From: G965261055 sp965261055 [NCBI: Fibrobacteria bacterium]
GTDB taxonomy: Bacteria > Fibrobacterota > Fibrobacteria > UBA11236
DNA length: 64,000 nt
Assembly (NCBI GenBank): GCA_965261055.1
Contig: OZ253440.1
Coordinates: 1,302,001-1,366,000, forward strand
Direction of reading: 5' to 3'
This document shows positions 1-64,000 of this stretch, piece by piece (position 1 is the first letter of the stretch; each line of letters begins with the position of its first letter). The translations under genes were made by a program, and so were the position numbers. A model generated the notes under the pieces. That model was not told where the DNA came from. It was given only the letters and a program-made list of their open reading frames with translations, and searched no databases.

Positions 1-888
1 TAAAACACTTGCTCCCATACCAAGAAGCCCTAAACTAAGAGATACCATTAGGTAAGTTTTATTTATGTTAAGCGTGTGTGTTTCGGGTATATATAATTTA
101 AGAATCTTTTGTATTAATAAACTACCTACAGCAAGTTGTGTTAGAGTAAGCATAAAAACAAGTGGAAGGTGTGCACCTTGTAGTGTCGTTTTATTCTCTT
201 GAGATTTTGTATTTTTTGGAAATTTTTGTGTAGTTTTATAGGTTGTCGTTGGATAAGTATATTCTGAATCTGGAGCTTCGGGCAAGTTAACATGTTTATC
301 AAAATTATCTCTTGCTTTCGTTTTATTAATAATTCTGATTTTGATAGCTTCATTAGGACATGCTTTAGAGCAAGCCGTGGGTTGTCCTGCTTCTAGACGA
401 TCGATACACATATCACATTTTCGTACAATACCCTTTTTCTGATTATACTTGGGGGCTTCATAAGGACATTTTAAAATGCAATATTGACAACCAAAACACT
501 GATCATCTAGATGTTTAACTATTCCCGTTTTCTCATCTTTGACATAAGCTAAGGTGGGGCAACCTGTCATACATGCGGGCTCTAAACAGTGATGACATGC
601 TGTTGTGATATGTTGTAAAGTCGCTGTGTTTGAATCTTTTCCTTGAATGATACCAACAGAACGCCATGTTTCATCTTCATCTAAACCATTTTCATTGTGG
701 CAAGCTGTGACACACGCTTTACATCCTGTACATTTGTCTAAATCTACTTCAAAAGAGTACTGTTCATTATCCTTAAGTTCTCGACTTGGGATTAAATCAA
801 TATATTTATTCTGATTTTGAGGAATAGAATTTTTGTTATAGAATACATCAAACCGCTCTACTGCATTGACAAATTGTTCATTATCCAT
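1..888 (-). CDS. 4Fe-4S ferredoxin / DmsC-type membrane fusion, nitrate reductase partner (3' end cut by window edge)
   Basis: The 296 codons seen encode a DmsB/NrfC-like electron-transfer protein. Four cysteine clusters are visible: CTGCKAC near residue 53, CHHCLEPAC near 98, CFGCQYC near 131 and CDMC near 158, enough for four [4Fe-4S] centres. From about residue 243 the chain becomes hydrophobic, with a membrane segment at about 243-268 and another starting near 280, so a DmsC-like membrane anchor seems fused to the ferredoxin part. Such DmsB-DmsC fusions are known beside assimilatory nitrate reductases. The gene follows narK after 40 bp on the same strand as nirBD, so I infer that it passes electrons to a molybdopterin nitrate reductase encoded further left. 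The start is the ATG at 888. No stop is reached, so the C-terminus is unknown. Confidence 0.85.
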   Translation of the reverse strand, partial: MDNEQFVNAVERFDVFYNKNSIPQNQNKYIDLIPSRELKDNEQYSFEVDLDKCTGCKACVTACHNENGLDEDETWRSVGIIQGKDSNTATLQHITTACHHCLEPACMTGCPTLAYVKDEKTGIVKHLDDQCFGCQYCILKCPYEAPKYNQKKGIVRKCDMCIDRLEAGQPTACSKACPNEAIKIRIINKTKARDNFDKHVNLPEAPDSEYTYPTTTYKTTQKFPKNTKSQENKTTLQGAHLPLVFMLTLTQLAVGSLLIQKILKLYIPETHTLNINKTYLMVSLSLGLLGMGASVL

Positions 889-928
889 AAATTTTTATTG
901 TTTATTAATTGAGATAAAATGATTTAGG

Positions 929-2230
929 TTATTCAAGTTCAAGTTTTTGCATTTGAGCTCTTTTAATTTCATGTTTAATTTGCTTTTCTGTTTCATCAGA
1001 AAATCTTAAAAATAAGGTTAATATAGAAGAAGAAAGAACAACAATTCCTATAATAAGAAAAGCGGATGAATAGCTCATATCTTGTAATGTTAGCAAAAAC
1101 CCAAAAGCAATTGCCCCAGCATTTCCGCCTGCTCCAACGACTCCAGCAATAGAGCCTAATGACTGTTGGTTGATAAATGGAACGACGGAAAAAGTTGCTC
1201 CTTCTGTCATTTGTACAAATAAACTAAAGATAATCATAGTGATAATTGCTAAAGGTAAATATCCAATTTGAGAAAATAAAATTAAACTTAAACCTTCAAG
1301 TAAAACAAGAGCACCTAAGAGAATCATGCGCCCTTTTAATCCTTTACTAAAAGAAATTTTATCTGAAAGATTTCCACCTAATGTTCTAGCGAAAATATTC
1401 ATTAAACCAAAAGATCCTGCAACGAGACCAGCTTGGATAAGGGATAGGTTAAATACATCGGTGTAGTATAAAGCCGCAATATTATTAATAGTCAATTCTA
1501 CACCAAAACAAGTCCCATAAATAATAAATAAAATCCAAACACGGTAGTCTTTGATGGTATTGATAAATACACCTTTTGTTTTTTGTTTTTTGTTGGTAAT
1601 CTCACTCGTATTTCCTTCTGCAGTATCTTTGGTGATAAACAAATATAAAATACCTGTGATAAATAGTAACACTCCTGGAACAACCATTGATAAGCGCCAT
1701 CCTAAAAACTTTCCTATGCCTAAACTCATAAAAAGAGAAAGAATGAGTGGCATGATAATTTGAGTTGCTCCTCCACCCATATTTCCCCATCCAGCTGTTG
1801 TCGCATTAGCCGATCCAACACAGTTGGACGCAAACATAATAGATGTATGATATTGTGTAATTACAAAGGATGCACCGATACAACCTATCATTAATCTAAA
1901 TAATAAAAATGTTTCATAATTGTAAGAAAAACCAATACATATGACGGGAATAGAGCCTATAATTAGTAGCCAAGTATATGCTTTTCGTGCACCTATTTTA
2001 TCACAAACCCAACCAATAATTAGGCGTGCTAAAATAGTCATTGCAACGGATGCAATAAGGATATTTCCGATTTGTGTTTTGGTTAGAGAAAACTCATCTC
2101 TAATGATGGGCATAAAAGCAGCCACTCCAAACCAACTAAAAAAACAGAGAAAGAAAGACCACCATGTCATATGAAATGTTCTCATTGGAATTGTTTGAAA
2201 GTTAAATAAGTCGATTTTTATAGCTTTCAT
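929..2230 (-). CDS. narK: NarK/NasA-type nitrate/nitrite transporter (MFS, NNP family)
   Basis: A 433-residue major facilitator with about 12 membrane helices. Both glycine-rich nitrate signature motifs of the NNP family are present: GWGNMGGGATQ in the first half and GAGGNAGAIAFG in the second. In this family they line the substrate path for nitrate or nitrite. The length is typical of the single 12-helix type. The gene lies 22 bp downstream of nirD and before the iron-sulfur/DmsC fusion on the same strand, so a role in nitrate uptake for assimilation is much more likely than respiratory exchange. Direction of transport (nitrate import or nitrite export) cannot be read from sequence. Confidence 0.93.
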   Translation of the reverse strand: MKAIKIDLFNFQTIPMRTFHMTWWSFFLCFFSWFGVAAFMPIIRDEFSLTKTQIGNILIASVAMTILARLIIGWVCDKIGARKAYTWLLIIGSIPVICIGFSYNYETFLLFRLMIGCIGASFVITQYHTSIMFASNCVGSANATTAGWGNMGGGATQIIMPLILSLFMSLGIGKFLGWRLSMVVPGVLLFITGILYLFITKDTAEGNTSEITNKKQKTKGVFINTIKDYRVWILFIIYGTCFGVELTINNIAALYYTDVFNLSLIQAGLVAGSFGLMNIFARTLGGNLSDKISFSKGLKGRMILLGALVLLEGLSLILFSQIGYLPLAIITMIIFSLFVQMTEGATFSVVPFINQQSLGSIAGVVGAGGNAGAIAFGFLLTLQDMSYSSAFLIIGIVVLSSSILTLFLRFSDETEKQIKHEIKRAQMQKLELE

Positions 2231-2252
2231 CTATTTTTTCCTTTTGCTAAAA

Positions 2253-2576
2253 TTATATTTGTATATAAAGATAATGGTCTTCTAGTTTAATAGGATATGT
2301 TTTGAGAGTGTAGCGATCTTTACCACCTAGATGTTGTCCTGTAGCTAAGTCGAAAGTATTTTTATGCATTGGGCAAGCCACTTTACGTACTTCATGCTCT
2401 TGTCCAATTAAACCTCTAGCTAATACAAATTGTTTCTTATGAGGACACATATTTTGAATAGCATACCATTCTTGTTTGTGATAGTTAAAAATTGCGATGT
2501 GTTCATCCTTAATTTTAACTGGACTTCCTGAGTTTTCTAAAACATCAGAAGTGTGACATATTTTAATCCAAGCCAT
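2253..2576 (-). CDS. nirD: nitrite reductase small subunit NirD (Rieske type)
   Basis: A 107-residue Rieske-fold protein. The complete [2Fe-2S] ligand set is visible: C44-P-H46 and C68-P-M-H71. Many NirD proteins have lost some of these residues, so this one probably still binds a cluster. It lies 31 bp downstream of nirB on the same strand and should form the cytoplasmic assimilatory nitrite reductase with NirB. Length and position match the family. A stand-alone Rieske ferredoxin is the only alternative, and the context makes it unlikely. Confidence 0.93.
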   Translation of the reverse strand: MAWIKICHTSDVLENSGSPVKIKDEHIAIFNYHKQEWYAIQNMCPHKKQFVLARGLIGQEHEVRKVACPMHKNTFDLATGQHLGGKDRYTLKTYPIKLEDHYLYIQI

Positions 2577-2607
2577 AATATTTATACTTAAAATGATATG
2601 GTTTAAT

Positions 2608-5100
2608 TTACCTTAATAAAGGTTTCTTTTGACCTCTTTCTGAAGTAAAACGAATGTTTTCGTTCTCTTCATCTGTATTGATAAAAGATTTAAATTTTTT
2701 CCTGATTGCAGGATTATCTAAAGCTTTAGACCATTCACAAATATAGGTATCCACTTGATGTTGTATTTCTTGTTCTAGTTCGTGGCAAATTCTCAAACTA
2801 TCTTCTATAATAATTTTTTTTAATCCTTCTATTCCATCTTCTATGGTTTCGATCCATTTAGACGTTCGTGTTAATTTGTCTGCTGTTCTGATATAATACA
2901 TCAAAAATCGATCTATATATTGTATTAGGGTGTGTTCATCTAAATCTTCTGCTAATAAGTCTGCATGTCTTGGTGTCATACCACCATTACCACAAAGATA
3001 AAGATTATAGCCTTTTTCTGTAGCAATGACACCAAAGTCTTTACTCTGCACTTCTGCACATTCTCTAGAACATCCAGAAACAGCTGACTTAAGTTTATGA
3101 GGACTTCTTAGCCCTTTGTATCTATTCTCAATACGAATCGCTAAACCAACACTATCTTGCATACCAAAACGACACCATGTTGAACCAACACAAGATTTGA
3201 CTGTTCTCAAGGATTTTGCGTAAGCATGACCGCTTTCTAAACCAACAGAACGTAATGTCTCCCATATCGGTAGAAGTTGTTCTATTGTTGCACCCAATAA
3301 ATCAATGCGTTGTCCACCTGTAATTTTTATATAAAGATCGTATTTTTTAGCAATTTCTCCAAGGGCAATAAGTTGATCTGCTTTGATCTCTCCACCAGGA
3401 ATTCGAGGTATTATGGAGTAAGAACCATTTTTTTGAATATTTGCTAAAAAAGTGTCGTTTGTTTCTTGAATATTTTGATGTTCTAAAATAAAATCATTAT
3501 GATAACTTGCTAAAATAGATGCAATGGTAGGTTTACATATTTCACACCCATACCCTTTTCCATATTTACCTAAAACCTCCCAGTAGGTTTTTAAATTATT
3601 ATCTTTAATAATCTTAACTAGTTCAACTCGGGATTGTGTAAAACATAAACATACATTGTTAGAGACTTGTCCTCCTAATTTTTTTGTTTCAGAAATAATG
3701 ATTTCTTTTATTAAAGGAATACAGCCACCACAACCAGTTCCTGCTTGAGTCTTTTCCTTAAGAGATTCTACATTGGTATTGCCATCATGAAAAGATTGAA
3801 TGATTTGTTCTTTAATGATATTTTCACAAGAGCAAATGGTAACATTTTTTTGAAGAGCATTAGAGCAGGAATTCTGTTGCGATCGCTCTTCTACAAGTAA
3901 AGTTTCTAAATTTTCTGGTAATGGAAGTTTGTTTTGGTAATATTGTAGAAGCTGTCTGTAAAGTTTAGGATCTCCAACAAGAATACCACCAACTATGTAT
4001 CCATTTTTTTTGTCTATATAGATTTTTTTATATGTTTCTTGCTGTTCATTAATGAGACTTACTGTTTGTATGTTTTCTCCTTGTATGAATGGATCGCCAA
4101 TACTAGCAACATCAATTCCCATAAATTTGAGTTGTGTAGATAAATCTACTTTTTTAAAATGTGTTTTTTGTCCCAATAAATTGTTCACAAGTACATCTGC
4201 CATTTTATAACCTGGAGCAATTAAACCATAAATCATTCCTTCAAACTTAGCACATTCTCCTATTGCGTAAATATTTTCATCTGAAGTTTGTAATTTGGAG
4301 TTAACGATGATACCACCTTTCTCTCCTATTTTTAAAGCATTTTTGATTGCGATTTCGTCATAGGGTCTAATTCCTGCCGAAACAACAACCATGTCTGTTT
4401 CTAAGCGAGTTCCATCTTCAAATGATAGTTCTTTGATAGAAGGTTCTCCTATAATTTGTTTTATAGCTTTATTCAAATAAACTTTCACACCAGCTTTTTC
4501 TATTTTCGTCTTTAAAAAGTCTCCACCAGTTTGATCTAATTGTCTAGACATTAAACGATTAGACTGTTCTAAAACACAGGTATCCAGTTTAAGGTTTTTC
4601 AAAGCATTTGCGGCCTCAAGACCCAAAAGACCTCCGCCAACAACAATTGCTTTTTTAGATTTTTGAGCCCATGACTGAATTTTATTTAAATCTTTGATGG
4701 TTCTATAAAGAAAAATACCCTGTGTGGATGTTTCTTGAAATAAGCTAGGGAGAAAAGCATATGATCCTGTTGCAAGAATTAATGTATCGTAGTGACATTG
4801 TCTATTTTTTTCTGATACAATATATTTTTCTTCTTTATTGATTTTTAGTACTTTTTCATTCAAGTAAATATGGATATGATTGTCTTCATACCACTGAAAA
4901 GGTGCCATTGTTAAATTTTCTAAAGTTTGTCCGTTAAACTGTTCGGATAAATGAACTCTATCATAGGCTGGAATATCTTCGCTACCAAAAACAGTGATAT
5001 CAAAAAATTCATGACCTTTTTGCTGAATGAGCTTTTCACAAAATTTGTAGCCCACCATTCCATTTCCAAGAACAATTAGATGCTTTTTTTTCATAGTCAA
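2608..5100 (-). CDS. nirB: NAD(P)H-dependent nitrite reductase large subunit NirB
   Basis: An 830-residue cytoplasmic enzyme reducing nitrite to ammonium with NAD(P)H, FAD, iron-sulfur clusters and siroheme. Domains in order: FAD/NAD(P)-binding reductase (about 1-300, second dinucleotide motif VVGGGLLG near 153), a BFD-type [2Fe-2S] domain (C423, C425, C457, C460), a second BFD-like cysteine set (C484, C486, C519, C522), then the nitrite/sulfite reductase ferredoxin-like and siroheme domains. The siroheme/[4Fe-4S] ligands are C637-x5-C643 and C677-x3-C681. It is the first gene of the nirB-nirD-narK run. An AAAGG ribosome site precedes the ATG by a few bases. Siroheme supply could involve the CbiX-like gene at 12413. 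Confidence 0.96.
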   Translation of the reverse strand: MTMKKKHLIVLGNGMVGYKFCEKLIQQKGHEFFDITVFGSEDIPAYDRVHLSEQFNGQTLENLTMAPFQWYEDNHIHIYLNEKVLKINKEEKYIVSEKNRQCHYDTLILATGSYAFLPSLFQETSTQGIFLYRTIKDLNKIQSWAQKSKKAIVVGGGLLGLEAANALKNLKLDTCVLEQSNRLMSRQLDQTGGDFLKTKIEKAGVKVYLNKAIKQIIGEPSIKELSFEDGTRLETDMVVVSAGIRPYDEIAIKNALKIGEKGGIIVNSKLQTSDENIYAIGECAKFEGMIYGLIAPGYKMADVLVNNLLGQKTHFKKVDLSTQLKFMGIDVASIGDPFIQGENIQTVSLINEQQETYKKIYIDKKNGYIVGGILVGDPKLYRQLLQYYQNKLPLPENLETLLVEERSQQNSCSNALQKNVTICSCENIIKEQIIQSFHDGNTNVESLKEKTQAGTGCGGCIPLIKEIIISETKKLGGQVSNNVCLCFTQSRVELVKIIKDNNLKTYWEVLGKYGKGYGCEICKPTIASILASYHNDFILEHQNIQETNDTFLANIQKNGSYSIIPRIPGGEIKADQLIALGEIAKKYDLYIKITGGQRIDLLGATIEQLLPIWETLRSVGLESGHAYAKSLRTVKSCVGSTWCRFGMQDSVGLAIRIENRYKGLRSPHKLKSAVSGCSRECAEVQSKDFGVIATEKGYNLYLCGNGGMTPRHADLLAEDLDEHTLIQYIDRFLMYYIRTADKLTRTSKWIETIEDGIEGLKKIIIEDSLRICHELEQEIQHQVDTYICEWSKALDNPAIRKKFKSFINTDEENENIRFTSERGQKKPLLR

Positions 5101-5188
5101 CCTTTGTAGATTAAGTAATAGAGAAACGATTTTTTTGGAGATTAAAATTCAAAGAACGAAAATAATACGAATAACTAATGTTATAGGG

Positions 5189-5206
5189 TATACTTATATT
5201 AGTATA
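5189..5206. promoter_or_regulatory. 18-bp palindrome between divergent nirB and folD
   Basis: TATACT-N6-AGTATA is a perfect inverted repeat about 90 bp upstream of nirB and 164 bp upstream of folD. It may be an operator of the nitrite reductase operon. AT-rich palindromes also arise by chance, no family consensus matches well, and no sigma-54 promoter was found here. Confidence 0.25.
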
Positions 5207-5369
5207 AATTGTATTTTGTCTTTGGCGTAATTCTAAAAGGAGAAACTCTTTGGTTACATACAACATAGTAAAATCAAAAGTAAGTCTCAATCAAAATTTA
5301 GAATAGGGATAGAATTTTCTAATTTTTAATGGAATGGATATACTATAATATTATAAAGAAAGGTTATTT

Positions 5370-6218
5370 TTGAATCAAACAATTATTTTAGATGGTAAAG
5401 CACTATCCCTCCAAAGAGAAAAAGAATTTTTAGACAGAGTTTCTAAAATTCGGTTAAAACAAGCTAAACCTGTTCTTGTTACAATCTTAGTAGGTCATGA
5501 TCCTGCATCTAAAACATATGTTAATATGAAAGGTCAGGCTTGTAATCGTGTTGGTTTTCAATCTACAAAAGTAGTTTTACCCGAATTAACAACCACACAA
5601 GAGCTTCTTGATGTAATACAGAATTTAAATCAAGATCAACAGATACATGGCATATTATTACAACATCCTGTCCCTTCTCAAATTGATGAAAGAGTTTGTT
5701 TCAACGCGATTAGCATAGAAAAAGATGTAGATGGCGTCACTAGTTGTGGGTTTGGAAGGATGGCGATGAATCAAGATGCTTATGGTAGTGCAACTCCAAA
5801 AGGAATTATGTCTTTATTGAAACATTATCAAATTGAGTTTTCAGGTAAGCATGCAGTGGTAATAGGAAGAAGTGCTATTTTAGGGAAACCTATGGCAGCG
5901 ATGCTTTTAAATGCAAATGCAACAGTTACAATTTGTCACTCGCATACACAGAATGTAAAGCAATTGGTTTTACAAGCTGATATCATTGTGGCAGCTGTGG
6001 GTCGCCCTCATTTTGTTAAGGGGGATTGGATTAAGGATGGAGCTGTTATTGTTGACGCTGGTTATCATCCACAAGAAAAATGTGGAGATATAGATTTGAA
6101 AACTTGTAAAGATCGTGCTTTAGCTTACACTCCTGTTCCAGGGGGAGTTGGACCTATGACTATTTCTATTTTGATAGAGCAAACAGTGATAGCAGCTGAA
6201 AAAAAAATAAGTGACTAA
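5370..6218 (+). CDS. folD: bifunctional methylenetetrahydrofolate dehydrogenase/cyclohydrolase FolD
   Basis: A 282-residue enzyme interconverting 5,10-methylene- and 10-formyl-tetrahydrofolate in the cytoplasm. The signature motifs are present: the YVNMK segment with the catalytic lysine (about residues 50-54), the [14 protein letters not shown]-binding loop near 165 and the C-terminal [10 protein letters not shown] near 260. The start is a TTG at 5370, chosen because it is preceded at good spacing by AAAGAAAGG and leaves a normal N-terminus. The gene is divergent from nirB and convergent with rpmA, with a strong shared hairpin terminator downstream. Confidence 0.96.
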
Positions 6219-6243
6219 GTAATAAGATCAAATATGTTTAAAT

Positions 6244-6276
6244 AAAAAAGAGAGAACATTTAGTTTTCTCTTTTTT
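6244..6276. terminator. bidirectional rho-independent terminator between folD and rpmA
   Basis: A 14-bp stem (one G-U wobble) around the loop ATTTA, with A-runs on one side and T-runs on the other, so it works in both orientations. It sits 26 bp after folD and about 20 bp after rpmA, exactly between two convergent genes. Confidence 0.85.
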
Positions 6277-6296
6277 ATTAATTTTTAACAGAGTGT

Positions 6297-6551
6297 TTAG
6301 GTTGGTACAATACCAACTTGTATATGTTTTTTGTCTTTATGGCTAAATTGTACTTTTCCATCAATGAGAGCAAAAATTGTATAATCTTTTCCAAGACCCA
6401 CATTTTTACCAGGATGCCATTTAGTTCCTTTTTGACGGATAATGATGTTGCCAACTTTAACAGATTCGCCACCAAATTTTTTTACGCCTAAATACTGAGG
6501 ATTTGAATCGCGACCATTGTTACTACTTCCTAAACCTTTCTTATGAGCCAC
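6297..6551 (-). CDS. rpmA: 50S ribosomal protein L27
   Basis: An 84-residue protein with the family N-terminus [16 protein letters not shown] and the conserved [14 protein letters not shown] and HKDKKHIQV segments. L27 reaches the peptidyl-transferase centre of the 50S subunit. No N-terminal extension requiring Prp-type cleavage is present. It lies 26 bp downstream of rplU, the usual L21-L27 pair. Confidence 0.98.
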
Positions 6552-6577
6552 TTTGAAGTCTCCTTAATTGATAACAG

Positions 6578-7024
6578 CTATGCTACAGTTTCTTGCAGAG
6601 CTATTTTTTGTTTACTTTGTTTAACTGCAGGTAATTTTTGATTAGTAAGAGTTTTCACTCTAGCCCGATGGCGCACTAGTATTGATTCTTCTATGTTCTC
6701 TTTATTAGAACCATTTTTAATTGACTTAACAATAACTTCTGTGAAAATTTGACGGTGACCTTGTGTTCTGCGGTAGCCTTTACGACGTTTATGTTTAAAA
6801 ACAATAATTTTATCGTACTTGCCATGAGCAAGGATTTCAAGAGAAACGCTAGAATCACTTAAAAAAGGAGTTCCAATATTGGTTTCTGAGCCATTATTAG
6901 CCATTAAAACATCGCTAATATTAACTTCTTGCCCAACTTCAGCATTAATTTTAGGAACCTTTAGACTTTGACCCAAACGGACATTATATTGAAATCCGCC
7001 AATATGAATGATAGAATAAACCAT
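6578..7024 (-). CDS. rplU: 50S ribosomal protein L21 with long C-terminal extension
   Basis: The first 100 or so residues match L21, including FQYNV near the start and the KHKRRKGYRRTQGHRQ rRNA-binding region near residue 75. The usual length is about 103 residues. This protein is 148, with a tail of about 45 residues rich in Lys, Arg, Asn and Gln. The tail runs without a stop and ends 26 bp before rpmA. Extended L21 proteins occur in some bacterial groups, so the tail is probably real. Its role is unknown. Confidence 0.96.
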   Translation of the reverse strand: MVYSIIHIGGFQYNVRLGQSLKVPKINAEVGQEVNISDVLMANNGSETNIGTPFLSDSSVSLEILAHGKYDKIIVFKHKRRKGYRRTQGHRQIFTEVIVKSIKNGSNKENIEESILVRHRARVKTLTNQKLPAVKQSKQKIALQETVA

Positions 7025-7094
7025 ATTTTATTTGTTAAATGAGCTTACAAAGCTAAAAAATAAAATTGTATTTTGGCAATAATTTTTTTAACTA

Positions 7095-8129
7095 CTATTT
7101 AAAAGGCAAGTCACCAGCATTAGGTGTCGCATAATTAGAATTTAAAATTTGGACATTGTATTTTTTGGCTAGTGTTTGTATGTACTTGCCTAGTTGCGTT
7201 TGATTTTTAGCTGATTGGTTTTCAATAATAGTTTGAATGATACTCAAGCGATAACTTGGATATTTTCCATCATTTTTTGTTGTTAATAGAACTAGGTGTA
7301 CACCTTGGGGAGTTTGAAATACTTTTGAAACTTCGCCAACTTCTAAAGAAGTTATATTCTTATTAAATTCTTTAACAAAATCACCTTTTTGAAAGAAACC
7401 CATATCTCCACCTTGTTTGGAGTAAAGACCTTCAGATATTTTTACAGCTATTTTAGAAAATTCAACTAATCTTTCCTCTACACGGCTAATTGTAATAATT
7501 TTCTTACGAATGTCTTTGAGTTGTTTTGTTTTAGATTTAATTTCTTTTATAGGTGCTTTTTTAGGGAGGCTTAAGAAAATTTGACTTGCACGTAAAGAAT
7601 CGTTAATAGGAAATCTTTTTTTATTTGCTTGAAAGTAATTCTTAATTTGTAGTTCAGAAGGAGGACGTATCTCACTTAAAAATTCTTTTAAAAGTCTTTG
7701 AGAAAGCAACTCTTGTTTTAACTTCTCCTTGAATTTAGCCTCGTTTTGGTTAGAAGCTTTTAAAGCTGTTTGAAATTTATTGGAACCACCAAATTGTTCT
7801 TGAAAATTTTGAAAGGCGGAGTCAAGAGACTTCTTAGAAATGGTTATTTTTTTAGCTTTGACTTCTAAGCGTACAAGTTCCTCAGCAATTAAGTTTTCTA
7901 CAATGACTCGATTAAGATAGTCTTGATTTTGCTTTGGAATATCGCTAGGATTTCCACCTTGAGCAGAAACGATAAGTTTCGATAAAGAATCAACTGTTTG
8001 AGATGTAATTATAAGTTTATCTACTTTCGCAACATCTTCAGAGTAGCCTCTGGAAACAAAGAGGAGAGAAAAAAGTAAAAGAGTTTTAGCTAGTTTTAGA
8101 AGATAAGAAGTTATTTTTGACTTTGACAT
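7095..8129 (-). CDS. SurA-like periplasmic peptidyl-prolyl isomerase/chaperone
   Basis: A 344-residue exported protein. A lysine-rich start and hydrophobic core (residues about 8-27) form a signal peptide. A SurA-N-like helical region (about 35-165) is followed by one parvulin/PpiC domain (about 170-290), with the GGDMGFFQKGDFVKEF and VFQTPQGVHLVLL segments typical of rotamases. By family it helps fold outer-membrane proteins. The start at 8129 overlaps the upstream gene by 44 bp, but later starts would destroy the signal peptide and an AAAGGG site lies upstream, so I keep it. A second, larger PpiC protein is encoded at 29714. Confidence 0.87.
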   Translation of the reverse strand: MSKSKITSYLLKLAKTLLLFSLLFVSRGYSEDVAKVDKLIITSQTVDSLSKLIVSAQGGNPSDIPKQNQDYLNRVIVENLIAEELVRLEVKAKKITISKKSLDSAFQNFQEQFGGSNKFQTALKASNQNEAKFKEKLKQELLSQRLLKEFLSEIRPPSELQIKNYFQANKKRFPINDSLRASQIFLSLPKKAPIKEIKSKTKQLKDIRKKIITISRVEERLVEFSKIAVKISEGLYSKQGGDMGFFQKGDFVKEFNKNITSLEVGEVSKVFQTPQGVHLVLLTTKNDGKYPSYRLSIIQTIIENQSAKNQTQLGKYIQTLAKKYNVQILNSNYATPNAGDLPFK

Positions 8130-8601
8130 AATCAGAGGCCCTTTTTAGAATCAGTTGAGTTTCGGTTTCTGTTAAAGGTCGCACAGCTTTTGCTGGAGAA
8201 CCAAGAATTAGATATCCACGAGGAAAAGTAGTCTTTTCGAGAACAAGGCTACCAGCACCAACAATGGAATTAGAAGGAATCACAGCTTTGTCCATTATAA
8301 TAGAGCCCATTCCAATAAGGGCTTGATTTTGGATGTGACAAGCATGCAACATGCACTGATGACCAATTGTGACTTGATCTCCAATAATGGTAGGAGTTTC
8401 TTCGGAAAGATGGATCATTGAATTATCTTGAATATTACTTTCTTCACCAATGATAATTTGGTTGATATCACCCCTGAGAGTACAATTAAAGAAAACAGAT
8501 GAGTCTTTACCAATGATTGTTCGTCCAATGATTGTTGAGCTTTCAGAAACATAAGCGGTTGCATGGATGTTTGGCTTAAATTCTAAATAAGGTAACAGCA
8601 T
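8086..8601 (-). CDS. gamma-carbonic-anhydrase-like left-handed beta-helix protein
   Basis: A 171-residue hexapeptide-repeat protein of the YrdA/PaaY/CaiE type. Repeats run from about residue 12 to 135. Candidate metal-binding histidines lie in MIHL (about 63) and in the GHQCMLHAC region (about 80-87), as in gamma-class carbonic anhydrases. The C-terminal helix includes the frequent GSPAKAVRPLT motif. Family members bind zinc or iron, but many have no proven carbonic anhydrase activity, so the substrate is uncertain. It sits 20 bp after ndk and overlaps the SurA-like gene by 44 bp, suggesting one transcript. Confidence 0.88.
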   Translation of the reverse strand: MLLPYLEFKPNIHATAYVSESSTIIGRTIIGKDSSVFFNCTLRGDINQIIIGEESNIQDNSMIHLSEETPTIIGDQVTIGHQCMLHACHIQNQALIGMGSIIMDKAVIPSNSIVGAGSLVLEKTTFPRGYLILGSPAKAVRPLTETETQLILKRASDYVKVKNNFLSSKTS

Positions 8602-8621
8602 GGTGATGGTTAAAACTTGTT

Positions 8622-9077
8622 TTACGCTTCTAAAATCTTAGATGTAGGCATCCGATTGGATATTTCGTCTGAAGAAAACCAAAAAGCAATTTCACGAGAA
8701 GCACTTTCTGTAGAGTCAGAAGAATGAACTACATTGGAACCAACATTTGGAGCGAAATCGTATCGAATTGTTCCACTCGCTGCTTCTGCTGGGTTGGTTG
8801 CACCATTAATTGATCTAGCAGAAACAATAGCATTGTCGCCGTAGAGAGATAAAACTACGATAGGACTAGATGAGATAAAATTAACAAGTTCACCAAAAAA
8901 AGGGCGTTCTTGATGTTCTGCATAAAAAGCACCTATTTTTTCTGGGCTAAATTTCCCCATTTTCATTGCGGAAATAGAAAGGCGAGAGGATTCGTAGCGA
9001 TGAAGTATTTCACCTATTATATTACCTTGAATACCATTGGGTTTTATCATTACAAATGTAGATGCCAAATTTTTCAT
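8622..9077 (-). CDS. ndk: nucleoside diphosphate kinase
   Basis: About 151 residues from the chosen ATG at 9077, giving the usual start MKNLASTFVMIKPNG. An upstream ATG at 9113 would add 12 non-conserved residues. The catalytic histidine lies in NVVHSSDSTESA, and the GATNPAEA and FFGELV motifs are present. The enzyme equalises nucleoside triphosphate pools by a phospho-histidine mechanism. KPNG replaces the usual KPDG near the N-terminus, a mild change. The gene leads the ndk/gamma-CA/SurA-like run. Confidence 0.96.
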   Translation of the reverse strand: MKNLASTFVMIKPNGIQGNIIGEILHRYESSRLSISAMKMGKFSPEKIGAFYAEHQERPFFGELVNFISSSPIVVLSLYGDNAIVSARSINGATNPAEAASGTIRYDFAPNVGSNVVHSSDSTESASREIAFWFSSDEISNRMPTSKILEA

Positions 9078-9165
9078 ACAATTAAAGTTAAAAATAAATT
9101 TGTTTGAAGACATCTTTTTTGATGAAGATTTTTATATTTTAAAATTTACTTATGGAGTGATGTTT

Positions 9166-9864
9166 ATGTTTTCATTTTTGAATCGTTTTTTTAGAATAGG
9201 TGCAGTGAGTGTAGAGCAAATTTTAGAAAAAATGGAGAGTGGTCGGGAAGTTGAACTCACAAAGAGGGATCTCAAAATCCTAGCAAAAGATCAAGATAAA
9301 GTTTTAGAAAGTTTAGCGGAAGTAAAGACTACTATCTTGATGGTTTCCAAAGAGATAGAGGCAGCAAATATACGCCAATTAAGTTATGAAAATAATGCAG
9401 TGGCGTTATTGAATCAAGATCCTGAAGATACACAGTCTCTAGCTCAGAAGAATGCCGCTGAAGCTGAAATAGAAGAAGAAAAAATTCTTTTATTAGAGCA
9501 ACAGTTAGCTCAACATCAACATTTAGAAGAAGAGATACAAGGAAATTTAGATAGTTTGCAACAAGCTTTGTCTTCAGCTAATCACGAACTTAAACTAATG
9601 AGTAGCATGGTGGCTACAAAGCAATCAGCTGAGAAAGTTAGGGGTATTTCTGGTCAAGGTGAAGGAGCTAGTAATGCATTAAATCGTATTGCAGAGCGTA
9701 AGAAAAAGTTAGCTTTAGATGTAGCTAAGACCAAAGCAATTTCAGAAATGCGTAAACAGACAAAGCAATTTTCTTTGCAAGAACAAACCAAGCAAGCTTT
9801 AGGATCGAAAAATACTTTGGGTCAAAAAAAATTAATTGAACTTCGTAAAAAATTAGGAAAATAA
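9166..9864 (+). CDS. PspA/IM30-like coiled-coil protein
   Basis: About 232 residues, almost wholly charged coiled coil. The start FSFLNRFFRIG resembles the amphipathic membrane-binding helix of PspA/IM30/Vipp1 proteins, and the body has the expected run of long helices with the hairpin turn NQDPEDTQSLAQKNAAE. Family members bind stressed inner membranes and form ESCRT-III-like assemblies. I chose the ATG at 9166 because GGAG lies 8 bp upstream. The ATG at 9160 is too close to it, and a longer frame would overlap ndk. It precedes thrH by 2 bp. Identification rests on fold pattern rather than catalytic residues. Confidence 0.65.
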   Translation: MFSFLNRFFRIGAVSVEQILEKMESGREVELTKRDLKILAKDQDKVLESLAEVKTTILMVSKEIEAANIRQLSYENNAVALLNQDPEDTQSLAQKNAAEAEIEEEKILLLEQQLAQHQHLEEEIQGNLDSLQQALSSANHELKLMSSMVATKQSAEKVRGISGQGEGASNALNRIAERKKKLALDVAKTKAISEMRKQTKQFSLQEQTKQALGSKNTLGQKKLIELRKKLGK

Positions 9865-9866
9865 TT

Positions 9867-10469
9867 TTGAAAGTTGTTTGTCTAGATTTTGAGGGTGTTT
9901 TAATTCCAGATATTTGGCCTGTTGTTGCGAAAGAACTCAATATATCAGATCTTGAAGTAACAACTCGAGATATTGCTGATTATTGTGAGTTGATGGATTA
10001 CCGTGTTAATGTATGCCATGAATACGGTGTAACTTTACAAAAAATACAAAATATTATTCAAACACTGCGACCTTTAGACGGTGCGTTTGAATTAGTGCAA
10101 TGGATTAGAAACTACTGTCAGTTTATTATTCTATCAGATACTTTTTATGAGTTTGTCCCCTATTTTCTTGAAGCTTTAAATTTTCCAGCACTATTTTGCC
10201 ATACAATTAGTTATAATAAAAATTCTAGAAAATTAGATTATAGATTGAGACAACATGATCAAAAAAGGCATGCTATTTTAGCTTTGCAGTCTTTGAATTT
10301 TGAAGTCTTTGCTTCTGGAGATTCTTATAATGATACTTCTATGATGGAAGTTGCAGATGCGGCTTGTTTTTTTGATGCAGCACCTAAAGTTTATCAGGAA
10401 TTTTCTCATTTTGAAAATGCTAAGAATTACGAAGAGCTTAAACTGAAGATTCAAGATTTTTTGAATTAG
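9867..10469 (+). CDS. thrH: ThrH-type phosphoserine phosphatase / homoserine phosphotransferase
   Basis: A 200-residue HAD-superfamily enzyme close to Pseudomonas ThrH along its whole length. Motif I is CLDFEGVL with the nucleophile Asp7 and Glu9. The LSDTFYEF and GDSYNDTSMM motifs follow near residues 91 and 152. ThrH removes phosphate from phosphoserine and can pass it to homoserine. The start is TTG at 9867, 2 bp after the PspA-like stop, preceded by AGGAAA. LysC and MetX-MetW elsewhere in the window use or make related aspartate-family intermediates. Confidence 0.92.
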   Translation: MKVVCLDFEGVLIPDIWPVVAKELNISDLEVTTRDIADYCELMDYRVNVCHEYGVTLQKIQNIIQTLRPLDGAFELVQWIRNYCQFIILSDTFYEFVPYFLEALNFPALFCHTISYNKNSRKLDYRLRQHDQKRHAILALQSLNFEVFASGDSYNDTSMMEVADAACFFDAAPKVYQEFSHFENAKNYEELKLKIQDFLN

Positions 10470-10935
10470 GCTTTTCAAAAATGTATGGATAAAAGTTATA
10501 GCATTACTTATAGAGGATTTATTGTTAGATTCTTTAATTTCATTCATTAAGACTATTTATAAAAGCATGAGTGTCGTATGCTTGTGTTACTACAAAAAAG
10601 AGTTTTATTTATTTTCTATTTGTAGAGGCTATAAAAATTTGCTCAATTTTTTTTTTGCATAATAAGTATAAGAAAACAAAAGGTTAAGTAATAACATCTT
10701 ATGTGCTGTTAAAGGAATTTTTATTTGTTAAACTACAGATTTTAATATAGTCGTATAAATTTTTTAAGATATAATCAGAGCTTATTTTTCTTTGTTTATC
10801 AAAAAAATACTTGTAATACTTATTTTTATTTAATTGTTTAATAACATTTATTATTAGTAGCAAATTTTGAAATATGAAAAAACTTAATGGGATAAGAATA
10901 TTTTTTATTTATAAAATTATGTATTTGTGGTTTTT

Positions 10936-11097
10936 TTAGGACATAGTCCATAAATCTTCGCGTGTTACCACATAATATGTTAATAACTTTAAAACAAAGT
11001 ACACCGCCACTACTACCCGAACTAAAACAGGTATTATGTAGATAAAGATACTTCCAAGTTCTTTTATTTGTGTTGCTCTAATCGGTGTTGTTTTCAT
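10936..11097 (-). pseudogene. short decayed frame after a DNA methyltransferase relic (possible restriction enzyme remnant)
   Basis: An ATG at 11097 preceded by AAGGA opens 53 codons (MKTTPIRATQIKELGSIF...). It overlaps the end of the C5-methyltransferase relic by 20 bp, an arrangement common in type II restriction-modification operons. Around 11035 the reading frame looks shifted: a second frame continues as SSGSSGGVLCFKVINILCG for roughly 60 codons. I do not recognise the protein. The restriction-enzyme idea comes only from position. Confidence 0.35.
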
Positions 11098-11186
11098 TAT
11101 CCTTCCTTAATTGTTGCATTGCTATAATATTTGAAATTCCTTCAGCTAATGCTGGCGGTACAGCATTTCCAATCTGTCTAATGTGA
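11078..11186 (-). pseudogene. C-terminal relic of a DNA (cytosine-5) methyltransferase
   Basis: The minus strand reads VHIRQIGNAVPPALAEGIS followed by IIAMQQLRKDN and a stop at 11078. RQIGNAVPP-LA is conserved motif X of C5-DNA methyltransferases of the Dcm type, normally the last conserved block of the enzyme. An in-frame TAG stands directly upstream of the fragment, and none of motifs I-IX is found nearby, so only the tail of the gene survives. Confidence 0.75.
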
Positions 11187-11243
11187 ACCTAAAAAATATA
11201 TGGTTATATAATCTCTAATAAATTGACTTAATTTGTTATGAAG

Positions 11244-11326
11244 GGTACAAGAATATAATATTATATTACCATAAAAATAATTTTTTAATAGTTACTATTA
11301 TTTTTCAGCCTAATTTTCCTTGTACC
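11244..11326. repeat. 83-bp segment bounded by GGTACAAG / CTTGTACC
   Basis: A perfect 8-bp inverted repeat flanks an AT-rich core that contains two smaller palindromes (ATATAATATTATAT, and AATAGT/ACTATT). It could be a miniature mobile element or a large hairpin. No other copy was noticed in the window. Confidence 0.3.
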
Positions 11327-11504
11327 ATTGTCAAGAATGAAAAAATGGCTACATAGTGACCATAAAATACGATTTTGCATAATTAAAAATGTTCATCATA
11401 TTAGTTATCAAGTATAAAAAGTGCTTTTAGAGGCTAAGGTTATCTAGTGAGTCTTAATTTAGATGTGTATGATATGTGTTTTACGGAGCATGAGAATAAG
11501 AAAT

Positions 11505-12386
11505 TTAAATTCTTTGACATTGAGGGCAATAAACAGTTGTGCGTTGTGTAAGTATAATCTTTTCTAAAATCGTTTGACACTGGATACAATTTTTTCCACT
11601 GCGACCATAGACACATAAATTTTCTTGGTTATTACCGTAATTTCCATCAGTATGGAGAAAATCAGAGAAAGTAGTGCCTGAGTTAATGATTCCTTTTTGG
11701 AGTACAGTTTGTATGGAGATTAATAAATTTTTCCATTGTCTTTCATTTAGGGACGAGCTTATTGTTGTTGGATTTATTTTAGATAAAAATAAAGATTCAT
11801 CGCAATATATATTACCAATACCTGCTAAAAAAGATTGATCCAATAGTAGAGCTTTAAGGGATCTCCTACTTGTAGTGGGCAATTTTTGTGTTTTAAAATT
11901 ATCCCATGAAAGATCTAAAGGTTCTAATCCTAATTTATGAATACGAGTGTGTTTTTCCCAATGTTTTCCCTTGATAAAAATAATTTTTCCAAATGTTCGT
12001 ACATCCCTAAAGAGTAAAGTGTGCTTTGAAAAATAGAAAATAAGGTGAGTGTGCCTATCAACGCTGTGTCTACCTTGAGCTATAGGAAGTTTAGTAATAG
12101 TGGTTTTGAAAATTTTTTTGATAGGAGACAGCCTTTGCCAAACAGTCATTTGTCCAGTCATCCCTAAGTGAAAAATGATAGTGTCTATATTTAATTGAAA
12201 AATTAAATATTTACCTCTTCTTGTTATTTTTTTAATAGTTTGATTTTGAATTTGTGAGATAAATTTGTTAGGACTTATTCCAAGTAACAATCGAGGAAGG
12301 TTTACTTCGACTTTTTGAATGACAAAATTTTGAATTTTAGATTCAAGTTGTGATCGAATTGTTTCTACTTCTGGAAGTTCTGGCAT
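11505..12386 (-). CDS. mutM: formamidopyrimidine-DNA glycosylase (Fpg/MutM)
   Basis: A 293-residue base-excision repair enzyme removing 8-oxoguanine and formamidopyrimidines. It begins MPELPEVE, giving the catalytic N-terminal proline and Glu3 after methionine removal. The helix-two-turn-helix region contains LAGIGNIYCDESL (about residue 190). The C-terminal zinc finger is complete: NCIQC near 265 and YCPQC at the end. Length is slightly above the usual 270. It lies 26 bp downstream of the CbiX-like gene on the same strand, probably one transcript by spacing only. Confidence 0.96.
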   Translation of the reverse strand: MPELPEVETIRSQLESKIQNFVIQKVEVNLPRLLLGISPNKFISQIQNQTIKKITRRGKYLIFQLNIDTIIFHLGMTGQMTVWQRLSPIKKIFKTTITKLPIAQGRHSVDRHTHLIFYFSKHTLLFRDVRTFGKIIFIKGKHWEKHTRIHKLGLEPLDLSWDNFKTQKLPTTSRRSLKALLLDQSFLAGIGNIYCDESLFLSKINPTTISSSLNERQWKNLLISIQTVLQKGIINSGTTFSDFLHTDGNYGNNQENLCVYGRSGKNCIQCQTILEKIILTQRTTVYCPQCQRI

Positions 12387-12412
12387 AAAATATTTGCGAT
12401 ATACAGAGTAAT

Positions 12413-12781
12413 TTATTTCAGTTTATCTATAATTAAATTAGGTATGTTTGGTAACTTTCCTACATAATCAGTAACTGTGATAGAGCATTCAGGATAGGAT
12501 TTTCTAAAAGAAGACACAATTTTTGGAATATCTTGGGAAATATGTTTTCCATTATTTAAAAAATAGGGAAAAACGGTGATGTCTAAAATATCTAAGTCAA
12601 GGCTTTTTTGAATAGAGTCTTTTAAGGAAGGTTTAGCTATTTCTAAAAAACAATGTTGGATATAATCGTATTTAGAACTTAGTTTAGGTGTAATTATCTT
12701 CACTAACTGCTCAAATTCAGTATTAGATTGAGATCTACGACTACCGTGAGCAACTAAGATGAGAGATTTCTTTTTTGTCAT
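12413..12781 (-). CDS. CbiX/SirB-like sirohydrochlorin chelatase (short form)
   Basis: A 122-residue single-domain chelatase. The N-terminal ILVAHGSRRSQSN motif carries the likely metal-binding histidine, and a second histidine stands in NNGKHISQDIP near residue 80. The short form makes homodimers in archaea and some bacteria and inserts cobalt or iron into sirohydrochlorin. Because NirB in this genome needs siroheme, ferrochelation for siroheme is a sensible guess. Cobalt for B12 is the alternative and cannot be excluded. Its start is 28 bp from the divergent metX-metW frame. Confidence 0.82.
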   Translation of the reverse strand: MTKKKSLILVAHGSRRSQSNTEFEQLVKIITPKLSSKYDYIQHCFLEIAKPSLKDSIQKSLDLDILDITVFPYFLNNGKHISQDIPKIVSSFRKSYPECSITVTDYVGKLPNIPNLIIDKLK

Positions 12782-12871
12782 GTAAGATTGAGTTTAGATT
12801 AGCTAGAATTGAAAAATAGAATCTTTTTTAAGAATAGAACAGAAGGATTTAAAAATCCTATATTTGGATGT

Positions 12872-14617
12872 ATGGAAAAAATGATTGTAGAGTCACAATA
12901 TTGTAAATTGGATCTTCCTGATAGCGGTTTGCTATTAGAAAAAGGAGACAAAATAAAGGATGTCGTGGTATGTTACGAACAATATGGAGAAATGAACTCT
13001 ACTTGTAATAATATTATTTTAGTTTGTACGCCATTAACAATGGATGCTCACGCAGCGGGTTTCCATCTGAACGACTTAAAGTCTGTTGGTTGGTGGGATA
13101 GCTTAATCGGATCTAAAAAGTCTTTAGATACTGATCAATACTGTGTAATTGTGACGAATGTTTTCGGGGGGTGCCAAGGCACAACGGGACCATCATCGAT
13201 AAATCCGGAAACAAAAAAACCTTATGGAAATAGTTTTCCCAAAATTACGATGAAAGACATCGTTTTAGTTCAATACCTTTTAATAAAACAGTTAGGAGTC
13301 TCTAAACTTGAAGCTGTGATTGGTGGAAGTATGGGTGGTATGCAAGCTTTAGAATGGAGTGCACAATATTCTGAGATGGTTAAAAAATGTATTTGTATTG
13401 CTGCAGGGACATCTCTTTCTCCTCAAGGCTTGGGGTTTAAAGTTGTTAGTCGTCAAATTTTAGAAAATGATCCACAATATTTTGAAGGAAACTACTATCA
13501 GCATAAAACCAAACCAAAAAAAGGTTTAGCTTTAGCTAGAATGATTGGAATTATTACTTATCTTTCAAGTAGCTTGATGCAAACTAAATTTGGAAGAAGT
13601 ACCCATTCAGATAAACCTTTGAATGAAAAAGATTTCTCTACAAATTTTGAAGTTGAAAGATATTTAAATTATAATGCAGATAAATTTACGGAAAGGTTTG
13701 ATGCTAATTCATATTTGTATTTAACATATGCGGTGGATACTTTTGATCTAATTCAAAGTCATGGCTCATTAGAAAAGGCTTTTGGGGAATCTGAAACAAA
13801 ATTTTTATTTATCACTCTTTCTAGTGATTGGTTATTTCCTCCTCAACAATCAAAAATTTTATGTAAAGATTTGTTAAAATTAAAAAGGCACGTTTCTTTG
13901 GTTAATCTTCAATCTAATTATGGTCATGATGGATTCTTATTGGAAACAAAAAATATAGCACCTCTATTAAATGGGTTTGTTATGGGTGAGTCTCACAAAG
14001 GAAAAGAAAGAGAATCTGATACGGTTGTCCATACTTCCGATTTATTAAAATTTATTAAGCCTAAGTCTCATATTCTAGATGTTGGTTGTGGGGATAATTC
14101 TTTAATTGAAAAGTTATACCAAAAACAAAAAAATACAGGCTTTGGAATTGATATTGATTTTCAAAATGTAGGTCAATCATTGAGTAAAGGCTTGCCTATT
14201 ATTCACTCGGATGTAGATAAAGGTTTGAAAATGTTTAAGAATGGTTCTTTTGATTATGCTATTTTAAGTTACACAATGGAAGCCCTTAAAAAGCCTAGAG
14301 AAGTTTTACAAGAAATATTGCGTGTTGCAGAAAGAGGGATTGTTGTCTTTCCTAATTTTGGGTATATACAATATAGATTGTATTTATTTTTATTAGGTCG
14401 AATGCCTAAAACAACTTCTTTACCACATGAATGGTGGGAGACACCCAATATACATTTGTTTACTTATCAGGATTTTGAAAAATTGTGTCGGGTAGAAAAT
14501 CTGAAAATTGAAAAGAAAAAGTTTATTACAAAATCGGTTTTCTCAAAAATTTTAGTTTGGATTGGTTTTCCCAATTTAGGTGCAGAGTCTGTTATGGTAC
14601 AAGTTAAAAAAGATTAA
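12872..14617 (+). CDS. metX-metW: homoserine O-acetyltransferase MetX fused to MetW
   Basis: One frame of about 581 residues joining two methionine-pathway proteins. Residues 1 to about 375 are an alpha/beta-hydrolase acyltransferase: nucleophile Ser153 in VIGGSMGGMQALEW and the C-terminal YGHDGF motif with the Asp-His part of the triad. From about 385 a SAM-methyltransferase-like MetW domain follows, with ILDVGCGDNSL, VVFPNFGYIQYR and HEWWETPNIHLF. MetX and MetW are usually separate neighbours. MetW is thought to support MetX activity. The start is uncertain: ATG 12872 and 12881 both fit, and a TTG at 12809 would add non-conserved residues. A perfect AGGATTT/AAATCCT repeat lies at 12844-12859 just upstream. 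Confidence 0.92.
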   Translation: MEKMIVESQYCKLDLPDSGLLLEKGDKIKDVVVCYEQYGEMNSTCNNIILVCTPLTMDAHAAGFHLNDLKSVGWWDSLIGSKKSLDTDQYCVIVTNVFGGCQGTTGPSSINPETKKPYGNSFPKITMKDIVLVQYLLIKQLGVSKLEAVIGGSMGGMQALEWSAQYSEMVKKCICIAAGTSLSPQGLGFKVVSRQILENDPQYFEGNYYQHKTKPKKGLALARMIGIITYLSSSLMQTKFGRSTHSDKPLNEKDFSTNFEVERYLNYNADKFTERFDANSYLYLTYAVDTFDLIQSHGSLEKAFGESETKFLFITLSSDWLFPPQQSKILCKDLLKLKRHVSLVNLQSNYGHDGFLLETKNIAPLLNGFVMGESHKGKERESDTVVHTSDLLKFIKPKSHILDVGCGDNSLIEKLYQKQKNTGFGIDIDFQNVGQSLSKGLPIIHSDVDKGLKMFKNGSFDYAILSYTMEALKKPREVLQEILRVAERGIVVFPNFGYIQYRLYLFLLGRMPKTTSLPHEWWETPNIHLFTYQDFEKLCRVENLKIEKKKFITKSVFSKILVWIGFPNLGAESVMVQVKKD

Positions 14618-15033
14618 TAAAGCAGGAATTATCTGAATACTTTTGATCGAAAAGCCTTTGTGTAAATATTTACAATATAAGGTGAGATGATTTATTATTA
14701 AACAACCTTGATTTCTGAATTCTTCAGTGTATTTGTTTTTAAGCAATAAAATTATTATATATGGTTCATCAAACCATTTTTTAGTATTTAGTTATTTACC
14801 CTTGGATTGAAAAAATGTTATAGGTTTATCTGGTGATATGATTCATCACATTATCTGTATAGGTCTAAAGATATTTCTTATAGAATAGGAGAGATGGTTT
14901 GAAAACAAATTTTGTCATTCCAGAAAACCAAAGCAATAGACTTATAAAAAATACTATTGAAACATAAAAGCTAAATAATTCTTAAAACTCTATCAATCTT
15001 AAATTATTTTAAAAATTTCATAAAATTAATAAA
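14618..15033. other. intergenic region between metX-metW and the LPS island
   Basis: No gene supported. It holds the hairpin at 14761 and an isolated readable stretch near 14893-14965 (frame KTNFVIPENQSNRLIKN, then stop) that may be the tail of a lost gene. It marks the left border of the LPS island. Confidence 0.5.
14761..14782 (+). terminator. possible terminator after metX-metW
   Basis: ATGGTT-CATCA-AACCAT forms a 6-bp stem followed by six T residues, about 145 bp after the metX-metW stop. Short but well formed. Confidence 0.5.
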
Positions 15034-15933
15034 ATGCCGAATTTACCATACGACGATCATATTAATAAAGAAAAAAGATATTTTCATTGTTATGTTACAG
15101 CTAATGACAAAAGGTTATACCTTCAAGATATTTGTAATCTAATTAAAATTAAAAATACTCCATCAGGATATTTAAAAACATACTTGTATGTGGCAATTAG
15201 TAAAGTAAAAACTTTAAATATTTTAGATAAAATTTTTGTTTTTATTGTAAAGATTTTATTTCATAATCATAAAAATATTAGTCTAAAAAAAATTCTTTTT
15301 AAAGAAAACAAAGGTAGAGACTTTAGTTCCTATTCTATTCTTAATCAAAAAATTTTAAAAGTCGCTTTAGATTCTGATTATGTGTTTTTTCAAAATCGCA
15401 GTGCATATGGACCATATCAAAAAAATTGGCTCCAATTTTTTGTTAATCAATATGAAAAATTTTATTCAATAGCCATATGTGGAAGCACTATTAATTTCAA
15501 TTGTTATCAGTACAGTGAAAATAATGAAATGTTAGCTCATGTACAAACATATGCTTTTCTTATTCAAGTTACTTATTTAAAGATGTTGGGGCAAACATTT
15601 CCTGCTGAAAATGAAATTAATAGGATGAAAATTATTCAAAAAGGAGAAATAGATTTAAGCCAATTTTTTTTAAAGAGGAATTATAGAATTACTTGTCTAG
15701 AATGGAATAATAATGCTTTTGGTTACCGTTGTTCTCCTATTTCAAATATTGATGTTAAAGAACATGTACAAAAAAAACATCCTTTCTATCATAGATCTTA
15801 TTTTAAGAAAAAAAGGAAAATCAAGAATAAGTTAATAAAACCTTTTATTATTTATATATCACTTATGATTTTTTACTTATTTACTATTTTTAAAAAAATA
15901 ATGAAACGATTTAACTTTGGAATAAAAAAATAA
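15034..15933 (+). CDS. unknown protein of LPS/O-antigen loci, possibly glycosyltransferase-related
   Basis: A 299-residue protein starting the rfbC-rfbD run (its stop overlaps the rfbC start as TAATG). No textbook motif is present, but segments such as ENKGRDFSSY (about 90), YVFFQNRSAYGPYQ (about 113) and the HVQTYAFLIQ stretch (about 170) resemble uncharacterised proteins found in polysaccharide loci that carry a conserved N-S-V-R-G-P-like motif and a later H-V-Q. The C-terminus has basic patches and one hydrophobic segment (about 267-286), possibly a membrane anchor. Composition is even more AT-rich than neighbours. A role in glycan assembly is inferred from context only. Confidence 0.7.
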   Translation: MPNLPYDDHINKEKRYFHCYVTANDKRLYLQDICNLIKIKNTPSGYLKTYLYVAISKVKTLNILDKIFVFIVKILFHNHKNISLKKILFKENKGRDFSSYSILNQKILKVALDSDYVFFQNRSAYGPYQKNWLQFFVNQYEKFYSIAICGSTINFNCYQYSENNEMLAHVQTYAFLIQVTYLKMLGQTFPAENEINRMKIIQKGEIDLSQFFLKRNYRITCLEWNNNAFGYRCSPISNIDVKEHVQKKHPFYHRSYFKKKRKIKNKLIKPFIIYISLMIFYLFTIFKKIMKRFNFGIKK

Positions 15934-16451
15934 TGAAATTAACCAAAACAAAACTAAAAGATGTAGTTATTATAGAGCCAACGGTTTTTGAAGACTCTAG
16001 GGGTTTTTTCTTAGAAACATATCGTAGTAGTTGGTTAAATCAAAATTTTGTTCAAGACAATCATTCTAAGTCCAGTAAGGGTGTATTGAGAGGTTTGCAT
16101 TTCCAGACGACTAATCCCCAAGGTAAATTAGTAAGAGTTATTCAGGGTTTTATTTTTGATGTTGTTGTGGATATTGATAGAGAATCTAAAACATATGGTC
16201 AATGGTTTGGCTTAGAGTTAAGTCACGAAAATAAAAAACAACTTTATATTCCTCTAGGATATGCTCATGGTTTCTTAGTGCTTTCTGATACAGCTGAGGT
16301 TTTGTACAAGTGTACTGAGTATTATCATCCTGAAAGTGAGAAATGTTTAAAATGGAATGATCCAAGTATCAGTATTGATTGGAATTTGAAAGGAGTTGAT
16401 CCTATTGTATCCTTGAAAGATTCGGAAGGATTATCTTTAGAATCTTTATGA
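15933..16451 (+). CDS. rfbC: dTDP-4-dehydrorhamnose 3,5-epimerase
   Basis: A 172-residue cupin epimerase for dTDP-L-rhamnose. The catalytic histidine lies in SSKGVLRGLHFQ (about residue 50), with the active-site tyrosine region VLYKCTEYY near 128 and YIPLGYAHGFLVL between. Full length for the family. The start overlaps the upstream stop and the stop overlaps the rfbD start (ATGA), so translational coupling is likely. rfbA and rfbB, needed for the first two steps, are not in the window. Confidence 0.97.
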   Translation: MKLTKTKLKDVVIIEPTVFEDSRGFFLETYRSSWLNQNFVQDNHSKSSKGVLRGLHFQTTNPQGKLVRVIQGFIFDVVVDIDRESKTYGQWFGLELSHENKKQLYIPLGYAHGFLVLSDTAEVLYKCTEYYHPESEKCLKWNDPSISIDWNLKGVDPIVSLKDSEGLSLESL

Positions 16452-17353
16452 AAATAGTTATTATAGGTTCTTCTGGACAACTTGGAAAAAATTTAAGAGA
16501 TGTTTTAAAAACATCTTCGAATTCTTGTGTATTTTTAGATCGATCTAAATTAGATGTTACTATCATAGATCAAATACAGAGTGTCAAAAAATATTATCCA
16601 GATTATATTATTAATGCTACGGCTTATACGGCCGTTGACTTAGCGGAAGAGAATATTGATTTAGCTTTTATGATAAACCAAAAAGCCGTTGGAGAAATTG
16701 CTGGTGTTGCTGAAAGCTTAGATGTTCCTTTGATTCATATATCTACAGATTATGTGTTTGATGGAAATTCAGAAACTCCATATAAAGAGGATGACCAAAT
16801 AAATCCTTTGGGAGTATATGGTCACTCTAAATCTGAGGGAGAGCAAGAAGTTATCCAAAAATTAAGAAAACACATTATCATTAGAACTGCTTGGGCTTTT
16901 AGTGAATATGGGAATAATTTTTTGAAAACCATGTATAACCTAAAAGAGAAAAAAGAACTATCCGTTGTGGATGATCAATATGGGTCGCCTACTTATGCTA
17001 GGCATTTAGCTGACTCTATTGTTAAAATAGTTGAAACTTTGGAAGTCTACAAGAAGCAAAATAAACCTTTTGTAGATTGGGGTATTTATCATTATTGTGG
17101 AGATAAGAAAACGACTTGGTATGAATTTTCTAAAAATATTTTTGAATACATAAAGAAGCAAAATACTTCTTTGAATGTTCCTAAATTGCATTCAATTCCG
17201 ATGAGTAAATATAAAACAAAAGCAACTAAACCAAAGTTTTCTGTTTTAGATTGTTCTAAAATAAATAGGGTTTTCAAAATAAAACCTTCTAATTGGAAAG
17301 AAGGAATAGCGTGTAGTATTGAAGGAATAGAAAAAGGATTATCTGAAGTATGA
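16448..17353 (+). CDS. rfbD: dTDP-4-dehydrorhamnose reductase
   Basis: A 301-residue short-chain dehydrogenase making dTDP-L-rhamnose. The N-terminal NAD(P) motif is IIGSSGQLGKNL. The catalytic YGHSK (Tyr-x3-Lys) lies near residue 127 and STDYVFDG near 99. Normal length. It overlaps rfbC by 4 bp. The rhamnose is presumably for the O-antigen built by neighbouring transferases. Confidence 0.97.
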   Translation: MKIVIIGSSGQLGKNLRDVLKTSSNSCVFLDRSKLDVTIIDQIQSVKKYYPDYIINATAYTAVDLAEENIDLAFMINQKAVGEIAGVAESLDVPLIHISTDYVFDGNSETPYKEDDQINPLGVYGHSKSEGEQEVIQKLRKHIIIRTAWAFSEYGNNFLKTMYNLKEKKELSVVDDQYGSPTYARHLADSIVKIVETLEVYKKQNKPFVDWGIYHYCGDKKTTWYEFSKNIFEYIKKQNTSLNVPKLHSIPMSKYKTKATKPKFSVLDCSKINRVFKIKPSNWKEGIACSIEGIEKGLSEV

Positions 17354-17373
17354 TAATTTATAATAAAAAATTA

Positions 17374-17427
17374 ATGAAAACAAAACTAAATGGTGTTGAG
17401 ATCATTCAACCTAAAATATATTCATAA
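17374..17427 (+). pseudogene. relic of a second rfbC 5' end
   Basis: Seventeen codons starting at ATG 17374 read KTKLNGVEIIQPKIYS then stop. This matches the beginning of intact RfbC upstream (KTKLKDVVIIEPTVFED). After the stop nothing more of RfbC is readable. It probably marks a deletion or recombination point after rfbD. Confidence 0.6.
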
Positions 17428-17484
17428 TCAATTGGTGTTGAATTAAATATAGGCAATAAAAAATCTATAATTAAAGATTATACT

Positions 17485-18567
17485 ATGAAAAACCAACTCA
17501 ATGATAAATACATTTGTATATATGGCAGTCATAAAACAGGAGATCTTAGAAATCAAGTTATTAAAAACTTAATTCAAAGAAATAACTACAGTATTATTAC
17601 TTGTCATTCTCAAATTATATTTCCATTTCGATATTTTCATCTTCTTTTTTTATTTCTTAAACAAATACATAAGATATATCTGGTTTTCGTCATGGGAAGT
17701 GGTCATCGTTTGGTTCCCTTGTTGAAATTATTTTGTTTACTTTTTAATAAAAAAATCATCTTTGATCCTTATATTTCAAGATACAATACACGCATAGAGG
17801 ATAGAAAACTTTATTCTAAAAATCACCTACAAGCTTTAATTTGTAAATGGCAAGATTGGTCATCTTGTGTTTTTTCTGATTATTTAATTTTCGATACACA
17901 AGAACATCAACAGTATTTTTTCTCGCGATATAATTTAAAAAAACCATATTCAATTATACCTATATCTGTTGACGAAAATATTTTTTTACCAATTAAACAA
18001 TACAAAATAAAAAACCCTTTACAGGTTCTCTTCTATGGTACTTACATTCCATTACATGGTATAGAACATATTTTAAAAACGATTGCCGAAATAAAGAGTA
18101 AATCAACTATGCAATTTACACTCATTGGTTCAGGACAAACCTTTAAACAAATGCAAGCCTTAGCTAAAAAATTAACTCTTTCACCCTCTATTTTTCATAA
18201 AGAAATTGCAATAAAAAATCTTGTAAATAAAATTAATCATTCTGATATTTGCTTAGGTATTTTTGATGATGGAATAAAAGCCTCACAAGTTGTTCCTAAT
18301 AAAGTGGTTCAATATGCCGCTTTAGGGAAATGTATTATCACAAGAGAGTCAGATTCAGTTAAAACATATTTTCATCATAACAAAAATATCATATTTGTTC
18401 CTCCTGCAAACTCCGAAGCAATGACCCAAACTTTACTAGAACTAGAAAAAAATATCTCTAAGATAAATGATATCGGCAAAAATGCTGGTCAAGTTTTTCA
18501 AAATAATTTTTCAGAGAAGGTCTTACTTAATAAGATGAGTTCAGTTCTTAAATATTTTAAAATCTAG
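17485..18567 (+). CDS. glycosyltransferase (GT-B, family 4-like)
   Basis: A 360-residue GT-B-fold enzyme. The N-terminal acceptor domain contains a hydrophobic patch (about 45-70, 75-95). The C-terminal domain has VLFYGTYIPLHGIEHIL (about 180), a typical sugar-nucleotide domain entry, and the late segment VVPNKVVQYAALGKCIITRES where family members place the donor-binding E or K residues. Final donor-site glutamate of the EX7E type is not clear. It follows the rfbC relic and probably adds a sugar to the O-antigen or capsule. Donor and acceptor cannot be predicted. Confidence 0.85.
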   Translation: MKNQLNDKYICIYGSHKTGDLRNQVIKNLIQRNNYSIITCHSQIIFPFRYFHLLFLFLKQIHKIYLVFVMGSGHRLVPLLKLFCLLFNKKIIFDPYISRYNTRIEDRKLYSKNHLQALICKWQDWSSCVFSDYLIFDTQEHQQYFFSRYNLKKPYSIIPISVDENIFLPIKQYKIKNPLQVLFYGTYIPLHGIEHILKTIAEIKSKSTMQFTLIGSGQTFKQMQALAKKLTLSPSIFHKEIAIKNLVNKINHSDICLGIFDDGIKASQVVPNKVVQYAALGKCIITRESDSVKTYFHHNKNIIFVPPANSEAMTQTLLELEKNISKINDIGKNAGQVFQNNFSEKVLLNKMSSVLKYFKI

Positions 18568-18797
18568 TATTAAATATTTAATCATTCTTCTTATGGTTAC
18601 AAAATTTACATTCTGTATCTTATTGGATTAGTGGCTTCTTTTGTTATTTGGTGTTTCAATCGTTAGTTGGCCAAATATTCGGTTTTTTCATCATTAAAGG
18701 TAACAAAAGTATAGGTGCGATTGGATGCTGAGGCTTATTGAAGTGTAATGGTGATTATACTGTGTTGTGTATTCGTGTTGCTAATCATTATTTTTGT

Positions 18798-19129
18798 TTA
18801 TTTTATTAAGTTAATTGGTATTAGGATACTTGTTACCAAATCTAATGGACAATTATTTCCTGTAGTTTTCACATTAAATAACGGTGATCTTGCTATGGCA
18901 TCATTACCTCTTAAGGCAATAACTTGGTAATTATTTCCTTTAGATATGCGATGTTCAAATATCAGTGTATTAACAAATTTTTCTTCAAATAAGTAGTATC
19001 TGTAATAGAAATACTATTAAAGGTGCGATTTTTTATTTTCAGAAAGATTACAACATCACTAGAATTAATTGTGTCATTTAAAGAAATAGATATAGAGGAA
19101 ACAACACCAACCATCACTATTACAAACAT
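18798..19129 (-). pseudogene. decayed exported beta-sandwich-like protein
   Basis: From ATG 19129 the frame encodes a hydrophobic start (MFVIVMVGVVSSISISLND) and stops at 18962. A one-base shift near codon 48 restores a continuous frame (EEKFVNTLIFEHRISKGNN, then VIALRGNDAIARSPLFNV) to a stop at 18798. The alternating pattern with G-x-x-Y and a terminal S-x-x-F-x-V resembles Ig-like domains of surface proteins of the Ser/Thr-rich Kre9/KNH type. This is a weak comparison by eye. Confidence 0.45.
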
Positions 19130-19227
19130 TATAATATGAGAAAAATATTAGAGCTAAAAAATAATTTTAATAACATTGCATCATCTTCCTTCTTTGACCT
19201 TCGTTTAGTTGTGTTTCAAAACAAGTA

Positions 19228-19600
19228 TTAGCATTTTTTTTCTAGAATATTTTTAATCCAAGAAACTTTAGTATTAATATAAGTCGCTCTGACTTTCCCT
19301 TCTCTGGCTGTAAAACGTTTATTTAGATTACCATAAAAGGATATTTTGCAATATCTTTCAATTCAAACAATCAAAACTAGAGTATACAGAAGTTACTGCA
19401 ATATTAAAACTATCTTTTTGTATCCATGGACCATCAAAATCACCAGCACATGTTCTGTATCCATATGCTCGATCTACAATTTGGTACGATCTAAATCAAT
19501 TTATATAAACTTTTTTATGTCTGAACACTCTCCCACTAGTATTAGCAGAATAAGAATCATATTCGTTATCTCAAATTATATTACAACGGACATTATCCAT
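19228..19600 (-). pseudogene. unidentified decayed gene
   Basis: An ATG at 19600 opens a frame that keeps protein-like composition (segments YSANTSGRVFRHKKVYIN, FRSYQIVDRAYGYRTC and GDFDGPWIQKDSFNIAVTSV) but is broken by three in-frame TGA codons, then shifts frame near 19340 into NKRFTAREGKVRATYINTKV before a stop at 19228. I do not recognise the family. Confidence 0.4.
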
Positions 19601-19724
19601 AGTGTCAAACTATAAATAAAATAATATTGATTATCTCATCTATAGATATATTACTCAAATGAATGAGTTATACAAGATGAAAAGCTTTATTTTTCTAGTA
19701 CTTTACAGTTCTTAGATTAAGAGA

Positions 19725-21209
19725 TTATGAAGGATTACTATACTTTATTTTAAATTTCTCTCTTTTTAAGTAAAATAGAAAACAGCAAAATCCAATACAT
19801 GCAATTAAGTACAGTATCCTTTGGTTAAGTGGTGTATTTTGAATAGTAGTAAAGCCTTTTCCTAATGACGCAATAGAAAATATTACAATAAGTATATAGT
19901 TTGTCCAAAGATGTGATTGATAAAATAATGTTTTGGTGATTATTTTAAGAGAAATGAGGGTCAGTATATTGAGTAATAAATAAGATAGTACTGAAGAAAA
20001 TGCGGCTCCGATTAAACCAAAATGAGGAATGAATATGAGATTAAGAATAGTATTACATGTAATCGTAACGACATTAAACCATGTACATAATTGACTTTTC
20101 CCTATACCTAATAAGATTAGGCTATTCTGACTAAAAAATCCATTTAAAAGATTACCAATAAGTAATATAGGTAGAGCTTGGATATTAACTGAGTAATCTT
20201 TCCCAGCTATCATTAAAATTTCCTTAGGAAGAAATAAAGTAAATAAAGCAATAATAATTTGAATAGAAGTTACAAGGTTGACATTATAAGAAAGAATTAT
20301 TTTTAAAGATTTGGAAATTGTGGATCGATTCATTTTACTTACGATTGTCAAAATTACACCATCAAAACTTTGGCGTATTGTTTTTACCCCATTGGATAAA
20401 ATAACCATAATAGCGTAAACAGCCGCTTCTTTGGCATTGAGTAAAAGTAAAACCATCCAAATATCTAACCTTAATAGTAAGCTTGATATGGTGTCTAAAA
20501 AGACAAAAGGAAAAGAGTAGTTAAATAAAATTTTAGGTAGTTTAAAAGAAAACTTCCACGGTCTAAAGCGAAAGAAAAAGATTAAAATATAGAGTGCAGC
20601 TCCTAAGCAATTAGCAAAAGTAAAACCAATAGATAGACTAAGAGTTTTAAAATTTAAAAAGTGAAAAATAATAGCAAAAATAGGAAAGAGAGAAGTTACT
20701 AAGAAATCATTAATCATAACTCTATATTGGGGTTTGCGTAAAGATTCTAACGTTCTAGATCCTATATTTAATATTGTATTTGGAATGATACTTAAAAAAC
20801 AAATGGTGATCACTAATTTTGGTAAAGTTTTCCAAGAAGGTAGAAACGAAAAAATAGGACTATAGATAATGATTAAAGAAATAAAAAAAGTGATGAGAGA
20901 GAAAAAAAAAGAAATATGAATGGAAGAAAACAAAGTTGATGAAAAAGATGTTTGTTTTAATTGTTGTTGAGGAATGAACCAAAGTAATCCCTTATCTAAG
21001 CCAAGACACATGATGCGACTCATCGTTAATACAAATAATTGTAGTGAAATAAATAAACCAAATTCTTCTTGAGAAAAAAATCGACTTAGAGTAATGACTA
21101 AAATTGGTCCAATAATATTTGTTATTAGACCCAAAGAATTAATAATAGAGCCTTTAATGATGTACTTCTTGTCATCATTGATTTGATTAGAATGCGGTGA
21201 GTTGGTCAT
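19725..21209 (-). CDS. Wzx-type polysaccharide flippase (MATE/MOP superfamily)
   Basis: A 494-residue integral membrane protein with about 14 predicted helices and the GSIINSLGLITNIIGP start typical of O-antigen/teichuronic-acid transporters. Family members flip undecaprenyl-linked oligosaccharides across the inner membrane. FFSQEEFGLF near residue 45 and the mid-protein RLDIWMVLLLLNAKEAAVYAI are characteristic. It lies 24 bp downstream of a glycosyltransferase on the same strand. Together with rfbCD this supports a Wzx/Wzy-type O-antigen or capsule pathway, although no Wzy polymerase was seen. Confidence 0.88.
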   Translation of the reverse strand: MTNSPHSNQINDDKKYIIKGSIINSLGLITNIIGPILVITLSRFFSQEEFGLFISLQLFVLTMSRIMCLGLDKGLLWFIPQQQLKQTSFSSTLFSSIHISFFFSLITFFISLIIIYSPIFSFLPSWKTLPKLVITICFLSIIPNTILNIGSRTLESLRKPQYRVMINDFLVTSLFPIFAIIFHFLNFKTLSLSIGFTFANCLGAALYILIFFFRFRPWKFSFKLPKILFNYSFPFVFLDTISSLLLRLDIWMVLLLLNAKEAAVYAIMVILSNGVKTIRQSFDGVILTIVSKMNRSTISKSLKIILSYNVNLVTSIQIIIALFTLFLPKEILMIAGKDYSVNIQALPILLIGNLLNGFFSQNSLILLGIGKSQLCTWFNVVTITCNTILNLIFIPHFGLIGAAFSSVLSYLLLNILTLISLKIITKTLFYQSHLWTNYILIVIFSIASLGKGFTTIQNTPLNQRILYLIACIGFCCFLFYLKREKFKIKYSNPS

Positions 21210-21233
21210 TTTGAATTTAGATTTTCAAATAAT

Positions 21234-22394
21234 TCAAGATTGATAAAGTAGTAAATATTGTTTAGCTACTTTATTCCAAGAATATTGTTCACAAGCCCAT
21301 TTTTTTTGATTTAGAAGTTTATCTAGGTTTATTGGTATGGATAGATGGTTTAAAATTGTTTGATATAATTTTTCTACAGAAATATCTTTGATTTGATTTC
21401 CGTAATTGCCCAAAATTTCACTTAGTGATCCTTGATTAGAGGTGATTAAATTTTGTCCTAATGCTAGAGTTTCAATAGTGGTATTTCCAAAAGATTCTTC
21501 TAAGCTGGGTAGAACCACTAGTTTGACTTTTTGAATTTCTTGTATTAGTTTTTCTCCATAATGCCAAGTTTTCCAAGTTATGGGGTATTTTTTAGTAGCT
21601 TGTAACACTTTATGTTTTAATTTACCTTCACCAAGAATAGTGAGGGGATGGTTTTTTTGTATGTAAGAAGGGAGTTTTTGATAAGATTCTAGTAGGATTT
21701 TAACTCCTTTTTCTTCAGTTAAGCGTCCAAAAAATAAGATACCTTTTTGATTTTTGTAATTGGGGATATCACTTTTTAAAAATAATGGATCTATTCCGTT
21801 ATAGATAATCCGAATGGGATGTTTAGTTTGGATAAAAGGCTTGATTTGTTTTTTCGAAAATTGACTTGTACAGGTAACAATGTCTGCTTTAGACAAGCCT
21901 AGAACTATTGCTAAAATCCGAGGTTGCATTATACCTATTTTAACCCAGGTCCATTTTTTTGACCAGTTTTGATTTGAAATCTTAGGTTTAAAATTAGGAT
22001 AACGATTGGTGTAAATAAATTTTCTTTTCTTTTTTATATAGCCTAATAAGCTACCTTCTCCTCCATTACTGTGGATGATAGTATTAGGAGCACTTAGCTT
22101 CTTTATTTTAAGGAAAAAAGAAAGTCCATTGAGATAGCGAAAAGGAGATGCTCCAGCTTTGATAGCGAAGAAAAAAGTCCATTGAATATCATAATTAGTC
22201 TGTGGAATTTTAATTTTTTCAAAGAGACTTTTTGAATAAACAACACACACTTTTAGACCTAATTTACAAAGCTCTTCTGCAATGGTATGTGTCGATTTTT
22301 GACCTCCACCATGATATTTTGACCAAGGTGAGTAGTCACAAGTCAGGATAACGTCGTAAGTGTTCAAGGGATTTATTTCTGACTTCAATGTCAT
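21234..22394 (-). CDS. glycosyltransferase family 4
   Basis: A 386-residue GT-B enzyme. The N-terminal domain has HGGGQKSTHTIAEEL (about 28), the usual GT4 donor-proximal glycine loop. The C-terminal domain includes LFFGRLTEEKGVKILLE (about 220) and the complete EX7E motif in EESFGNTTIE (about 305) followed by ALGQNLITSNQGSLSEIL. It is the first gene of a pair with the flippase and probably contributes to the same surface glycan. Sugar specificity is unknown. Confidence 0.92.
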   Translation of the reverse strand: MTLKSEINPLNTYDVILTCDYSPWSKYHGGGQKSTHTIAEELCKLGLKVCVVYSKSLFEKIKIPQTNYDIQWTFFFAIKAGASPFRYLNGLSFFLKIKKLSAPNTIIHSNGGEGSLLGYIKKKRKFIYTNRYPNFKPKISNQNWSKKWTWVKIGIMQPRILAIVLGLSKADIVTCTSQFSKKQIKPFIQTKHPIRIIYNGIDPLFLKSDIPNYKNQKGILFFGRLTEEKGVKILLESYQKLPSYIQKNHPLTILGEGKLKHKVLQATKKYPITWKTWHYGEKLIQEIQKVKLVVLPSLEESFGNTTIETLALGQNLITSNQGSLSEILGNYGNQIKDISVEKLYQTILNHLSIPINLDKLLNQKKWACEQYSWNKVAKQYLLLYQS

Positions 22395-22636
22395 CTCCGA
22401 TCAAGTCTAAGGAGTAGAGCTAGTTGTTATTAACTGTTATTAACAAAGTTAAAAAATATAAAGATATTTAATTGAAAAGATGATTTAGTTATCAAAAAAA
22501 TATTAAAGAAAACAGGTTCTAGAATTTGTGCTTTATTATTTAAATCTTTTGGTTTTTATCATTCATGAGTTAATTTATCAGAAGTTAAATGTTAAAAATT
22601 AAAATAATGCTGAAACTTTACTTATTTTAAATAAAG

Positions 22637-22668
22637 TTGCTTTTATTCTATTGTAATAGGTATATTTG
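22637..22668 (+). promoter_or_regulatory. possible acpP promoter
   Basis: TTGCTT at 22637 and TATATTTG at 22661 with an 18-bp spacer between the first hexamer and TATATT. TATATTTG also fits the TAnnTTTG -7 element described for Bacteroidetes. It lies about 35 bp before acpP. The upstream 22395-22636 interval shows nothing else. Confidence 0.35.
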
Positions 22669-22702
22669 TAATCTATTTAATTTTGGAGTTTTTGGAGTAT
22701 AT

Positions 22703-22939
22703 ATGTCAGAAGATTTAGGTAAAGAAATTGCAGAAGTTGCTAGTGATAAGCTAGGTGTTGAAGTAAGTACAGTTAAGCTTGAGTCACGTTTTGTAGAAGA
22801 TTTAGGTGCAGATTCTTTAGATCAAGTTGAGTTAATTATGGCTTTAGAAGACAAATTTGATATTGAAATACCTGATGAAGATGCTGAAAAAATTCTGACT
22901 GTTGAAAACGCAGTTGAATATGTTAAAAACAAACAGTAA
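22703..22939 (+). CDS. acpP: acyl carrier protein
   Basis: A 78-residue acidic four-helix protein with the [10 protein letters not shown] motif, whose serine (about residue 37) takes the phosphopantetheine arm. It carries acyl chains during fatty acid synthesis. The start is ATG 22703, with TTTGGAG 5 bp upstream. In-frame codons further upstream are not ACP-like. fabF, which usually follows acpP, is absent. A decayed rnc follows instead. Confidence 0.97.
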
Positions 22940-22972
22940 ATTATAGTCTATAAGAGTTATTTAAGAGTTATT

Positions 22973-23691
22973 TTGCTTTATCTGTTTCAAACAGCTAAAA
23001 ATTGTCTTTATTCTTATAACCAATTGTATTTTGAATTACAGGAAACGATTGGAGATTTTTTTGCCAAAAATTCTTCTTTAGAGCAAGCGTTATCGTATCG
23101 CTCAAGAACTAAAACAAACAAAAAGTCTTTGATGTTACATTTGAATGAAAGATTAGAATGTTAGGGGATACAGTATTGGGTTTGGCTGTGTCTGAAATCA
23201 TATCTTATATTTCCAGAGGAGAGTGATGAAGGTTGTCTTTTTCAAAAAAAAATCAATTTTAGTGAGTTCTAAAATCTTATCTTCTGTTGTGCTGAGTCTA
23301 AATGGACTTTATATCGTTATATAAATGTTAATATGAACGAGATTACTGGGAAAATAAAAGAGAATTTACTGGCAGATGGTTTTGAAGCCTTGTTGGGGAT
23401 GATCTATTTAGATGGAGGTTTAAGACTCTTTCAGAAAATTATTCAAAAAGTGATTTTAGAGCCTATGAATGGCTTTTGTAAACTTGACTTTGTGAAGAGT
23501 TGTCAAAGTTTGGTTATAGTAGCAGGCTCAATCCAAATCTAATTTAATTGATTTTAAAATATTAGAAAGCTTGAGGAGGATCATTGTAAAGTATTTTTTG
23601 TTGGTTTGTTTTTAAATCAAAAGATACACTCTCAGTCTTCTGGATTGTTTTAAAAAAAGCGGATCAAAAAGTGGCACAACAATTTTATTAA
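22973..23691 (+). pseudogene. rnc: ribonuclease III pseudogene
   Basis: RNase III can be followed through at least four breaks. The first block ends SSLEQALSYRS...HLNERLE and hits a TAG. After a one-base shift the signature continues as LGDTVLGLAVSEII, then a TGA. A further block reads EGCLSKKKSILVSSKI in another frame. ENLLADGFEALLGMIYLDGG (from 23333) carries the second catalytic region, and the dsRNA-binding domain tail survives as CKVFFVGLFLNQKIHSQS and KKADQKVAQQFY, the latter ending at 23691. The order acpP-rnc is ancestral in many bacteria. Several independent lesions make a sequencing error unlikely. A working copy elsewhere cannot be excluded. Confidence 0.88.
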
Positions 23692-23711
23692 AATTTACAA
23701 TAAAAATTAAA

Positions 23712-24509
23712 ATGGAATGGAGAATTTTACCTTTTAACTCATATACAGGTGCAGAAAATATGGCAATTGATGAAGCTGTATTTGAAGCACAAGAGAAAAA
23801 AAAATCACCTCCTACAATTCGCTTTTATACTTGGAAAAAGCCCTGTTTGAGCTTGGGGTACTTTCAAAAAGCTTTTAAAGAATTAGATTTAAATCAGGTA
23901 AAGAAAAAATCTATTGATGTGGTTAAGCGTATGACAGGTGGTCGAGTTGTTTTACATATAGATGAATTAACATATAGTGTAAGTGCAACTGTTTCGTTAT
24001 TGTCTTGGTGTAAGACACAACGCTTGTCATACGAATTTATCTCTAAGTCACTTTTGAAAACTCTACAAGGTATGAATTTAGAATTAAATTTAAGTCGTAG
24101 TGATCTAGTAGAACGGTCGGAAAAAAAAACGATGAGCCCTTGCTTTTCCTCTTCTGCTCGTAATGAAGTTGTGTTTGAAAATAAGAAATTAATAGGTTCT
24201 GCTCAAAAAAGGAGTGCCTTTGCTTTTTTGCAGCATGGTTCAATTTTGTGTTCAAATAAAAGTAAAACAGTGATTGATTATTTGAATCTTGTACCAGAAG
24301 ATAGAAACTGTGCAAGATTAGAATTAGCTAAGAAAGCAACTTGTTTAGAAGAAATATTGAATCAACCCATAAATATTTTAGAATTACATGAATTAATATT
24401 TAAGAATTTTTTAAATAACATGGGAATAATAAAATATAAAATTGGAGAATTGACTACTTTTGAAGAAGTAATAGTAAATGAAAAGTTGTCAAAGTCTAGT
24501 TTGTTCTAG
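23712..24509 (+). CDS. lipoate-protein ligase / octanoyltransferase (LplA/LipM family)
   Basis: A 265-residue biotin/lipoate A/B ligase-fold protein. The typical WRILPFNSYTGAENMAIDEA start, RFYTWKKPCLSLGYFQ and the MTGGRVVLHIDELTYS segment (RRTGGR equivalent, about residue 78) are present. A later KKLIGSAQKR (about 160) carries the conserved lysine, followed by LQHGSIL. It attaches lipoate or octanoate to E2 and GcvH proteins. The LipM-like glycine loop and length favour octanoyltransferase, but LplA cannot be separated by eye. It comes 20 bp after the rnc relic. Confidence 0.88.
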   Translation: MEWRILPFNSYTGAENMAIDEAVFEAQEKKKSPPTIRFYTWKKPCLSLGYFQKAFKELDLNQVKKKSIDVVKRMTGGRVVLHIDELTYSVSATVSLLSWCKTQRLSYEFISKSLLKTLQGMNLELNLSRSDLVERSEKKTMSPCFSSSARNEVVFENKKLIGSAQKRSAFAFLQHGSILCSNKSKTVIDYLNLVPEDRNCARLELAKKATCLEEILNQPINILELHELIFKNFLNNMGIIKYKIGELTTFEEVIVNEKLSKSSLF

Positions 24510-24539
24510 TAATAGTAGTTTTTTGAGAGAGGAGAATTT

Positions 24540-26333
24540 ATGTATTTGAAAAAGATATTTGTTTGTCTTTTTGTATTTTTACTCTTGTTTTGTGAAAAAC
24601 AAGAAAATGCGACCAATATAAAAACAGATGTTAGGCAAAGGATTCAAAGACAGAATCCAGTGTTTGGAGAGTTTGATCCACAGTCAAGCAAGAGAGCTAG
24701 TTTGGGTGGGAGTTATACAACTTGGGGTGGAGCTTTTCCAAAATCATTGAATATGTTTTTAGACTATAATTCATTTTCAACCCAAATTACGCAACTTTTA
24801 TTTGAACCTTTATTGACTTTACATAGTACAGAAAATAAGCCTGTTGGAGTTTTAGCAAAATCTTGGAAAGTTTCTGAAGATTTGAAGATATTTCGTTTTA
24901 GATTACAGCCTAATGCTAAATGGAGTGATGGTCATCCAATTACTGCAGAAGATATTCAATTTTATTATGATGTTATAATGAATCCTAAAAATAGAACAAC
25001 TCTATTTAGAGTTGGATTGCGTCGTTTTAATCGACCAGTTATTATTGATGAAAAAACAATTGAAATTGTTGCACATACAAAACATTGGAAAAATTTTTAT
25101 GAGGCAGGTGGGTTTTATGCTTTGCCAAAACATATTTGGGAAGATCAAGACTTTAATAAAATTAATTTTAAGTTTTCTGTTGTTAGTGGTCCATATCAAT
25201 TGAAAGAAGTGAAGCGTGGGCAGAGTTTGCAGTTGGAGCGTCGTTGGAATTGGTGGGGTGATCAAAATTTTTATAACCGTTATAAATACAATTTTAGTAC
25301 GGTTAAGTTTAAGTTTATAGATGATCGAAATAAAGCTTTAGAAGCCTTTAAAAAAGGAATTTTTGATGTTTACCCTATTTATACATCGTCAATTTGGGAA
25401 AAAAAGACAAATTTTTTAGAGGTTCAAAAAAATTGGGTAGTGCGTCAAAAAATACATAATGAACAACCAATTGGTTTTCAAGGTTTTGCAATGAATACAC
25501 AAAAATTTCCTTTTAATGACATTTTAGTTCGTAAAGCTTTACAGCTTTTGTTGAACCGTTCTATTATGAATGAAAAATTAATGTATAATGCTTATACTCT
25601 TTTAAATTCTTATTATCCTGATCTGTATTCAGATATTCAAAACCCTGAAACACCTGTTATAAAATACAATCCAGAATTGGCTAGAAAACTTTTGAAGCAG
25701 TCAGGATGGGTTGTTAATAAAAAAGGTATATTAGAAAAGAATGGTCAAGAATTAAAAATAAATTTTACTGTTTCGTCTCATGATTTAAGACATCTAAATC
25801 TTTACATTGAAGATTTAAAGAAAGTTGGGATAGTGCCTATAATTGAAAAAATGTCATGGGCAACAATTTCTAAAAGAATGGACGATAAGAAGTTTGATTT
25901 GTATTGGTCGTCATGGGGTGCTAGTCGATTAAAAGATCCAGAACAATTGTGGTATTCAGGTCAAGCTAATTTAACCGCTTCTCAAAATTGGACAGGAATT
26001 CAAGATTCTGTGGTAGATTTTCTGATTAAAAAACAAAAGGGTATTTTAGATATTAATCAAAGAAATGATATTTTGAAGAAAATAGATTTGCGTTTAGTTG
26101 AGTTAGCTCCTTATGTCTTATTGTGGCAAGCAAATTATCATCGCGTTTTATATTGGAATAAATTTGGGAAGCCTAAAAATCCTCTAGGGCGTTTTGGAGA
26201 TCCAAACAGTATTATTGAATATTGGTGGAACGATTCTAATCAAAATAAAAAGTTAATAAATAGTCAGAGTACGGGTAGATCACTCAAAAAAAATGCTACT
26301 GATTTACATTATTTATCTCTTCATAAAAATTAA
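24540..26333 (+). CDS. yejA: YejA-like extracellular peptide-binding lipoprotein (SBP family 5)
   Basis: A 597-residue solute-binding protein. The N-terminus is basic and hydrophobic and ends in LLLFC18, a plausible though non-canonical lipobox, so it is probably a lipoprotein. The family-5 core is clear: QLLFEPLLTLHS (about 85), AKSWKVSEDLKIFRFRLQPNAKWSDG and ITAEDIQFYYDVI near 120-145. A GAGAGGAGA ribosome site precedes the ATG. With the YejB- and YejE-like permeases further on it should take up oligopeptides or peptide-like compounds. Ligand is unknown. Confidence 0.9.
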   Translation: MYLKKIFVCLFVFLLLFCEKQENATNIKTDVRQRIQRQNPVFGEFDPQSSKRASLGGSYTTWGGAFPKSLNMFLDYNSFSTQITQLLFEPLLTLHSTENKPVGVLAKSWKVSEDLKIFRFRLQPNAKWSDGHPITAEDIQFYYDVIMNPKNRTTLFRVGLRRFNRPVIIDEKTIEIVAHTKHWKNFYEAGGFYALPKHIWEDQDFNKINFKFSVVSGPYQLKEVKRGQSLQLERRWNWWGDQNFYNRYKYNFSTVKFKFIDDRNKALEAFKKGIFDVYPIYTSSIWEKKTNFLEVQKNWVVRQKIHNEQPIGFQGFAMNTQKFPFNDILVRKALQLLLNRSIMNEKLMYNAYTLLNSYYPDLYSDIQNPETPVIKYNPELARKLLKQSGWVVNKKGILEKNGQELKINFTVSSHDLRHLNLYIEDLKKVGIVPIIEKMSWATISKRMDDKKFDLYWSSWGASRLKDPEQLWYSGQANLTASQNWTGIQDSVVDFLIKKQKGILDINQRNDILKKIDLRLVELAPYVLLWQANYHRVLYWNKFGKPKNPLGRFGDPNSIIEYWWNDSNQNKKLINSQSTGRSLKKNATDLHYLSLHKN

Positions 26334-26446
26334 GTTCTTAATTATTAAATACAATTGTACTTTTAATTAGTAGTCAGTAAAGGGTGATTAGAATATCTAA
26401 AAAAGATTACAAAGGTGCTTCTTAACATGTATTATATTTCTTTAAT

Positions 26447-27247
26447 ATGTTATTAAATTTTAAAAAATATGGAGATCGGGGTTCTGTTATATTATTACTA
26501 CACGGACTATTTGGTTCTTCTGCTAATTGGAAAGGATTTATACAATCTTGGAAAAAAAATATTTTTGGGGAATGTCAGATTTTTGCGATTGATTTACCCA
26601 ATCATGGAGAGTCTTTTGGGTTAGAAGAATGGACTTATGCAAATATGGCCAAACAAGTACATGCTTTGATGGAAAATCAAAATTTAACTTCTGTATCTAT
26701 TATCGGCCATTCTATGGGTGGTCGCGTGGCAATGTGGTTATCGTATCTTTATCCTCAATCTGTAAATACTTTGGTTATTTTGGATATAAGTCCGATAGGT
26801 AAACCTTCTATACATCTAAAAACTGTGTTTCAAGGTTTAAATGCAATTAATCTTTTTGAAATAAAAAATAGAGGGGATGCCGAAAAGGTTTTATTGCCTT
26901 TTATAAGTTCTTACCGTACGCGTCAGTTTTTATTAAAAAGTGTAGTTCGAACGAATTCAGAAAAACAGGAAGAGGCAAAGTGGGAATGGAAAATAAACTT
27001 AAAGAACTTAAGTGAAAATCAAAAGTTATTAGAAGAGGGGGTTGCTTCTGATTTTGAATGTAATAAAAAGACTCTGTTTGTTAAAGGCTGTTTGTCAGAT
27101 TACATTATTAATGTAGATTATGTAGCGATACAAGAATATTTCCCAAAATCAGAAATTGTTGAAATTTCAGATTCTGGGCATTGGCTTCACGTAGAAAAGC
27201 CTCAAGGTTTAATGGATCTATTGAACCGTTTTTTTGACTCCTTATAA
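26447..27247 (+). CDS. alpha/beta hydrolase, YbfF-like esterase
   Basis: A 266-residue alpha/beta-hydrolase. The oxyanion-hole motif LLLHGLFGSSANW lies near residue 18, the nucleophile elbow is GHSMGGRVAMWL (serine about 86) and the catalytic histidine is in SDSGHWLHVEKP near the end. It matches YbfF-type esterases by motif pattern. Substrate is unknown. It is inserted between the binding protein and the permeases of a peptide importer and ends 10 bp before the chosen yejB start, so it is probably cotranscribed. Confidence 0.9.
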   Translation: MLLNFKKYGDRGSVILLLHGLFGSSANWKGFIQSWKKNIFGECQIFAIDLPNHGESFGLEEWTYANMAKQVHALMENQNLTSVSIIGHSMGGRVAMWLSYLYPQSVNTLVILDISPIGKPSIHLKTVFQGLNAINLFEIKNRGDAEKVLLPFISSYRTRQFLLKSVVRTNSEKQEEAKWEWKINLKNLSENQKLLEEGVASDFECNKKTLFVKGCLSDYIINVDYVAIQEYFPKSEIVEISDSGHWLHVEKPQGLMDLLNRFFDSL

Positions 27248-27257
27248 GTTTGTTATT

Positions 27258-28271
27258 TTGAAGAAATACGTTGTTAAAAGAATTGTATGGATGTTCCCAG
27301 TATTATTGGGAGTTTCTTTTATTATTTTTTCTTTTGTGCAATTTGTTCCTGGTGGTCCAATAGATCAAACTCTAGCAAAACTAAAAGGTTCAAATTCTCA
27401 TTTATCTCACATAGAATCAAAAACAATTACAGAAGAGGAACTTCAAATTATAGAAGCCTATTACGGTTTTGATAAACCTTTTTTAATACGCTATTTTAGT
27501 TGGTTAGCAAAAGTTCTTTGTTTTGATTTTGGTGAGTCGTATTCTTATGGAGAGCCTGTTTGGGAGATTGTTAAATCTAAATTCCCTATTTCTTTGTTTT
27601 TTGGTTTAGTGTCTTTCTTGTTATCGTATTTAATTTGCATTCCTCTGGGGGTGTTAAAAGCACTCAAACATGGAAGTTGGTTTGATTCTATTTCGTCTTT
27701 CATAGTTTTTTTAGGGTATGTTATTCCTAGCTATGCTTTAGGTATTGTACTGATTATTTTATTTTCAAGTCAACAATATTTGGATTGGTTTCCTTTGTCT
27801 GGGTTTGTATCTGAATCGTATTCAGAACTTAATTTTTTTGAAAAAATAATAGATATTGTTTGGCATATGTTTTTACCGATGATTTGTTATATGGTTGGTG
27901 AATTTGCTTTCTTAACTTTTTTGGTTAAAAACTCGGTTCTTGAAGAAATTAAATCTGAGTATGTTCGTTTTTCGATTTTAAAAGGTTCTTCTTTTTATTG
28001 GGCTGTATGGAGACACGCTTTAAAAAATGCTTTACTTCCTATCGCCACTCGTTTGGGGGAAGTCACAACAATTATGTTTACTGGAGCATTGTTAATAGAG
28101 AAAGTTTTTGATATTGACGGAATGGGGTTGTTAACATATAATGCAATGATTGATCGTGATTATAATATGGTGATGGCGGTTATTTTATGTACTAGTTTTT
28201 TAGTTTTATTAGGTCGATTAATCTCTGATATCTTATTTGTTTACATTGACCCTCGTATTCGTTTACAATAG
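27258..28271 (+). CDS. yejB: YejB-like peptide ABC transporter permease
   Basis: About 337 residues from the TTG at 27258 (giving MKKYVVKRIVWMFPVLLG). A TTG at 27234 would overlap the hydrolase and lacks similarity. Six membrane helices are visible. The early QFVPGGPIDQTLAKLKG segment is characteristic of YejB rather than generic DppB, and the EAA loop VRFSILKGSSFYWAVWRHALKNALLP (written in part) lies near residue 240. It should form the membrane channel with YejE. Confidence 0.92.
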   Translation: MKKYVVKRIVWMFPVLLGVSFIIFSFVQFVPGGPIDQTLAKLKGSNSHLSHIESKTITEEELQIIEAYYGFDKPFLIRYFSWLAKVLCFDFGESYSYGEPVWEIVKSKFPISLFFGLVSFLLSYLICIPLGVLKALKHGSWFDSISSFIVFLGYVIPSYALGIVLIILFSSQQYLDWFPLSGFVSESYSELNFFEKIIDIVWHMFLPMICYMVGEFAFLTFLVKNSVLEEIKSEYVRFSILKGSSFYWAVWRHALKNALLPIATRLGEVTTIMFTGALLIEKVFDIDGMGLLTYNAMIDRDYNMVMAVILCTSFLVLLGRLISDILFVYIDPRIRLQ

Positions 28272-28280
28272 AATATTGGT

Positions 28281-29321
28281 ATGAAGATGATTCATTTTAA
28301 AAAGTTATTCCTTTGGAGAAGTTCTCAAACTTTTTTGACTTTCAAAAAAGATAAACGGTCTTATTATTCTTTGTGGATTATGACAATTTTATTTTTGATT
28401 TCTTTGTTAAGTGAATGTGTCAGTAATGATAAGCCTTATATTGTATCTTATGAAGATAATCTCTATCTGCCTATGATTAAGTATTATCAACAAAAAGATT
28501 TTGGTGGAGAATATTCCACCGTACCTAACTATAGATTTTTGAATCAAAAATGGAAAAAAGAATCGTCTAAGAACTGGATGATCTTTCCTCCGATTCCTTA
28601 TGGTCCATTAGAAGCTGATTTAAGTTTAGAAGGCTTCCCCCCTTATCCGCCGTCTTTTAAACATTGGTTAGGTACAGACGCAATAGGACGGGATGTTCTA
28701 GCTAGATTACTTTATGGTTTTAGAATTTGTATGCTGTTCTCTTTGGGATTAACTTTTTCTGTAATTTTATTGGCAGTTTTAATTGGCGGTTTGCAAGGGT
28801 TTTTAGGAGGAAAGTGGGATTTCGTTTTAAGGCATTGCATTGAAGTTTGGTCGACTTTACCTTTACTCTATGTTGTCATGTTACTAGGTTCTTTTTTTGG
28901 TCGTTCATTTACTGTAATTCTATTGATACTGGCTGCTTTTTCGTGGATTAGTTTGTCTTATTATATGCGTAGTGAATTTCTAAAATTAAAGTCGATGTCT
29001 TTTATCAAAGCGGCTAAATTAATGAATGTTTCTGCTACTCAAATTTTTATGAGGCATATTATACCTAATGCATTAACTCCTGTTATTACATTTTTACCTT
29101 TTTTAATCGTAGGTGGAATAGGGTCTCTTACTGCCCTGGATTTTTTAGGGTTTGGCTTAAATCCTCCAACACCGTCGTGGGGTGAGATGATGCAACAAGG
29201 TTTAAAACACCTTTATGCACCATGGATTAGTTTAAGTGTTATCATTTTACTTTTGGCAACTTTATTGATGATTGCTTTTGTTGGAGAAAGTTTACGAGAG
29301 GCTTTCAATCCTAGGAAGTAG
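28281..29321 (+). CDS. yejE: YejE-like peptide ABC transporter permease
   Basis: A 346-residue DppC-type permease. After the first helix a long periplasmic insert contains FGGEYSTVPNYR and FPPIPYGPLEADL, the pattern of YejE rather than DppC, then the family motif HWLGTDAIGRDVLARLLYG (about 130). The EAA loop includes FIKAAKLMNVSATQIFMRH near 245. It follows yejB by 9 bp. No YejF-type ATPase is present in the window, so the transporter is incomplete here and must borrow or encode its ATPase elsewhere. Confidence 0.93.
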   Translation: MKMIHFKKLFLWRSSQTFLTFKKDKRSYYSLWIMTILFLISLLSECVSNDKPYIVSYEDNLYLPMIKYYQQKDFGGEYSTVPNYRFLNQKWKKESSKNWMIFPPIPYGPLEADLSLEGFPPYPPSFKHWLGTDAIGRDVLARLLYGFRICMLFSLGLTFSVILLAVLIGGLQGFLGGKWDFVLRHCIEVWSTLPLLYVVMLLGSFFGRSFTVILLILAAFSWISLSYYMRSEFLKLKSMSFIKAAKLMNVSATQIFMRHIIPNALTPVITFLPFLIVGGIGSLTALDFLGFGLNPPTPSWGEMMQQGLKHLYAPWISLSVIILLLATLLMIAFVGESLREAFNPRK

Positions 29322-29713
29322 GTAGATTATTTATAAACCTAGTCCTAGGTGCGGACTTTTAGATATATTCTAATTAATTAAAAAATTCGTTGAGAAGAGT
29401 AGAGCAATTCTTGTTCTTTAAATGTGTGTGTATTGTAACGATTTAAGCAATAAATAAAATCATAGTATGTCTTTGACTTATTCCATTAGTGTACGATTTT
29501 TTTAATTTTTCAAGAAATCTTACTCGTATATTTCTCTATTCTTAGAGGTATTCTTGAGGTTTGTTTGGTTTTATCTAATAAGGATAAGTAAAATTAAGAT
29601 TGAGTATTTAGGAGTAGATACCATAAATCAAGAATTATCAACTTTGGGTAAAATACTATTTATACAATGGATGCACGAATAGTCTTTTGAAGAAGCATCT
29701 TAGTTTAAACAAA
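29322..29713. other. gap after yejE
   Basis: 392 bp between convergent genes. No gene supported. One stretch near 29594-29680 reads IEYLGVDTINQELSTLGKIL before a stop and may be the last trace of a lost gene, perhaps where an ATPase gene would have been, but I cannot identify it. No clear terminator. Confidence 0.5.
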
Positions 29714-31801
29714 TTACTTTCTTTTAGAAAGATCCTTAATCATAAATTTGGCGTCGGTGATTAAAGGGCAATTAGGATATTTTTCCATCAATCTTTTAAA
29801 ACCATTAATAGCAACCTCGTTTTCTTTATATATATCTGTTTTGATATAACTAATCATAAATTGTGATTGGCAATTAAAGCGACTCGCAGGGAATAAGTAA
29901 AGAAGACGACGATATTCTGCTAGTGCATTATAGTGTTCTTTATTGTGGAAATAAATTCTAGCGAGCTGGTAAGAAATGGAATCCTGCAAGTTTTGGTGTA
30001 GGGTAAAGCTTTGGGCTGTTTTATAATATGTGATTGCTTGTTGAAAGTTATCCTTTTCTATAGAAGCAATCGCTAATTTTATCAGCGAAGGAATAGATGT
30101 TGGTACTAAAGTGCTATCAATAATGTTAACAGGAATTTTGGAAGAAAGATTTTTGATGAGTTGCTTTTTGAGTAAGTGTAAATAATCTTTTTTGATGCGG
30201 AAAAATATACTAGGAAGGGATGCTTTTAGTGAAAGTTGTTTTGAATCTAAACCGTAGTTTTCAGGTTTTGTATGGTATTCAATTTTAAACATTTGTTTAG
30301 GAATTAGGTTAAATAATATTAAATCAATAGGATCAACTTGTCCTACAGAAGAGATTCTTTTAGTGATAAAAACTTCTTTATTTCCGTTAAAAATTCTACT
30401 TAAATCTTGATTTGTAAAACCATAGGCTTCAACTAGATTTTCTTTTAAATAGATGTTTCCCCAGTATTCTTCAACTAATTTTTTTATTGAATACTTATAC
30501 ATTTCTAAATCATCAAAATTAAGCTTTTTTAATTTTTTTACAGCTGCTTTATAAATGACAAGCTCTTTTAAAGTATTATTCCTATTTAAGGTTTTCTTTT
30601 CTAAAGGGGATAGTGTATTAAAAAAATCTTGATAGTTTCTTTCTGTAATAATACCGTCTTTATAGCTAGCTAAAGGTTGATCTATATTTAAGGTTGTTTC
30701 TTGTTCTAAAAGTTGTCTTTCTATTTTTCTATAAACACGATCCAGAGGTTTTTGTTGTCTAGGTTTGTAACGATTGGAAGCAAACAAATACCATGTTTTT
30801 GTTTTAATATTTTGGATAGCGGACGTCATTACAAATTTAGTTGTTTCTGTTTTAAGACTTTGAAAATATGTAAAGATTTGTGGAATCAATCCAAGACCAT
30901 TTGGAAGACTATGACCTTCTTTTACAAATCCTAAATTACCACTTACAGGCATCCCGAGTTGCAACGATTTTTTCTGGAATTCTTTTAAATTAGAAATAGA
31001 TTCTCTAATTTTTTCTAAACTTTTTTTTGAACTCCCTTCAATATAAAAAGTATGAAAAGAGGGTTTTGTTTGATAGTTTTTAAGATTTGAGAAATACTCC
31101 TTCATTACAACTTGACTATCAAGTTGGGTGGGTGGTTTAATAAATCTAAAATCAACTTCTTGTAAAAGTTCTTCATCAAAGCTTTTAGTAAAATTCTTTT
31201 GTACATATTCAGCAAATACATGTCGTTTAAATTTGTGGACGGTTTTAGCATTTAAAGGTTGTACAATCGTATCAGAATCTATAATTATTGAAATGTATTG
31301 TTTATATTTTGGTAATTGGTATAGAGAGTCGTAATTGATATTGTGAGCAATGAATTCTTCGGCAGTTAACTTTAATGAATATTCGAAATAAAAAGGTTCA
31401 GGCATGTTCCAATCTAAAGAAATTTTAGATTTATCAAGATTTGCATGATATTGGCGTAGTGTTTTAAGAGGTATTTTTTTAGATAGATAATAGTAACGAT
31501 TTAAGAAATGATAAGAAAATACCTCTTTGATAAGGTTAAGCTTGATATTGTTAAGTGTTTCTTTATGTGTATTTTTGTTTTTGGCAGACAAAAACAAAAG
31601 CTTTCTGTATATGATTGAATCTAAATACTTTTTTTGAATCTCTGTAGTGGGATTAATCTTGAAATGTGTTACAAAATGTTGGGAGTAAAGATCATTTTGT
31701 GTAATCTTTTCCTTTCCTACGGTTGCAATATTTTCAGACTTACTGCACTGAAGGATAGAAAGCGATAAAAGAAGTATAGTAATAGAATAAAGTATTTTCA
31801 T
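29714..31801 (-). CDS. large PpiC-type peptidyl-prolyl isomerase lipoprotein with TPR-like tail
   Basis: A 695-residue envelope protein. The N-terminus (ILLLSLSILQC19) is a lipoprotein signal. An N-terminal VGKEKITQNDLYSQ segment is typical of SurA/PrsA proteins. A weak PpiC rotamase region lies around residues 240-350 (FVKEGHSLPNGLG and nearby). The last 120 residues carry tetratricopeptide-like helices (DNFQQAITYYKTAQSF, HYNALAEYRRLLYLFP, ENEVAINGFKRLMEKYPNCP), as in outer-membrane assembly proteins. It probably helps fold or escort exported proteins. The exact isomerase activity is uncertain. Confidence 0.75.
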   Translation of the reverse strand: MKILYSITILLLSLSILQCSKSENIATVGKEKITQNDLYSQHFVTHFKINPTTEIQKKYLDSIIYRKLLFLSAKNKNTHKETLNNIKLNLIKEVFSYHFLNRYYYLSKKIPLKTLRQYHANLDKSKISLDWNMPEPFYFEYSLKLTAEEFIAHNINYDSLYQLPKYKQYISIIIDSDTIVQPLNAKTVHKFKRHVFAEYVQKNFTKSFDEELLQEVDFRFIKPPTQLDSQVVMKEYFSNLKNYQTKPSFHTFYIEGSSKKSLEKIRESISNLKEFQKKSLQLGMPVSGNLGFVKEGHSLPNGLGLIPQIFTYFQSLKTETTKFVMTSAIQNIKTKTWYLFASNRYKPRQQKPLDRVYRKIERQLLEQETTLNIDQPLASYKDGIITERNYQDFFNTLSPLEKKTLNRNNTLKELVIYKAAVKKLKKLNFDDLEMYKYSIKKLVEEYWGNIYLKENLVEAYGFTNQDLSRIFNGNKEVFITKRISSVGQVDPIDLILFNLIPKQMFKIEYHTKPENYGLDSKQLSLKASLPSIFFRIKKDYLHLLKKQLIKNLSSKIPVNIIDSTLVPTSIPSLIKLAIASIEKDNFQQAITYYKTAQSFTLHQNLQDSISYQLARIYFHNKEHYNALAEYRRLLYLFPASRFNCQSQFMISYIKTDIYKENEVAINGFKRLMEKYPNCPLITDAKFMIKDLSKRK

Positions 31802-31883
31802 AAATCATTAAAGTTAAATATTAGAAGTACAAAAGATAAAAAACAATTATACCAAATATTCAATAAATACTACTTTTGTATTT

Positions 31884-33587
31884 ATGAAAGTGAGTCAATT
31901 ATTTGTAAGAACCTTACGAGAAGCCCCTACAGGAACGGAGCTTGTTAGTCATTCATTTTTATTAAGAGGTGGCTACATTAAGCAACTTGCATCTGGCTTG
32001 TACCATACTATGCCTTTAGGTAAAAAAATTCTAAATAAAATAGAAAATCTAATACGGGATGAAATGAACTCTCTTGGTGGACAAGAAGTTGATTTGCCTT
32101 TAGTACAAACAGCCGAATTGTGGAAAGAGTCTCGGCGTTATGATCTTATTGGAGATGAGTTAGTCCGTTTTAAAGATAGAAGCAATCAAGAAATGGTTTT
32201 AGCGATGACTCACGAAGAAGCGATGACTCATTTGTGTAACAACACTTTGGTTTCCTATAGACAGCTTCCTGTGATGCTTTATCAGGTTAAACTTAAATTT
32301 AGAGATGAACTAAGATCTAGAGGTGGTCTTGTGCGTGTGCGTGAGTTTGTTATGAAAGACGCTTATAGTTTTCATGAATCTGAAGAAAGTTTAGATGAAT
32401 ATTATCATGAAATGTATAAAGTGTATCAACGGATTTTTAGGAAGGTTGGACTAAATCCTATTATTGTTGAATCTAATTCAGGAATTATGGGTGGACGACG
32501 GGTTTCTCACGAATACATGTTGGAGTGTGAACATGGAGAAGATTATCTTATTCTGTCTGAAGACGGAAAATATCGAGCAAACCAAGAAATAGCGGTATTT
32601 AATCGTGAAAGTGAGAAAACTCCTGTGTTAGAATTGAGAGAAGTCAAAACTCCAAATCAAAAAACTACTGATGAAGTTAGTTCCTTTTTGGGTTTAAAAC
32701 CTAAGCAAATAATGAAATGTGTATTCTTTCAAAATCAAAAGCGTTTGATTACAGTTCTGTTAAGAGGTGATTTAGAAGTAAGCTTAATTAAAATAAAAAA
32801 TTATTTAGGTTTATCTGACTTAAAACTTGCGGATGAAAAATTAATTTATCAAAATGGCTTTGTAGTTGGATTTGCTGGACCTATTGGAATAAAACAATCC
32901 AAGGACAACCTTGTTTTAGTTGATATTTCTATTGAAGAGGGAACGAATTTTGTTACAGGGTTGAATAAAATAGATTATCACTATAAGAATGCTAATTTTC
33001 CTAGAGATTTTTCGAGTTCTTCGGTAGGTGATTTTGCGATGGCAAAAGAAGGTTATCTGTGTATAGACTCTAATTCGCATTTGGTTGTGAAGAAAGGAAT
33101 TGAAATAGGAAATATTTTTAAATTAGGGCAGAAATTTTCTCAACTTGCAAAGGCTGAATTTTTGGATGCAAAAGGAGTATCTAAATCATTTACAATGGGT
33201 TGTTATGGTATTGGTATTGGGAGATTGATGGCATCTGTGGTAGAAAATAGTCATGATGATTACGGCCCAATTTGGCCTAAATCTATTACTCCTTATCATG
33301 TGCATTTGTTACACTTGGGGGAAGACTCTGAAATTATTCAAAAAACGGAATCCCTTTATCAAGAACTTAAAAGACATCATTTAGATGTTCTGTATGATAA
33401 TAGGAATGAACATCCTGGAGTGAAATTTAAAGATGCTGATCTTTGGGGAATCCCTGTGAGAATTACTATTTCAAAGAAATCGTTAGCTGAAAATAAATGC
33501 GAATATAAAATTAGAGGCGAAAAATCTTTTGAAAAAGTGGATTTAGATCAAGTACTAAGCTTGGTATTACAAGAGTATTCAGAATAA
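31884..33587 (+). CDS. proS: prolyl-tRNA synthetase (bacterial type)
   Basis: A 567-residue class II aminoacyl-tRNA synthetase. Motif 1 region GLYHTMPLGKKILNKIENL (about 38), motif 2 LKFRDELRSRGGLVRVREF (about 137) and motif 3 GCYGIGIGRLMASVVE (about 437) are all present. Between motifs 2 and 3 sits the YbaK-like editing insertion, marking the bacterial type. The C-terminal anticodon-binding domain begins near 465. TACTTTTG lies 6 bp before the ATG, but no strong ribosome site is visible. Confidence 0.98.
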   Translation: MKVSQLFVRTLREAPTGTELVSHSFLLRGGYIKQLASGLYHTMPLGKKILNKIENLIRDEMNSLGGQEVDLPLVQTAELWKESRRYDLIGDELVRFKDRSNQEMVLAMTHEEAMTHLCNNTLVSYRQLPVMLYQVKLKFRDELRSRGGLVRVREFVMKDAYSFHESEESLDEYYHEMYKVYQRIFRKVGLNPIIVESNSGIMGGRRVSHEYMLECEHGEDYLILSEDGKYRANQEIAVFNRESEKTPVLELREVKTPNQKTTDEVSSFLGLKPKQIMKCVFFQNQKRLITVLLRGDLEVSLIKIKNYLGLSDLKLADEKLIYQNGFVVGFAGPIGIKQSKDNLVLVDISIEEGTNFVTGLNKIDYHYKNANFPRDFSSSSVGDFAMAKEGYLCIDSNSHLVVKKGIEIGNIFKLGQKFSQLAKAEFLDAKGVSKSFTMGCYGIGIGRLMASVVENSHDDYGPIWPKSITPYHVHLLHLGEDSEIIQKTESLYQELKRHHLDVLYDNRNEHPGVKFKDADLWGIPVRITISKKSLAENKCEYKIRGEKSFEKVDLDQVLSLVLQEYSE

Positions 33588-33612
33588 ATTTTGAATAGAA
33601 TTTATTTCAAAT

Positions 33613-33647
33613 AAAAAAGGCATTGGTCTTTTAAAACGGTCTTTTTT
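33613..33647 (+). terminator. probable terminator after proS
   Basis: AAAAAAGGC pairs with GTCTTTTTT (one G-U) around a 17-nt loop, 25 bp after the proS stop, and ends in a T-run. Confidence 0.5.
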
Positions 33648-33675
33648 CTTATTGTATCTAATATCAGTTTATGAT

Positions 33676-33891
33676 CTATTTGTATGCTTTGCCTTGTATA
33701 ATCGTTATTATAGCCTTTATAATAATAGAAGTTTCGTTATTATAGTATTTATTCGTTCCTCTTTTACTGCTATATGGATTAGTATTACCATAATACGAAT
33801 AATGACCAGTAACAGTGCTATTTGAATTAATTCTATAATGGGGATGCCAAAATTTTATCTGCTTCTGGCATGTCATTAGATTGGATATCAA
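33676..33891 (-). pseudogene. fragment of a small secreted protein with the PHYR...GNTNPY motif
   Basis: A 71-codon frame containing HPHYRINSNSTV and GNTNPYSSKRGTN. This matches the widespread C-terminal motif of small secreted or phage-associated proteins (V-x-P-H-Y-R-T/S...G-N-x-N-P-Y-T-G-K-x-G-T). The usual upstream part (G-Y-x-R-K-D-G-T-x-V) is missing and replaced by unrelated codons, so this is probably a relic. Confidence 0.45.
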
Positions 33892-33988
33892 TAATAAAAC
33901 ATGTTTTAAGAGAGTTATACCGGTGTGCTTAACTTTTTTTAGAATCTATTTAACTACTTTTTATGTTTACTTAAACAAGAACAGTAGA

Positions 33989-34849
33989 ATGAATAGAAAT
34001 GATTTTATTTTAGAACCAACAGCTTCAATGGTTGTAGAAATGTCTAAACCCATATACCATAATACTCCTTTATTGAAAGAATTTATTGATGCCTTTGATT
34101 TACGCAGTGGAAAAGAATTAGTAGAAGAATGCAGAAAGATCACGCCTCTCTGTGATCAAATTTTATTAAATCGCAAATTTTGGGTACACGATCAAGTAGT
34201 GGAGGTTTTAGATAGACATTCGCAAGCTATGCAAATTGTTCTTTTAGCTGGAGGAAAAACGCCTTTGTCTTTTCAATGCCTATTAAGTCGCTCAGAAAGA
34301 ATTAAACATATTTACGAAGTCGATCTCACTAGCCTATCCGATAAAGAAGAACTTTCTCAAAAACTTAACCCTAAATTAGCTCAAAAAATTTCTTTTTTGC
34401 AATATGATTTAAATCAAAATGATTGGTTAGAAGCAATCATTGACATAGGCTTTGACAAAATAACGCCCACTGTATTTATCATGGAAGGAATTTCTTATTA
34501 TTTAACTTCTCAATGTTTACAAAATGTGATTAAAACGATACAACAAGAGACATCTCAAGCCTTGATTTGTATTGATTTTAAATACCCTAAAGAGAATAAC
34601 GCAAACACAGAAAACGAAAAAGCACAAAACCAAATTTTTGAGTTTATTCAAAAAGTCTGTCAGCTAGACTTTATCACCTCTTATACACCATCTAGTTTAG
34701 AAAATCTATTGAAAGGATTAGCTACAGATTTTCAATATACCGCAATGGATGAAGTAGAAAAAAAGAGAACTGGCACGCAACATTTTTTTTCTATCCAAGA
34801 TAGAGAACTCATTGGTCTTTTGTGTTTTTCGGTAATGGCTTTGTCATAA
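33989..34849 (+). CDS. LCM-family SAM-dependent O-methyltransferase
   Basis: About 286 residues from the ATG at 33989. Earlier in-frame codons overlap a relic and look non-coding. The fold of the leucine-carboxyl/polyketide O-methyltransferase family is recognisable: ITPLCDQILLNRKFWVHDQVV (abridged, about 50), IVLLAGGKTPLSFQCL (SAM loop region, about 75), YEVDLTSLSDKE (about 105) and TVFIMEGISYYLT (about 160), where E-G-x-x-Y-Y is the family signature. The substrate is unknown. Codons use C and G at third positions more than neighbours, and the gene stands alone between relic-bearing gaps, which would fit a recent arrival. Confidence 0.82.
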   Translation: MNRNDFILEPTASMVVEMSKPIYHNTPLLKEFIDAFDLRSGKELVEECRKITPLCDQILLNRKFWVHDQVVEVLDRHSQAMQIVLLAGGKTPLSFQCLLSRSERIKHIYEVDLTSLSDKEELSQKLNPKLAQKISFLQYDLNQNDWLEAIIDIGFDKITPTVFIMEGISYYLTSQCLQNVIKTIQQETSQALICIDFKYPKENNANTENEKAQNQIFEFIQKVCQLDFITSYTPSSLENLLKGLATDFQYTAMDEVEKKRTGTQHFFSIQDRELIGLLCFSVMALS

Positions 34850-35297
34850 GTAAAAACATTAATTTTCAATTTACTTACAATAATAGTGTTGATAACTCTT
34901 CTAAAATCGTTTGTTTTATTTTGTTTCACTAGTTTTTAGAAAGACTCTTTCATATTTTTTAGTTCGTTTTCCAGTTGGAGAAAATTGAGGTATTGGTGAC
35001 CAGTCCAATTTTTAAAAAATTTGTTTCATTCTTAATTTTAAAATCTTTCTAACCTTTTACATAACTTGTTAAAAGTGTAAATCAGAGTATTCAGTTTTTA
35101 AAGTTTATATTTCTCATACTTTCTCCTTTGTTTATTTTGGAATGACTTATTTGTAACTATAAAATGAAAATTACAATTATGTAATTGCCTTATCAATGAT
35201 TACGACTTTGAGCAGTTTATGTATTTATTTTAACATAACACTTGTTGCATTTTTAAAGATGCTTCATAGTCTATTGATACTTTATAAAGTGAGCCAT
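34850..35297. other. gap with a decayed minus-strand frame
   Basis: 448 bp without an intact gene. On the minus strand a strong ribosome site (AAAGGAGAAAG) precedes an ATG at 35117 that stops after eight codons. Frames below it keep short protein-like runs (NWTGHQYLNFLQLENELKNM, and WSPIPQFSPTGKRTKKYE in another frame), so a dead gene is likely. I do not recognise it. Confidence 0.4.
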
Positions 35298-36329
35298 TTA
35301 ACTTTGATTTGTTTTATAGACTAATTGCCCACAAGCACCACCAATATCCCGACCAAGGTTTTTTCGAATTGTTACTAAAAGCCCATGTTCTATAAGGCGA
35401 TTTTTAAAGTTCTTAACATTGTGCTTAGAGCTTTGTTCGTGTTTAGATTCTGTTTGATTGTAAACAATTAGGTTGATTTGGAATAGATAATGTAAAGAAA
35501 AAGAACGAATATAATTAGCTAGATGAAGAGCATCTTGTATAGAATCGTTTTCACCTTGTATTAAAATATACTCAATGAAAATTTTGCGTTTATTGTTTAG
35601 AGTTATTTCTTCTAAGGTTGAATGTAAGTCTTCTAAGTTGTAACGATTATTAATCGGCATCAGTTTTTGTCTAGATTCATTTGTCGCACTATGTAAGGAA
35701 ACGGCTAAATTAACTTGAGGAAAGGTGTTGGCAAGTTCTTTTAGTTCAGGTATAAGTCCTGAAGTTGAAACTGAAATATGACGAGATGCAAAACTAAAAA
35801 AATCTGGGTTTGTTAATGCTTCTAAACTATTGAAAATCGCTTGTTTATTATGTAGTGGTTCTCCCATTCCCATGTAAACAATGTTGTTTAATTTATTCAG
35901 TTTGTATTCTTTAATGTATTGTAGCCAAAATAAAACTTGGTCTGTAATTTCTTCACTTGTGAGATGGCGGATTAAGCCCATAGTTCCTGTTGCACAAAAT
36001 GTACAACCTAAGGCACAGCCGACTTGAGAACTGACGCACACTGTCCACAATCCTGTTTTCGGGCTCATTAACACAGTTTCAATTCTATTTCCATCAGAGA
36101 GTTTGAGAAGAGCTTTGTAGCAATTTTTTTCTTTTGAAATAAATACTTTTTCTACTGTAAATTGTAGAATAGATTGATTTTCAAGTTTAGCTCTTATGTC
36201 TTTTTTCAGAGTTGAAAGGGATGTAAAGTTTGAGATGTGCTCTTGGAAGATCGCTCTGCGTAATTGTTTATAGCGAAAAGGTTCTATATTTAGTTTTTCC
36301 CATAAGGTTTGCAGTCTTTCTGAGTCCAT
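35298..36329 (-). CDS. rlmN: dual-specificity rRNA/tRNA adenine-C2 methyltransferase RlmN
   Basis: A 343-residue radical-SAM methylase for 23S rRNA A2503 and tRNA A37. The cluster motif CALGCTFCATG (C-x3-C-x2-C, about residue 105) is intact, as are MGMGEPLHN (about 150), VSTSGLIPEL and the C-terminal IRKNLGRDIGGACGQL with the second catalytic cysteine. Full length. It follows gph on the same strand with a 39-bp gap. Confidence 0.97.
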   Translation of the reverse strand: MDSERLQTLWEKLNIEPFRYKQLRRAIFQEHISNFTSLSTLKKDIRAKLENQSILQFTVEKVFISKEKNCYKALLKLSDGNRIETVLMSPKTGLWTVCVSSQVGCALGCTFCATGTMGLIRHLTSEEITDQVLFWLQYIKEYKLNKLNNIVYMGMGEPLHNKQAIFNSLEALTNPDFFSFASRHISVSTSGLIPELKELANTFPQVNLAVSLHSATNESRQKLMPINNRYNLEDLHSTLEEITLNNKRKIFIEYILIQGENDSIQDALHLANYIRSFSLHYLFQINLIVYNQTESKHEQSSKHNVKNFKNRLIEHGLLVTIRKNLGRDIGGACGQLVYKTNQS

Positions 36330-36368
36330 AAATAATATTCTAGATAAGTGAACTTAATAAGAGAAACT

Positions 36369-37022
36369 TTAAAAAAAAGATTTAACTTCAGTAAAAGTTT
36401 GACAGTGGTAGGTCGGTTTTTTTTCTAAAATAAGGTTTGTATTTGAGATTCCTCCACCTAAAATAGCAATTGAAGAAATTCCTGCATTATGTGCGAAGGA
36501 TATATCTGGAGCTCCATCACCAATCATAACAATATTCTCTTTGGGCATAGGAAAGCTTTTTAAGATGATATCTAAAGCCTGGGGATTGGGTTTTTTCACA
36601 GATAAAGTGTCTCCACCAATGACTTTTTTAAAAAAAAGGCTTAAATTAAGGTGATGTAATATCTTATAGGTATAGATTTCATTTTTATTTGTGAGTAAAA
36701 TATGAATTAAATCTGATTGGGATGATAAAAAATCGGTAACACCATCATAACACTGAACATTTTTTGTACACTGTTTTAAATGGTGTTTTTCAAAGCAAGC
36801 TAAAGTTTCATTTATACTTCTTGTATCGTTTTTAAGCTTGAAGGGTATGCATTGTTGAATTAAATTGGTCATACCCCAACCAATTTTTTCCAAAACAGCT
36901 TCTAATGATAATACAGGAAAACCCATTTGTTTTAGAGCTACATTAATAGAAATAGAAATATCCTTTCGACTGTCAACGAGTGTTCCATCAAGATCAAAAA
37001 TAGCGATTTTAAATTTATTCAT
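36369..37022 (-). CDS. gph: HAD-family phosphatase, phosphoglycolate-phosphatase-like
   Basis: About 217 residues. Motif I is FDLDGTLVDSRKD with nucleophile and acid/base aspartates, motif II LLTNKNE (about 115), motif III lysine in KKPNPQALD (about 145) and motif IV MIGDGAPDISFAHNAG (about 168). This is the Gph/PGP-like pattern with a helical cap. I chose ATG 37022 because AAAGAAG precedes it. ATG 37037 would add five residues. Substrate specificity in this family is broad, so the symbol is tentative. Confidence 0.85.
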   Translation of the reverse strand: MNKFKIAIFDLDGTLVDSRKDISISINVALKQMGFPVLSLEAVLEKIGWGMTNLIQQCIPFKLKNDTRSINETLACFEKHHLKQCTKNVQCYDGVTDFLSSQSDLIHILLTNKNEIYTYKILHHLNLSLFFKKVIGGDTLSVKKPNPQALDIILKSFPMPKENIVMIGDGAPDISFAHNAGISSIAILGGGISNTNLILEKKPTYHCQTFTEVKSFF

Positions 37023-37089
37023 AGGCTTCTTTAACATTTAAGAGCCAAAAGATATAAAAAAGCTAGTTTATTTTTTAGCTTTGCGTTCT

Positions 37090-39801
37090 ATGATCATAAA
37101 CAAAATACTTACAAAATTTATTGGAACAGCTCATGAACGGGAAATCAAAAAATTAAAACCTATTATTGATGAGATTAATCAACTAGAACCAACACTGATT
37201 AATAAAAGTGATCATGAGCTTGTAGATATGGCCAAAAATTTGAAGGAAAAAGCTACTAAGGTTCCCTTGGATCAGCTTTTGATTGAAGCTTTTGCTTTGT
37301 GTCGAGAAGTAGCTGATCGTCGTTTGGGAATGTTAAATATTTTTAAAGATTCTGTAGAGTTTGATTTTAAAATATTGAGTCCTAATGTTTTAGAAGAAGC
37401 CAAAAATGCTCAACAGAAAGAATCTTTGATACAGGAGTGTTTTTCTGTAGCATTCTATCAAGAGTTACGAGCATTATACCCTGAGAGTCGTTGGCCTTAT
37501 AGAATGAGGTGTTTTGATGTGCAATTAATTGGTGGAAGAGCTTTGCACACTGGAAAAATAGCGGAAATGAAAACAGGAGAAGGTAAAACTTTGGTGGCAA
37601 CTTTAGCTGCTTATTTAAATGCTCTTTCTGGCAAAGGCGTTCATATTATTACGACTAATGATTATTTGGCTAAAGTTGGTTCAGGCCAAAATCGTATTTT
37701 ATTTGAATTTTTAGATCTATCTGTGGGGTTAGTTGTTGGAGATACGACTCAGGATAAAAGAAAACAGTCGTATAAATGTGATATTACTTATGGTACAAAT
37801 AACGAATTTGGTTTTGATTATTTGAGAGATAACATGGTGTCTTCTATTGAAGAGTGTGTACAACGTCAACATCATTATGCAATTGTAGATGAGGTCGATA
37901 GTATTTTAATTGATGAGGCTCGAACACCTCTAATTATTTCTGGTCCAGCAGAAGTTTCTACTGATAAATATCTTGTGTGTAATAGAGTCGTTAAAAGTCT
38001 TATTGAAAATAAACATTACACAAAAGATGAAAAAAATAAGCATGTAGGTTTAACGGAAGAGGGTGTAAATCAGTGTGAATCTCAACTGAATTTGGATAAT
38101 CTTTATGCTGATTTGAATACAGAATGGGTTCATCATTTAACGCAAGCTTTAAAAGCTCATGTATTTTTTAAGAAAGATGTAGATTACCTAATCAAAAACA
38201 GAGAAATCGTCATCATTGATGAATTTACGGGTCGTTTAATGGAAGGACGTCGTTATTCCGAAGGTTTACATCAAGCTATTGAAGCGAAAGAGAAAGTTCC
38301 TATTGCAAAAGAAAATCAAACTTTGGCAACGATCACTTTTCAAAATTACTTTCGAATGTACTCTAAATTATCGGGAATGACTGGAACTGCCGCTACGGAG
38401 GTAGTAGAGTTTGAGCAGATTTATAAACTCCAAGTTTTGGTTATTCCAACGCATCGGTCAATTCAACGGTTAGATGGACAAGACTTGATTTATCGTACAG
38501 AGAAAGAAAAATTGAAAGCAATTACAGACGATATTAAAGAAAGAAATCAAAAGGGACAACCTGTTTTAGTTGGGACAGTTTCGGTTGCAAAGTCAGAGCT
38601 TGTCAGTCAGTGTTTAAAAAAGGCAGGTATTGCTCATGAAATTTTAAACGCTAAACAGCATGAAAGAGAAGCGAATATCATAGAACAGGCTGGAGTGGAA
38701 GGACATGTGACTATTTCTACAAATATGGCTGGTCGAGGTGTTGATATTAAATTAACAGAAAAATCCAGAAAATTAGGTGGTTTATTTGTTTTAGGGACAG
38801 AAAGACACGAAGCTCGTCGTATTGATAATCAATTGCGAGGTCGTTCTGGTCGACAAGGAGATCTAGGAGGATCTCAATTTTATTTGTCTTTGGAAGATGA
38901 TTTAATGAGAGTATTTGGTTCAGTGAGAATTGCTGGAGCTATGAATCGTTTAGGTTTAAAAGAAGGTGAAGTTATTACCCATTCTTTAGTGACGCGTTCT
39001 ATCGCAGGAGCTCAAAAAAGAGTTGAGGGTCAAAACTTTGAGACTAGAAAGCATCTTTTAAAATACGATGATGTGATGAATCAACAGAGGAATATTATTT
39101 ATAAAATTCGCCGTCAAATTCTAGAAGGCTCTCAAATTCAAGAGGAAATAGAACAACGGATTAATGAAGTGTGTGAGATTCTTCTTTTGGAATACCGTTC
39201 TGCTAATTATCATGTTGAACAGTGGGATATTCAATCTCTACAACAAATGCTTAAAAAAACAGTTGGTATCAATTTAAATCTAAACATAGAAGAAATTCGA
39301 GATTACAATGCAGATACGATACAAGATAGAATTATTTCAATGATTTTAGAACGTTATCAAACTTTAAGAAATAATGTTGGTGAAGAAATAAATAATATAG
39401 AACAACAATTATTATTGATGATCATTGATCATTTTTGGAAAAATCATTTATATAGTATGGATCATTTAAAAGAAGCAATCCGTTTTAGAGGTTATGCTCA
39501 AAAAGATCCGCTACAAGAATACAAAAAAGAAGGTTTTCAATTATTTGAAAATACTTTAGATTCTATGAGTTTAGCAATTGTGGAAAAATTAATGCATTTA
39601 GATGTTAGTTTTATTGATCAACAAAGAGACCCAAAATCGACTGTTGTTGAAATTAATGCATCTTCTGGTAACTCTGATGCTTTGGTAGCTAGTAGAACTA
39701 AACATAACAGGAGAGCAAATGAAGATAAAATAGGTCGTAACGACCCTTGTATTTGTGGTAGTGGTAAAAAATACAAAAAATGTTGTGGACAAAATGGTTA
39801 A
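37090..39801 (+). CDS. secA: preprotein translocase ATPase SecA
   Basis: About 903 residues. Walker A is MKTGEGKTLVATLAAYL (about 160), the DEAD-like VDEVDSILIDEARTPL follows near 265, then GMTGTA (about 430), TNMAGRGVDIKL (about 550) and QLRGRSGRQGD (about 580). The C-terminus ends with the zinc-binding SEC-C motif RNDPCICGSGKKYKKCC. SecA drives protein export through SecYEG. The ATG at 37090 gives the usual MIINKILTKFIG start. It is divergent from gph and overlaps tmk by 8 bp. Confidence 0.98.
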   Translation: MIINKILTKFIGTAHEREIKKLKPIIDEINQLEPTLINKSDHELVDMAKNLKEKATKVPLDQLLIEAFALCREVADRRLGMLNIFKDSVEFDFKILSPNVLEEAKNAQQKESLIQECFSVAFYQELRALYPESRWPYRMRCFDVQLIGGRALHTGKIAEMKTGEGKTLVATLAAYLNALSGKGVHIITTNDYLAKVGSGQNRILFEFLDLSVGLVVGDTTQDKRKQSYKCDITYGTNNEFGFDYLRDNMVSSIEECVQRQHHYAIVDEVDSILIDEARTPLIISGPAEVSTDKYLVCNRVVKSLIENKHYTKDEKNKHVGLTEEGVNQCESQLNLDNLYADLNTEWVHHLTQALKAHVFFKKDVDYLIKNREIVIIDEFTGRLMEGRRYSEGLHQAIEAKEKVPIAKENQTLATITFQNYFRMYSKLSGMTGTAATEVVEFEQIYKLQVLVIPTHRSIQRLDGQDLIYRTEKEKLKAITDDIKERNQKGQPVLVGTVSVAKSELVSQCLKKAGIAHEILNAKQHEREANIIEQAGVEGHVTISTNMAGRGVDIKLTEKSRKLGGLFVLGTERHEARRIDNQLRGRSGRQGDLGGSQFYLSLEDDLMRVFGSVRIAGAMNRLGLKEGEVITHSLVTRSIAGAQKRVEGQNFETRKHLLKYDDVMNQQRNIIYKIRRQILEGSQIQEEIEQRINEVCEILLLEYRSANYHVEQWDIQSLQQMLKKTVGINLNLNIEEIRDYNADTIQDRIISMILERYQTLRNNVGEEINNIEQQLLLMIIDHFWKNHLYSMDHLKEAIRFRGYAQKDPLQEYKKEGFQLFENTLDSMSLAIVEKLMHLDVSFIDQQRDPKSTVVEINASSGNSDALVASRTKHNRRANEDKIGRNDPCICGSGKKYKKCCGQNG

Positions 39802-40444
39802 GAAGGAGCTTTTAAAAGGGTTGTTTTTTTGTATTGAAGGCCTTGATGGATCTGGAAAAAGTACTCAGATACAGCTTCTGAACCAAAGGTTATGCGACAA
39901 TGGTTACAATGTAGATATTATTCGTGAACCAGGTGGTTGTGCTCTTTCAGAAGAAATCAGAGAGATTTTATTGTTGAAGAAAGATCTAAAAATATCTTCT
40001 ATTAGTGAATTATTGTTGTTTATGGCATCTCGTTATCAGTTAATTGAAGAAGTACTTTTACCCAAGCTTGAACAAAGAAATCAGATTATTTTGGCAGATC
40101 GTTTTGTTTGGTCAACAATTGCTTATCAAGGATATGGTAGGAGCTTATCTATTAAATTTGTTAAGCGAATGTGTAAAATGATTTGTAGGCTGGCGATGCC
40201 TCATCATACATTTTTACTAAAAATTTCTCTAGAACAGATGAAAGAAAGATTAAAAGATCAAGCCTACGATAGGATGGAATCTCAAGGAAGCATTTTTTTT
40301 GGAAAAGTGATGGAAGGTTATGATGCCTGCGTACGAGATAGCATGGATCATTCTACAGTTATTTCAGCGATGGAGTCACCTAAGGTTATTGCTGATTTAA
40401 TCTGGAATAAAATACAAGTCATTTTAAATGATAGGATGTGTTAA
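39794..40444 (+). CDS. tmk: thymidylate kinase
   Basis: About 216 residues from ATG 39794. The P-loop is FCIEGLDGSGKSTQIQLL, the DRX motif is ADRFVWSTIAYQGYGR (about 92) and the LID region has RLKDQAYDRME near 150. It converts dTMP to dTDP. An upstream in-frame ATG would lie inside secA and adds non-conserved residues. Stop is directly followed by the ctp start, so secA-tmk-ctp looks like one transcript. Confidence 0.95.
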   Translation: MVKKELLKGLFFCIEGLDGSGKSTQIQLLNQRLCDNGYNVDIIREPGGCALSEEIREILLLKKDLKISSISELLLFMASRYQLIEEVLLPKLEQRNQIILADRFVWSTIAYQGYGRSLSIKFVKRMCKMICRLAMPHHTFLLKISLEQMKERLKDQAYDRMESQGSIFFGKVMEGYDACVRDSMDHSTVISAMESPKVIADLIWNKIQVILNDRMC

Positions 40445-42115
40445 ATGTTTAAACTTAAAAAAACATGGATTATTGTTTGTGTACTAGCTTTATTATGTTT
40501 AAGTTATAGTGTGACAGTAATGGCACAAAATAAATTTAATTATAGTTCTTTTCTTTTGATTGAAAGAGTAATTGAAGGAATTCAAAATTATTATGTTAAA
40601 AATATTCCTGTAGATACTTTAATTAGAGCCGCTATTAAGGGAATAGAAGATAAAGTGGACCCTCACACCAGCTATTTAGAACCTAGAGATTTGGATGATT
40701 TAAAAATTTCTAGTGAAGGTTCTTTTGGAGGCTTAGGAATTATTATTAGTATTAGAGAAAAAATACTTACAATTGTGTCTCCTCTACAGGGAACTCCAGC
40801 AAGTAAAGTTAGACTTAGTGCTGGTGATCAAATTATTTTGATTGACGGGATAACAACTAAAGGTTTATCTATTGATAAAGCTGTTGACAAATTGAGAGGC
40901 AAAGTAGGATCTGATGTGGTTGTGACGATTCAAAGAGAAGGTGAGTTGAGACCTTTTGAAGTTACAGTTACACGTGGTAAAATTGAAATCAAAAGTGTAC
41001 CTTTTTATACTATGTTAAACGATTCTGTAGGTTTTATTAGGGTTATTCAATTTTCTCAAAATACTACAGAAAATTTTAAAAAAAAATTACAAGAGCTTAA
41101 AAAGAGGGGCATGCAAAAATTGATTCTGGATTTAAGAAATAATCCAGGTGGTTTATTGAATCAAGCTATCTCTATGTCTTCTGTGTTTCTAAATAAGGGC
41201 GTAAAAGTTCTTTTTTCAGAAGGGCGAAAGAAAGACAGTAATCAAGAATTTTTTAATGAATATCACCCTCTTTGGGATGAAGATTTAATTGTTTTAGTTA
41301 ATGAAGGTTCCGCATCTGCAGCCGAAATTGTTTCAGGTGCTTTACAAGATTACGATCAAGCTTTGATTTTGGGAGATACAACTTTTGGAAAAGGGTCCGT
41401 CCAGTCTGTATTGCCTTTAAGTGTTAAAGGTGACGGGTTAAAGGTAACTCTAGCGTACTATTATACTCCTTCTGGTCGTTGTATCAATTTGACTCGCTTA
41501 AAGGATGGCTCAAAAGATACAAGTCTTACTGATAATTCTAATCAACAAATTTTTTATACTAAAAATAAAAGAAAAGTATATGGGGGAGGAGGGATTATTC
41601 CTGATATTATTGTTCCTTTAGAGCCTCTACCTTTATTTTATTTAGCTCTTGAGAGAAGGACAATGTTTTTTAAATTTATTATTAAAAATAAAAAGAAATT
41701 AAAAGATCTTTATACAGTTGACCTGAGCTTTAATGTTCCCGATAAGCTTCTTCTTGATTTTGAAGTATTTGTAAATCAAGATACAACATTTTCTAGCTTT
41801 AAAGGTATTGCTACTTTGTCCTTTGATTCTTTTAAAAAAGAAATAGAAAGAGACTCATTGGAGAATTATAGTAAAAAATTTCAAAACAGAATCAATGCTC
41901 TATCTAAGGTATTAAAAGAAAAAGACAGTAAGAAATTTTCTAAAAATAGAAATAAAATTAAAAAGGCATTAAAAAGAGAAATGTTACAAATTATTAAAAA
42001 TGATAGCTTGAGTACTCACTTTCAATTAACATACGACATACAGGTTCAAAAAGCTCTAAGCATATTTGAAGATAATCAATATTATTTTAAAGTACTTTCT
42101 CCTCCCAATCGTTAA
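40445..42115 (+). CDS. ctp: C-terminal processing protease (S41 family, PDZ)
   Basis: A 556-residue exported serine protease. A signal peptide ends near residue 28 (VTVMAQ). A PDZ domain spans about 95-175 (GGLGIIISIREK and LSAGDQIILIDG), followed by the protease domain with LILDLRNNPGGLLNQA (about 228), the catalytic serine in NEGSASAAEIVSG (about 291) and the lysine in FGKGSVQSVLPL (about 317). Downstream GGGGIIPDIIVP is also typical. The last 150 residues are basic and helical. Starts the base after the tmk stop and overlaps the convergent aminotransferase by 29 bp. Confidence 0.95.
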   Translation: MFKLKKTWIIVCVLALLCLSYSVTVMAQNKFNYSSFLLIERVIEGIQNYYVKNIPVDTLIRAAIKGIEDKVDPHTSYLEPRDLDDLKISSEGSFGGLGIIISIREKILTIVSPLQGTPASKVRLSAGDQIILIDGITTKGLSIDKAVDKLRGKVGSDVVVTIQREGELRPFEVTVTRGKIEIKSVPFYTMLNDSVGFIRVIQFSQNTTENFKKKLQELKKRGMQKLILDLRNNPGGLLNQAISMSSVFLNKGVKVLFSEGRKKDSNQEFFNEYHPLWDEDLIVLVNEGSASAAEIVSGALQDYDQALILGDTTFGKGSVQSVLPLSVKGDGLKVTLAYYYTPSGRCINLTRLKDGSKDTSLTDNSNQQIFYTKNKRKVYGGGGIIPDIIVPLEPLPLFYLALERRTMFFKFIIKNKKKLKDLYTVDLSFNVPDKLLLDFEVFVNQDTTFSSFKGIATLSFDSFKKEIERDSLENYSKKFQNRINALSKVLKEKDSKKFSKNRNKIKKALKREMLQIIKNDSLSTHFQLTYDIQVQKALSIFEDNQYYFKVLSPPNR

Positions 42116-42947
42116 AATATGCTAATATTTTATTGAACCAAGTTTTCTTAAAATTTGTAGAATAATGTTGAATTTTGGTTTGATTGATTTTTGAAATAAC
42201 GATGACCCCAAGTATAGACGATGTTGAAAATGCTTCTTGAAAATTTTCTATTTCGTTTATATTGATGTTTCTTTCACATACTTTCCAATTTAAAGATTTC
42301 GCCATTTCTAAAATTTGAGAACGCGTAATACCTGGTAGAATTGAGTTGTTTAATGTTGGGGTAGTTAGGGTATTGTTAATAATGCAAAAGAAATTAGAAC
42401 TGGTTAATTCTAAAATGTTTTGATTAGTATCAATTAGTAAAGTGTCATCAAAATTCTGTTGGATGCTTTTTTGCTTGTGTAGAATATTAGGTAAATAATT
42501 TAGGGTTTTTAAATTAGATAGAGACGAAAAATCTTTTTGTAGAGTTGTATTAATATTGATGTGATTTGAGATTCTTCTCCTTATGGGTAAGTCTTTAATT
42601 GTAATAAATAAATGACATTTTTGTTTGTTAGAAATATTCAAACTAAAGTCGTAAGCACCTCTGGTAACAATAATGCGTACTATTGATAGTAATGATTGGC
42701 TTTTTACACAAAGTTGTTTAATAATATTTTCAATTTGGTTTGCTGTAGGAAGGTTTGAAATAAAGATTTGTTTTGCGGATAAAGAAAGACGTTGGTAGTG
42801 ATCTTTCCAAAATATAGGTTTCCCATTTTTTGCTTTTAGAGTTTCAAATAGTCCATCCCCTAAAAATAGTCCACGATCAAATAAAGGTATTTTCGCTTTC
42901 TTTGACTCAAGAATTTTTCCATTAACATAACTATATGTGATTGGCAT
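42087..42947 (-). CDS. class IV pyridoxal-phosphate aminotransferase (DAAT/ilvE/pabC-like)
   Basis: A 286-residue fold-type IV enzyme. The start YSYVNGKILESKKAKIPLFDRG and FLGDGLFETLKAKNG (about 30) are family signatures. The PLP lysine probably lies in LKTLNYLPNILHKQ (about 155), followed by ELTSSNFFCI (about 188) and PGITRSQILEMAK (about 215). Branched-chain aminotransferase, D-amino-acid aminotransferase and aminodeoxychorismate lyase share these motifs, and the short length favours the last two. Overlaps ctp tail to tail by 29 bp. Confidence 0.88.
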   Translation of the reverse strand: MPITYSYVNGKILESKKAKIPLFDRGLFLGDGLFETLKAKNGKPIFWKDHYQRLSLSAKQIFISNLPTANQIENIIKQLCVKSQSLLSIVRIIVTRGAYDFSLNISNKQKCHLFITIKDLPIRRRISNHININTTLQKDFSSLSNLKTLNYLPNILHKQKSIQQNFDDTLLIDTNQNILELTSSNFFCIINNTLTTPTLNNSILPGITRSQILEMAKSLNWKVCERNININEIENFQEAFSTSSILGVIVISKINQTKIQHYSTNFKKTWFNKILAYFNDWEEKVL

Positions 42948-42967
42948 ATTAGAGTGAGTTAAATGCT

Positions 42968-44062
42968 TTAATATTGATTTCCAAATTCTAATTTTTTGGA
43001 TTTATAAGAATTTAAATTTTCAATAGAATCAAGTTGTAGATCTTTTTCTTTTTTAAAAAATTCTTCAAGATGTTTAAAAAAATCTATGAGAGTTCTCGCT
43101 TTGAGTACAGTTTGAATGGATTTTATTTGTGGATTGTATGTTTTTAAAATACATGATCCTATTTGTTTGAGTCTTCCTAAAGAAAATATTTCAGATTGAC
43201 TTTCTTCCATTAAAAAATGAAAATAATTTTTAAATAAATTTATTTGATCTTCTGTGTTGATATTTTTCTTAGGTTTATTTTGAATGTAATCGGAAACATC
43301 TCTTAAAAGCCAAGGGTTATGTAAAACACCTCTACCAATTGAAATTCCATCAACACCATAAATTTTAATTTTATCTAGAGCATGTTGTAAAGTTAAAACA
43401 TCTCCATTACCTACAATAGGTATTTTGGATCTAGCTTTAACTTCACCTATTATTTCCCAGTTTGCTAAACCTTTGTAGCCTTGTTGACGCGTTCGACCAT
43501 GAATGACGAAAAGACTAGCACCTTCTTCTTGAGCAATATGATGTGATTCTAAAACATTAATGTTATTATCAGTGTAACCGATGCGCACTTTAACAGAAAC
43601 AGGTAAAGATACAGCCTGTACAACTGAATTAACAATTTTTTGGAAATGATTAAGATCCAATAAAAGGCCAGATCCACATTGGCGTTTAACAACCCTAGGA
43701 GAAGGACAACCACTATTAATTTCAATCATGTCTGCACTAGCCATTTCTGCAATTTTAGCTGTTTGAATCATAAATGAAGGCTCTCCTCCATAGATTTGAA
43801 CACAGAAAGGGCGTTGTTGTTCATTAAACTTCATTTGTAAAACTGCTTTACGATTTTTATAAAATAGTTCCTTAGCAGAAATGAATTCTGATGTTAAAAG
43901 CCCTGTATTATGATTTGTTGTATGTTGTATAAGTTGGCGAAAAGGATAGTCTGTAACACCATGCATAGAGGAAAGGTAAATATTTGGAAAAATGGAAAAA
44001 TCTCCAATTTCAATTGGTTTTAGTAAAGTTTGTGTTGGATTTAAGTTTTTGATAATTAACAA
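42968..44062 (-). CDS. tRNA-dihydrouridine synthase (DusB-like)
   Basis: A 364-residue flavin enzyme reducing uridines in tRNA. The N-terminal SSMHGVTDYPFRQL, the catalytic cysteine in EINSGCPSPRVVKRQCGSGL (about 105), VKVRIGYT (about 150), FVIHGRTRQQGYKGLANW (about 180) and GISIGRGVLHNPWLL (about 240) are all present. The start is TTG at 44062, and no better ATG is available. A C-terminal tail of about 40 residues follows the core. It follows the divergent zinc-ribbon gene at the 5' side and precedes the aminotransferase by 20 bp. Confidence 0.93.
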   Translation of the reverse strand: MLIIKNLNPTQTLLKPIEIGDFSIFPNIYLSSMHGVTDYPFRQLIQHTTNHNTGLLTSEFISAKELFYKNRKAVLQMKFNEQQRPFCVQIYGGEPSFMIQTAKIAEMASADMIEINSGCPSPRVVKRQCGSGLLLDLNHFQKIVNSVVQAVSLPVSVKVRIGYTDNNINVLESHHIAQEEGASLFVIHGRTRQQGYKGLANWEIIGEVKARSKIPIVGNGDVLTLQHALDKIKIYGVDGISIGRGVLHNPWLLRDVSDYIQNKPKKNINTEDQINLFKNYFHFLMEESQSEIFSLGRLKQIGSCILKTYNPQIKSIQTVLKARTLIDFFKHLEEFFKKEKDLQLDSIENLNSYKSKKLEFGNQY

Positions 44063-44173
44063 TTTAGAATTTTAAATATTTATTGTGCATGGTTTATCAT
44101 TATTTTTAAATAGTTAAAGCTTTTGTTATATTGTTTTTAGCAAAGATAAAATTTAACTTTGGTGTTTGATAAT

Positions 44174-44401
44174 ATGACTCAACAAAATTTACCTCAATGC
44201 GTTTGTGGATATACTCGAGAATCCTATAATAAACAAGTATCTATACAAATTCGTCAAGAATACAGTTTTTTGGGTATTTTTTGTTTATTAGTAGGAGTGA
44301 GTGCTATTCCAAAGAAAATATATTTTAGTTGTTTTGATTGTGAAAAAGAGTTTGATGTGGAAGTCAATCCCAATCGTAAATTTTTGAAAGAAAACATTTA
44401 G
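44174..44401 (+). CDS. small Cys-rich protein with one hydrophobic segment
   Basis: About 75 residues starting at ATG 44174 (GGTG lies at a suitable distance, and TAACTTTG is at 44154). It has a CVCGY pair near the start and SCFDCE near residue 57, forming a possible four-cysteine zinc ribbon, with a hydrophobic stretch (FLGIFCLLVGVSAIP) between them. I do not recognise the family. It precedes the membrane spermidine-synthase-like gene by 8 bp, so they are probably cotranscribed. Confidence 0.7.
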   Translation: MTQQNLPQCVCGYTRESYNKQVSIQIRQEYSFLGIFCLLVGVSAIPKKIYFSCFDCEKEFDVEVNPNRKFLKENI

Positions 44402-44409
44402 ACCTTTTC

Positions 44410-46074
44410 ATGTTTGCATTATTCTCTACACACCGATTTCAAATAGGTTTATTTTTATGTGTTCTGGCTTCTGGGTTTTCAGGAATTATTGCTGAATTGA
44501 ATTTGTTTAATATCGCTCACCTTTTGGTTGGTGGAACTAATCGTATTTTAGCTTATACAATGGGAGTTATGATGTTCTTTATGGGGATTGGTTCTCTCTC
44601 CATCCGTTTTAAGTTTTTTAATTTAGATCGATTGACAATTTTCTTCTTAGTTGAAATTTTTTTGTCTATTTTTATTTCCTCTAGTGTTTTTGTCATCTAT
44701 GCATTAGGATCTCTATATCCGAATTTGAGTTTATACTTTATTTTATTGTATAGTGCTACGATTGGTTTTTTAATTGGGTTTGAAATTCCATTGATGCTTT
44801 TAATTTTAGAGGAGAAAAAAAATAATTTAGTGAAAAATTCTTCATTAATTTTATTTGCTGATTATTTTGGTTCTTTGATTGGTTTTGTTTTATTTACACA
44901 TATTTTTCTACATACATTTGGTTTGCCTTTGTCCGCATTAATAGTATCTAGTTTTAATTTAATTTTGGCATTGGGTGTAAGTATTTTATTTTACTCAAAG
45001 ATGATAAAACGAAAATTGATTTACATTTTATTGTTACTCTCAACTGGAATTATTCTTGTATTATTTTTAAAATCAGATGCAATTATTGATTGGTCTGAAA
45101 AAAATCTTTTTAGAGATGATATTATTATTTCAAAACAAACACCTTATCAACAAGTTGTTTTAACTCAAGGTTCTAGGGAATTTTCAAAGATATATGATAC
45201 AATTCGTCAAGAGAAAGGGAGAGTTTCAGAAGAGTATAAAGGTGAATTTGGAGATTTAAGAGTAGAAGAGTATAAGTCTATTTCGAAGAGTCCAGATATT
45301 CGTTTATTTATTAATGGAGGTTTACAGTTTTCGACCTTAGATGAATTTCGTTATCATGAATTATTAGTGCATCCTGCCATGTCAATACATCGTAACCCTA
45401 GGACAGTTTTGATTGGAGGTGGTGGAGATGGTTTGGCTTTAAGAGAAGTTCTAAAATACGAAAGTATTGAAAGAGTTTTTTTAATAGATATAGATTCAGC
45501 AGTGACAGATTTTTTTATTAATAACAAACTATGTAAAAATTTAAACAACTCTTCTTTAAGTCATCCTAAGGTAACTTTAGTTCATCAAGATATTCTTCAA
45601 TTTTTAAGAGAAGCTTCTATTGTATTTGATGTTGTTATTTTAGATTTTCCAGATCCTCATCATGATGCAGTTGCTAAATTGTATAGTTTACAATTTTACC
45701 GTTATTTAAAACAACATTTATCTCTAGAATCCTTAGTTGTTACTCAATCTACATCTCCCATTTTTCATAGAAGGGCATTTGTAACAATTTATAAAACTTT
45801 AAACTTTGCGTTTAACCAAACAGTGTTACCTTACCAGGTTTCTATGCCATCCTTTGGGCAATGGGGTTTTCAAATGTTAAAGATGAATAAAACTTCGGAA
45901 GAATTAAAGTCTAGCTTATCAAAAATGAAATTAAAAGTTGAAACGCAGTATTTAAATGAAGATATCTTAAAGGGCATGACAAGCTTTGGAAAGGGTTTGT
46001 TTCAAGATAGTGCTTCAATTAAAATTGAAAATTGGCTTAGACCGAATTTAGTAGAAGCTTATCGAAATCCTTAA
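44410..46074 (+). CDS. membrane-anchored spermidine-synthase-like protein
   Basis: A 554-residue protein. Residues about 10-215 make six or seven membrane helices (SGFSGIIAELNLFNIAHLLVG at the start, abridged). Residues about 240-540 are a spermidine-synthase/SAM-binding domain: LFINGGLQFSTLDEFRYHE (about 300), TVLIGGGGDGLALREVLKY (about 330) and VVILDFPDPH (about 412) are family motifs of aminopropyltransferases. Fused membrane forms are known and often lie beside small membrane proteins. Whether it makes a polyamine or another SAM product is not visible. Confidence 0.88.
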   Translation: MFALFSTHRFQIGLFLCVLASGFSGIIAELNLFNIAHLLVGGTNRILAYTMGVMMFFMGIGSLSIRFKFFNLDRLTIFFLVEIFLSIFISSSVFVIYALGSLYPNLSLYFILLYSATIGFLIGFEIPLMLLILEEKKNNLVKNSSLILFADYFGSLIGFVLFTHIFLHTFGLPLSALIVSSFNLILALGVSILFYSKMIKRKLIYILLLLSTGIILVLFLKSDAIIDWSEKNLFRDDIIISKQTPYQQVVLTQGSREFSKIYDTIRQEKGRVSEEYKGEFGDLRVEEYKSISKSPDIRLFINGGLQFSTLDEFRYHELLVHPAMSIHRNPRTVLIGGGGDGLALREVLKYESIERVFLIDIDSAVTDFFINNKLCKNLNNSSLSHPKVTLVHQDILQFLREASIVFDVVILDFPDPHHDAVAKLYSLQFYRYLKQHLSLESLVVTQSTSPIFHRRAFVTIYKTLNFAFNQTVLPYQVSMPSFGQWGFQMLKMNKTSEELKSSLSKMKLKVETQYLNEDILKGMTSFGKGLFQDSASIKIENWLRPNLVEAYRNP

Positions 46075-46079
46075 TAGGT

Positions 46080-46967
46080 TTATAAATTTACCCAATCTTG
46101 AGGCTTTAGATAAAAATTAATTAAGTCCTTTTCAGGAGAGTTTTCAGGGAAGTTATCTTGATAATGCCAACGAGCTACTTTGGGCATTGAAATCAGTATG
46201 GATTCTGTTCTACCTCCAGACTGCAAACCAAAATGTGTTCCTCGATCGTATAATAAATTGAATTCAACATAGCGACTTCTACGAAGTTCTTGAAATTCCT
46301 TTTGCTTGATTGTAAAAGGTTTGTCTTTATTTTGATGAATAAAAGGAAAATAGAGGTTAGGGAAATTTAAACCTAGATTTTTTACGAAGTGAAAAGTTTT
46401 TAAAGGTTCTTTCTTGAGTTGATCAAAAAATAATCCTCCAATACCTCGGGTTTCTTTTCGATTGGGAAGAAAGAAGTAATGATCACATTGTTTTTTAAAT
46501 AGGGAGTAGTCTTGATCATAGTTTAAACAAATCTCTTGTAATTTTTTATGGAAATCAATGATTTGATCTTTGTTTGGATAAGTTGGGGTTAAGTCAATTC
46601 CTCCTCCAAACCAATATGTTTTATTGGTTTTAAAATAGCGAATATTCATGTGAATTGTAGGAACAAATGGATTTTTAGGGTGAATAACTAAACTAACTCC
46701 TGTGGCGATAAAAGGAGTTTTTTCTTGAAAATCTTTGATAGAAATTGCTGTGTGTGGCAATTGGTCACCCTCAATCTTTGCAAAATTGACACCACCTTTC
46801 TCAATCCAATTAGAATCTTCCCAGACACGGGTAGTTCCTCCACCTGATCCTTTAGTATAATTCCATTTATCTTCTTGAGAAAGCGGGCTATTGTTGTTGG
46901 AAAAAAAATCTGTGATGTTGTTTTGAACCTCTTTGAAAGCTTTTATCACAGCTGTGTCTTGAATCAT
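46080..46967 (-). CDS. hemF: coproporphyrinogen-III oxidase, oxygen-dependent
   Basis: A 295-residue heme-pathway enzyme. Motifs include GGGTTRVWEDSNWIEKGGVNF (abridged, about 43), ATGVSLVIHPKNPFVPTIHMN (abridged), YFKTNKTYWFGGGIDLTP (about 110) and RYVEFNLLYDRGTHFGLQSGGR (abridged, about 232). It decarboxylates coproporphyrinogen III using O2, which implies an aerobic lifestyle. Tail to tail with the spermidine-synthase-like gene (5 bp) and head to head with lgt. Confidence 0.97.
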   Translation of the reverse strand: MIQDTAVIKAFKEVQNNITDFFSNNNSPLSQEDKWNYTKGSGGGTTRVWEDSNWIEKGGVNFAKIEGDQLPHTAISIKDFQEKTPFIATGVSLVIHPKNPFVPTIHMNIRYFKTNKTYWFGGGIDLTPTYPNKDQIIDFHKKLQEICLNYDQDYSLFKKQCDHYFFLPNRKETRGIGGLFFDQLKKEPLKTFHFVKNLGLNFPNLYFPFIHQNKDKPFTIKQKEFQELRRSRYVEFNLLYDRGTHFGLQSGGRTESILISMPKVARWHYQDNFPENSPEKDLINFYLKPQDWVNL

Positions 46968-47003
46968 ATGACAAAGCTAATTTTTTTAGTTATTTTCGTC
47001 TAT

Positions 47004-47873
47004 ATGAGTAGTTTAGTATCGTGGTGGCAAAACTTGCCGAGTTTAATGGAACCTGTTATTTTTAGAATAGGAGACTTTCCCATTAAATGGTATGGTCTTA
47101 TGTACATTATTGTTTTTCTAGTTTACTATTATCTTGGAAGCTATCGACGAAAAACTAACCTTTTACAAAGACCTACTGATGCATTTCACAAAAATTTATC
47201 AACGCCTACCTTTTTGGGGGTCTTTATTGGAGGGCGTTTGGGGTATGTGTTATTCTATAACTTCTCTTATTATATTTCTAGACCGTTAGAAATTTTCTTG
47301 CCGTTTAATTCAGGAGGACAATTTACTGGAATTTCAGGAATGTCTTTTCATGGAGGAGTGATTGGAGTAGTAATTGCCTATTATATATACTGTAAAAAAC
47401 ATAAAGTTTCATTAGTTGATATAGGAGATTTTTATTTACCAGCTTTCCCGTTAGGTTATGTTTTTGGGCGTTTGGGTAATTTTATAAATGGAGAATTGTA
47501 CGGTCGCGTAACTGATTCTGCTTTTGGGATGTACTTTTCGAAGACCGATTCAAGCGGTCTTTTAAGGCATCCTTCGCAATTGTATGAAGCTTTTTTTGAA
47601 GGAATTCTTTGTTTTGTTTTATTGTTTTGGATGAAGGATCGTGTTAAGAATAAGGGAACAATCTTTGCTTTATATTTTATCAGTTATGGCTGTGCTCGAT
47701 TCTTTGTTGAATTTTTGAGACAACCCGACAAACAATTTCAAGATGCTCATGACTCCGTAGGTTTTGTCTTTTTTGACTTTAGTATGGGTCAAGTGCTTAG
47801 TACAATCATGATTCTTGGTGGTTTAGCTGTAATTTATTACTTTAGAAACACACCTTTAAATCGTAAAAATTGA
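47004..47873 (+). CDS. lgt: prolipoprotein diacylglyceryl transferase
   Basis: About 289 residues from ATG 47004, giving MSSLVSWWQNLPSLMEP and the canonical PIKWYGLMYII. An ATG at 46968 would touch the hemF start. Seven membrane helices. The Lgt signature is GRLGNFINGELYGRV (about residue 153), and the early GGRLGYVLFYN and SGMSFHGGVIG stretches are typical. It transfers diacylglycerol to the lipobox cysteine of lipoproteins, including several predicted in this window. Confidence 0.96.
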   Translation: MSSLVSWWQNLPSLMEPVIFRIGDFPIKWYGLMYIIVFLVYYYLGSYRRKTNLLQRPTDAFHKNLSTPTFLGVFIGGRLGYVLFYNFSYYISRPLEIFLPFNSGGQFTGISGMSFHGGVIGVVIAYYIYCKKHKVSLVDIGDFYLPAFPLGYVFGRLGNFINGELYGRVTDSAFGMYFSKTDSSGLLRHPSQLYEAFFEGILCFVLLFWMKDRVKNKGTIFALYFISYGCARFFVEFLRQPDKQFQDAHDSVGFVFFDFSMGQVLSTIMILGGLAVIYYFRNTPLNRKN

Positions 47874-47880
47874 ATTTTAG

Positions 47881-48402
47881 CTAGTAAGTTAAAACGGATG
47901 CGATCTCGTTGTTCAATCTTGTGTGACCTTTTAGAAACTTAAGTTCAATTAAAAAAGAATACCCCACGACAATGCCACCTGCCTTTTTGGTAAGCTTTGT
48001 TCCTGTTTCCATGGTTCCACCTGTTGCTAAAACATCGTCTACTAAAAGGACTCGACTTGAGAGAGGCATTTGGTTTTGATGAATGCAAAGTATATCTGTA
48101 CCATATTCTAAAGCATATTCAACGCTGTAGATTTTTCCAGGTAATTTATTAGGTTTTCGAATCGGCATAAAACTAGCGTTTAATATTTTAGCAATACCAG
48201 GAGCAAATAAAAATCCTCTAGCCTCAGCACCTATCACGACATCAATATTTTGATTGATGAACGGTTTTGCCATAGCTTCAATGGATTCTTGGTACAATTT
48301 AGGGTTTAAAAAAAGAGGAGTGATATCTTTAAACAAAATACCTTTTTTAGGGTAATTTGGAATATCTCGAATTACATTTTTAATTTGATTTTGTATCGTC
48401 AT
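47881..48402 (-). CDS. apt: adenine phosphoribosyltransferase
   Basis: A 173-residue purine-salvage enzyme. The N-terminal IKNVIRDIPNYPKKGILFKDITPL is characteristic (abridged), VVIGAEARGFLFAPGIA (about 57) follows, and the PRPP motif is VLLVDDVLATGGTM (about 118). Normal length. Ends 7 bp from the convergent lgt stop and lies 10 bp downstream of the SGNH-like gene. Confidence 0.97.
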   Translation of the reverse strand: MTIQNQIKNVIRDIPNYPKKGILFKDITPLFLNPKLYQESIEAMAKPFINQNIDVVIGAEARGFLFAPGIAKILNASFMPIRKPNKLPGKIYSVEYALEYGTDILCIHQNQMPLSSRVLLVDDVLATGGTMETGTKLTKKAGGIVVGYSFLIELKFLKGHTRLNNEIASVLTY

Positions 48403-48412
48403 AATTTATTAT

Positions 48413-48979
48413 TTAGAAACTAATTATCTTAGAGATAATCTCTGTAAAGACTAATTGACCAAAAGGTGTTAGTTTAGAAGCCGCTTGGTGTAATGCTTGT
48501 TTTTCGCCATTATTATGAATGATTTTTTTTAAAATTTTTTTAGAAGAATAGTTTAAGTCAATATACTCGTTGGGGAATTTAGATTTAAGGTACTTGTTTA
48601 TTTTTTTTAATCTCTCAATTTTTTTGGGTTGATTTGAGAATAAAATCTCACAAGAGCCTACAATAAATTTTTTAGGTTGAATATTGATGTTGATAGTGTT
48701 AAAAAAATGATCAATATCTTCGAAAATTTTTGCAAGTTGTACTGATGATTCTATTTCTAGCGATCCTAAATGAATAAATAAATAGTGAGGTGATTTTCCG
48801 ATTATATATTGCGAAATAAGGTTAAGGCTATTTTCGAAAGTAAGCTCTGTTTTCTGAACCGTTAATAAATGAGGGCAAGTATCGGGATAGAGGTATAGCA
48901 GTTTTGAAGATAATAGAAGATGGTAATCTAAGAATAAGTTATCTCCAATTAGAACCATATTTTTAGACTGGGCTATCAT
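48413..48979 (-). CDS. SGNH-hydrolase-like protein lacking a clear catalytic serine
   Basis: A 188-residue protein with the layout of an SGNH/GDSL hydrolase: an N-terminal MVLIGDNLFLDYH where the motif G-D-S would be, a central LFIHLGSLEIESS where G-x-N is expected and a late TPFGQLVFTEII near the usual D-x-x-H block. The serine, asparagine and catalytic D-x-x-H do not line up convincingly, so it may be an inactive or binding member of the fold. Similarity is by eye. No other function is suggested by its neighbours. Confidence 0.5.
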   Translation of the reverse strand: MIAQSKNMVLIGDNLFLDYHLLLSSKLLYLYPDTCPHLLTVQKTELTFENSLNLISQYIIGKSPHYLFIHLGSLEIESSVQLAKIFEDIDHFFNTININIQPKKFIVGSCEILFSNQPKKIERLKKINKYLKSKFPNEYIDLNYSSKKILKKIIHNNGEKQALHQAASKLTPFGQLVFTEIISKIISF

Positions 48980-49028
48980 TGTGTATTGTTGACTTTTTAA
49001 CGGTATTTTTACAAAGGCTTTATGGAAA

Positions 49029-49102
49029 TGGATCCACTTGGACTTGAACCAAGGACCAAACGATTATGAGTCGTTTGCTCTAACCAACTGAGCTATGGAT
49101 CC
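49029..49102 (-). tRNA. tRNA with CAT anticodon, probably tRNA-Ile2 (lysidine type)
   Basis: A 74-nt cloverleaf: acceptor GGATCCA paired to TGGATCC with discriminator A, D-loop AGCTCAGTTGGTTAGAGC, anticodon loop CTCATAA between AACGA and TCGTT, and T arm TTGGTTCAAGTCCAA. The anticodon CAT could be elongator Met, but the C29-G41 pair, A73 and the TTTGGTC variable region resemble ileX-type tRNA-Ile2. CCA is not encoded. Confidence 0.92.
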
Positions 49103-49210
49103 ATTTTAAGTAGATAATAGTAATTTTTTAGCTTTTTGTAATTGGAGTTTTATTGTCTTTGTGTAGATTCTTTTAAACAAACTGATTGTTAGACTTGTTA
49201 AATTTTGTCC

Positions 49211-50569
49211 ATGTTAGGACAACTTACCGAAAAATTAGAAGCCGCTTTTAAAAAAATAAGAGGGCAAGGAAAAATTTCAGAAGACAACATCAAGGAGATG
49301 TTACGAGAGATTAGAATTGCTTTTTTAGTTGCTGATGTTAATTTTAAGACGACTAAGGAATTCATTGCAAAAGTTAGAGAAAAGGCTTTAGGGCAAGATG
49401 TTTTAACCTCTATTACTCCTGGTCAATTATTAGTCAAAATAACTCAAGATGAGTTGACGGATCTATTGGGAAATTCTCCAATAGAATTGGTTTACAATAA
49501 GCCTTTAAATCAAATTATGGTTATGGGACTACAAGGTTCTGGTAAAACAACTTTTTGTGCTAAGCTAGCCTTTAGTCTTAAAAAAAATCAAGGGAAAAAT
49601 CCATTGTTAGTTGCTGGTGATGTGTATCGTTTAGCTGCTATAGATCAACTTAAAACATTAGGTCGTTCAGTTGATATTGAAGTTTATGAAGAAGATTTAA
49701 AAAATCCTGTAGATATTGCTAAAAATGCTCAAAAGTACGCTGAAAAAAATGGTTTTGATACTGTGATTTATGATACAGCTGGTCGTTTAGAGATTGATGA
49801 AAAATTAATGAGGGAGTTGAAGGACATTAATCGTCTTATTAAACCTGAACATCGTTTTTTTGTTGCTGATGCTACAATGGGTCAGAGTGCCGCTCAGGTT
49901 GCAGATCAATTTAATCAGCAGATAGATATTTCAGGTGTTGTTTTAAGTAAAATGGACGGAGATTCTAGAGGTGGAGCTGTTTTAAGCGTTAAATCAGTAA
50001 CTGGAAAGCCTATTGTTTATATGGGAGTAGGTGAAAAAATTCCGCAATTAGAACTTTTTTATCCAGATCGTTTAGCTTCTAGAATTTTAGGAATGGGAGA
50101 TATTATCTCCTTAGTAGAAAAAGCACAACAAGTTTTTGATGATCAAGCTGAGTTGCAGTTAGCTAAGAAAATAGGCAAAAATAAATTTGATTTATTTGAT
50201 TTTGAACAACAGCTTAAAGCTATGAAAAAAATGGGTTCTATTACTGATATTATAGGAGTGATTCCAGGCATGTCAAAAATGAAAGTAGGAGATGTTGATG
50301 AAAAAAAATTAGTTCACATTTCTGCTATTTTAAGCTCTATGACACACAAAGAAAAACAAAGTCCTAAAATTATTGACGGCTCTCGCCGCCGTCGTATTGC
50401 CAAAGGTAGCGGGACAAACTTGGAAAAAGTGAATCAGCTCTTAAAACAATTTGATCAAATGAAAAAAATGATACAGCAAATGAAAAGTATGAAATCTAAA
50501 AAAGGCGGTCACATTAGAGGAATGCTAAAGCAGATGCAGGGTCAAAACTTTAAAGGGACGAAATTTTAG
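49211..50569 (+). CDS. ffh: signal recognition particle GTPase Ffh
   Basis: About 452 residues. N domain, then G domain with GLQGSGKTTFCAKLAF (about 105), DTAGRLEIDEKLM (about 190) and SKMDGDSRGGAVLS (about 247). The methionine-rich M domain ends with MKKMIQQMKSMKSKKGGHIRG and MLKQMQ. It binds signal peptides and SRP RNA to deliver membrane proteins. The ATG at 49211 is preferred over TTG 49205. The SRP RNA gene was not seen in the window. Confidence 0.97.
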   Translation: MLGQLTEKLEAAFKKIRGQGKISEDNIKEMLREIRIAFLVADVNFKTTKEFIAKVREKALGQDVLTSITPGQLLVKITQDELTDLLGNSPIELVYNKPLNQIMVMGLQGSGKTTFCAKLAFSLKKNQGKNPLLVAGDVYRLAAIDQLKTLGRSVDIEVYEEDLKNPVDIAKNAQKYAEKNGFDTVIYDTAGRLEIDEKLMRELKDINRLIKPEHRFFVADATMGQSAAQVADQFNQQIDISGVVLSKMDGDSRGGAVLSVKSVTGKPIVYMGVGEKIPQLELFYPDRLASRILGMGDIISLVEKAQQVFDDQAELQLAKKIGKNKFDLFDFEQQLKAMKKMGSITDIIGVIPGMSKMKVGDVDEKKLVHISAILSSMTHKEKQSPKIIDGSRRRRIAKGSGTNLEKVNQLLKQFDQMKKMIQQMKSMKSKKGGHIRGMLKQMQGQNFKGTKF

Positions 50570-50588
50570 ATTTCAAACCTTTTTAAGA

Positions 50589-51557
50589 GTGTTACAAAAG
50601 AAAGTTTTATTTGTTGGTTATGGCTACATGGGGCGTACACATGGTGTAACGGCTTTAGAGATAAATCAGTATAATGTTTTAGGTCTTGTAGAAACTAATC
50701 CAGAACAAGTTAAGTTATTTAATAAAGATTATAAAGATGCCTTATGTTTTTTAAAGTTATCAGATGCTTTAGAAACTTTGAATCCTGATATTGTAGTGTT
50801 AAGTGTAGGAGTACATGTTAATGCTCATTATATTCAACAATCATTTAAAAATGGAGCACATGTTTTTGTAGAAAAGCCTTTAACTTTAAATTGTGCTGAG
50901 TATCGAAAAATTAAAAGAATGGGAGAATATTATTGTCGCTATCTTAAAGTTGGCTATATTTTGAGAGAACACCCTGCTTACCAGAGGTATTTATCTAAGA
51001 TAGAGGAGTGTTTTTATAGGATCAATTTTAATTGGAAGATAAATCTGATTCAATATCAATCGTTAGAAAAATGGAAAGCTTATAAATTAAAAGTAAGATC
51101 TCCATTAATTGATTGTTGTGTTCATTATATAGATCTTTTTTTAAAAGTATGTCAAGATTTAGGTTTAACAATTTCTTTATTAAAAAAAACAGAAGAAGAA
51201 AATCATCATTTTTATCGAGGATCTATAGAGTTAGAAAATTCTAATCAATCTATCTTTTGTTTTTCTCTAACAGTTTATCTAGACTTTAATCAAAAGTCTG
51301 AATTCTTGTCTGTAGTGGGAAATGAAAATCAAGAGCTAATTTTGAGATCAAAAAAAAGGGTTGTAAATTTTGAGCATGAAATTGTGCTTAAGAAAAATAA
51401 TAGAGTTTTGGAAAAAAATTATATAAAAAATGAACCAGATAGGATTGCATTGAATAAATTACAACATTTAAAATTTTTGCATGAGATAGATTCTTTTGAT
51501 AAGGGAATACTCCCTAATTTTGATAGAGAGCGAATTCTGGTTTCTTTAATAGAATAG
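50589..51557 (+). CDS. Gfo/Idh/MocA-family oxidoreductase
   Basis: A 322-residue NAD(P)-dependent dehydrogenase-like protein. The dinucleotide motif is VLFVGYGYMGRTHGV near the start, and the central HVFVEKPLTLNCAEYR carries the family EKP motif (about residue 95), followed by VGYILREHPAY. Family members act on sugars, inositol or other substrates. Substrate unknown. The start is GTG at 50589, 19 bp after ffh. A deoxysugar role is possible given the LPS genes but is not supported by position. Confidence 0.87.
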   Translation: MLQKKVLFVGYGYMGRTHGVTALEINQYNVLGLVETNPEQVKLFNKDYKDALCFLKLSDALETLNPDIVVLSVGVHVNAHYIQQSFKNGAHVFVEKPLTLNCAEYRKIKRMGEYYCRYLKVGYILREHPAYQRYLSKIEECFYRINFNWKINLIQYQSLEKWKAYKLKVRSPLIDCCVHYIDLFLKVCQDLGLTISLLKKTEEENHHFYRGSIELENSNQSIFCFSLTVYLDFNQKSEFLSVVGNENQELILRSKKRVVNFEHEIVLKKNNRVLEKNYIKNEPDRIALNKLQHLKFLHEIDSFDKGILPNFDRERILVSLIE

Positions 51558-51635
51558 CGTCAGAATTGATAGATCTTTCTTGAATTGTAATTATATCTTC
51601 ATTAACAAATGATAAAACACTAAATTTAGTTTCAT

Positions 51636-54290
51636 ATGACAAAAACATTTTCCAGACAAATAAGAGAAGCTTTTTTTGAAGACGATTTAATGACTAGTAT
51701 AGGTCTTGTAAAAAAAACAGTACAGGAACACAAAGATTTTTTAGCTCAGCAAAGAAAAGATGACACTGGTTTAGTGTTGGGGAGAAATTTATCTATTCTT
51801 GTTGATAGATTAATTCGTTGCATGTGGGATCAATTAGGTTGGTCCTCAGAACATGATAGTGCCCAAATGTCAATAGTCGCTGTAGGAGGTTATGGGAGGC
51901 AAGAATTGTGTCCTAAATCTGACATTGATATTTTATTCTTAACTTCTAAGAATTTATCTGAAAATGAGAAATCTCAAATTGAATTTTTTGTTCAAAGATT
52001 ATGGGATTATGGTTTTGATGTAGGCTCTTCAGTTCGTTCGATCCGACAATGTTGGGGAATAAGAAATAAAGATGTTACAACTTGGACTTCTTTTTTAGAT
52101 GAACGATTTGTTGTAGGTCATTTTGATTTATATCAAAAATTTTCTGATAAAATAAAGCAAAGAGGTTTTGTTAATCATCGCCGACTATTTATAGAACAAA
52201 AACTAAAAGAGCGTCAGATTAGACTTGGTCGCTATGGAGGTTGGAATCAATTTTTAGAACCGAATCTAAAAGAAGTAAGTGGAGGCCTTAGAGATGTTCA
52301 TACAATTTTGTGGATTGCAAAGCAGAAATATGATATTCGCTGTTTTGATGATTTGGTTCGATATGGAGTTTTTAGACCTAAAAATGTAGTTGATTTGGAA
52401 AATGCGTATAGTTACCTTCTCAAGACTCGTTGGTGGTTGCATTTTTTAACGGATTCTAAAAATGATATTTTGTCTTTTGATTATCAGAAAGAGGTAGCAG
52501 GGTATTTCTTATTTAAGGAAGATGAACAGCAAACAAAAACACAGTTATTTTTAGGTACTTTGAGTTTTAATATAAAAGTGATTAATAGAATAACCAGTGA
52601 GTTTGTATCTCGTTGGGATCAAAAGTGGAAAATACAGAGTTTATACTTTAAAAAGAATACAAATAATTTTTTTAAAGAAAAAAAAGGTTCTTTACAGTTG
52701 ATAGATGTAAACATCAATTATTTTATGAATGATTATCAATTAATGTTTGATTATTTTGATATTATGAATGAAACGGGCTTGTCGTTAAGTAGTATAGCTC
52801 ATGCTCGTTTGACACAAACTATTCAGTATTTAGAAGTACAGGTTTTAGAAATGAATTTGTTTTTAAGGCGTTTTTTGAATATTATGAAATTTGGAAAATG
52901 TATTGAACAAACTTTGTATGCGATGCATGATGTTGGTTTAATTGAATTGATTGTTCCTGATTTTAAATATATTCATTCCCATTCGCAGTATAGTATTTAT
53001 CATATTTATACGACGGATGCACATACCTTAATTTTATTAAGCACCTTATCTAAACTGTCTGCTAGCAAAGATCCAAAACTAACAGAACTTGTTAGTGCTT
53101 ATTCCAGAATAAACGATTTAGATGTTTTGTATTTGGCTTGTCTTTTTCACGATATAGGTAAGGGTGTTGAAGGTAATCATAGTGTTACTGGAGCAAAAAT
53201 GATTGAAGACTATATGGAAAAGCAAGGTTTTCGTTACTCTCAGATAAAAGAAGCTTCTGATCTCGTTTTTTATCATTTGGAAATGAATGAAATTGCTCAA
53301 AGAAGAAATATTGACGATTTAGAAACAATTGAGAATTTTGCAAAAAAAATGAAAGAACCCTCTGTTGTTCATAAATTGTATGTTTTAACATATTGTGATA
53401 CATCGTCTGTACATCCAGATGCTTGGTCTGATTGGAAAGGTGATTTGTTAAAAAAACTGTACATTCGAACTCTAGAGTATATGAAAGGGAGTGATAAGTT
53501 TTTAAGTCATCATGATAAAGAGAGTGAGTTGATTGAACAATTGTCATCTAGTTATTCTAGGAAGAAGATAAAAGGACATTTGGATTTAATGCCAATTCCT
53601 TATGTGATGGAAGTCTCTGCAACAGTACTGGCGATGCATATTAAAATGTTAGAAGCTATTGCTAAAGAAAAAATATCAATGAATGTGTTGTATCATTCTT
53701 CTTTTATAGAAGTTCATATTTTAACTCAAGATGGACCTGATATTTTGTCTTCTATGATGGGAACTTTTTTGAAATTGGATATCCCTATTATTGAAGCAAA
53801 GATCTATACTCGTCAAGATGGTCTTGTATTAGATCAGTTCAAGTTCAATCATAATAAAGACACAAATAAAACGAAAATGTTTTCAAATTTAAAACGCTTT
53901 TTAAAAGATCAACTTTTAGTTTTTTTAGAATCACCAGAATTAAATTTAAAAGCAGAAATAAATAGCAATAATCATCAAGGTACTGTTGTAGCTCAATCTG
54001 CTATAATGAGAAATTTTAAGGTAAAATTTTCAAATTCTATATCATATGATTTTAGTGTTATAGACATTTCTTGTTATGACTTTTTAGGCTTGAATTATTT
54101 AATTGTAGATGCTTTACATCAATGCCAAGTTCAAATTCATGGAGCAAATTTAACAACAGAGGCTAGTCGAGCTTTTAATTCTTTTTATGTAACTGGAGTG
54201 GATTATCAAAAAATTACAAATTTTAATCATATTAGCAAGATTAAAGATGAATTAAAGAAGGTTTTAAAGAAATCAGAGTTACTTCAGTAG
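51636..54290 (+). CDS. glnD: [protein-PII] uridylyltransferase/uridylyl-removing enzyme GlnD
   Basis: An 884-residue nitrogen sensor. The nucleotidyltransferase motif is AVGGYGRQELCPKSDID (about 82-98), the HD-hydrolase motif LACLFHDIGKGVEGNHS (about 499, abridged) and two ACT domains fill the last 200 residues (VHILTQDGPDILSSMMG near 690). It modifies the PII signalling protein according to glutamine. Full length and intact. No glnB or glnK is in the window. It may be linked in function with the nitrate genes and the sigma-54 regulator. Confidence 0.95.
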   Translation: MTKTFSRQIREAFFEDDLMTSIGLVKKTVQEHKDFLAQQRKDDTGLVLGRNLSILVDRLIRCMWDQLGWSSEHDSAQMSIVAVGGYGRQELCPKSDIDILFLTSKNLSENEKSQIEFFVQRLWDYGFDVGSSVRSIRQCWGIRNKDVTTWTSFLDERFVVGHFDLYQKFSDKIKQRGFVNHRRLFIEQKLKERQIRLGRYGGWNQFLEPNLKEVSGGLRDVHTILWIAKQKYDIRCFDDLVRYGVFRPKNVVDLENAYSYLLKTRWWLHFLTDSKNDILSFDYQKEVAGYFLFKEDEQQTKTQLFLGTLSFNIKVINRITSEFVSRWDQKWKIQSLYFKKNTNNFFKEKKGSLQLIDVNINYFMNDYQLMFDYFDIMNETGLSLSSIAHARLTQTIQYLEVQVLEMNLFLRRFLNIMKFGKCIEQTLYAMHDVGLIELIVPDFKYIHSHSQYSIYHIYTTDAHTLILLSTLSKLSASKDPKLTELVSAYSRINDLDVLYLACLFHDIGKGVEGNHSVTGAKMIEDYMEKQGFRYSQIKEASDLVFYHLEMNEIAQRRNIDDLETIENFAKKMKEPSVVHKLYVLTYCDTSSVHPDAWSDWKGDLLKKLYIRTLEYMKGSDKFLSHHDKESELIEQLSSSYSRKKIKGHLDLMPIPYVMEVSATVLAMHIKMLEAIAKEKISMNVLYHSSFIEVHILTQDGPDILSSMMGTFLKLDIPIIEAKIYTRQDGLVLDQFKFNHNKDTNKTKMFSNLKRFLKDQLLVFLESPELNLKAEINSNNHQGTVVAQSAIMRNFKVKFSNSISYDFSVIDISCYDFLGLNYLIVDALHQCQVQIHGANLTTEASRAFNSFYVTGVDYQKITNFNHISKIKDELKKVLKKSELLQ

Positions 54291-54312
54291 TGTAGTTTAA
54301 TTTTAATGAAAT

Positions 54313-54331
54313 AAGTTTTTAATTAAAACTT
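54313..54331. terminator. small AT-rich hairpin after glnD
   Basis: AAGTTTT-TAATT-AAAACTT, a perfect 7-bp stem 23 bp after the glnD stop and 32 bp before the tRNA-Arg gene. Weak in GC and without a long T-run, so only a candidate. Confidence 0.3.
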
Positions 54332-54362
54332 CTATTCTATTACAGCTAAAAAATGAAATGAT

Positions 54363-54436
54363 TGCGAATGCCAGGATTTGAACCTGGAGTCTTCTGATTC
54401 GTAGTCAGATGCCTTATCCAATTTGGCCACACTCGC
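54363..54436 (-). tRNA. tRNA-Arg (ACG anticodon)
   Basis: A 74-nt cloverleaf: acceptor GCGAGTG with CATTCGC and discriminator A, anticodon loop CTACGAA between TCTGA and TCAGA, T arm CAGGTTCAAATCCTG. The anticodon ACG is the usual deaminated Arg tRNA. CCA is not encoded. Confidence 0.96.
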
Positions 54437-54523
54437 AATCATTTAAACTACAATTTAATTTATCTTATTTTTGTTTCCTATTATTATTTTCAAGCTCTGA
54501 TGTTTTAGTAGAAATAGAGTTGA

Positions 54524-55840
54524 TTAAGTGTTTATAAAAGTTGAGTAAAGACTTTGAATAGCTTTTGTGTAGTCTTGTTCTTCAATACCAATAATAATAT
54601 TTAGTTCAGAAGAGCCTTGGTCAATAATTTTGACATTTATGTTAGATTCTTTTAGAGCATTGAATAATTGAGAGGCGGCTCCAATATAACTTTGCATTCC
54701 TTCACCAACTGTAGCAATTAGTGCTAAATTATCTTGGAAATAAACAGAATCAGGTTGCATAATGCGTTGAATACTATCACAAAGTAAATCTTTTTTATCA
54801 GTAAGTTCATCTTTTAGAACAACAACACTCATTGAATCAATGCCAGTAGGCGAATGTTCGTAATTAACTCCGTTGGATTCAAAAATACCTAATACCTTTC
54901 TACCAAAGCCTCGTTCTTTGTTCATCATATGTTTTTCAATATGAAAAATACAAACATTTTTTTTACCCGCAATGCCAATGACGGATTGTTTTGTTAAGGA
55001 GCGTTTGCTTAAAATTAAAGTTCCTTGATCGTCTGGTGCGTTTGTATTTTTGATGTGAATAGGAATTTGAGCATCTCTAACAGGAGCGATTGCTTCATCA
55101 TGAAAAACATTTGCACCCATATAGGCTAATTCTCTTAATTCTCGGTAAGTAATTTCTGAAATTGTTTTAGGTTGATTTACAATACGAGGATCTGTCATTA
55201 AAAAACCAGAAACATCAGTCCAGTTTTCGTATGTTTTGGCATTAATCGCTTTGGCGACAATTGCTCCTGTGATATCAGATCCACCTCTTGAAAAAGTTTT
55301 AATTTTTCCATTAGATCCTTGACCGTAGAATCCTGGAATTACACAAGGAGAATTAGCATTAAGCAGAGCTTCTTTTAAAAGAGTATAACTTTGACTATCA
55401 ATTTGTCCTAGAGAATTAAATAAAATAAATTTTTCAGGATGAATCAGTTTGCAATTTAGATAGTTGCTCATGAGGATTCCTGAAAAGTATTCGCCTCGTG
55501 AGGCAACAAAATCAATAGAAATGTTATCATTTAAAAGTTGCTGTTTGAAGGTATTTAATTTTAATTGAAGTTGTGTTTTGAGAGCAAGCTCCTTTTCTAT
55601 AAGTAAATATCGTTCTTCAATTTGGTTAAATATTTTATGAAATGGCAATTTTTGTTGACTAAGTTTATGACAAGTATACAGTAAATCTGTAATTTTAATT
55701 TCATCTGGAGTTTGTTTTCCTGCTGCGGAAACAACGATAAATTTACGTTTTTTATCTTGTTCAATAATGGCTTTTATCTTCTTGTACTGACCTGCATTGG
55801 ATACGCTAGATCCACCAAATTTACTGATAATATAGGACAT
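54524..55840 (-). CDS. lysC: aspartate kinase
   Basis: A 438-residue monofunctional aspartokinase. The N-terminal SKFGGSSVSNAGQ, the FSRGGSDITGAIVAKAIN segment (about 188) and NWTDVSGFLMTDPRIV (about 205) form the catalytic site. Two ACT domains follow (GIAGKKNVCIFHIEKHMMN at about 292, abridged, and IATVGEGMQSYIGAASQLF near 375), suggesting feedback control by lysine or threonine. It feeds the homoserine branch used by MetX-MetW and ThrH. Confidence 0.96.
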   Translation of the reverse strand: MSYIISKFGGSSVSNAGQYKKIKAIIEQDKKRKFIVVSAAGKQTPDEIKITDLLYTCHKLSQQKLPFHKIFNQIEERYLLIEKELALKTQLQLKLNTFKQQLLNDNISIDFVASRGEYFSGILMSNYLNCKLIHPEKFILFNSLGQIDSQSYTLLKEALLNANSPCVIPGFYGQGSNGKIKTFSRGGSDITGAIVAKAINAKTYENWTDVSGFLMTDPRIVNQPKTISEITYRELRELAYMGANVFHDEAIAPVRDAQIPIHIKNTNAPDDQGTLILSKRSLTKQSVIGIAGKKNVCIFHIEKHMMNKERGFGRKVLGIFESNGVNYEHSPTGIDSMSVVVLKDELTDKKDLLCDSIQRIMQPDSVYFQDNLALIATVGEGMQSYIGAASQLFNALKESNINVKIIDQGSSELNIIIGIEEQDYTKAIQSLYSTFINT

Positions 55841-55982
55841 AATAATTGAGGGTAAAAGAGTTTATCCAAATATAATAAGATTCAATAGATTTGACTGAGA
55901 CTAAATGGAAGACATCTAGAGGTCGTTGGCATTTTGAATTGTAGACTAAAATATAAGTATTATATAGTGGTTTTATTCTTAG

Positions 55983-57227
55983 ATGAATTATTTAAGAGTG
56001 TATTTTTATATATTGATTAAAGATTTAAATAATATGAATTCAAAAAATTGTTTTAGAAAAGAAAGTTTAAGAGTTTTTTTTAAGAATTTGATTAAATTAG
56101 ACCAGGAAAGATCTAAAGATTCTTTTATAGATTTGTTTTTATTGGAAATAAAAGCACATTTAAAATTGAGTCAAATGCCTTTGTGCTTCATTGAAGGATC
56201 TAATCAAAAAAAAATAGAGGTGTATCCTCAATCTGAATTATATTCTCCTAAAACTTCATTTGAATGGTTTAAGTATCAACGAAATCTACAATCGTTAATA
56301 TTGTTTAGGAATAAAAAATGGAAAACTCTTTCCGATATTTCTTCCGCATTTAATGTTTTTTCTGGTTTAACTATTGCTGTTCCTTTGGTATCTATGTATC
56401 AAAAATACTGGTTTATATTTCATTTTGATTCAATTATATCTACTAGGTTAGTTGAAAATATCCTTAAACTATTTCAAAAAATAGTGGATTATCAACAACA
56501 AAAAAATATTCTGTTAAATACTTTTTTAAAAGAAAAATTAAGAATAAAAGAAGAATCCGTACAGTTTTTATTACATCAGTTAAAAACGCCTTTATCAAAA
56601 GTAACCGAATCTTTTTTAAAATTAGAAGATTGCCTTAATTTGTCGTCTGTTGTAGACAAAGATTTAATCAATCCTTTTGTAGAATCAGGAAAAAATTGCC
56701 TTTTAAATTTAGATTCCAGAATCCGTTCGTATTTAGATATTATTAGAATAGAACATGAAGTTATTTTAAGCCCTATTGACTTAAAATTTCTTTTAGAAGA
56801 AGTTGTAAAAGGTTCTTTTTTCAATTTACAAGATAATGAATCAATTCAAATACAAGTTGATTCAAATGTTAAGATTCAGGCTAATCGTTCTTTAACATAT
56901 CAAATTTTTGAAAATTTAATACAAAATTCTTTAGACTCTTTAAAGGACAATGTTGTGAACGAGAAGAAGGAAATAAAAATAATACAAACACAAATTTCTA
57001 CAGTAGAAGTATTGATAGAGGTTATTGATTCAGGTCAAGGTGTTGTAAATTTAAAAAGAGAAAGTATTTTTGAGCCCTTTTTTTCAAGTAAACTTGAAGG
57101 ACATGGCTTGGGATTGTTTTTTTGTCGTAAAGTTATTTCTGCTATGAGTGGAAGTATTTCATATTGTTCTTCAATGTTTTTGAATAGCGATGGGTTTCAT
57201 CTTAAGTTTAAACGAGGGAAAGTATGA
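55983..57227 (+). CDS. soluble sensor histidine kinase
   Basis: A 414-residue kinase with no membrane helix. The N-terminal 175 residues look like a GAF-type sensor (LFLLEIKAHLKL, GLTIAVPLVSM). The phospho-acceptor is in FLLHQLKTPLSKV (H198), with the ATP-binding boxes ENLIQNSLDSL (about 303), VIDSGQGV (about 345) and GHGLGLFFCRKVI (about 370). The stop overlaps the next gene's start by 4 bp (ATGA), so kinase and regulator are a cotranslated pair. A later start at 56034 is possible. Signal is unknown. Confidence 0.87.
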   Translation: MNYLRVYFYILIKDLNNMNSKNCFRKESLRVFFKNLIKLDQERSKDSFIDLFLLEIKAHLKLSQMPLCFIEGSNQKKIEVYPQSELYSPKTSFEWFKYQRNLQSLILFRNKKWKTLSDISSAFNVFSGLTIAVPLVSMYQKYWFIFHFDSIISTRLVENILKLFQKIVDYQQQKNILLNTFLKEKLRIKEESVQFLLHQLKTPLSKVTESFLKLEDCLNLSSVVDKDLINPFVESGKNCLLNLDSRIRSYLDIIRIEHEVILSPIDLKFLLEEVVKGSFFNLQDNESIQIQVDSNVKIQANRSLTYQIFENLIQNSLDSLKDNVVNEKKEIKIIQTQISTVEVLIEVIDSGQGVVNLKRESIFEPFFSSKLEGHGLGLFFCRKVISAMSGSISYCSSMFLNSDGFHLKFKRGKV

Positions 57228-58534
57228 TTTTAATTGTTGAAGACGATTTAGTTCAGTTAGAGAGTTTAAAAAAGAATTTACCTAAAAATATATTGGTGGA
57301 GACAGCTACTAATATTGATTTAGCAAAAGATAAAATTGAGAATCTCAAAAAAAAAAATGTAGAGTATAATATTATATTTTTGGATTTTCAATTAGAAGAT
57401 AGAACTGCCTTAGATTTGATGCAATGGAAAGTGATGCGAGAGATTAAATCTAAAGTGATTGTGATGTCTGCTTTCACTACTATTCCTAAAGTTGTTGAAG
57501 TGATTCGTTTAGGAGCAATAGATTTTTTAGAAAAACCAGTGGTAGTTGAAAAAATAAATGAAATTTTAAAATTGTATTCAAAAGATGTGATAGATGAAAA
57601 ACAAAATTTTTTCTTGAATCAGAATATTGATATTATAGCAAGCCCAAATTCCCCTTTACAAGATTCTTTGAAATTAGCCGATGTTATAAGTTCTAAAGAA
57701 TTTCCCGTGTTTTTGAGGGGTGAAAGCGGAACAGGTAAGGAAATGCTAGCTCAATATATTCATCAAAAATCTCAACATTGTAAGGGAGAGTTTGTTGCTT
57801 TGAATTGCTCCGCAATTCCTGAAAATTTAATTGAGTCCGAGTTGTTCGGTTATGTAAAAGGAGCATTTACAGGAGCGAACCAAGATTATTTAGGTCAGAT
57901 TCGTAAAGCAAATAAAGGAACATTATTTTTAGATGAAATAGGAGATATGCCTTTGAGTGTACAAACTAAACTTTTGAGAGTATTACAAGAAAAGAAAGTA
58001 ATGCCTGTTGGAAGTTTGAAGCCCTATTCTGTTGATTTTAGAATAATTTCAGCAACACATAAAAATCTAGAGAGATTGGTTGATTTGGGTGAATTTCGTC
58101 AGGATTTATATTATAGAATTTGCGTTTTCCCCATTATGATACCAGCTTTGCGAGATCGGATAGAGGATATTCCTTTATTGATTTCTCATTATTTGGAAAA
58201 ACAAAATTTTATAAAAGATGACATTAAAAAGATAGTTCAAACATTACCAGATTCTATTAAAACATACCTTTGGCAAGGAAATGTCAGAGAACTAGAAAAT
58301 GTTGTATATCGTTTTGTCGCAATGCAAAGTTTAAATCCAAGTTGGGAGGATTGTTTAAAAACTTCTGGTTATCAAAATAAGTCTATTGTAAAAACTAAGA
58401 AACGGAGCGATCAAGAAATTTTACAAGCATTAGATTGTTTCAATCAACATAGAGAGAAAACAGCAATTTTTTTGGGAATATCTCGTCGTAATTTACAATA
58501 TAGACTTTCAAAAATTAAAAAAAATCAAGAATAA
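57224..58534 (+). CDS. NtrC-family sigma-54-dependent response regulator
   Basis: A 436-residue regulator: receiver domain with acidic pair ED(D) at 6-8 and phospho-acceptor Asp54 in FLDFQLED, AAA+ domain with GESGTGKEML (about 167), the sigma-54 contact loop GAFTGA (213-218) and DEIGDMPLSVQTKLLRVLQ, then a Fis-type helix-turn-helix at the end (FLGISRRNLQYRLSKI). It should activate sigma-54 promoters on phosphorylation. No clear -24/-12 promoter was recognised in this window. Confidence 0.94.
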   Translation: MILIVEDDLVQLESLKKNLPKNILVETATNIDLAKDKIENLKKKNVEYNIIFLDFQLEDRTALDLMQWKVMREIKSKVIVMSAFTTIPKVVEVIRLGAIDFLEKPVVVEKINEILKLYSKDVIDEKQNFFLNQNIDIIASPNSPLQDSLKLADVISSKEFPVFLRGESGTGKEMLAQYIHQKSQHCKGEFVALNCSAIPENLIESELFGYVKGAFTGANQDYLGQIRKANKGTLFLDEIGDMPLSVQTKLLRVLQEKKVMPVGSLKPYSVDFRIISATHKNLERLVDLGEFRQDLYYRICVFPIMIPALRDRIEDIPLLISHYLEKQNFIKDDIKKIVQTLPDSIKTYLWQGNVRELENVVYRFVAMQSLNPSWEDCLKTSGYQNKSIVKTKKRSDQEILQALDCFNQHREKTAIFLGISRRNLQYRLSKIKKNQE

Positions 58535-58946
58535 TTCTATTTGACTTGAATATTGAAATGGGTTTTAAAAATATTCTTGTAATAGAGTAGTGTATCAATG
58601 GTATCGTCTTTTTATTGCCAAATTTAGTTTCTCTATCTTTTGAAGTAAATGGTATCCTTGGTATAAGGATTTTAAATACTAGAATAAATAAGGGTATTTG
58701 TAAGACAGAAGTGTGACTTCATAAAGTATGAAGTCATTTCTAAGAAAAAGTCTTTTAAATCTGCGCTTATTTGAATAAGTTTTTGTGTTACAATAATAAA
58801 TGAAGTAGGGTATCAGGTAAATTTGTAATAAGAATTTGAAGGAATTTCAGTGAGTTTTTATAAAAGCAAAAGTTGAAGAAAACTTTGTTTATGATTATAT
58901 GTTGAAATAGAATAAGTTATATTTTCGAGTTTGGGAGGTTTTTATT
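58535..58946. other. intergenic region before the secreted thioredoxin gene
   Basis: 412 bp without a gene. It holds a perfect hairpin at 58714-58736 described separately. Otherwise I see nothing coding. A strong ribosome site (GGGAGG) ends the region directly before the thioredoxin ATG. Confidence 0.5.
58714..58736. promoter_or_regulatory. perfect 9-bp hairpin/palindrome TGACTTCAT-AAAGT-ATGAAGTCA
   Basis: A 9-bp perfect inverted repeat with a 5-nt loop, 180 bp after the response regulator and 210 bp before the thioredoxin gene. Only TTTC follows, so it is a poor terminator. A binding site for a dimeric regulator is an alternative. Confidence 0.4.
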
Positions 58947-59510
58947 ATGAAAATTTTGACGGCTATATTATTTTTGTGTTGTTCTTTTTCTTTTGCAAAG
59001 GGAGACAACTATAATTACAGTCCTAGCAAAATGTTACCCGCTTTTAGTTATCAATTAAGAGCTGATAATGCGGTAGATACATTCCGTTTTAAGGATACTT
59101 ATAGCCCTATTTTTTTAACAGAAGATCAAAGTTTAATTTCAAGAAAAGGCAAAAGAACGATTGTTTTTTTCTTTTCAGCTGTTTGTAAGCATTGTCAGCA
59201 AGCAATTTCTAAACTTTTAAAACTTAAACCTCTTTTTGCTGAAAATAATGTAGACTTAATTGCTATTGCGACTAAATCCAACAAGTTAACGCATATACAA
59301 CAATTTATTTCTAGGTTCAAAGTGAAAGTGCCTATTTTCCATGATAAAAAACAATCCTTCGCTCGTCGTTACGGTATTGGCGTTGTTCCAGTTGTTATGG
59401 TGATTAATGAGAAAGGTAATTATTTTAGAATTAATCCGTTTCATTCAGATAAATTGAAAGAAATGTTTGAGCATATTTTCGGAGACAAAGCTTTGTTTCC
59501 AAAGAAATAA
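58947..59510 (+). CDS. TlpA-like secreted thioredoxin
   Basis: A 187-residue exported redox protein. The signal peptide ends near residue 20 (SFSFAKG). The thioredoxin active site is CKHC (in FFSAVCKHCQQ, about residue 74), and the cis-proline loop lies in YGIGVVPVVMVINEKG near 150. Family members reduce or exchange disulfides in the periplasm. It precedes the PorV-propeller gene by 31 bp and probably shares its transcript. Confidence 0.88.
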   Translation: MKILTAILFLCCSFSFAKGDNYNYSPSKMLPAFSYQLRADNAVDTFRFKDTYSPIFLTEDQSLISRKGKRTIVFFFSAVCKHCQQAISKLLKLKPLFAENNVDLIAIATKSNKLTHIQQFISRFKVKVPIFHDKKQSFARRYGIGVVPVVMVINEKGNYFRINPFHSDKLKEMFEHIFGDKALFPKK

Positions 59511-59541
59511 ACTTTTTACTATAAAGTAAAAGCAAAATAAA

Positions 59542-61668
59542 ATGAGAAACAATCTAAGGTTTTTAATTGTTAGTGTTGGCTTGTTTTTTTTGTTTCAAAA
59601 TGCATATTCGCAGTTGCCTTCTTTGACTTTAGCTCCAGGAGCTAGGCAATTAGGAATGGGAGAAGCTTTTACAGGATTAGCAAACGATGCATATGCAGCT
59701 TTTTTTAACCCCGCAGGTCTTGCTTTTGCTCCCCTTTCCGATGAATGGTCTTTAGAAAGAAAGTATTTGCCAAGCAAATTTTCTTTATTAGTTTCACAGT
59801 CTAAATCTAATTTTTTTTCTCAAGAAGAAGTATGGTCATCTCAAGGTGATACTTTACTTTTTTTTGATGGGAAAGTATGGAATGATTATCATTTGCAGTT
59901 TGTTTTTAGACAGGATCAGTTATCACAAGTTGTTGAAAAATACACAGGAGTCGTTCCAAACCTTGATTCTTTGATTAAGATGGTTTCTAATTTTAACAAT
60001 TGGGATTCTTTGAGCTTAATTAAGCAAGTTAAATTACCTTATAATCTTTTGTTTAGTGGAGAAAAAATACAAGCAGTAGAGATTGATAAGAATCAGAGAG
60101 TTTGGGTGGGAACAAATAAAGGTTTGTATAGATTTAATGGGCAGAGATGGAAAAATTTGTCTGTCGCTAAAGTTTTTCAATCTTTTGATACATTATTTGT
60201 GACTTCGTTGTCTGTAGAAAAAGGAAATGTTTGGATAGGGACCCGACAGGGGTTGTATCGTTACCGTAAAGGAAGATTTTCTCGTCGAGGTGCTTTGCTT
60301 TTACCACAACAACATATAACTTCTATCGCTACACATGCAAAAGATGAGTTTGTTTATGTTTCTTATTTGGGAGGTATCGCTCGTTATCGATCACCAAACA
60401 ATAAAAATGAGAAAGGACGTTGGAAATTATTTTCTGAGCAAGATGGAATATATTCGGCGATTATCTTAGATATGACTTTAGACGCGAAAGGGAATCTATG
60501 GGTTTTACATCCCAATGCTGTTTCACATTATAATTTATTAGGATGGAAAAGAACAATTTTTAAAAACTATAGTCTATCAGGTATCTCTATAGACAAGAAT
60601 GATCATGTTTGGGTTGCTACAAATGAAGGTGTTTGGAGAAATCGTTATAATCATAAGCAAAACAAAAATAAATGGACACATTATCATACTGGAAATGCAT
60701 TATCTAAAAACCGTAGTTTAGCTGTAGCTTCTTCAGGAGATAACACATGGTTTATAACTCAAGCGGGAGTTGAAAAATATTCGGCAGCTCGTTCCCAAGT
60801 TGGTTTTTTCTTTGAGAATCTACTTCCTGCTTTGCAAATTGATAATTTATTTCACGCTTTTTTAGTAAGCACTTTTCCTATAAAAGAATGGGGAACAATA
60901 GGTGGGTTTATAAATTTTCTTTCTTTAGGTTCAATCACTTCTGAAAATTTGAATCAAGCTTCACCTGGGATAGAAATGGTGGCAGCTTTGTCTTACGGAA
61001 CAAAATTGACTGAAACTTCAAGTATTGGATTAAATTTTAAATTTATTTATGTGTCTTTAGGAGCAGGGTCAATTGCGAATGGATCAGATGGTATAGCGAC
61101 TAGTTATGCATTTGATTTAGCTTTTTTGCTTAAGCATGTTGGAATAAAAAATTTTCACTTTGGTATTAATTTTCAAAATATAGGACCAGGTATATCTTTT
61201 GTGGAGCAGTCACAAGAAGATCCATTGCCGTTTACTTGGAAGTTGGGACTAGCTTATGAAGTATTCAAAACTTCTAACCATGAATTAAATTTGGTCGCTG
61301 ACTTGAATAGAGAGGCTGTTTTTGAGAACAGATCGCAAGCTGAGGTCACTCCTATTTATATAGGTGCATGGAGGGATTTAATAGAACCTTTTGGTAGAAA
61401 TGATAGTCGTAACAGTAGCCTATCCTCTGTTTTGAATCAAAATATTAGAAAGAGTATTTATAATTTAGGAGCAGAGTATATCTACGCACAAGTCGTTGCT
61501 CTTAGAAGTGGCTATTTACTTGATATAGTTGGTCAAAGAAACGAATTGGATCTAGGAGTTGGTTTTTTTGTTTCTAATATTTTTAAAGTAAATGGAGCGT
61601 TCTTAAGAGATTTAGGTTCTGGAGTTAGGACAGGTCAATTTAGAGTTGATTTATTGTTTACTTTTTAA
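59542..61668 (+). CDS. PorV/UPF0164-type outer-membrane protein with inserted two-component-regulator propeller
   Basis: A 708-residue exported protein. A signal peptide (to about residue 23, NAYSQ) is followed by the PorV/UPF0164 signature APGARQLGMGEAFTGLANDA and AAFFNPAGLA (about 31-60). Then, instead of continuing the beta-barrel, residues about 180-415 form repeated propeller blades (RVWVGTNKGLYRFNGQRW, VWIGTRQGLYRYRKGRF, LWVLHPNAVSHY, VWVATNEGVWRNR). The barrel pattern resumes from about 440 (LLPALQIDNLFHAFL onward) to a C-terminal phenylalanine (RVDLLFTF), typical of outer-membrane proteins. PorV relatives belong to or resemble type IX secretion components, but here the role is unproven. 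Confidence 0.85.
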   Translation: MRNNLRFLIVSVGLFFLFQNAYSQLPSLTLAPGARQLGMGEAFTGLANDAYAAFFNPAGLAFAPLSDEWSLERKYLPSKFSLLVSQSKSNFFSQEEVWSSQGDTLLFFDGKVWNDYHLQFVFRQDQLSQVVEKYTGVVPNLDSLIKMVSNFNNWDSLSLIKQVKLPYNLLFSGEKIQAVEIDKNQRVWVGTNKGLYRFNGQRWKNLSVAKVFQSFDTLFVTSLSVEKGNVWIGTRQGLYRYRKGRFSRRGALLLPQQHITSIATHAKDEFVYVSYLGGIARYRSPNNKNEKGRWKLFSEQDGIYSAIILDMTLDAKGNLWVLHPNAVSHYNLLGWKRTIFKNYSLSGISIDKNDHVWVATNEGVWRNRYNHKQNKNKWTHYHTGNALSKNRSLAVASSGDNTWFITQAGVEKYSAARSQVGFFFENLLPALQIDNLFHAFLVSTFPIKEWGTIGGFINFLSLGSITSENLNQASPGIEMVAALSYGTKLTETSSIGLNFKFIYVSLGAGSIANGSDGIATSYAFDLAFLLKHVGIKNFHFGINFQNIGPGISFVEQSQEDPLPFTWKLGLAYEVFKTSNHELNLVADLNREAVFENRSQAEVTPIYIGAWRDLIEPFGRNDSRNSSLSSVLNQNIRKSIYNLGAEYIYAQVVALRSGYLLDIVGQRNELDLGVGFFVSNIFKVNGAFLRDLGSGVRTGQFRVDLLFTF

Positions 61669-61889
61669 ATAAAATCAAAGACATATGGCATTCAAAATAA
61701 CAAAACATTAACAGCTTTTATTTTTATTATCCTTTATCTACTTGTGAATTTTTGTGGACAAATACATTGTATTATAAATGCTTTTAAATACTACCTTTTT
61801 TCTTACTCATTTATTACCTAATATATAGGTGTTCTAAGAATTTAGAGATTCTAAAGATGTATTTAAACTGATATAGTGCTCATTAGTGC

Positions 61890-62433
61890 TCATTTTTTAA
61901 GTAACTTTTTAAGCAATTTTTTTTGTATGAAAAATAACTTTCCTAAAATAATAAATAGTTTTGTGAAAGTGAGTTTTTTAAACCCAGTGTTTGTATAGTA
62001 ATATAGAGCTAAAGATTTTAGACTCATGTTATCTGGACATTTTAAAGGCTCTGGATGACCATGATAAGAATTGGTGTAAAAATCGCCATTGTTTAAATTT
62101 GGGCAATATTTTTTTCACACTGCGTTGTATTCACACTGCATCATAGATGTATTCCATAATTCAAAATGACGACCATATTTTTTTTCCAATTTTTTCATTT
62201 GGATTTTGCATATTTAAAGCTTCTTTTTACTTTTGAAAATCTGGAAATTCTCGTAAGACTTCGTCTAATATTTTATCTGTGAACAAATATTTAAAGACAA
62301 TATTAGGAAAAGGTAATGCTACTGTATATTTTTGATTATACTTTAGACCTATTTGGTCAATTAGAGTATCTTTATTTGGAAAATAAGACAATGTGCTTTT
62401 AAATGTAACGAAAAACAATGTAGTATTATTCAT
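61890..62433 (-). pseudogene. decayed 2-oxoglutarate/Fe(II)-dependent oxygenase
   Basis: The intact-looking 5' part (ATG 62433, 68 codons) has LPFPNIVFKYLFTDKILDEV, the N-terminal signature of this oxygenase family (PFPHxVxDNFL type). After a stop at 62227 a frame further down reads RHFELWNTSMMQCEYN, then a stop, then NGDFYTNSYHGHPEPLKCPD and NMSLKSLALYYYTNTG, which is the family's C-terminal block with the iron-ligand histidine region and S-L-A-L-Y-Y-Y-T. The middle, with most active-site residues, is missing. A 10-bp direct repeat (TTCACACTGC at 62114 and 62130) sits inside. Confidence 0.75.
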
Positions 62434-62791
62434 TCACTATATTTTTCTTTTTCTCTTTTTTTAAACAAAACTAAAGAATAGTATTTTTTAGAGTTGAAGA
62501 AAGTTTATTCAATTTTAAGGTTTCTATCAGGATCGCTTATTTGGTATGAATTTAATCTACATTTCCATTCGGTAGCAATTCCAACTTAAACTTTGTATCA
62601 GTTAGGGTAATGTTTGTTTAATATTATATTACACCTTTCTAGTAAATTTACTTAAGTATAGATGATTTAAAACGTATCAGTGGTTTTTGAAAAATAAAAA
62701 TAGGTCGTTACAGCAATGTTATAATTGATACAGTTTTAAATATTGTTACGAAAATCATGTAAAGACTATGCAGTTATAGTCTATGCTACTA

Positions 62792-62869
62792 ATGATTAAA
62801 GTAATGAGGAATGTAGTTTTTTTATTCTTATTATTTTTATTCTTATTATTCTTGTTGCCAAAGTTATAG
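62792..62869 (+). other. 25-codon leader-like frame with a hydrophobic core
   Basis: ATG 62792 opens MIKVMRNVVFLFLLFLFLLF followed by LLPKL and a TAG. The hydrophobic core is coded by two 15-bp near-repeats of TTTTTATTCTTATTA. It looks like a signal peptide without a mature part, directly upstream of the octamer array. Either a chance product of the repeat or the 5' end of a lost exported protein. Confidence 0.25.
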
Positions 62870-62885
62870 AATATTGTTATATTTT

Positions 62886-62944
62886 CCAGCACTCCAGCAC
62901 TCCAGCACTCCAGCACTCCAGCACTCCAGCACTCCAGCACTCCA
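62886..62944 (+). repeat. seven tandem copies of an 8-bp repeat (CCAGCACT) before a lipoprotein gene
   Basis: Seven perfect CCAGCACT units plus a partial CCA end 8 bp before the ATG of the Big2 lipoprotein at 62953. Eight is not a multiple of three and the array has no stop in any forward frame. The array occupies the 5' untranslated/ribosome-site region, where changes in copy number could alter expression. Confidence 0.95.
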
Positions 62945-62952
62945 AGACACTT

Positions 62953-63514
62953 ATGCTTAAATTATTTATATTTATATTTACAACGTTAACCATTTATAAT
63001 TGTGGCGATACAGTCGACCCATCAATTCCAGTAACTAGTGTGAGTGTTCATCCTCCTGAAGTAAGTTTAGTAGCGGGAAATATAGACACAGTAGAAGCGA
63101 CAGTAGAACCATCTGATGCGACAGATAAAACATTGACATGGTCAAGTAGTGATTCATTAATAGCGACAGTTGATAACGGTGTTATCACAGGAGAATCAGT
63201 GGGAGAAGTGAGAATAATAGTGACCTCTACAGTAGATGACTCTAAAGTAGATACAGTAACGCTCACAGTAACACCATCAAGTGTAATTGGTGTGAAGTGT
63301 TGATCATTCTACAGTAGCAATAGCAGTGGGAAATACAGACACATTCGTAGCCGAGGTATTACCAGCTAATGCTTCAGATAAAAGAGTGACATGGTCAAGT
63401 AGTGATCAAGCCATAGCGACAGTATCAGTATCATCTACTGGTATAGTAACAGGAGTATTAGTAGGGACAGTGGACATCATAGTCACAACAACAGATGGTA
63501 ATTTTAAAATTTGA
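62953..63514 (+). pseudogene. Big2 (bacterial Ig-like) lipoprotein gene with a frameshift
   Basis: The frame begins with a short signal ending in LTIYNC17, a probable lipobox, so a surface lipoprotein. A full Big2 domain follows (VTSVSVHPPEVSLVAGN, LTWSSSDSLIATVDNGVITG, VGEVRIIVTST). At about 63290 an extra A in GGTGTGAAGTGTT breaks the frame (GVK-stop instead of GVSVD). In the shifted frame a second domain continues (VDHSTVAIAVGNTDTFVA, VTWSSSDQAIATVSVSS, VGTVDIIVTTTDGNFKI) to a stop at 63514. A sequencing error at one base would give one longer two-domain protein. The second domain is itself short at its end. Confidence 0.7.
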
Positions 63515-63560
63515 TTGAAAATAAACATTTTTGATAGTGGAATTTTCTAAACAACAAAAA

Positions 63561-63587
63561 AATAAACAATAAACAATAAACAATAAA
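63561..63587 (+). repeat. 7-bp tandem repeat (AATAAAC) before the second Big2 gene
   Basis: Three AATAAAC units and a fourth partial AATAAA end 12 bp before the ATG at 63600. Placement mirrors the octamer array of the first Big2 gene, although unit length and sequence differ. Confidence 0.85.
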
Positions 63588-63599
63588 AAGAAAATAACT

Positions 63600-64000
63600 A
63601 TGTATAAATTATTTATAATGACAATGACAATGATGATATGGAATTGTGGAGGTACTGTCACTACTTCAACAGCAGTAAGTGTAACGGGTGTGAGTATTGA
63701 TACTTCTGGAATAAGTTTAGAAGTAGGATCGACAGCAACAGTCTTAGCGACAGTAGAACCCGCTAATGCGACAAATAAAACAGTGGCTTGGTTAACAAGT
63801 GATGCTCAAGTAGCGACAGTTGATTCAAACGGTGTTATAACAGCAGAAGGAGAAGGCACAGCGGATATAACCGTAACGACAATCGACGGATTTCACACAG
63901 CGGAAGTAACCGTAACAGTAACAGCTGCACCAATCGGAACAGTAAGTGTAAGTAGTGTGAGTGTTGATAATTCTACAATAAGTATAGTAGATGGATTGAC
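63600..64000 (+). CDS. Big2-domain lipoprotein, partial (cut by right edge)
   Basis: 133 codons seen from ATG 63600 with no stop before the window ends. The signal sequence MYKLFIMTMTMMIWNC gives a likely lipobox cysteine at residue 16. One full Big2 domain (VTGVSIDTSGISLEVGS, AWLTSDAQVATVDSNGVITA, GTADITVTTIDGFHTAEVTV) is followed by the start of another (VSSVSVDNSTISIVDGL). The codons are richer in GCG, ACA and GTA than the surrounding AT-rich genes. It is clearly a paralogue of the neighbour at 62953. Probably a long multi-domain surface adhesin-type protein; its C-terminus and any secretion signal lie outside the window. Confidence 0.88.
   Translation, partial: MYKLFIMTMTMMIWNCGGTVTTSTAVSVTGVSIDTSGISLEVGSTATVLATVEPANATNKTVAWLTSDAQVATVDSNGVITAEGEGTADITVTTIDGFHTAEVTVTVTAAPIGTVSVSSVSVDNSTISIVDGL

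What the first reader, a model, noticed from the sequence alone, without database searches (positions are those of the whole stretch)
22973..23691. RNase III gene reduced to a multi-lesion pseudogene after acpP
Five recognisable RNase III blocks, including parts of both catalytic regions and the dsRNA-binding domain, lie in different frames with stops between. rnc is nearly universal and is central to rRNA processing, so its decay is surprising unless a second copy or another nuclease compensates.
Basis: partly seen in the sequence, partly recalled or inferred. Interest (0 to 1): 0.6.

Follow-up and report, generated by a model that had tools for sequence, protein, structure and literature searches.

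The report
Broken RNase III gene beside acpP
In this unnamed bacterium the gene for the RNA-cutting enzyme RNase III is still recognisable in its usual place but broken by several small insertions and deletions; this is probably a real and fairly recent gene loss, notable but not unheard of, because many bacteria can live without the enzyme.

Summary
Window 23033-23679, between acpP and a lipoate-ligase gene, is the orthologue of rnc. Its frame-tolerant alignment scores 191; 100 dinucleotide shuffles average 23 with a maximum of 31. The frame changes seven times, and four changes survive severe penalties. None of the 212 codons read is a stop. Of 30 other window proteins tested, 29 span at least 85% of a family model.

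No close genome is held; the nearest shares about 62% SecA identity. In the phylum, 155 of 167 genomes have an RNase III match. Of 14 near genomes, 14 hold exactly one RNase III-domain gene and 14 hold RNase E/G.

The wreck looks young. Codon usage still looks coding. The catalytic core keeps 20 of 24 invariant residues, the dsRNA-binding domain 4 of 15. The protein is far more diverged than expected (33% against about 60%), yet has no stops. So it probably evolved quickly while still translated, and lost its frame recently.

Untestable here: a local consensus error, and an intact copy elsewhere. Natural absence of RNase III is known (Deinococcus radiodurans), so surprise is moderate.

The parts
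23033..23679 (+). frame-disrupted rnc (RNase III) orthologue, catalytic domain followed by dsRNA-binding domain
   Evidence: frame-tolerant profile alignment, score 191 vs shuffle maximum 30.9; tblastn with each of the 13 reference proteins hits the locus, E 2e-4 to 2e-13
23033..23158 (+). block 1: N-terminal part up to the first signature motif (NERLE)
   Evidence: alignment
23158..23290 (+). cluster of four frame changes (near 23160, 23200, 23243, 23290), robust to the strictest penalty
23333..23542 (+). longest surviving RNase III ORF (69 aa), with the second catalytic motif (LADGFEALLG)
   Evidence: Pfam PF14622 E=1.5e-5, PF00636 E=2.5e-4, both below the curated cut-off
23471..23679 (+). 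degraded dsRNA-binding domain, three further and less certain frame changes (near 23525, 23575, 23646)
   Evidence: 31.9 vs maximum 24.8 of 200 shuffles; 4 of 15 invariant residues kept
22703..22939 (+). acpP, upstream neighbour with open frame
   Evidence: Pfam PP-binding E=2e-13; acpP found in 14 of 16 relatives' rnc loci
23712..24509 (+). lipoate-protein ligase-like gene, downstream neighbour with open frame
   Evidence: Pfam LplA-B_cat E=1e-32; found in 9 of 16 relatives' rnc loci

Best explanation
This is the orthologous, once functional rnc gene of a bacterium distantly related to the Fibrobacterota, recently inactivated by several small insertions and deletions. Shown: homology, position, frame changes, neighbours with open frames, and open single-copy orthologues in relatives. 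Inferred: RNase III first came under relaxed selection, with fast protein divergence and the dsRNA-binding domain degrading most. Frame-destroying indels then fixed, too recently for stop codons or large deletions to build up. If no other copy exists, rRNA and dsRNA processing would fall to other nucleases such as RNase E/G, which 14 of 14 near relatives carry.
For: Alignment score 191 vs shuffle maximum 30.9. Four frame changes persist at the harshest penalty tried. Gene order: acpP in 14 of 16 relatives' rnc loci, the lipoate-ligase neighbour in 9 of 16, the transporter-protein neighbour in 3 of 16. RNase III match in 155 of 167 genomes of the phylum, 'stops inside: none' in every row listed, the list being cut. 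Identity to G154 is 33%, where six intact relatives show 58-60% to G154; for two of those six SecA identity to G154 was measured, 62% and 61%, like the window's 62%. Coding signature kept: codon score 0.094 vs 0.106 +/- 0.045 for 46 other window ORFs, against -0.109 and -0.063 in the shifted phases. No large deletion over profile positions 23-239. Of 30 other proteins tested, 29 span at least 85% of a family model.
Against: Seven indels with no stop codon is an unusual mix for neutral decay: with 40 neutral substitutions the simulated chance of no stop is 0.10, with 60 it is 0.013. The catalytic core looks functional apart from the frame: with L109 left out of the reference set, the window keeps 26 of 31 invariant residues and the intact but divergent L109 keeps 27 of 34. 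Reads and sister strains are unavailable, so a local consensus error is not excluded. The C-terminal frame changes are less certain than the first four.
Confidence: 0.75

Rival explanations
1. Local consensus error: a stretch of roughly 490 bases (23158-23646) was covered by poor reads, and the real gene is intact but divergent.
For: The frame changes all lie within about 490 bases; no in-frame stop; coding signature and most catalytic-domain invariants kept. A patch that short could fall inside one gene by chance.
Against: Of 30 other proteins tested, 29 span at least 85% of a family model. Only two of seven frame changes lie at long homopolymers, where pyrosequencing and nanopore errors typically gather (recalled). 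The aligned protein is also divergent in the stretches between lesions, which errors of 1-2% would not cause (inference).
Confidence: 0.15
2. Replacement: an intact RNase III acquired elsewhere in the genome made this copy dispensable. This is compatible with the best explanation and concerns the cause.
For: Fast divergence before frame loss fits redundancy; no whole genome is held to exclude it. One of the 155 phylum genomes with a match has two matches.
Against: Of 14 near genomes, 14 hold exactly one RNase III-domain gene. A scan of both strands of the window finds no second copy: the best score elsewhere is 34 against 191.
Confidence: 0.3
3. The gene is still used, its product made through several recoding events or transcript slippage.
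For: No stop codons in the aligned frames, coding-like codon usage, most catalytic-domain invariants kept.
Against: Seven frame changes in 650 bases, only two at slippery runs; I recall no recoding system that handles this many; the dsRNA-binding domain is degraded.
Confidence: 0.02
4. Chance resemblance in AT-rich intergenic DNA.
For: None found.
Against: Score 191 vs a maximum of 30.9 in 100 shuffles; conserved gene order.
Confidence: 0.003

Closest known systems
Bacterial class I RNase III (rnc; TIGR02191, PF14622/PF00636 plus dsRBD)
   Same: Same gene position, both catalytic signature motifs and traces of the dsRNA-binding domain
   Different: No continuous reading frame; dsRNA-binding domain keeps 4 of 15 invariant residues; far more diverged than expected
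Natural absence of RNase III in Deinococcus radiodurans (passages in PMC8708148 and PMC3531473)
   Same: A bacterium apparently without its usual RNase III, if no other copy exists
   Different: There the gene is lacking; here it is caught part-way through decay, in a different phylum
Ordinary bacterial pseudogenes with short indels (PMC2916853, passages read)
   Same: Short indels that shift the frame are named there as one of the two commonest lesion types, and the authors say their method can detect pseudogenes with more than ten frameshifts
   Different: The target is a nearly universal RNA-processing gene; premature stop codons, the other common type, are missing in the aligned frames

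Membership tests
Bacterial RNase III (rnc) | Homology to the RNase III catalytic domain | tested here: met
   178.8 vs shuffle maximum 35.4 for the N-terminal part; Pfam hit below cut-off on the longest ORF
Bacterial RNase III (rnc) | Signature motifs with acidic catalytic residues | tested here: met
   NERLE..GD and D..EA are still encoded, with a frame change inside the first motif; 20 of 24 invariant catalytic-domain residues kept. Which residues are catalytic is recalled
Bacterial RNase III (rnc) | C-terminal dsRNA-binding domain | tested here: inconclusive
   traces significant (31.9 vs 24.8 maximum of 200 shuffles), but 4 of 15 invariant residues kept
Bacterial RNase III (rnc) | One continuous open reading frame | tested here: not met
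   seven frame changes, four robust
Bacterial RNase III (rnc) | dsRNA-cleaving activity | not testable with these tools
   needs expression and assay
Pseudogene of rnc | Orthologous position with intact copies in relatives | tested here: met
   gene order; open frames in relatives: 16 of 16 genomes, 155 of 167 with a match
Pseudogene of rnc | Lesions are in the organism, not the assembly | not testable with these tools
   no reads, no second assembly, no own genome
Mini-III (RNase III domain without dsRBD) | Short protein lacking a dsRBD, separate from rnc (definition recalled) | tested here: not met
   dsRBD traces present and position is that of rnc

The most novel reading that the evidence does not exclude
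A bacterial lineage caught in the act of losing its only RNase III: the dsRNA-binding domain decayed first and the catalytic domain's frame was lost last. It would be a natural RNase III-free bacterium outside Deinococcus, in which the fate of rRNA leader-trailer helices and antisense-silenced toxins could be followed.
Probability: 0.4. Interest if true: 0.55.

Novelty: new member of a known kind. Interest (0 to 1): 0.35.

Why it matters
If real and uncompensated, this is a rare natural experiment on what a cell does without RNase III, with the steps of the loss still readable. It would predict changed rRNA leader-trailer helices, reliance on RNase E/G, and absence of toxin systems silenced by antisense RNA. 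If a second copy exists, it is an ordinary replaced gene.

Tried and rejected
Own-genome search for a second rnc: no genome is held. Viral-contig scans with two neighbouring genes (2 of 8 scans used): no relative found. A search of plasmid records with the SecA DNA gave one partial match, covering 6% of the query.

A generally error-prone assembly was considered and rejected: of the 46 ORFs I listed as genes, 30 were tested, and 29 of the 30 span at least 85% of a family model, many of those matches being below the model's own cut-off. The exception is the methyltransferase at 33881-34849, which matches 68% of its model. Sixteen of the 46 were not tested this way. Other decayed genes in the larger gaps: of eight typed translated pieces, Pfam found domains over the curated cut-off only in the two Big_2 pieces; a third gave one weak hit (E=0.01, below cut-off) and five gave none.

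Slow neutral decay as the source of the extra protein divergence was tested by simulation and rejected. Starting from three intact relatives (300 runs each), the mean is 4.7 to 9.9 stops, and no stop occurred in 0, 0 and 1% of runs. The model assumes a 25% GC equilibrium and uses relatives as stand-ins for the ancestor.

Frame return: the long blocks lie in one frame and the short excursions in others. I judged this about a 1 in 8 coincidence and built nothing on it. The block check used wrong offsets for several blocks and was replaced.

Full report
Where it lies. The window has 30.6% GC. No whole genome is held for it. Its ProS best matches, at 54%, a MAG titled Fibrobacter sp. (best of the 80 loci kept from 487), and its Ffh matches that same genome best of 15 tested, at 55%. 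RlmN is less telling: its best-scoring match in the phylum has 37% identity and the hit list shows no near relative. So the window comes from a bacterium distantly related to the Fibrobacterota, and no near relative is on hand. The phylum name is inferred from the record title.

The gene. Between acpP (22703-22939) and a lipoate-ligase gene (23712-24509) the only ORFs of 50 aa or more have 63 and 69 aa. A frame-tolerant alignment to a profile of 13 intact RNase III proteins covers 23033-23679 and profile positions 23-239 of 253, with score 191. Shuffled controls reach at most 30.9 in 100 trials. Ordinary tblastn with each of the 13 reference proteins also hits the locus, with E between 2e-4 and 2e-13. 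The longest surviving ORF gives Pfam RNase III hits below the curated cut-offs; the 63-aa ORF gives none.

Lesions. At the default penalty there are seven frame changes, near 23160, 23200, 23243, 23290, 23525, 23575 and 23646. At the three stricter settings the first four remain and the alignment stops at 23470; the loosest gives nine. None of the 212 codons read is a stop. Two frame changes lie at long homopolymers (A9 near 23243; T4 followed by A7 near 23646), and the others do not.

Orthology. In the relatives' rnc loci, acpP is found in 14 of 16 (in L103 with another ORF between), the lipoate-ligase neighbour in 9 of 16, and the transporter substrate-binding protein, which follows the ligase in the window, in 3 of 16, among them G154. 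Some of these loci are cut short. Sixteen of 16 genomes searched have one PF14622 match in an open frame. In the phylum 155 of 167 genomes have an RNase III match, and every row listed reads 'stops inside: none', though the list was cut. The 12 misses are comparable to the 11 of 167 misses for RlmN, so incomplete assemblies may explain them; true losses among them were not ruled out. Of 14 near genomes (G154-G167, picked), 14 have exactly one RNase III-domain gene, and 14 have RNase E/G.

Age and order of decay. G154 shares 62% SecA with G160 and 61% with G158, and 58-60% rnc with six relatives including those two. The window shares 62% SecA with G154 but only 70 of 210 aligned rnc residues, 33%. 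The window lineage is somewhat fast in general (54% SecA to G160), which I judge not enough to explain this. Of residues invariant in the 13 references, the window keeps 20 of 24 in the catalytic domain but only 4 of 15 in the dsRNA-binding domain. Leaving L109 out of the reference set for a like-for-like comparison, the window keeps 26 of 31 and 8 of 21, and the divergent intact L109 keeps 27 of 34 and 17 of 23. In the aligned frames, codon usage scores 0.094, near the mean of 46 other ORFs (0.106, SD 0.045) and far from the shifted phases (-0.109 and -0.063). Third-position GC is 0.269 against a mean of 0.219 (SD 0.032), about 1.6 SD high, a mild sign of relaxation or of chance. If the extra divergence had arisen after the frame was lost, about 5 to 10 stops would be expected, with a chance of none of 0.01 or less. 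The simplest order is fast evolution under relaxed selection while still translated, then recent frame loss.

Error or biology. Of 30 other window proteins tested, 29 span at least 85% of a family model and one methyltransferase matches 68%. Within what was tested, lesions are confined to rnc, except for one possible frame change in a repeat protein near 63300. A patch of about 490 bases of poor consensus could still fall inside one gene, so I keep a 15% chance for artefact.

Known background. [quoted passage not shown] PMC3531473 (passages read) states that the essential role in B. subtilis is not its rRNA function but silencing of prophage toxins, and that D. radiodurans naturally lacks the gene. 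PMC2916853 (passages read) names short indels and premature stops as two of the most common pseudogene lesions, and warns that sequencing errors in homopolymers produce false pseudogenes. PMC12641178 (passages read) reports that the Candidate Phyla Radiation bacteria, with reduced genomes, preserve rnc. In the listings of searches for natural rnc pseudogenes or losses, I saw no title announcing one; those listings were capped and most papers were not opened. The library holds only open-licence papers, so this does not prove that none exists.

Verdict. A real, probably recent rnc pseudogene is the best reading. Whether the cell lacks RNase III altogether is open.

Noticed in passing
window 62800-63511 and 63600-64000: A lipoprotein-like gene with Big_2 repeats is split by one frame change near 63296-63300, followed by an open ORF that looks similar by eye.
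   Followed up: partly
window 12809-14617: A single ORF fuses nearly full-length MetX (homoserine acetyltransferase) and MetW.
   Followed up: no
window 35298-36329: An RlmN-type methyltransferase just passes the RlmN cut-off but scores higher, below cut-off, with Cfr-family models.
   Followed up: no
window 59542-61668: A PorV-family outer-membrane domain is preceded by about 400 residues that match no NCBIfam model at the threshold used (E 1e-10).
   Followed up: no
window 10470-11504 and 18568-19724: Two gaps of about 1 kb without long ORFs; six translated pieces gave no Pfam domain over its cut-off. Possibly older gene remains.
   Followed up: partly
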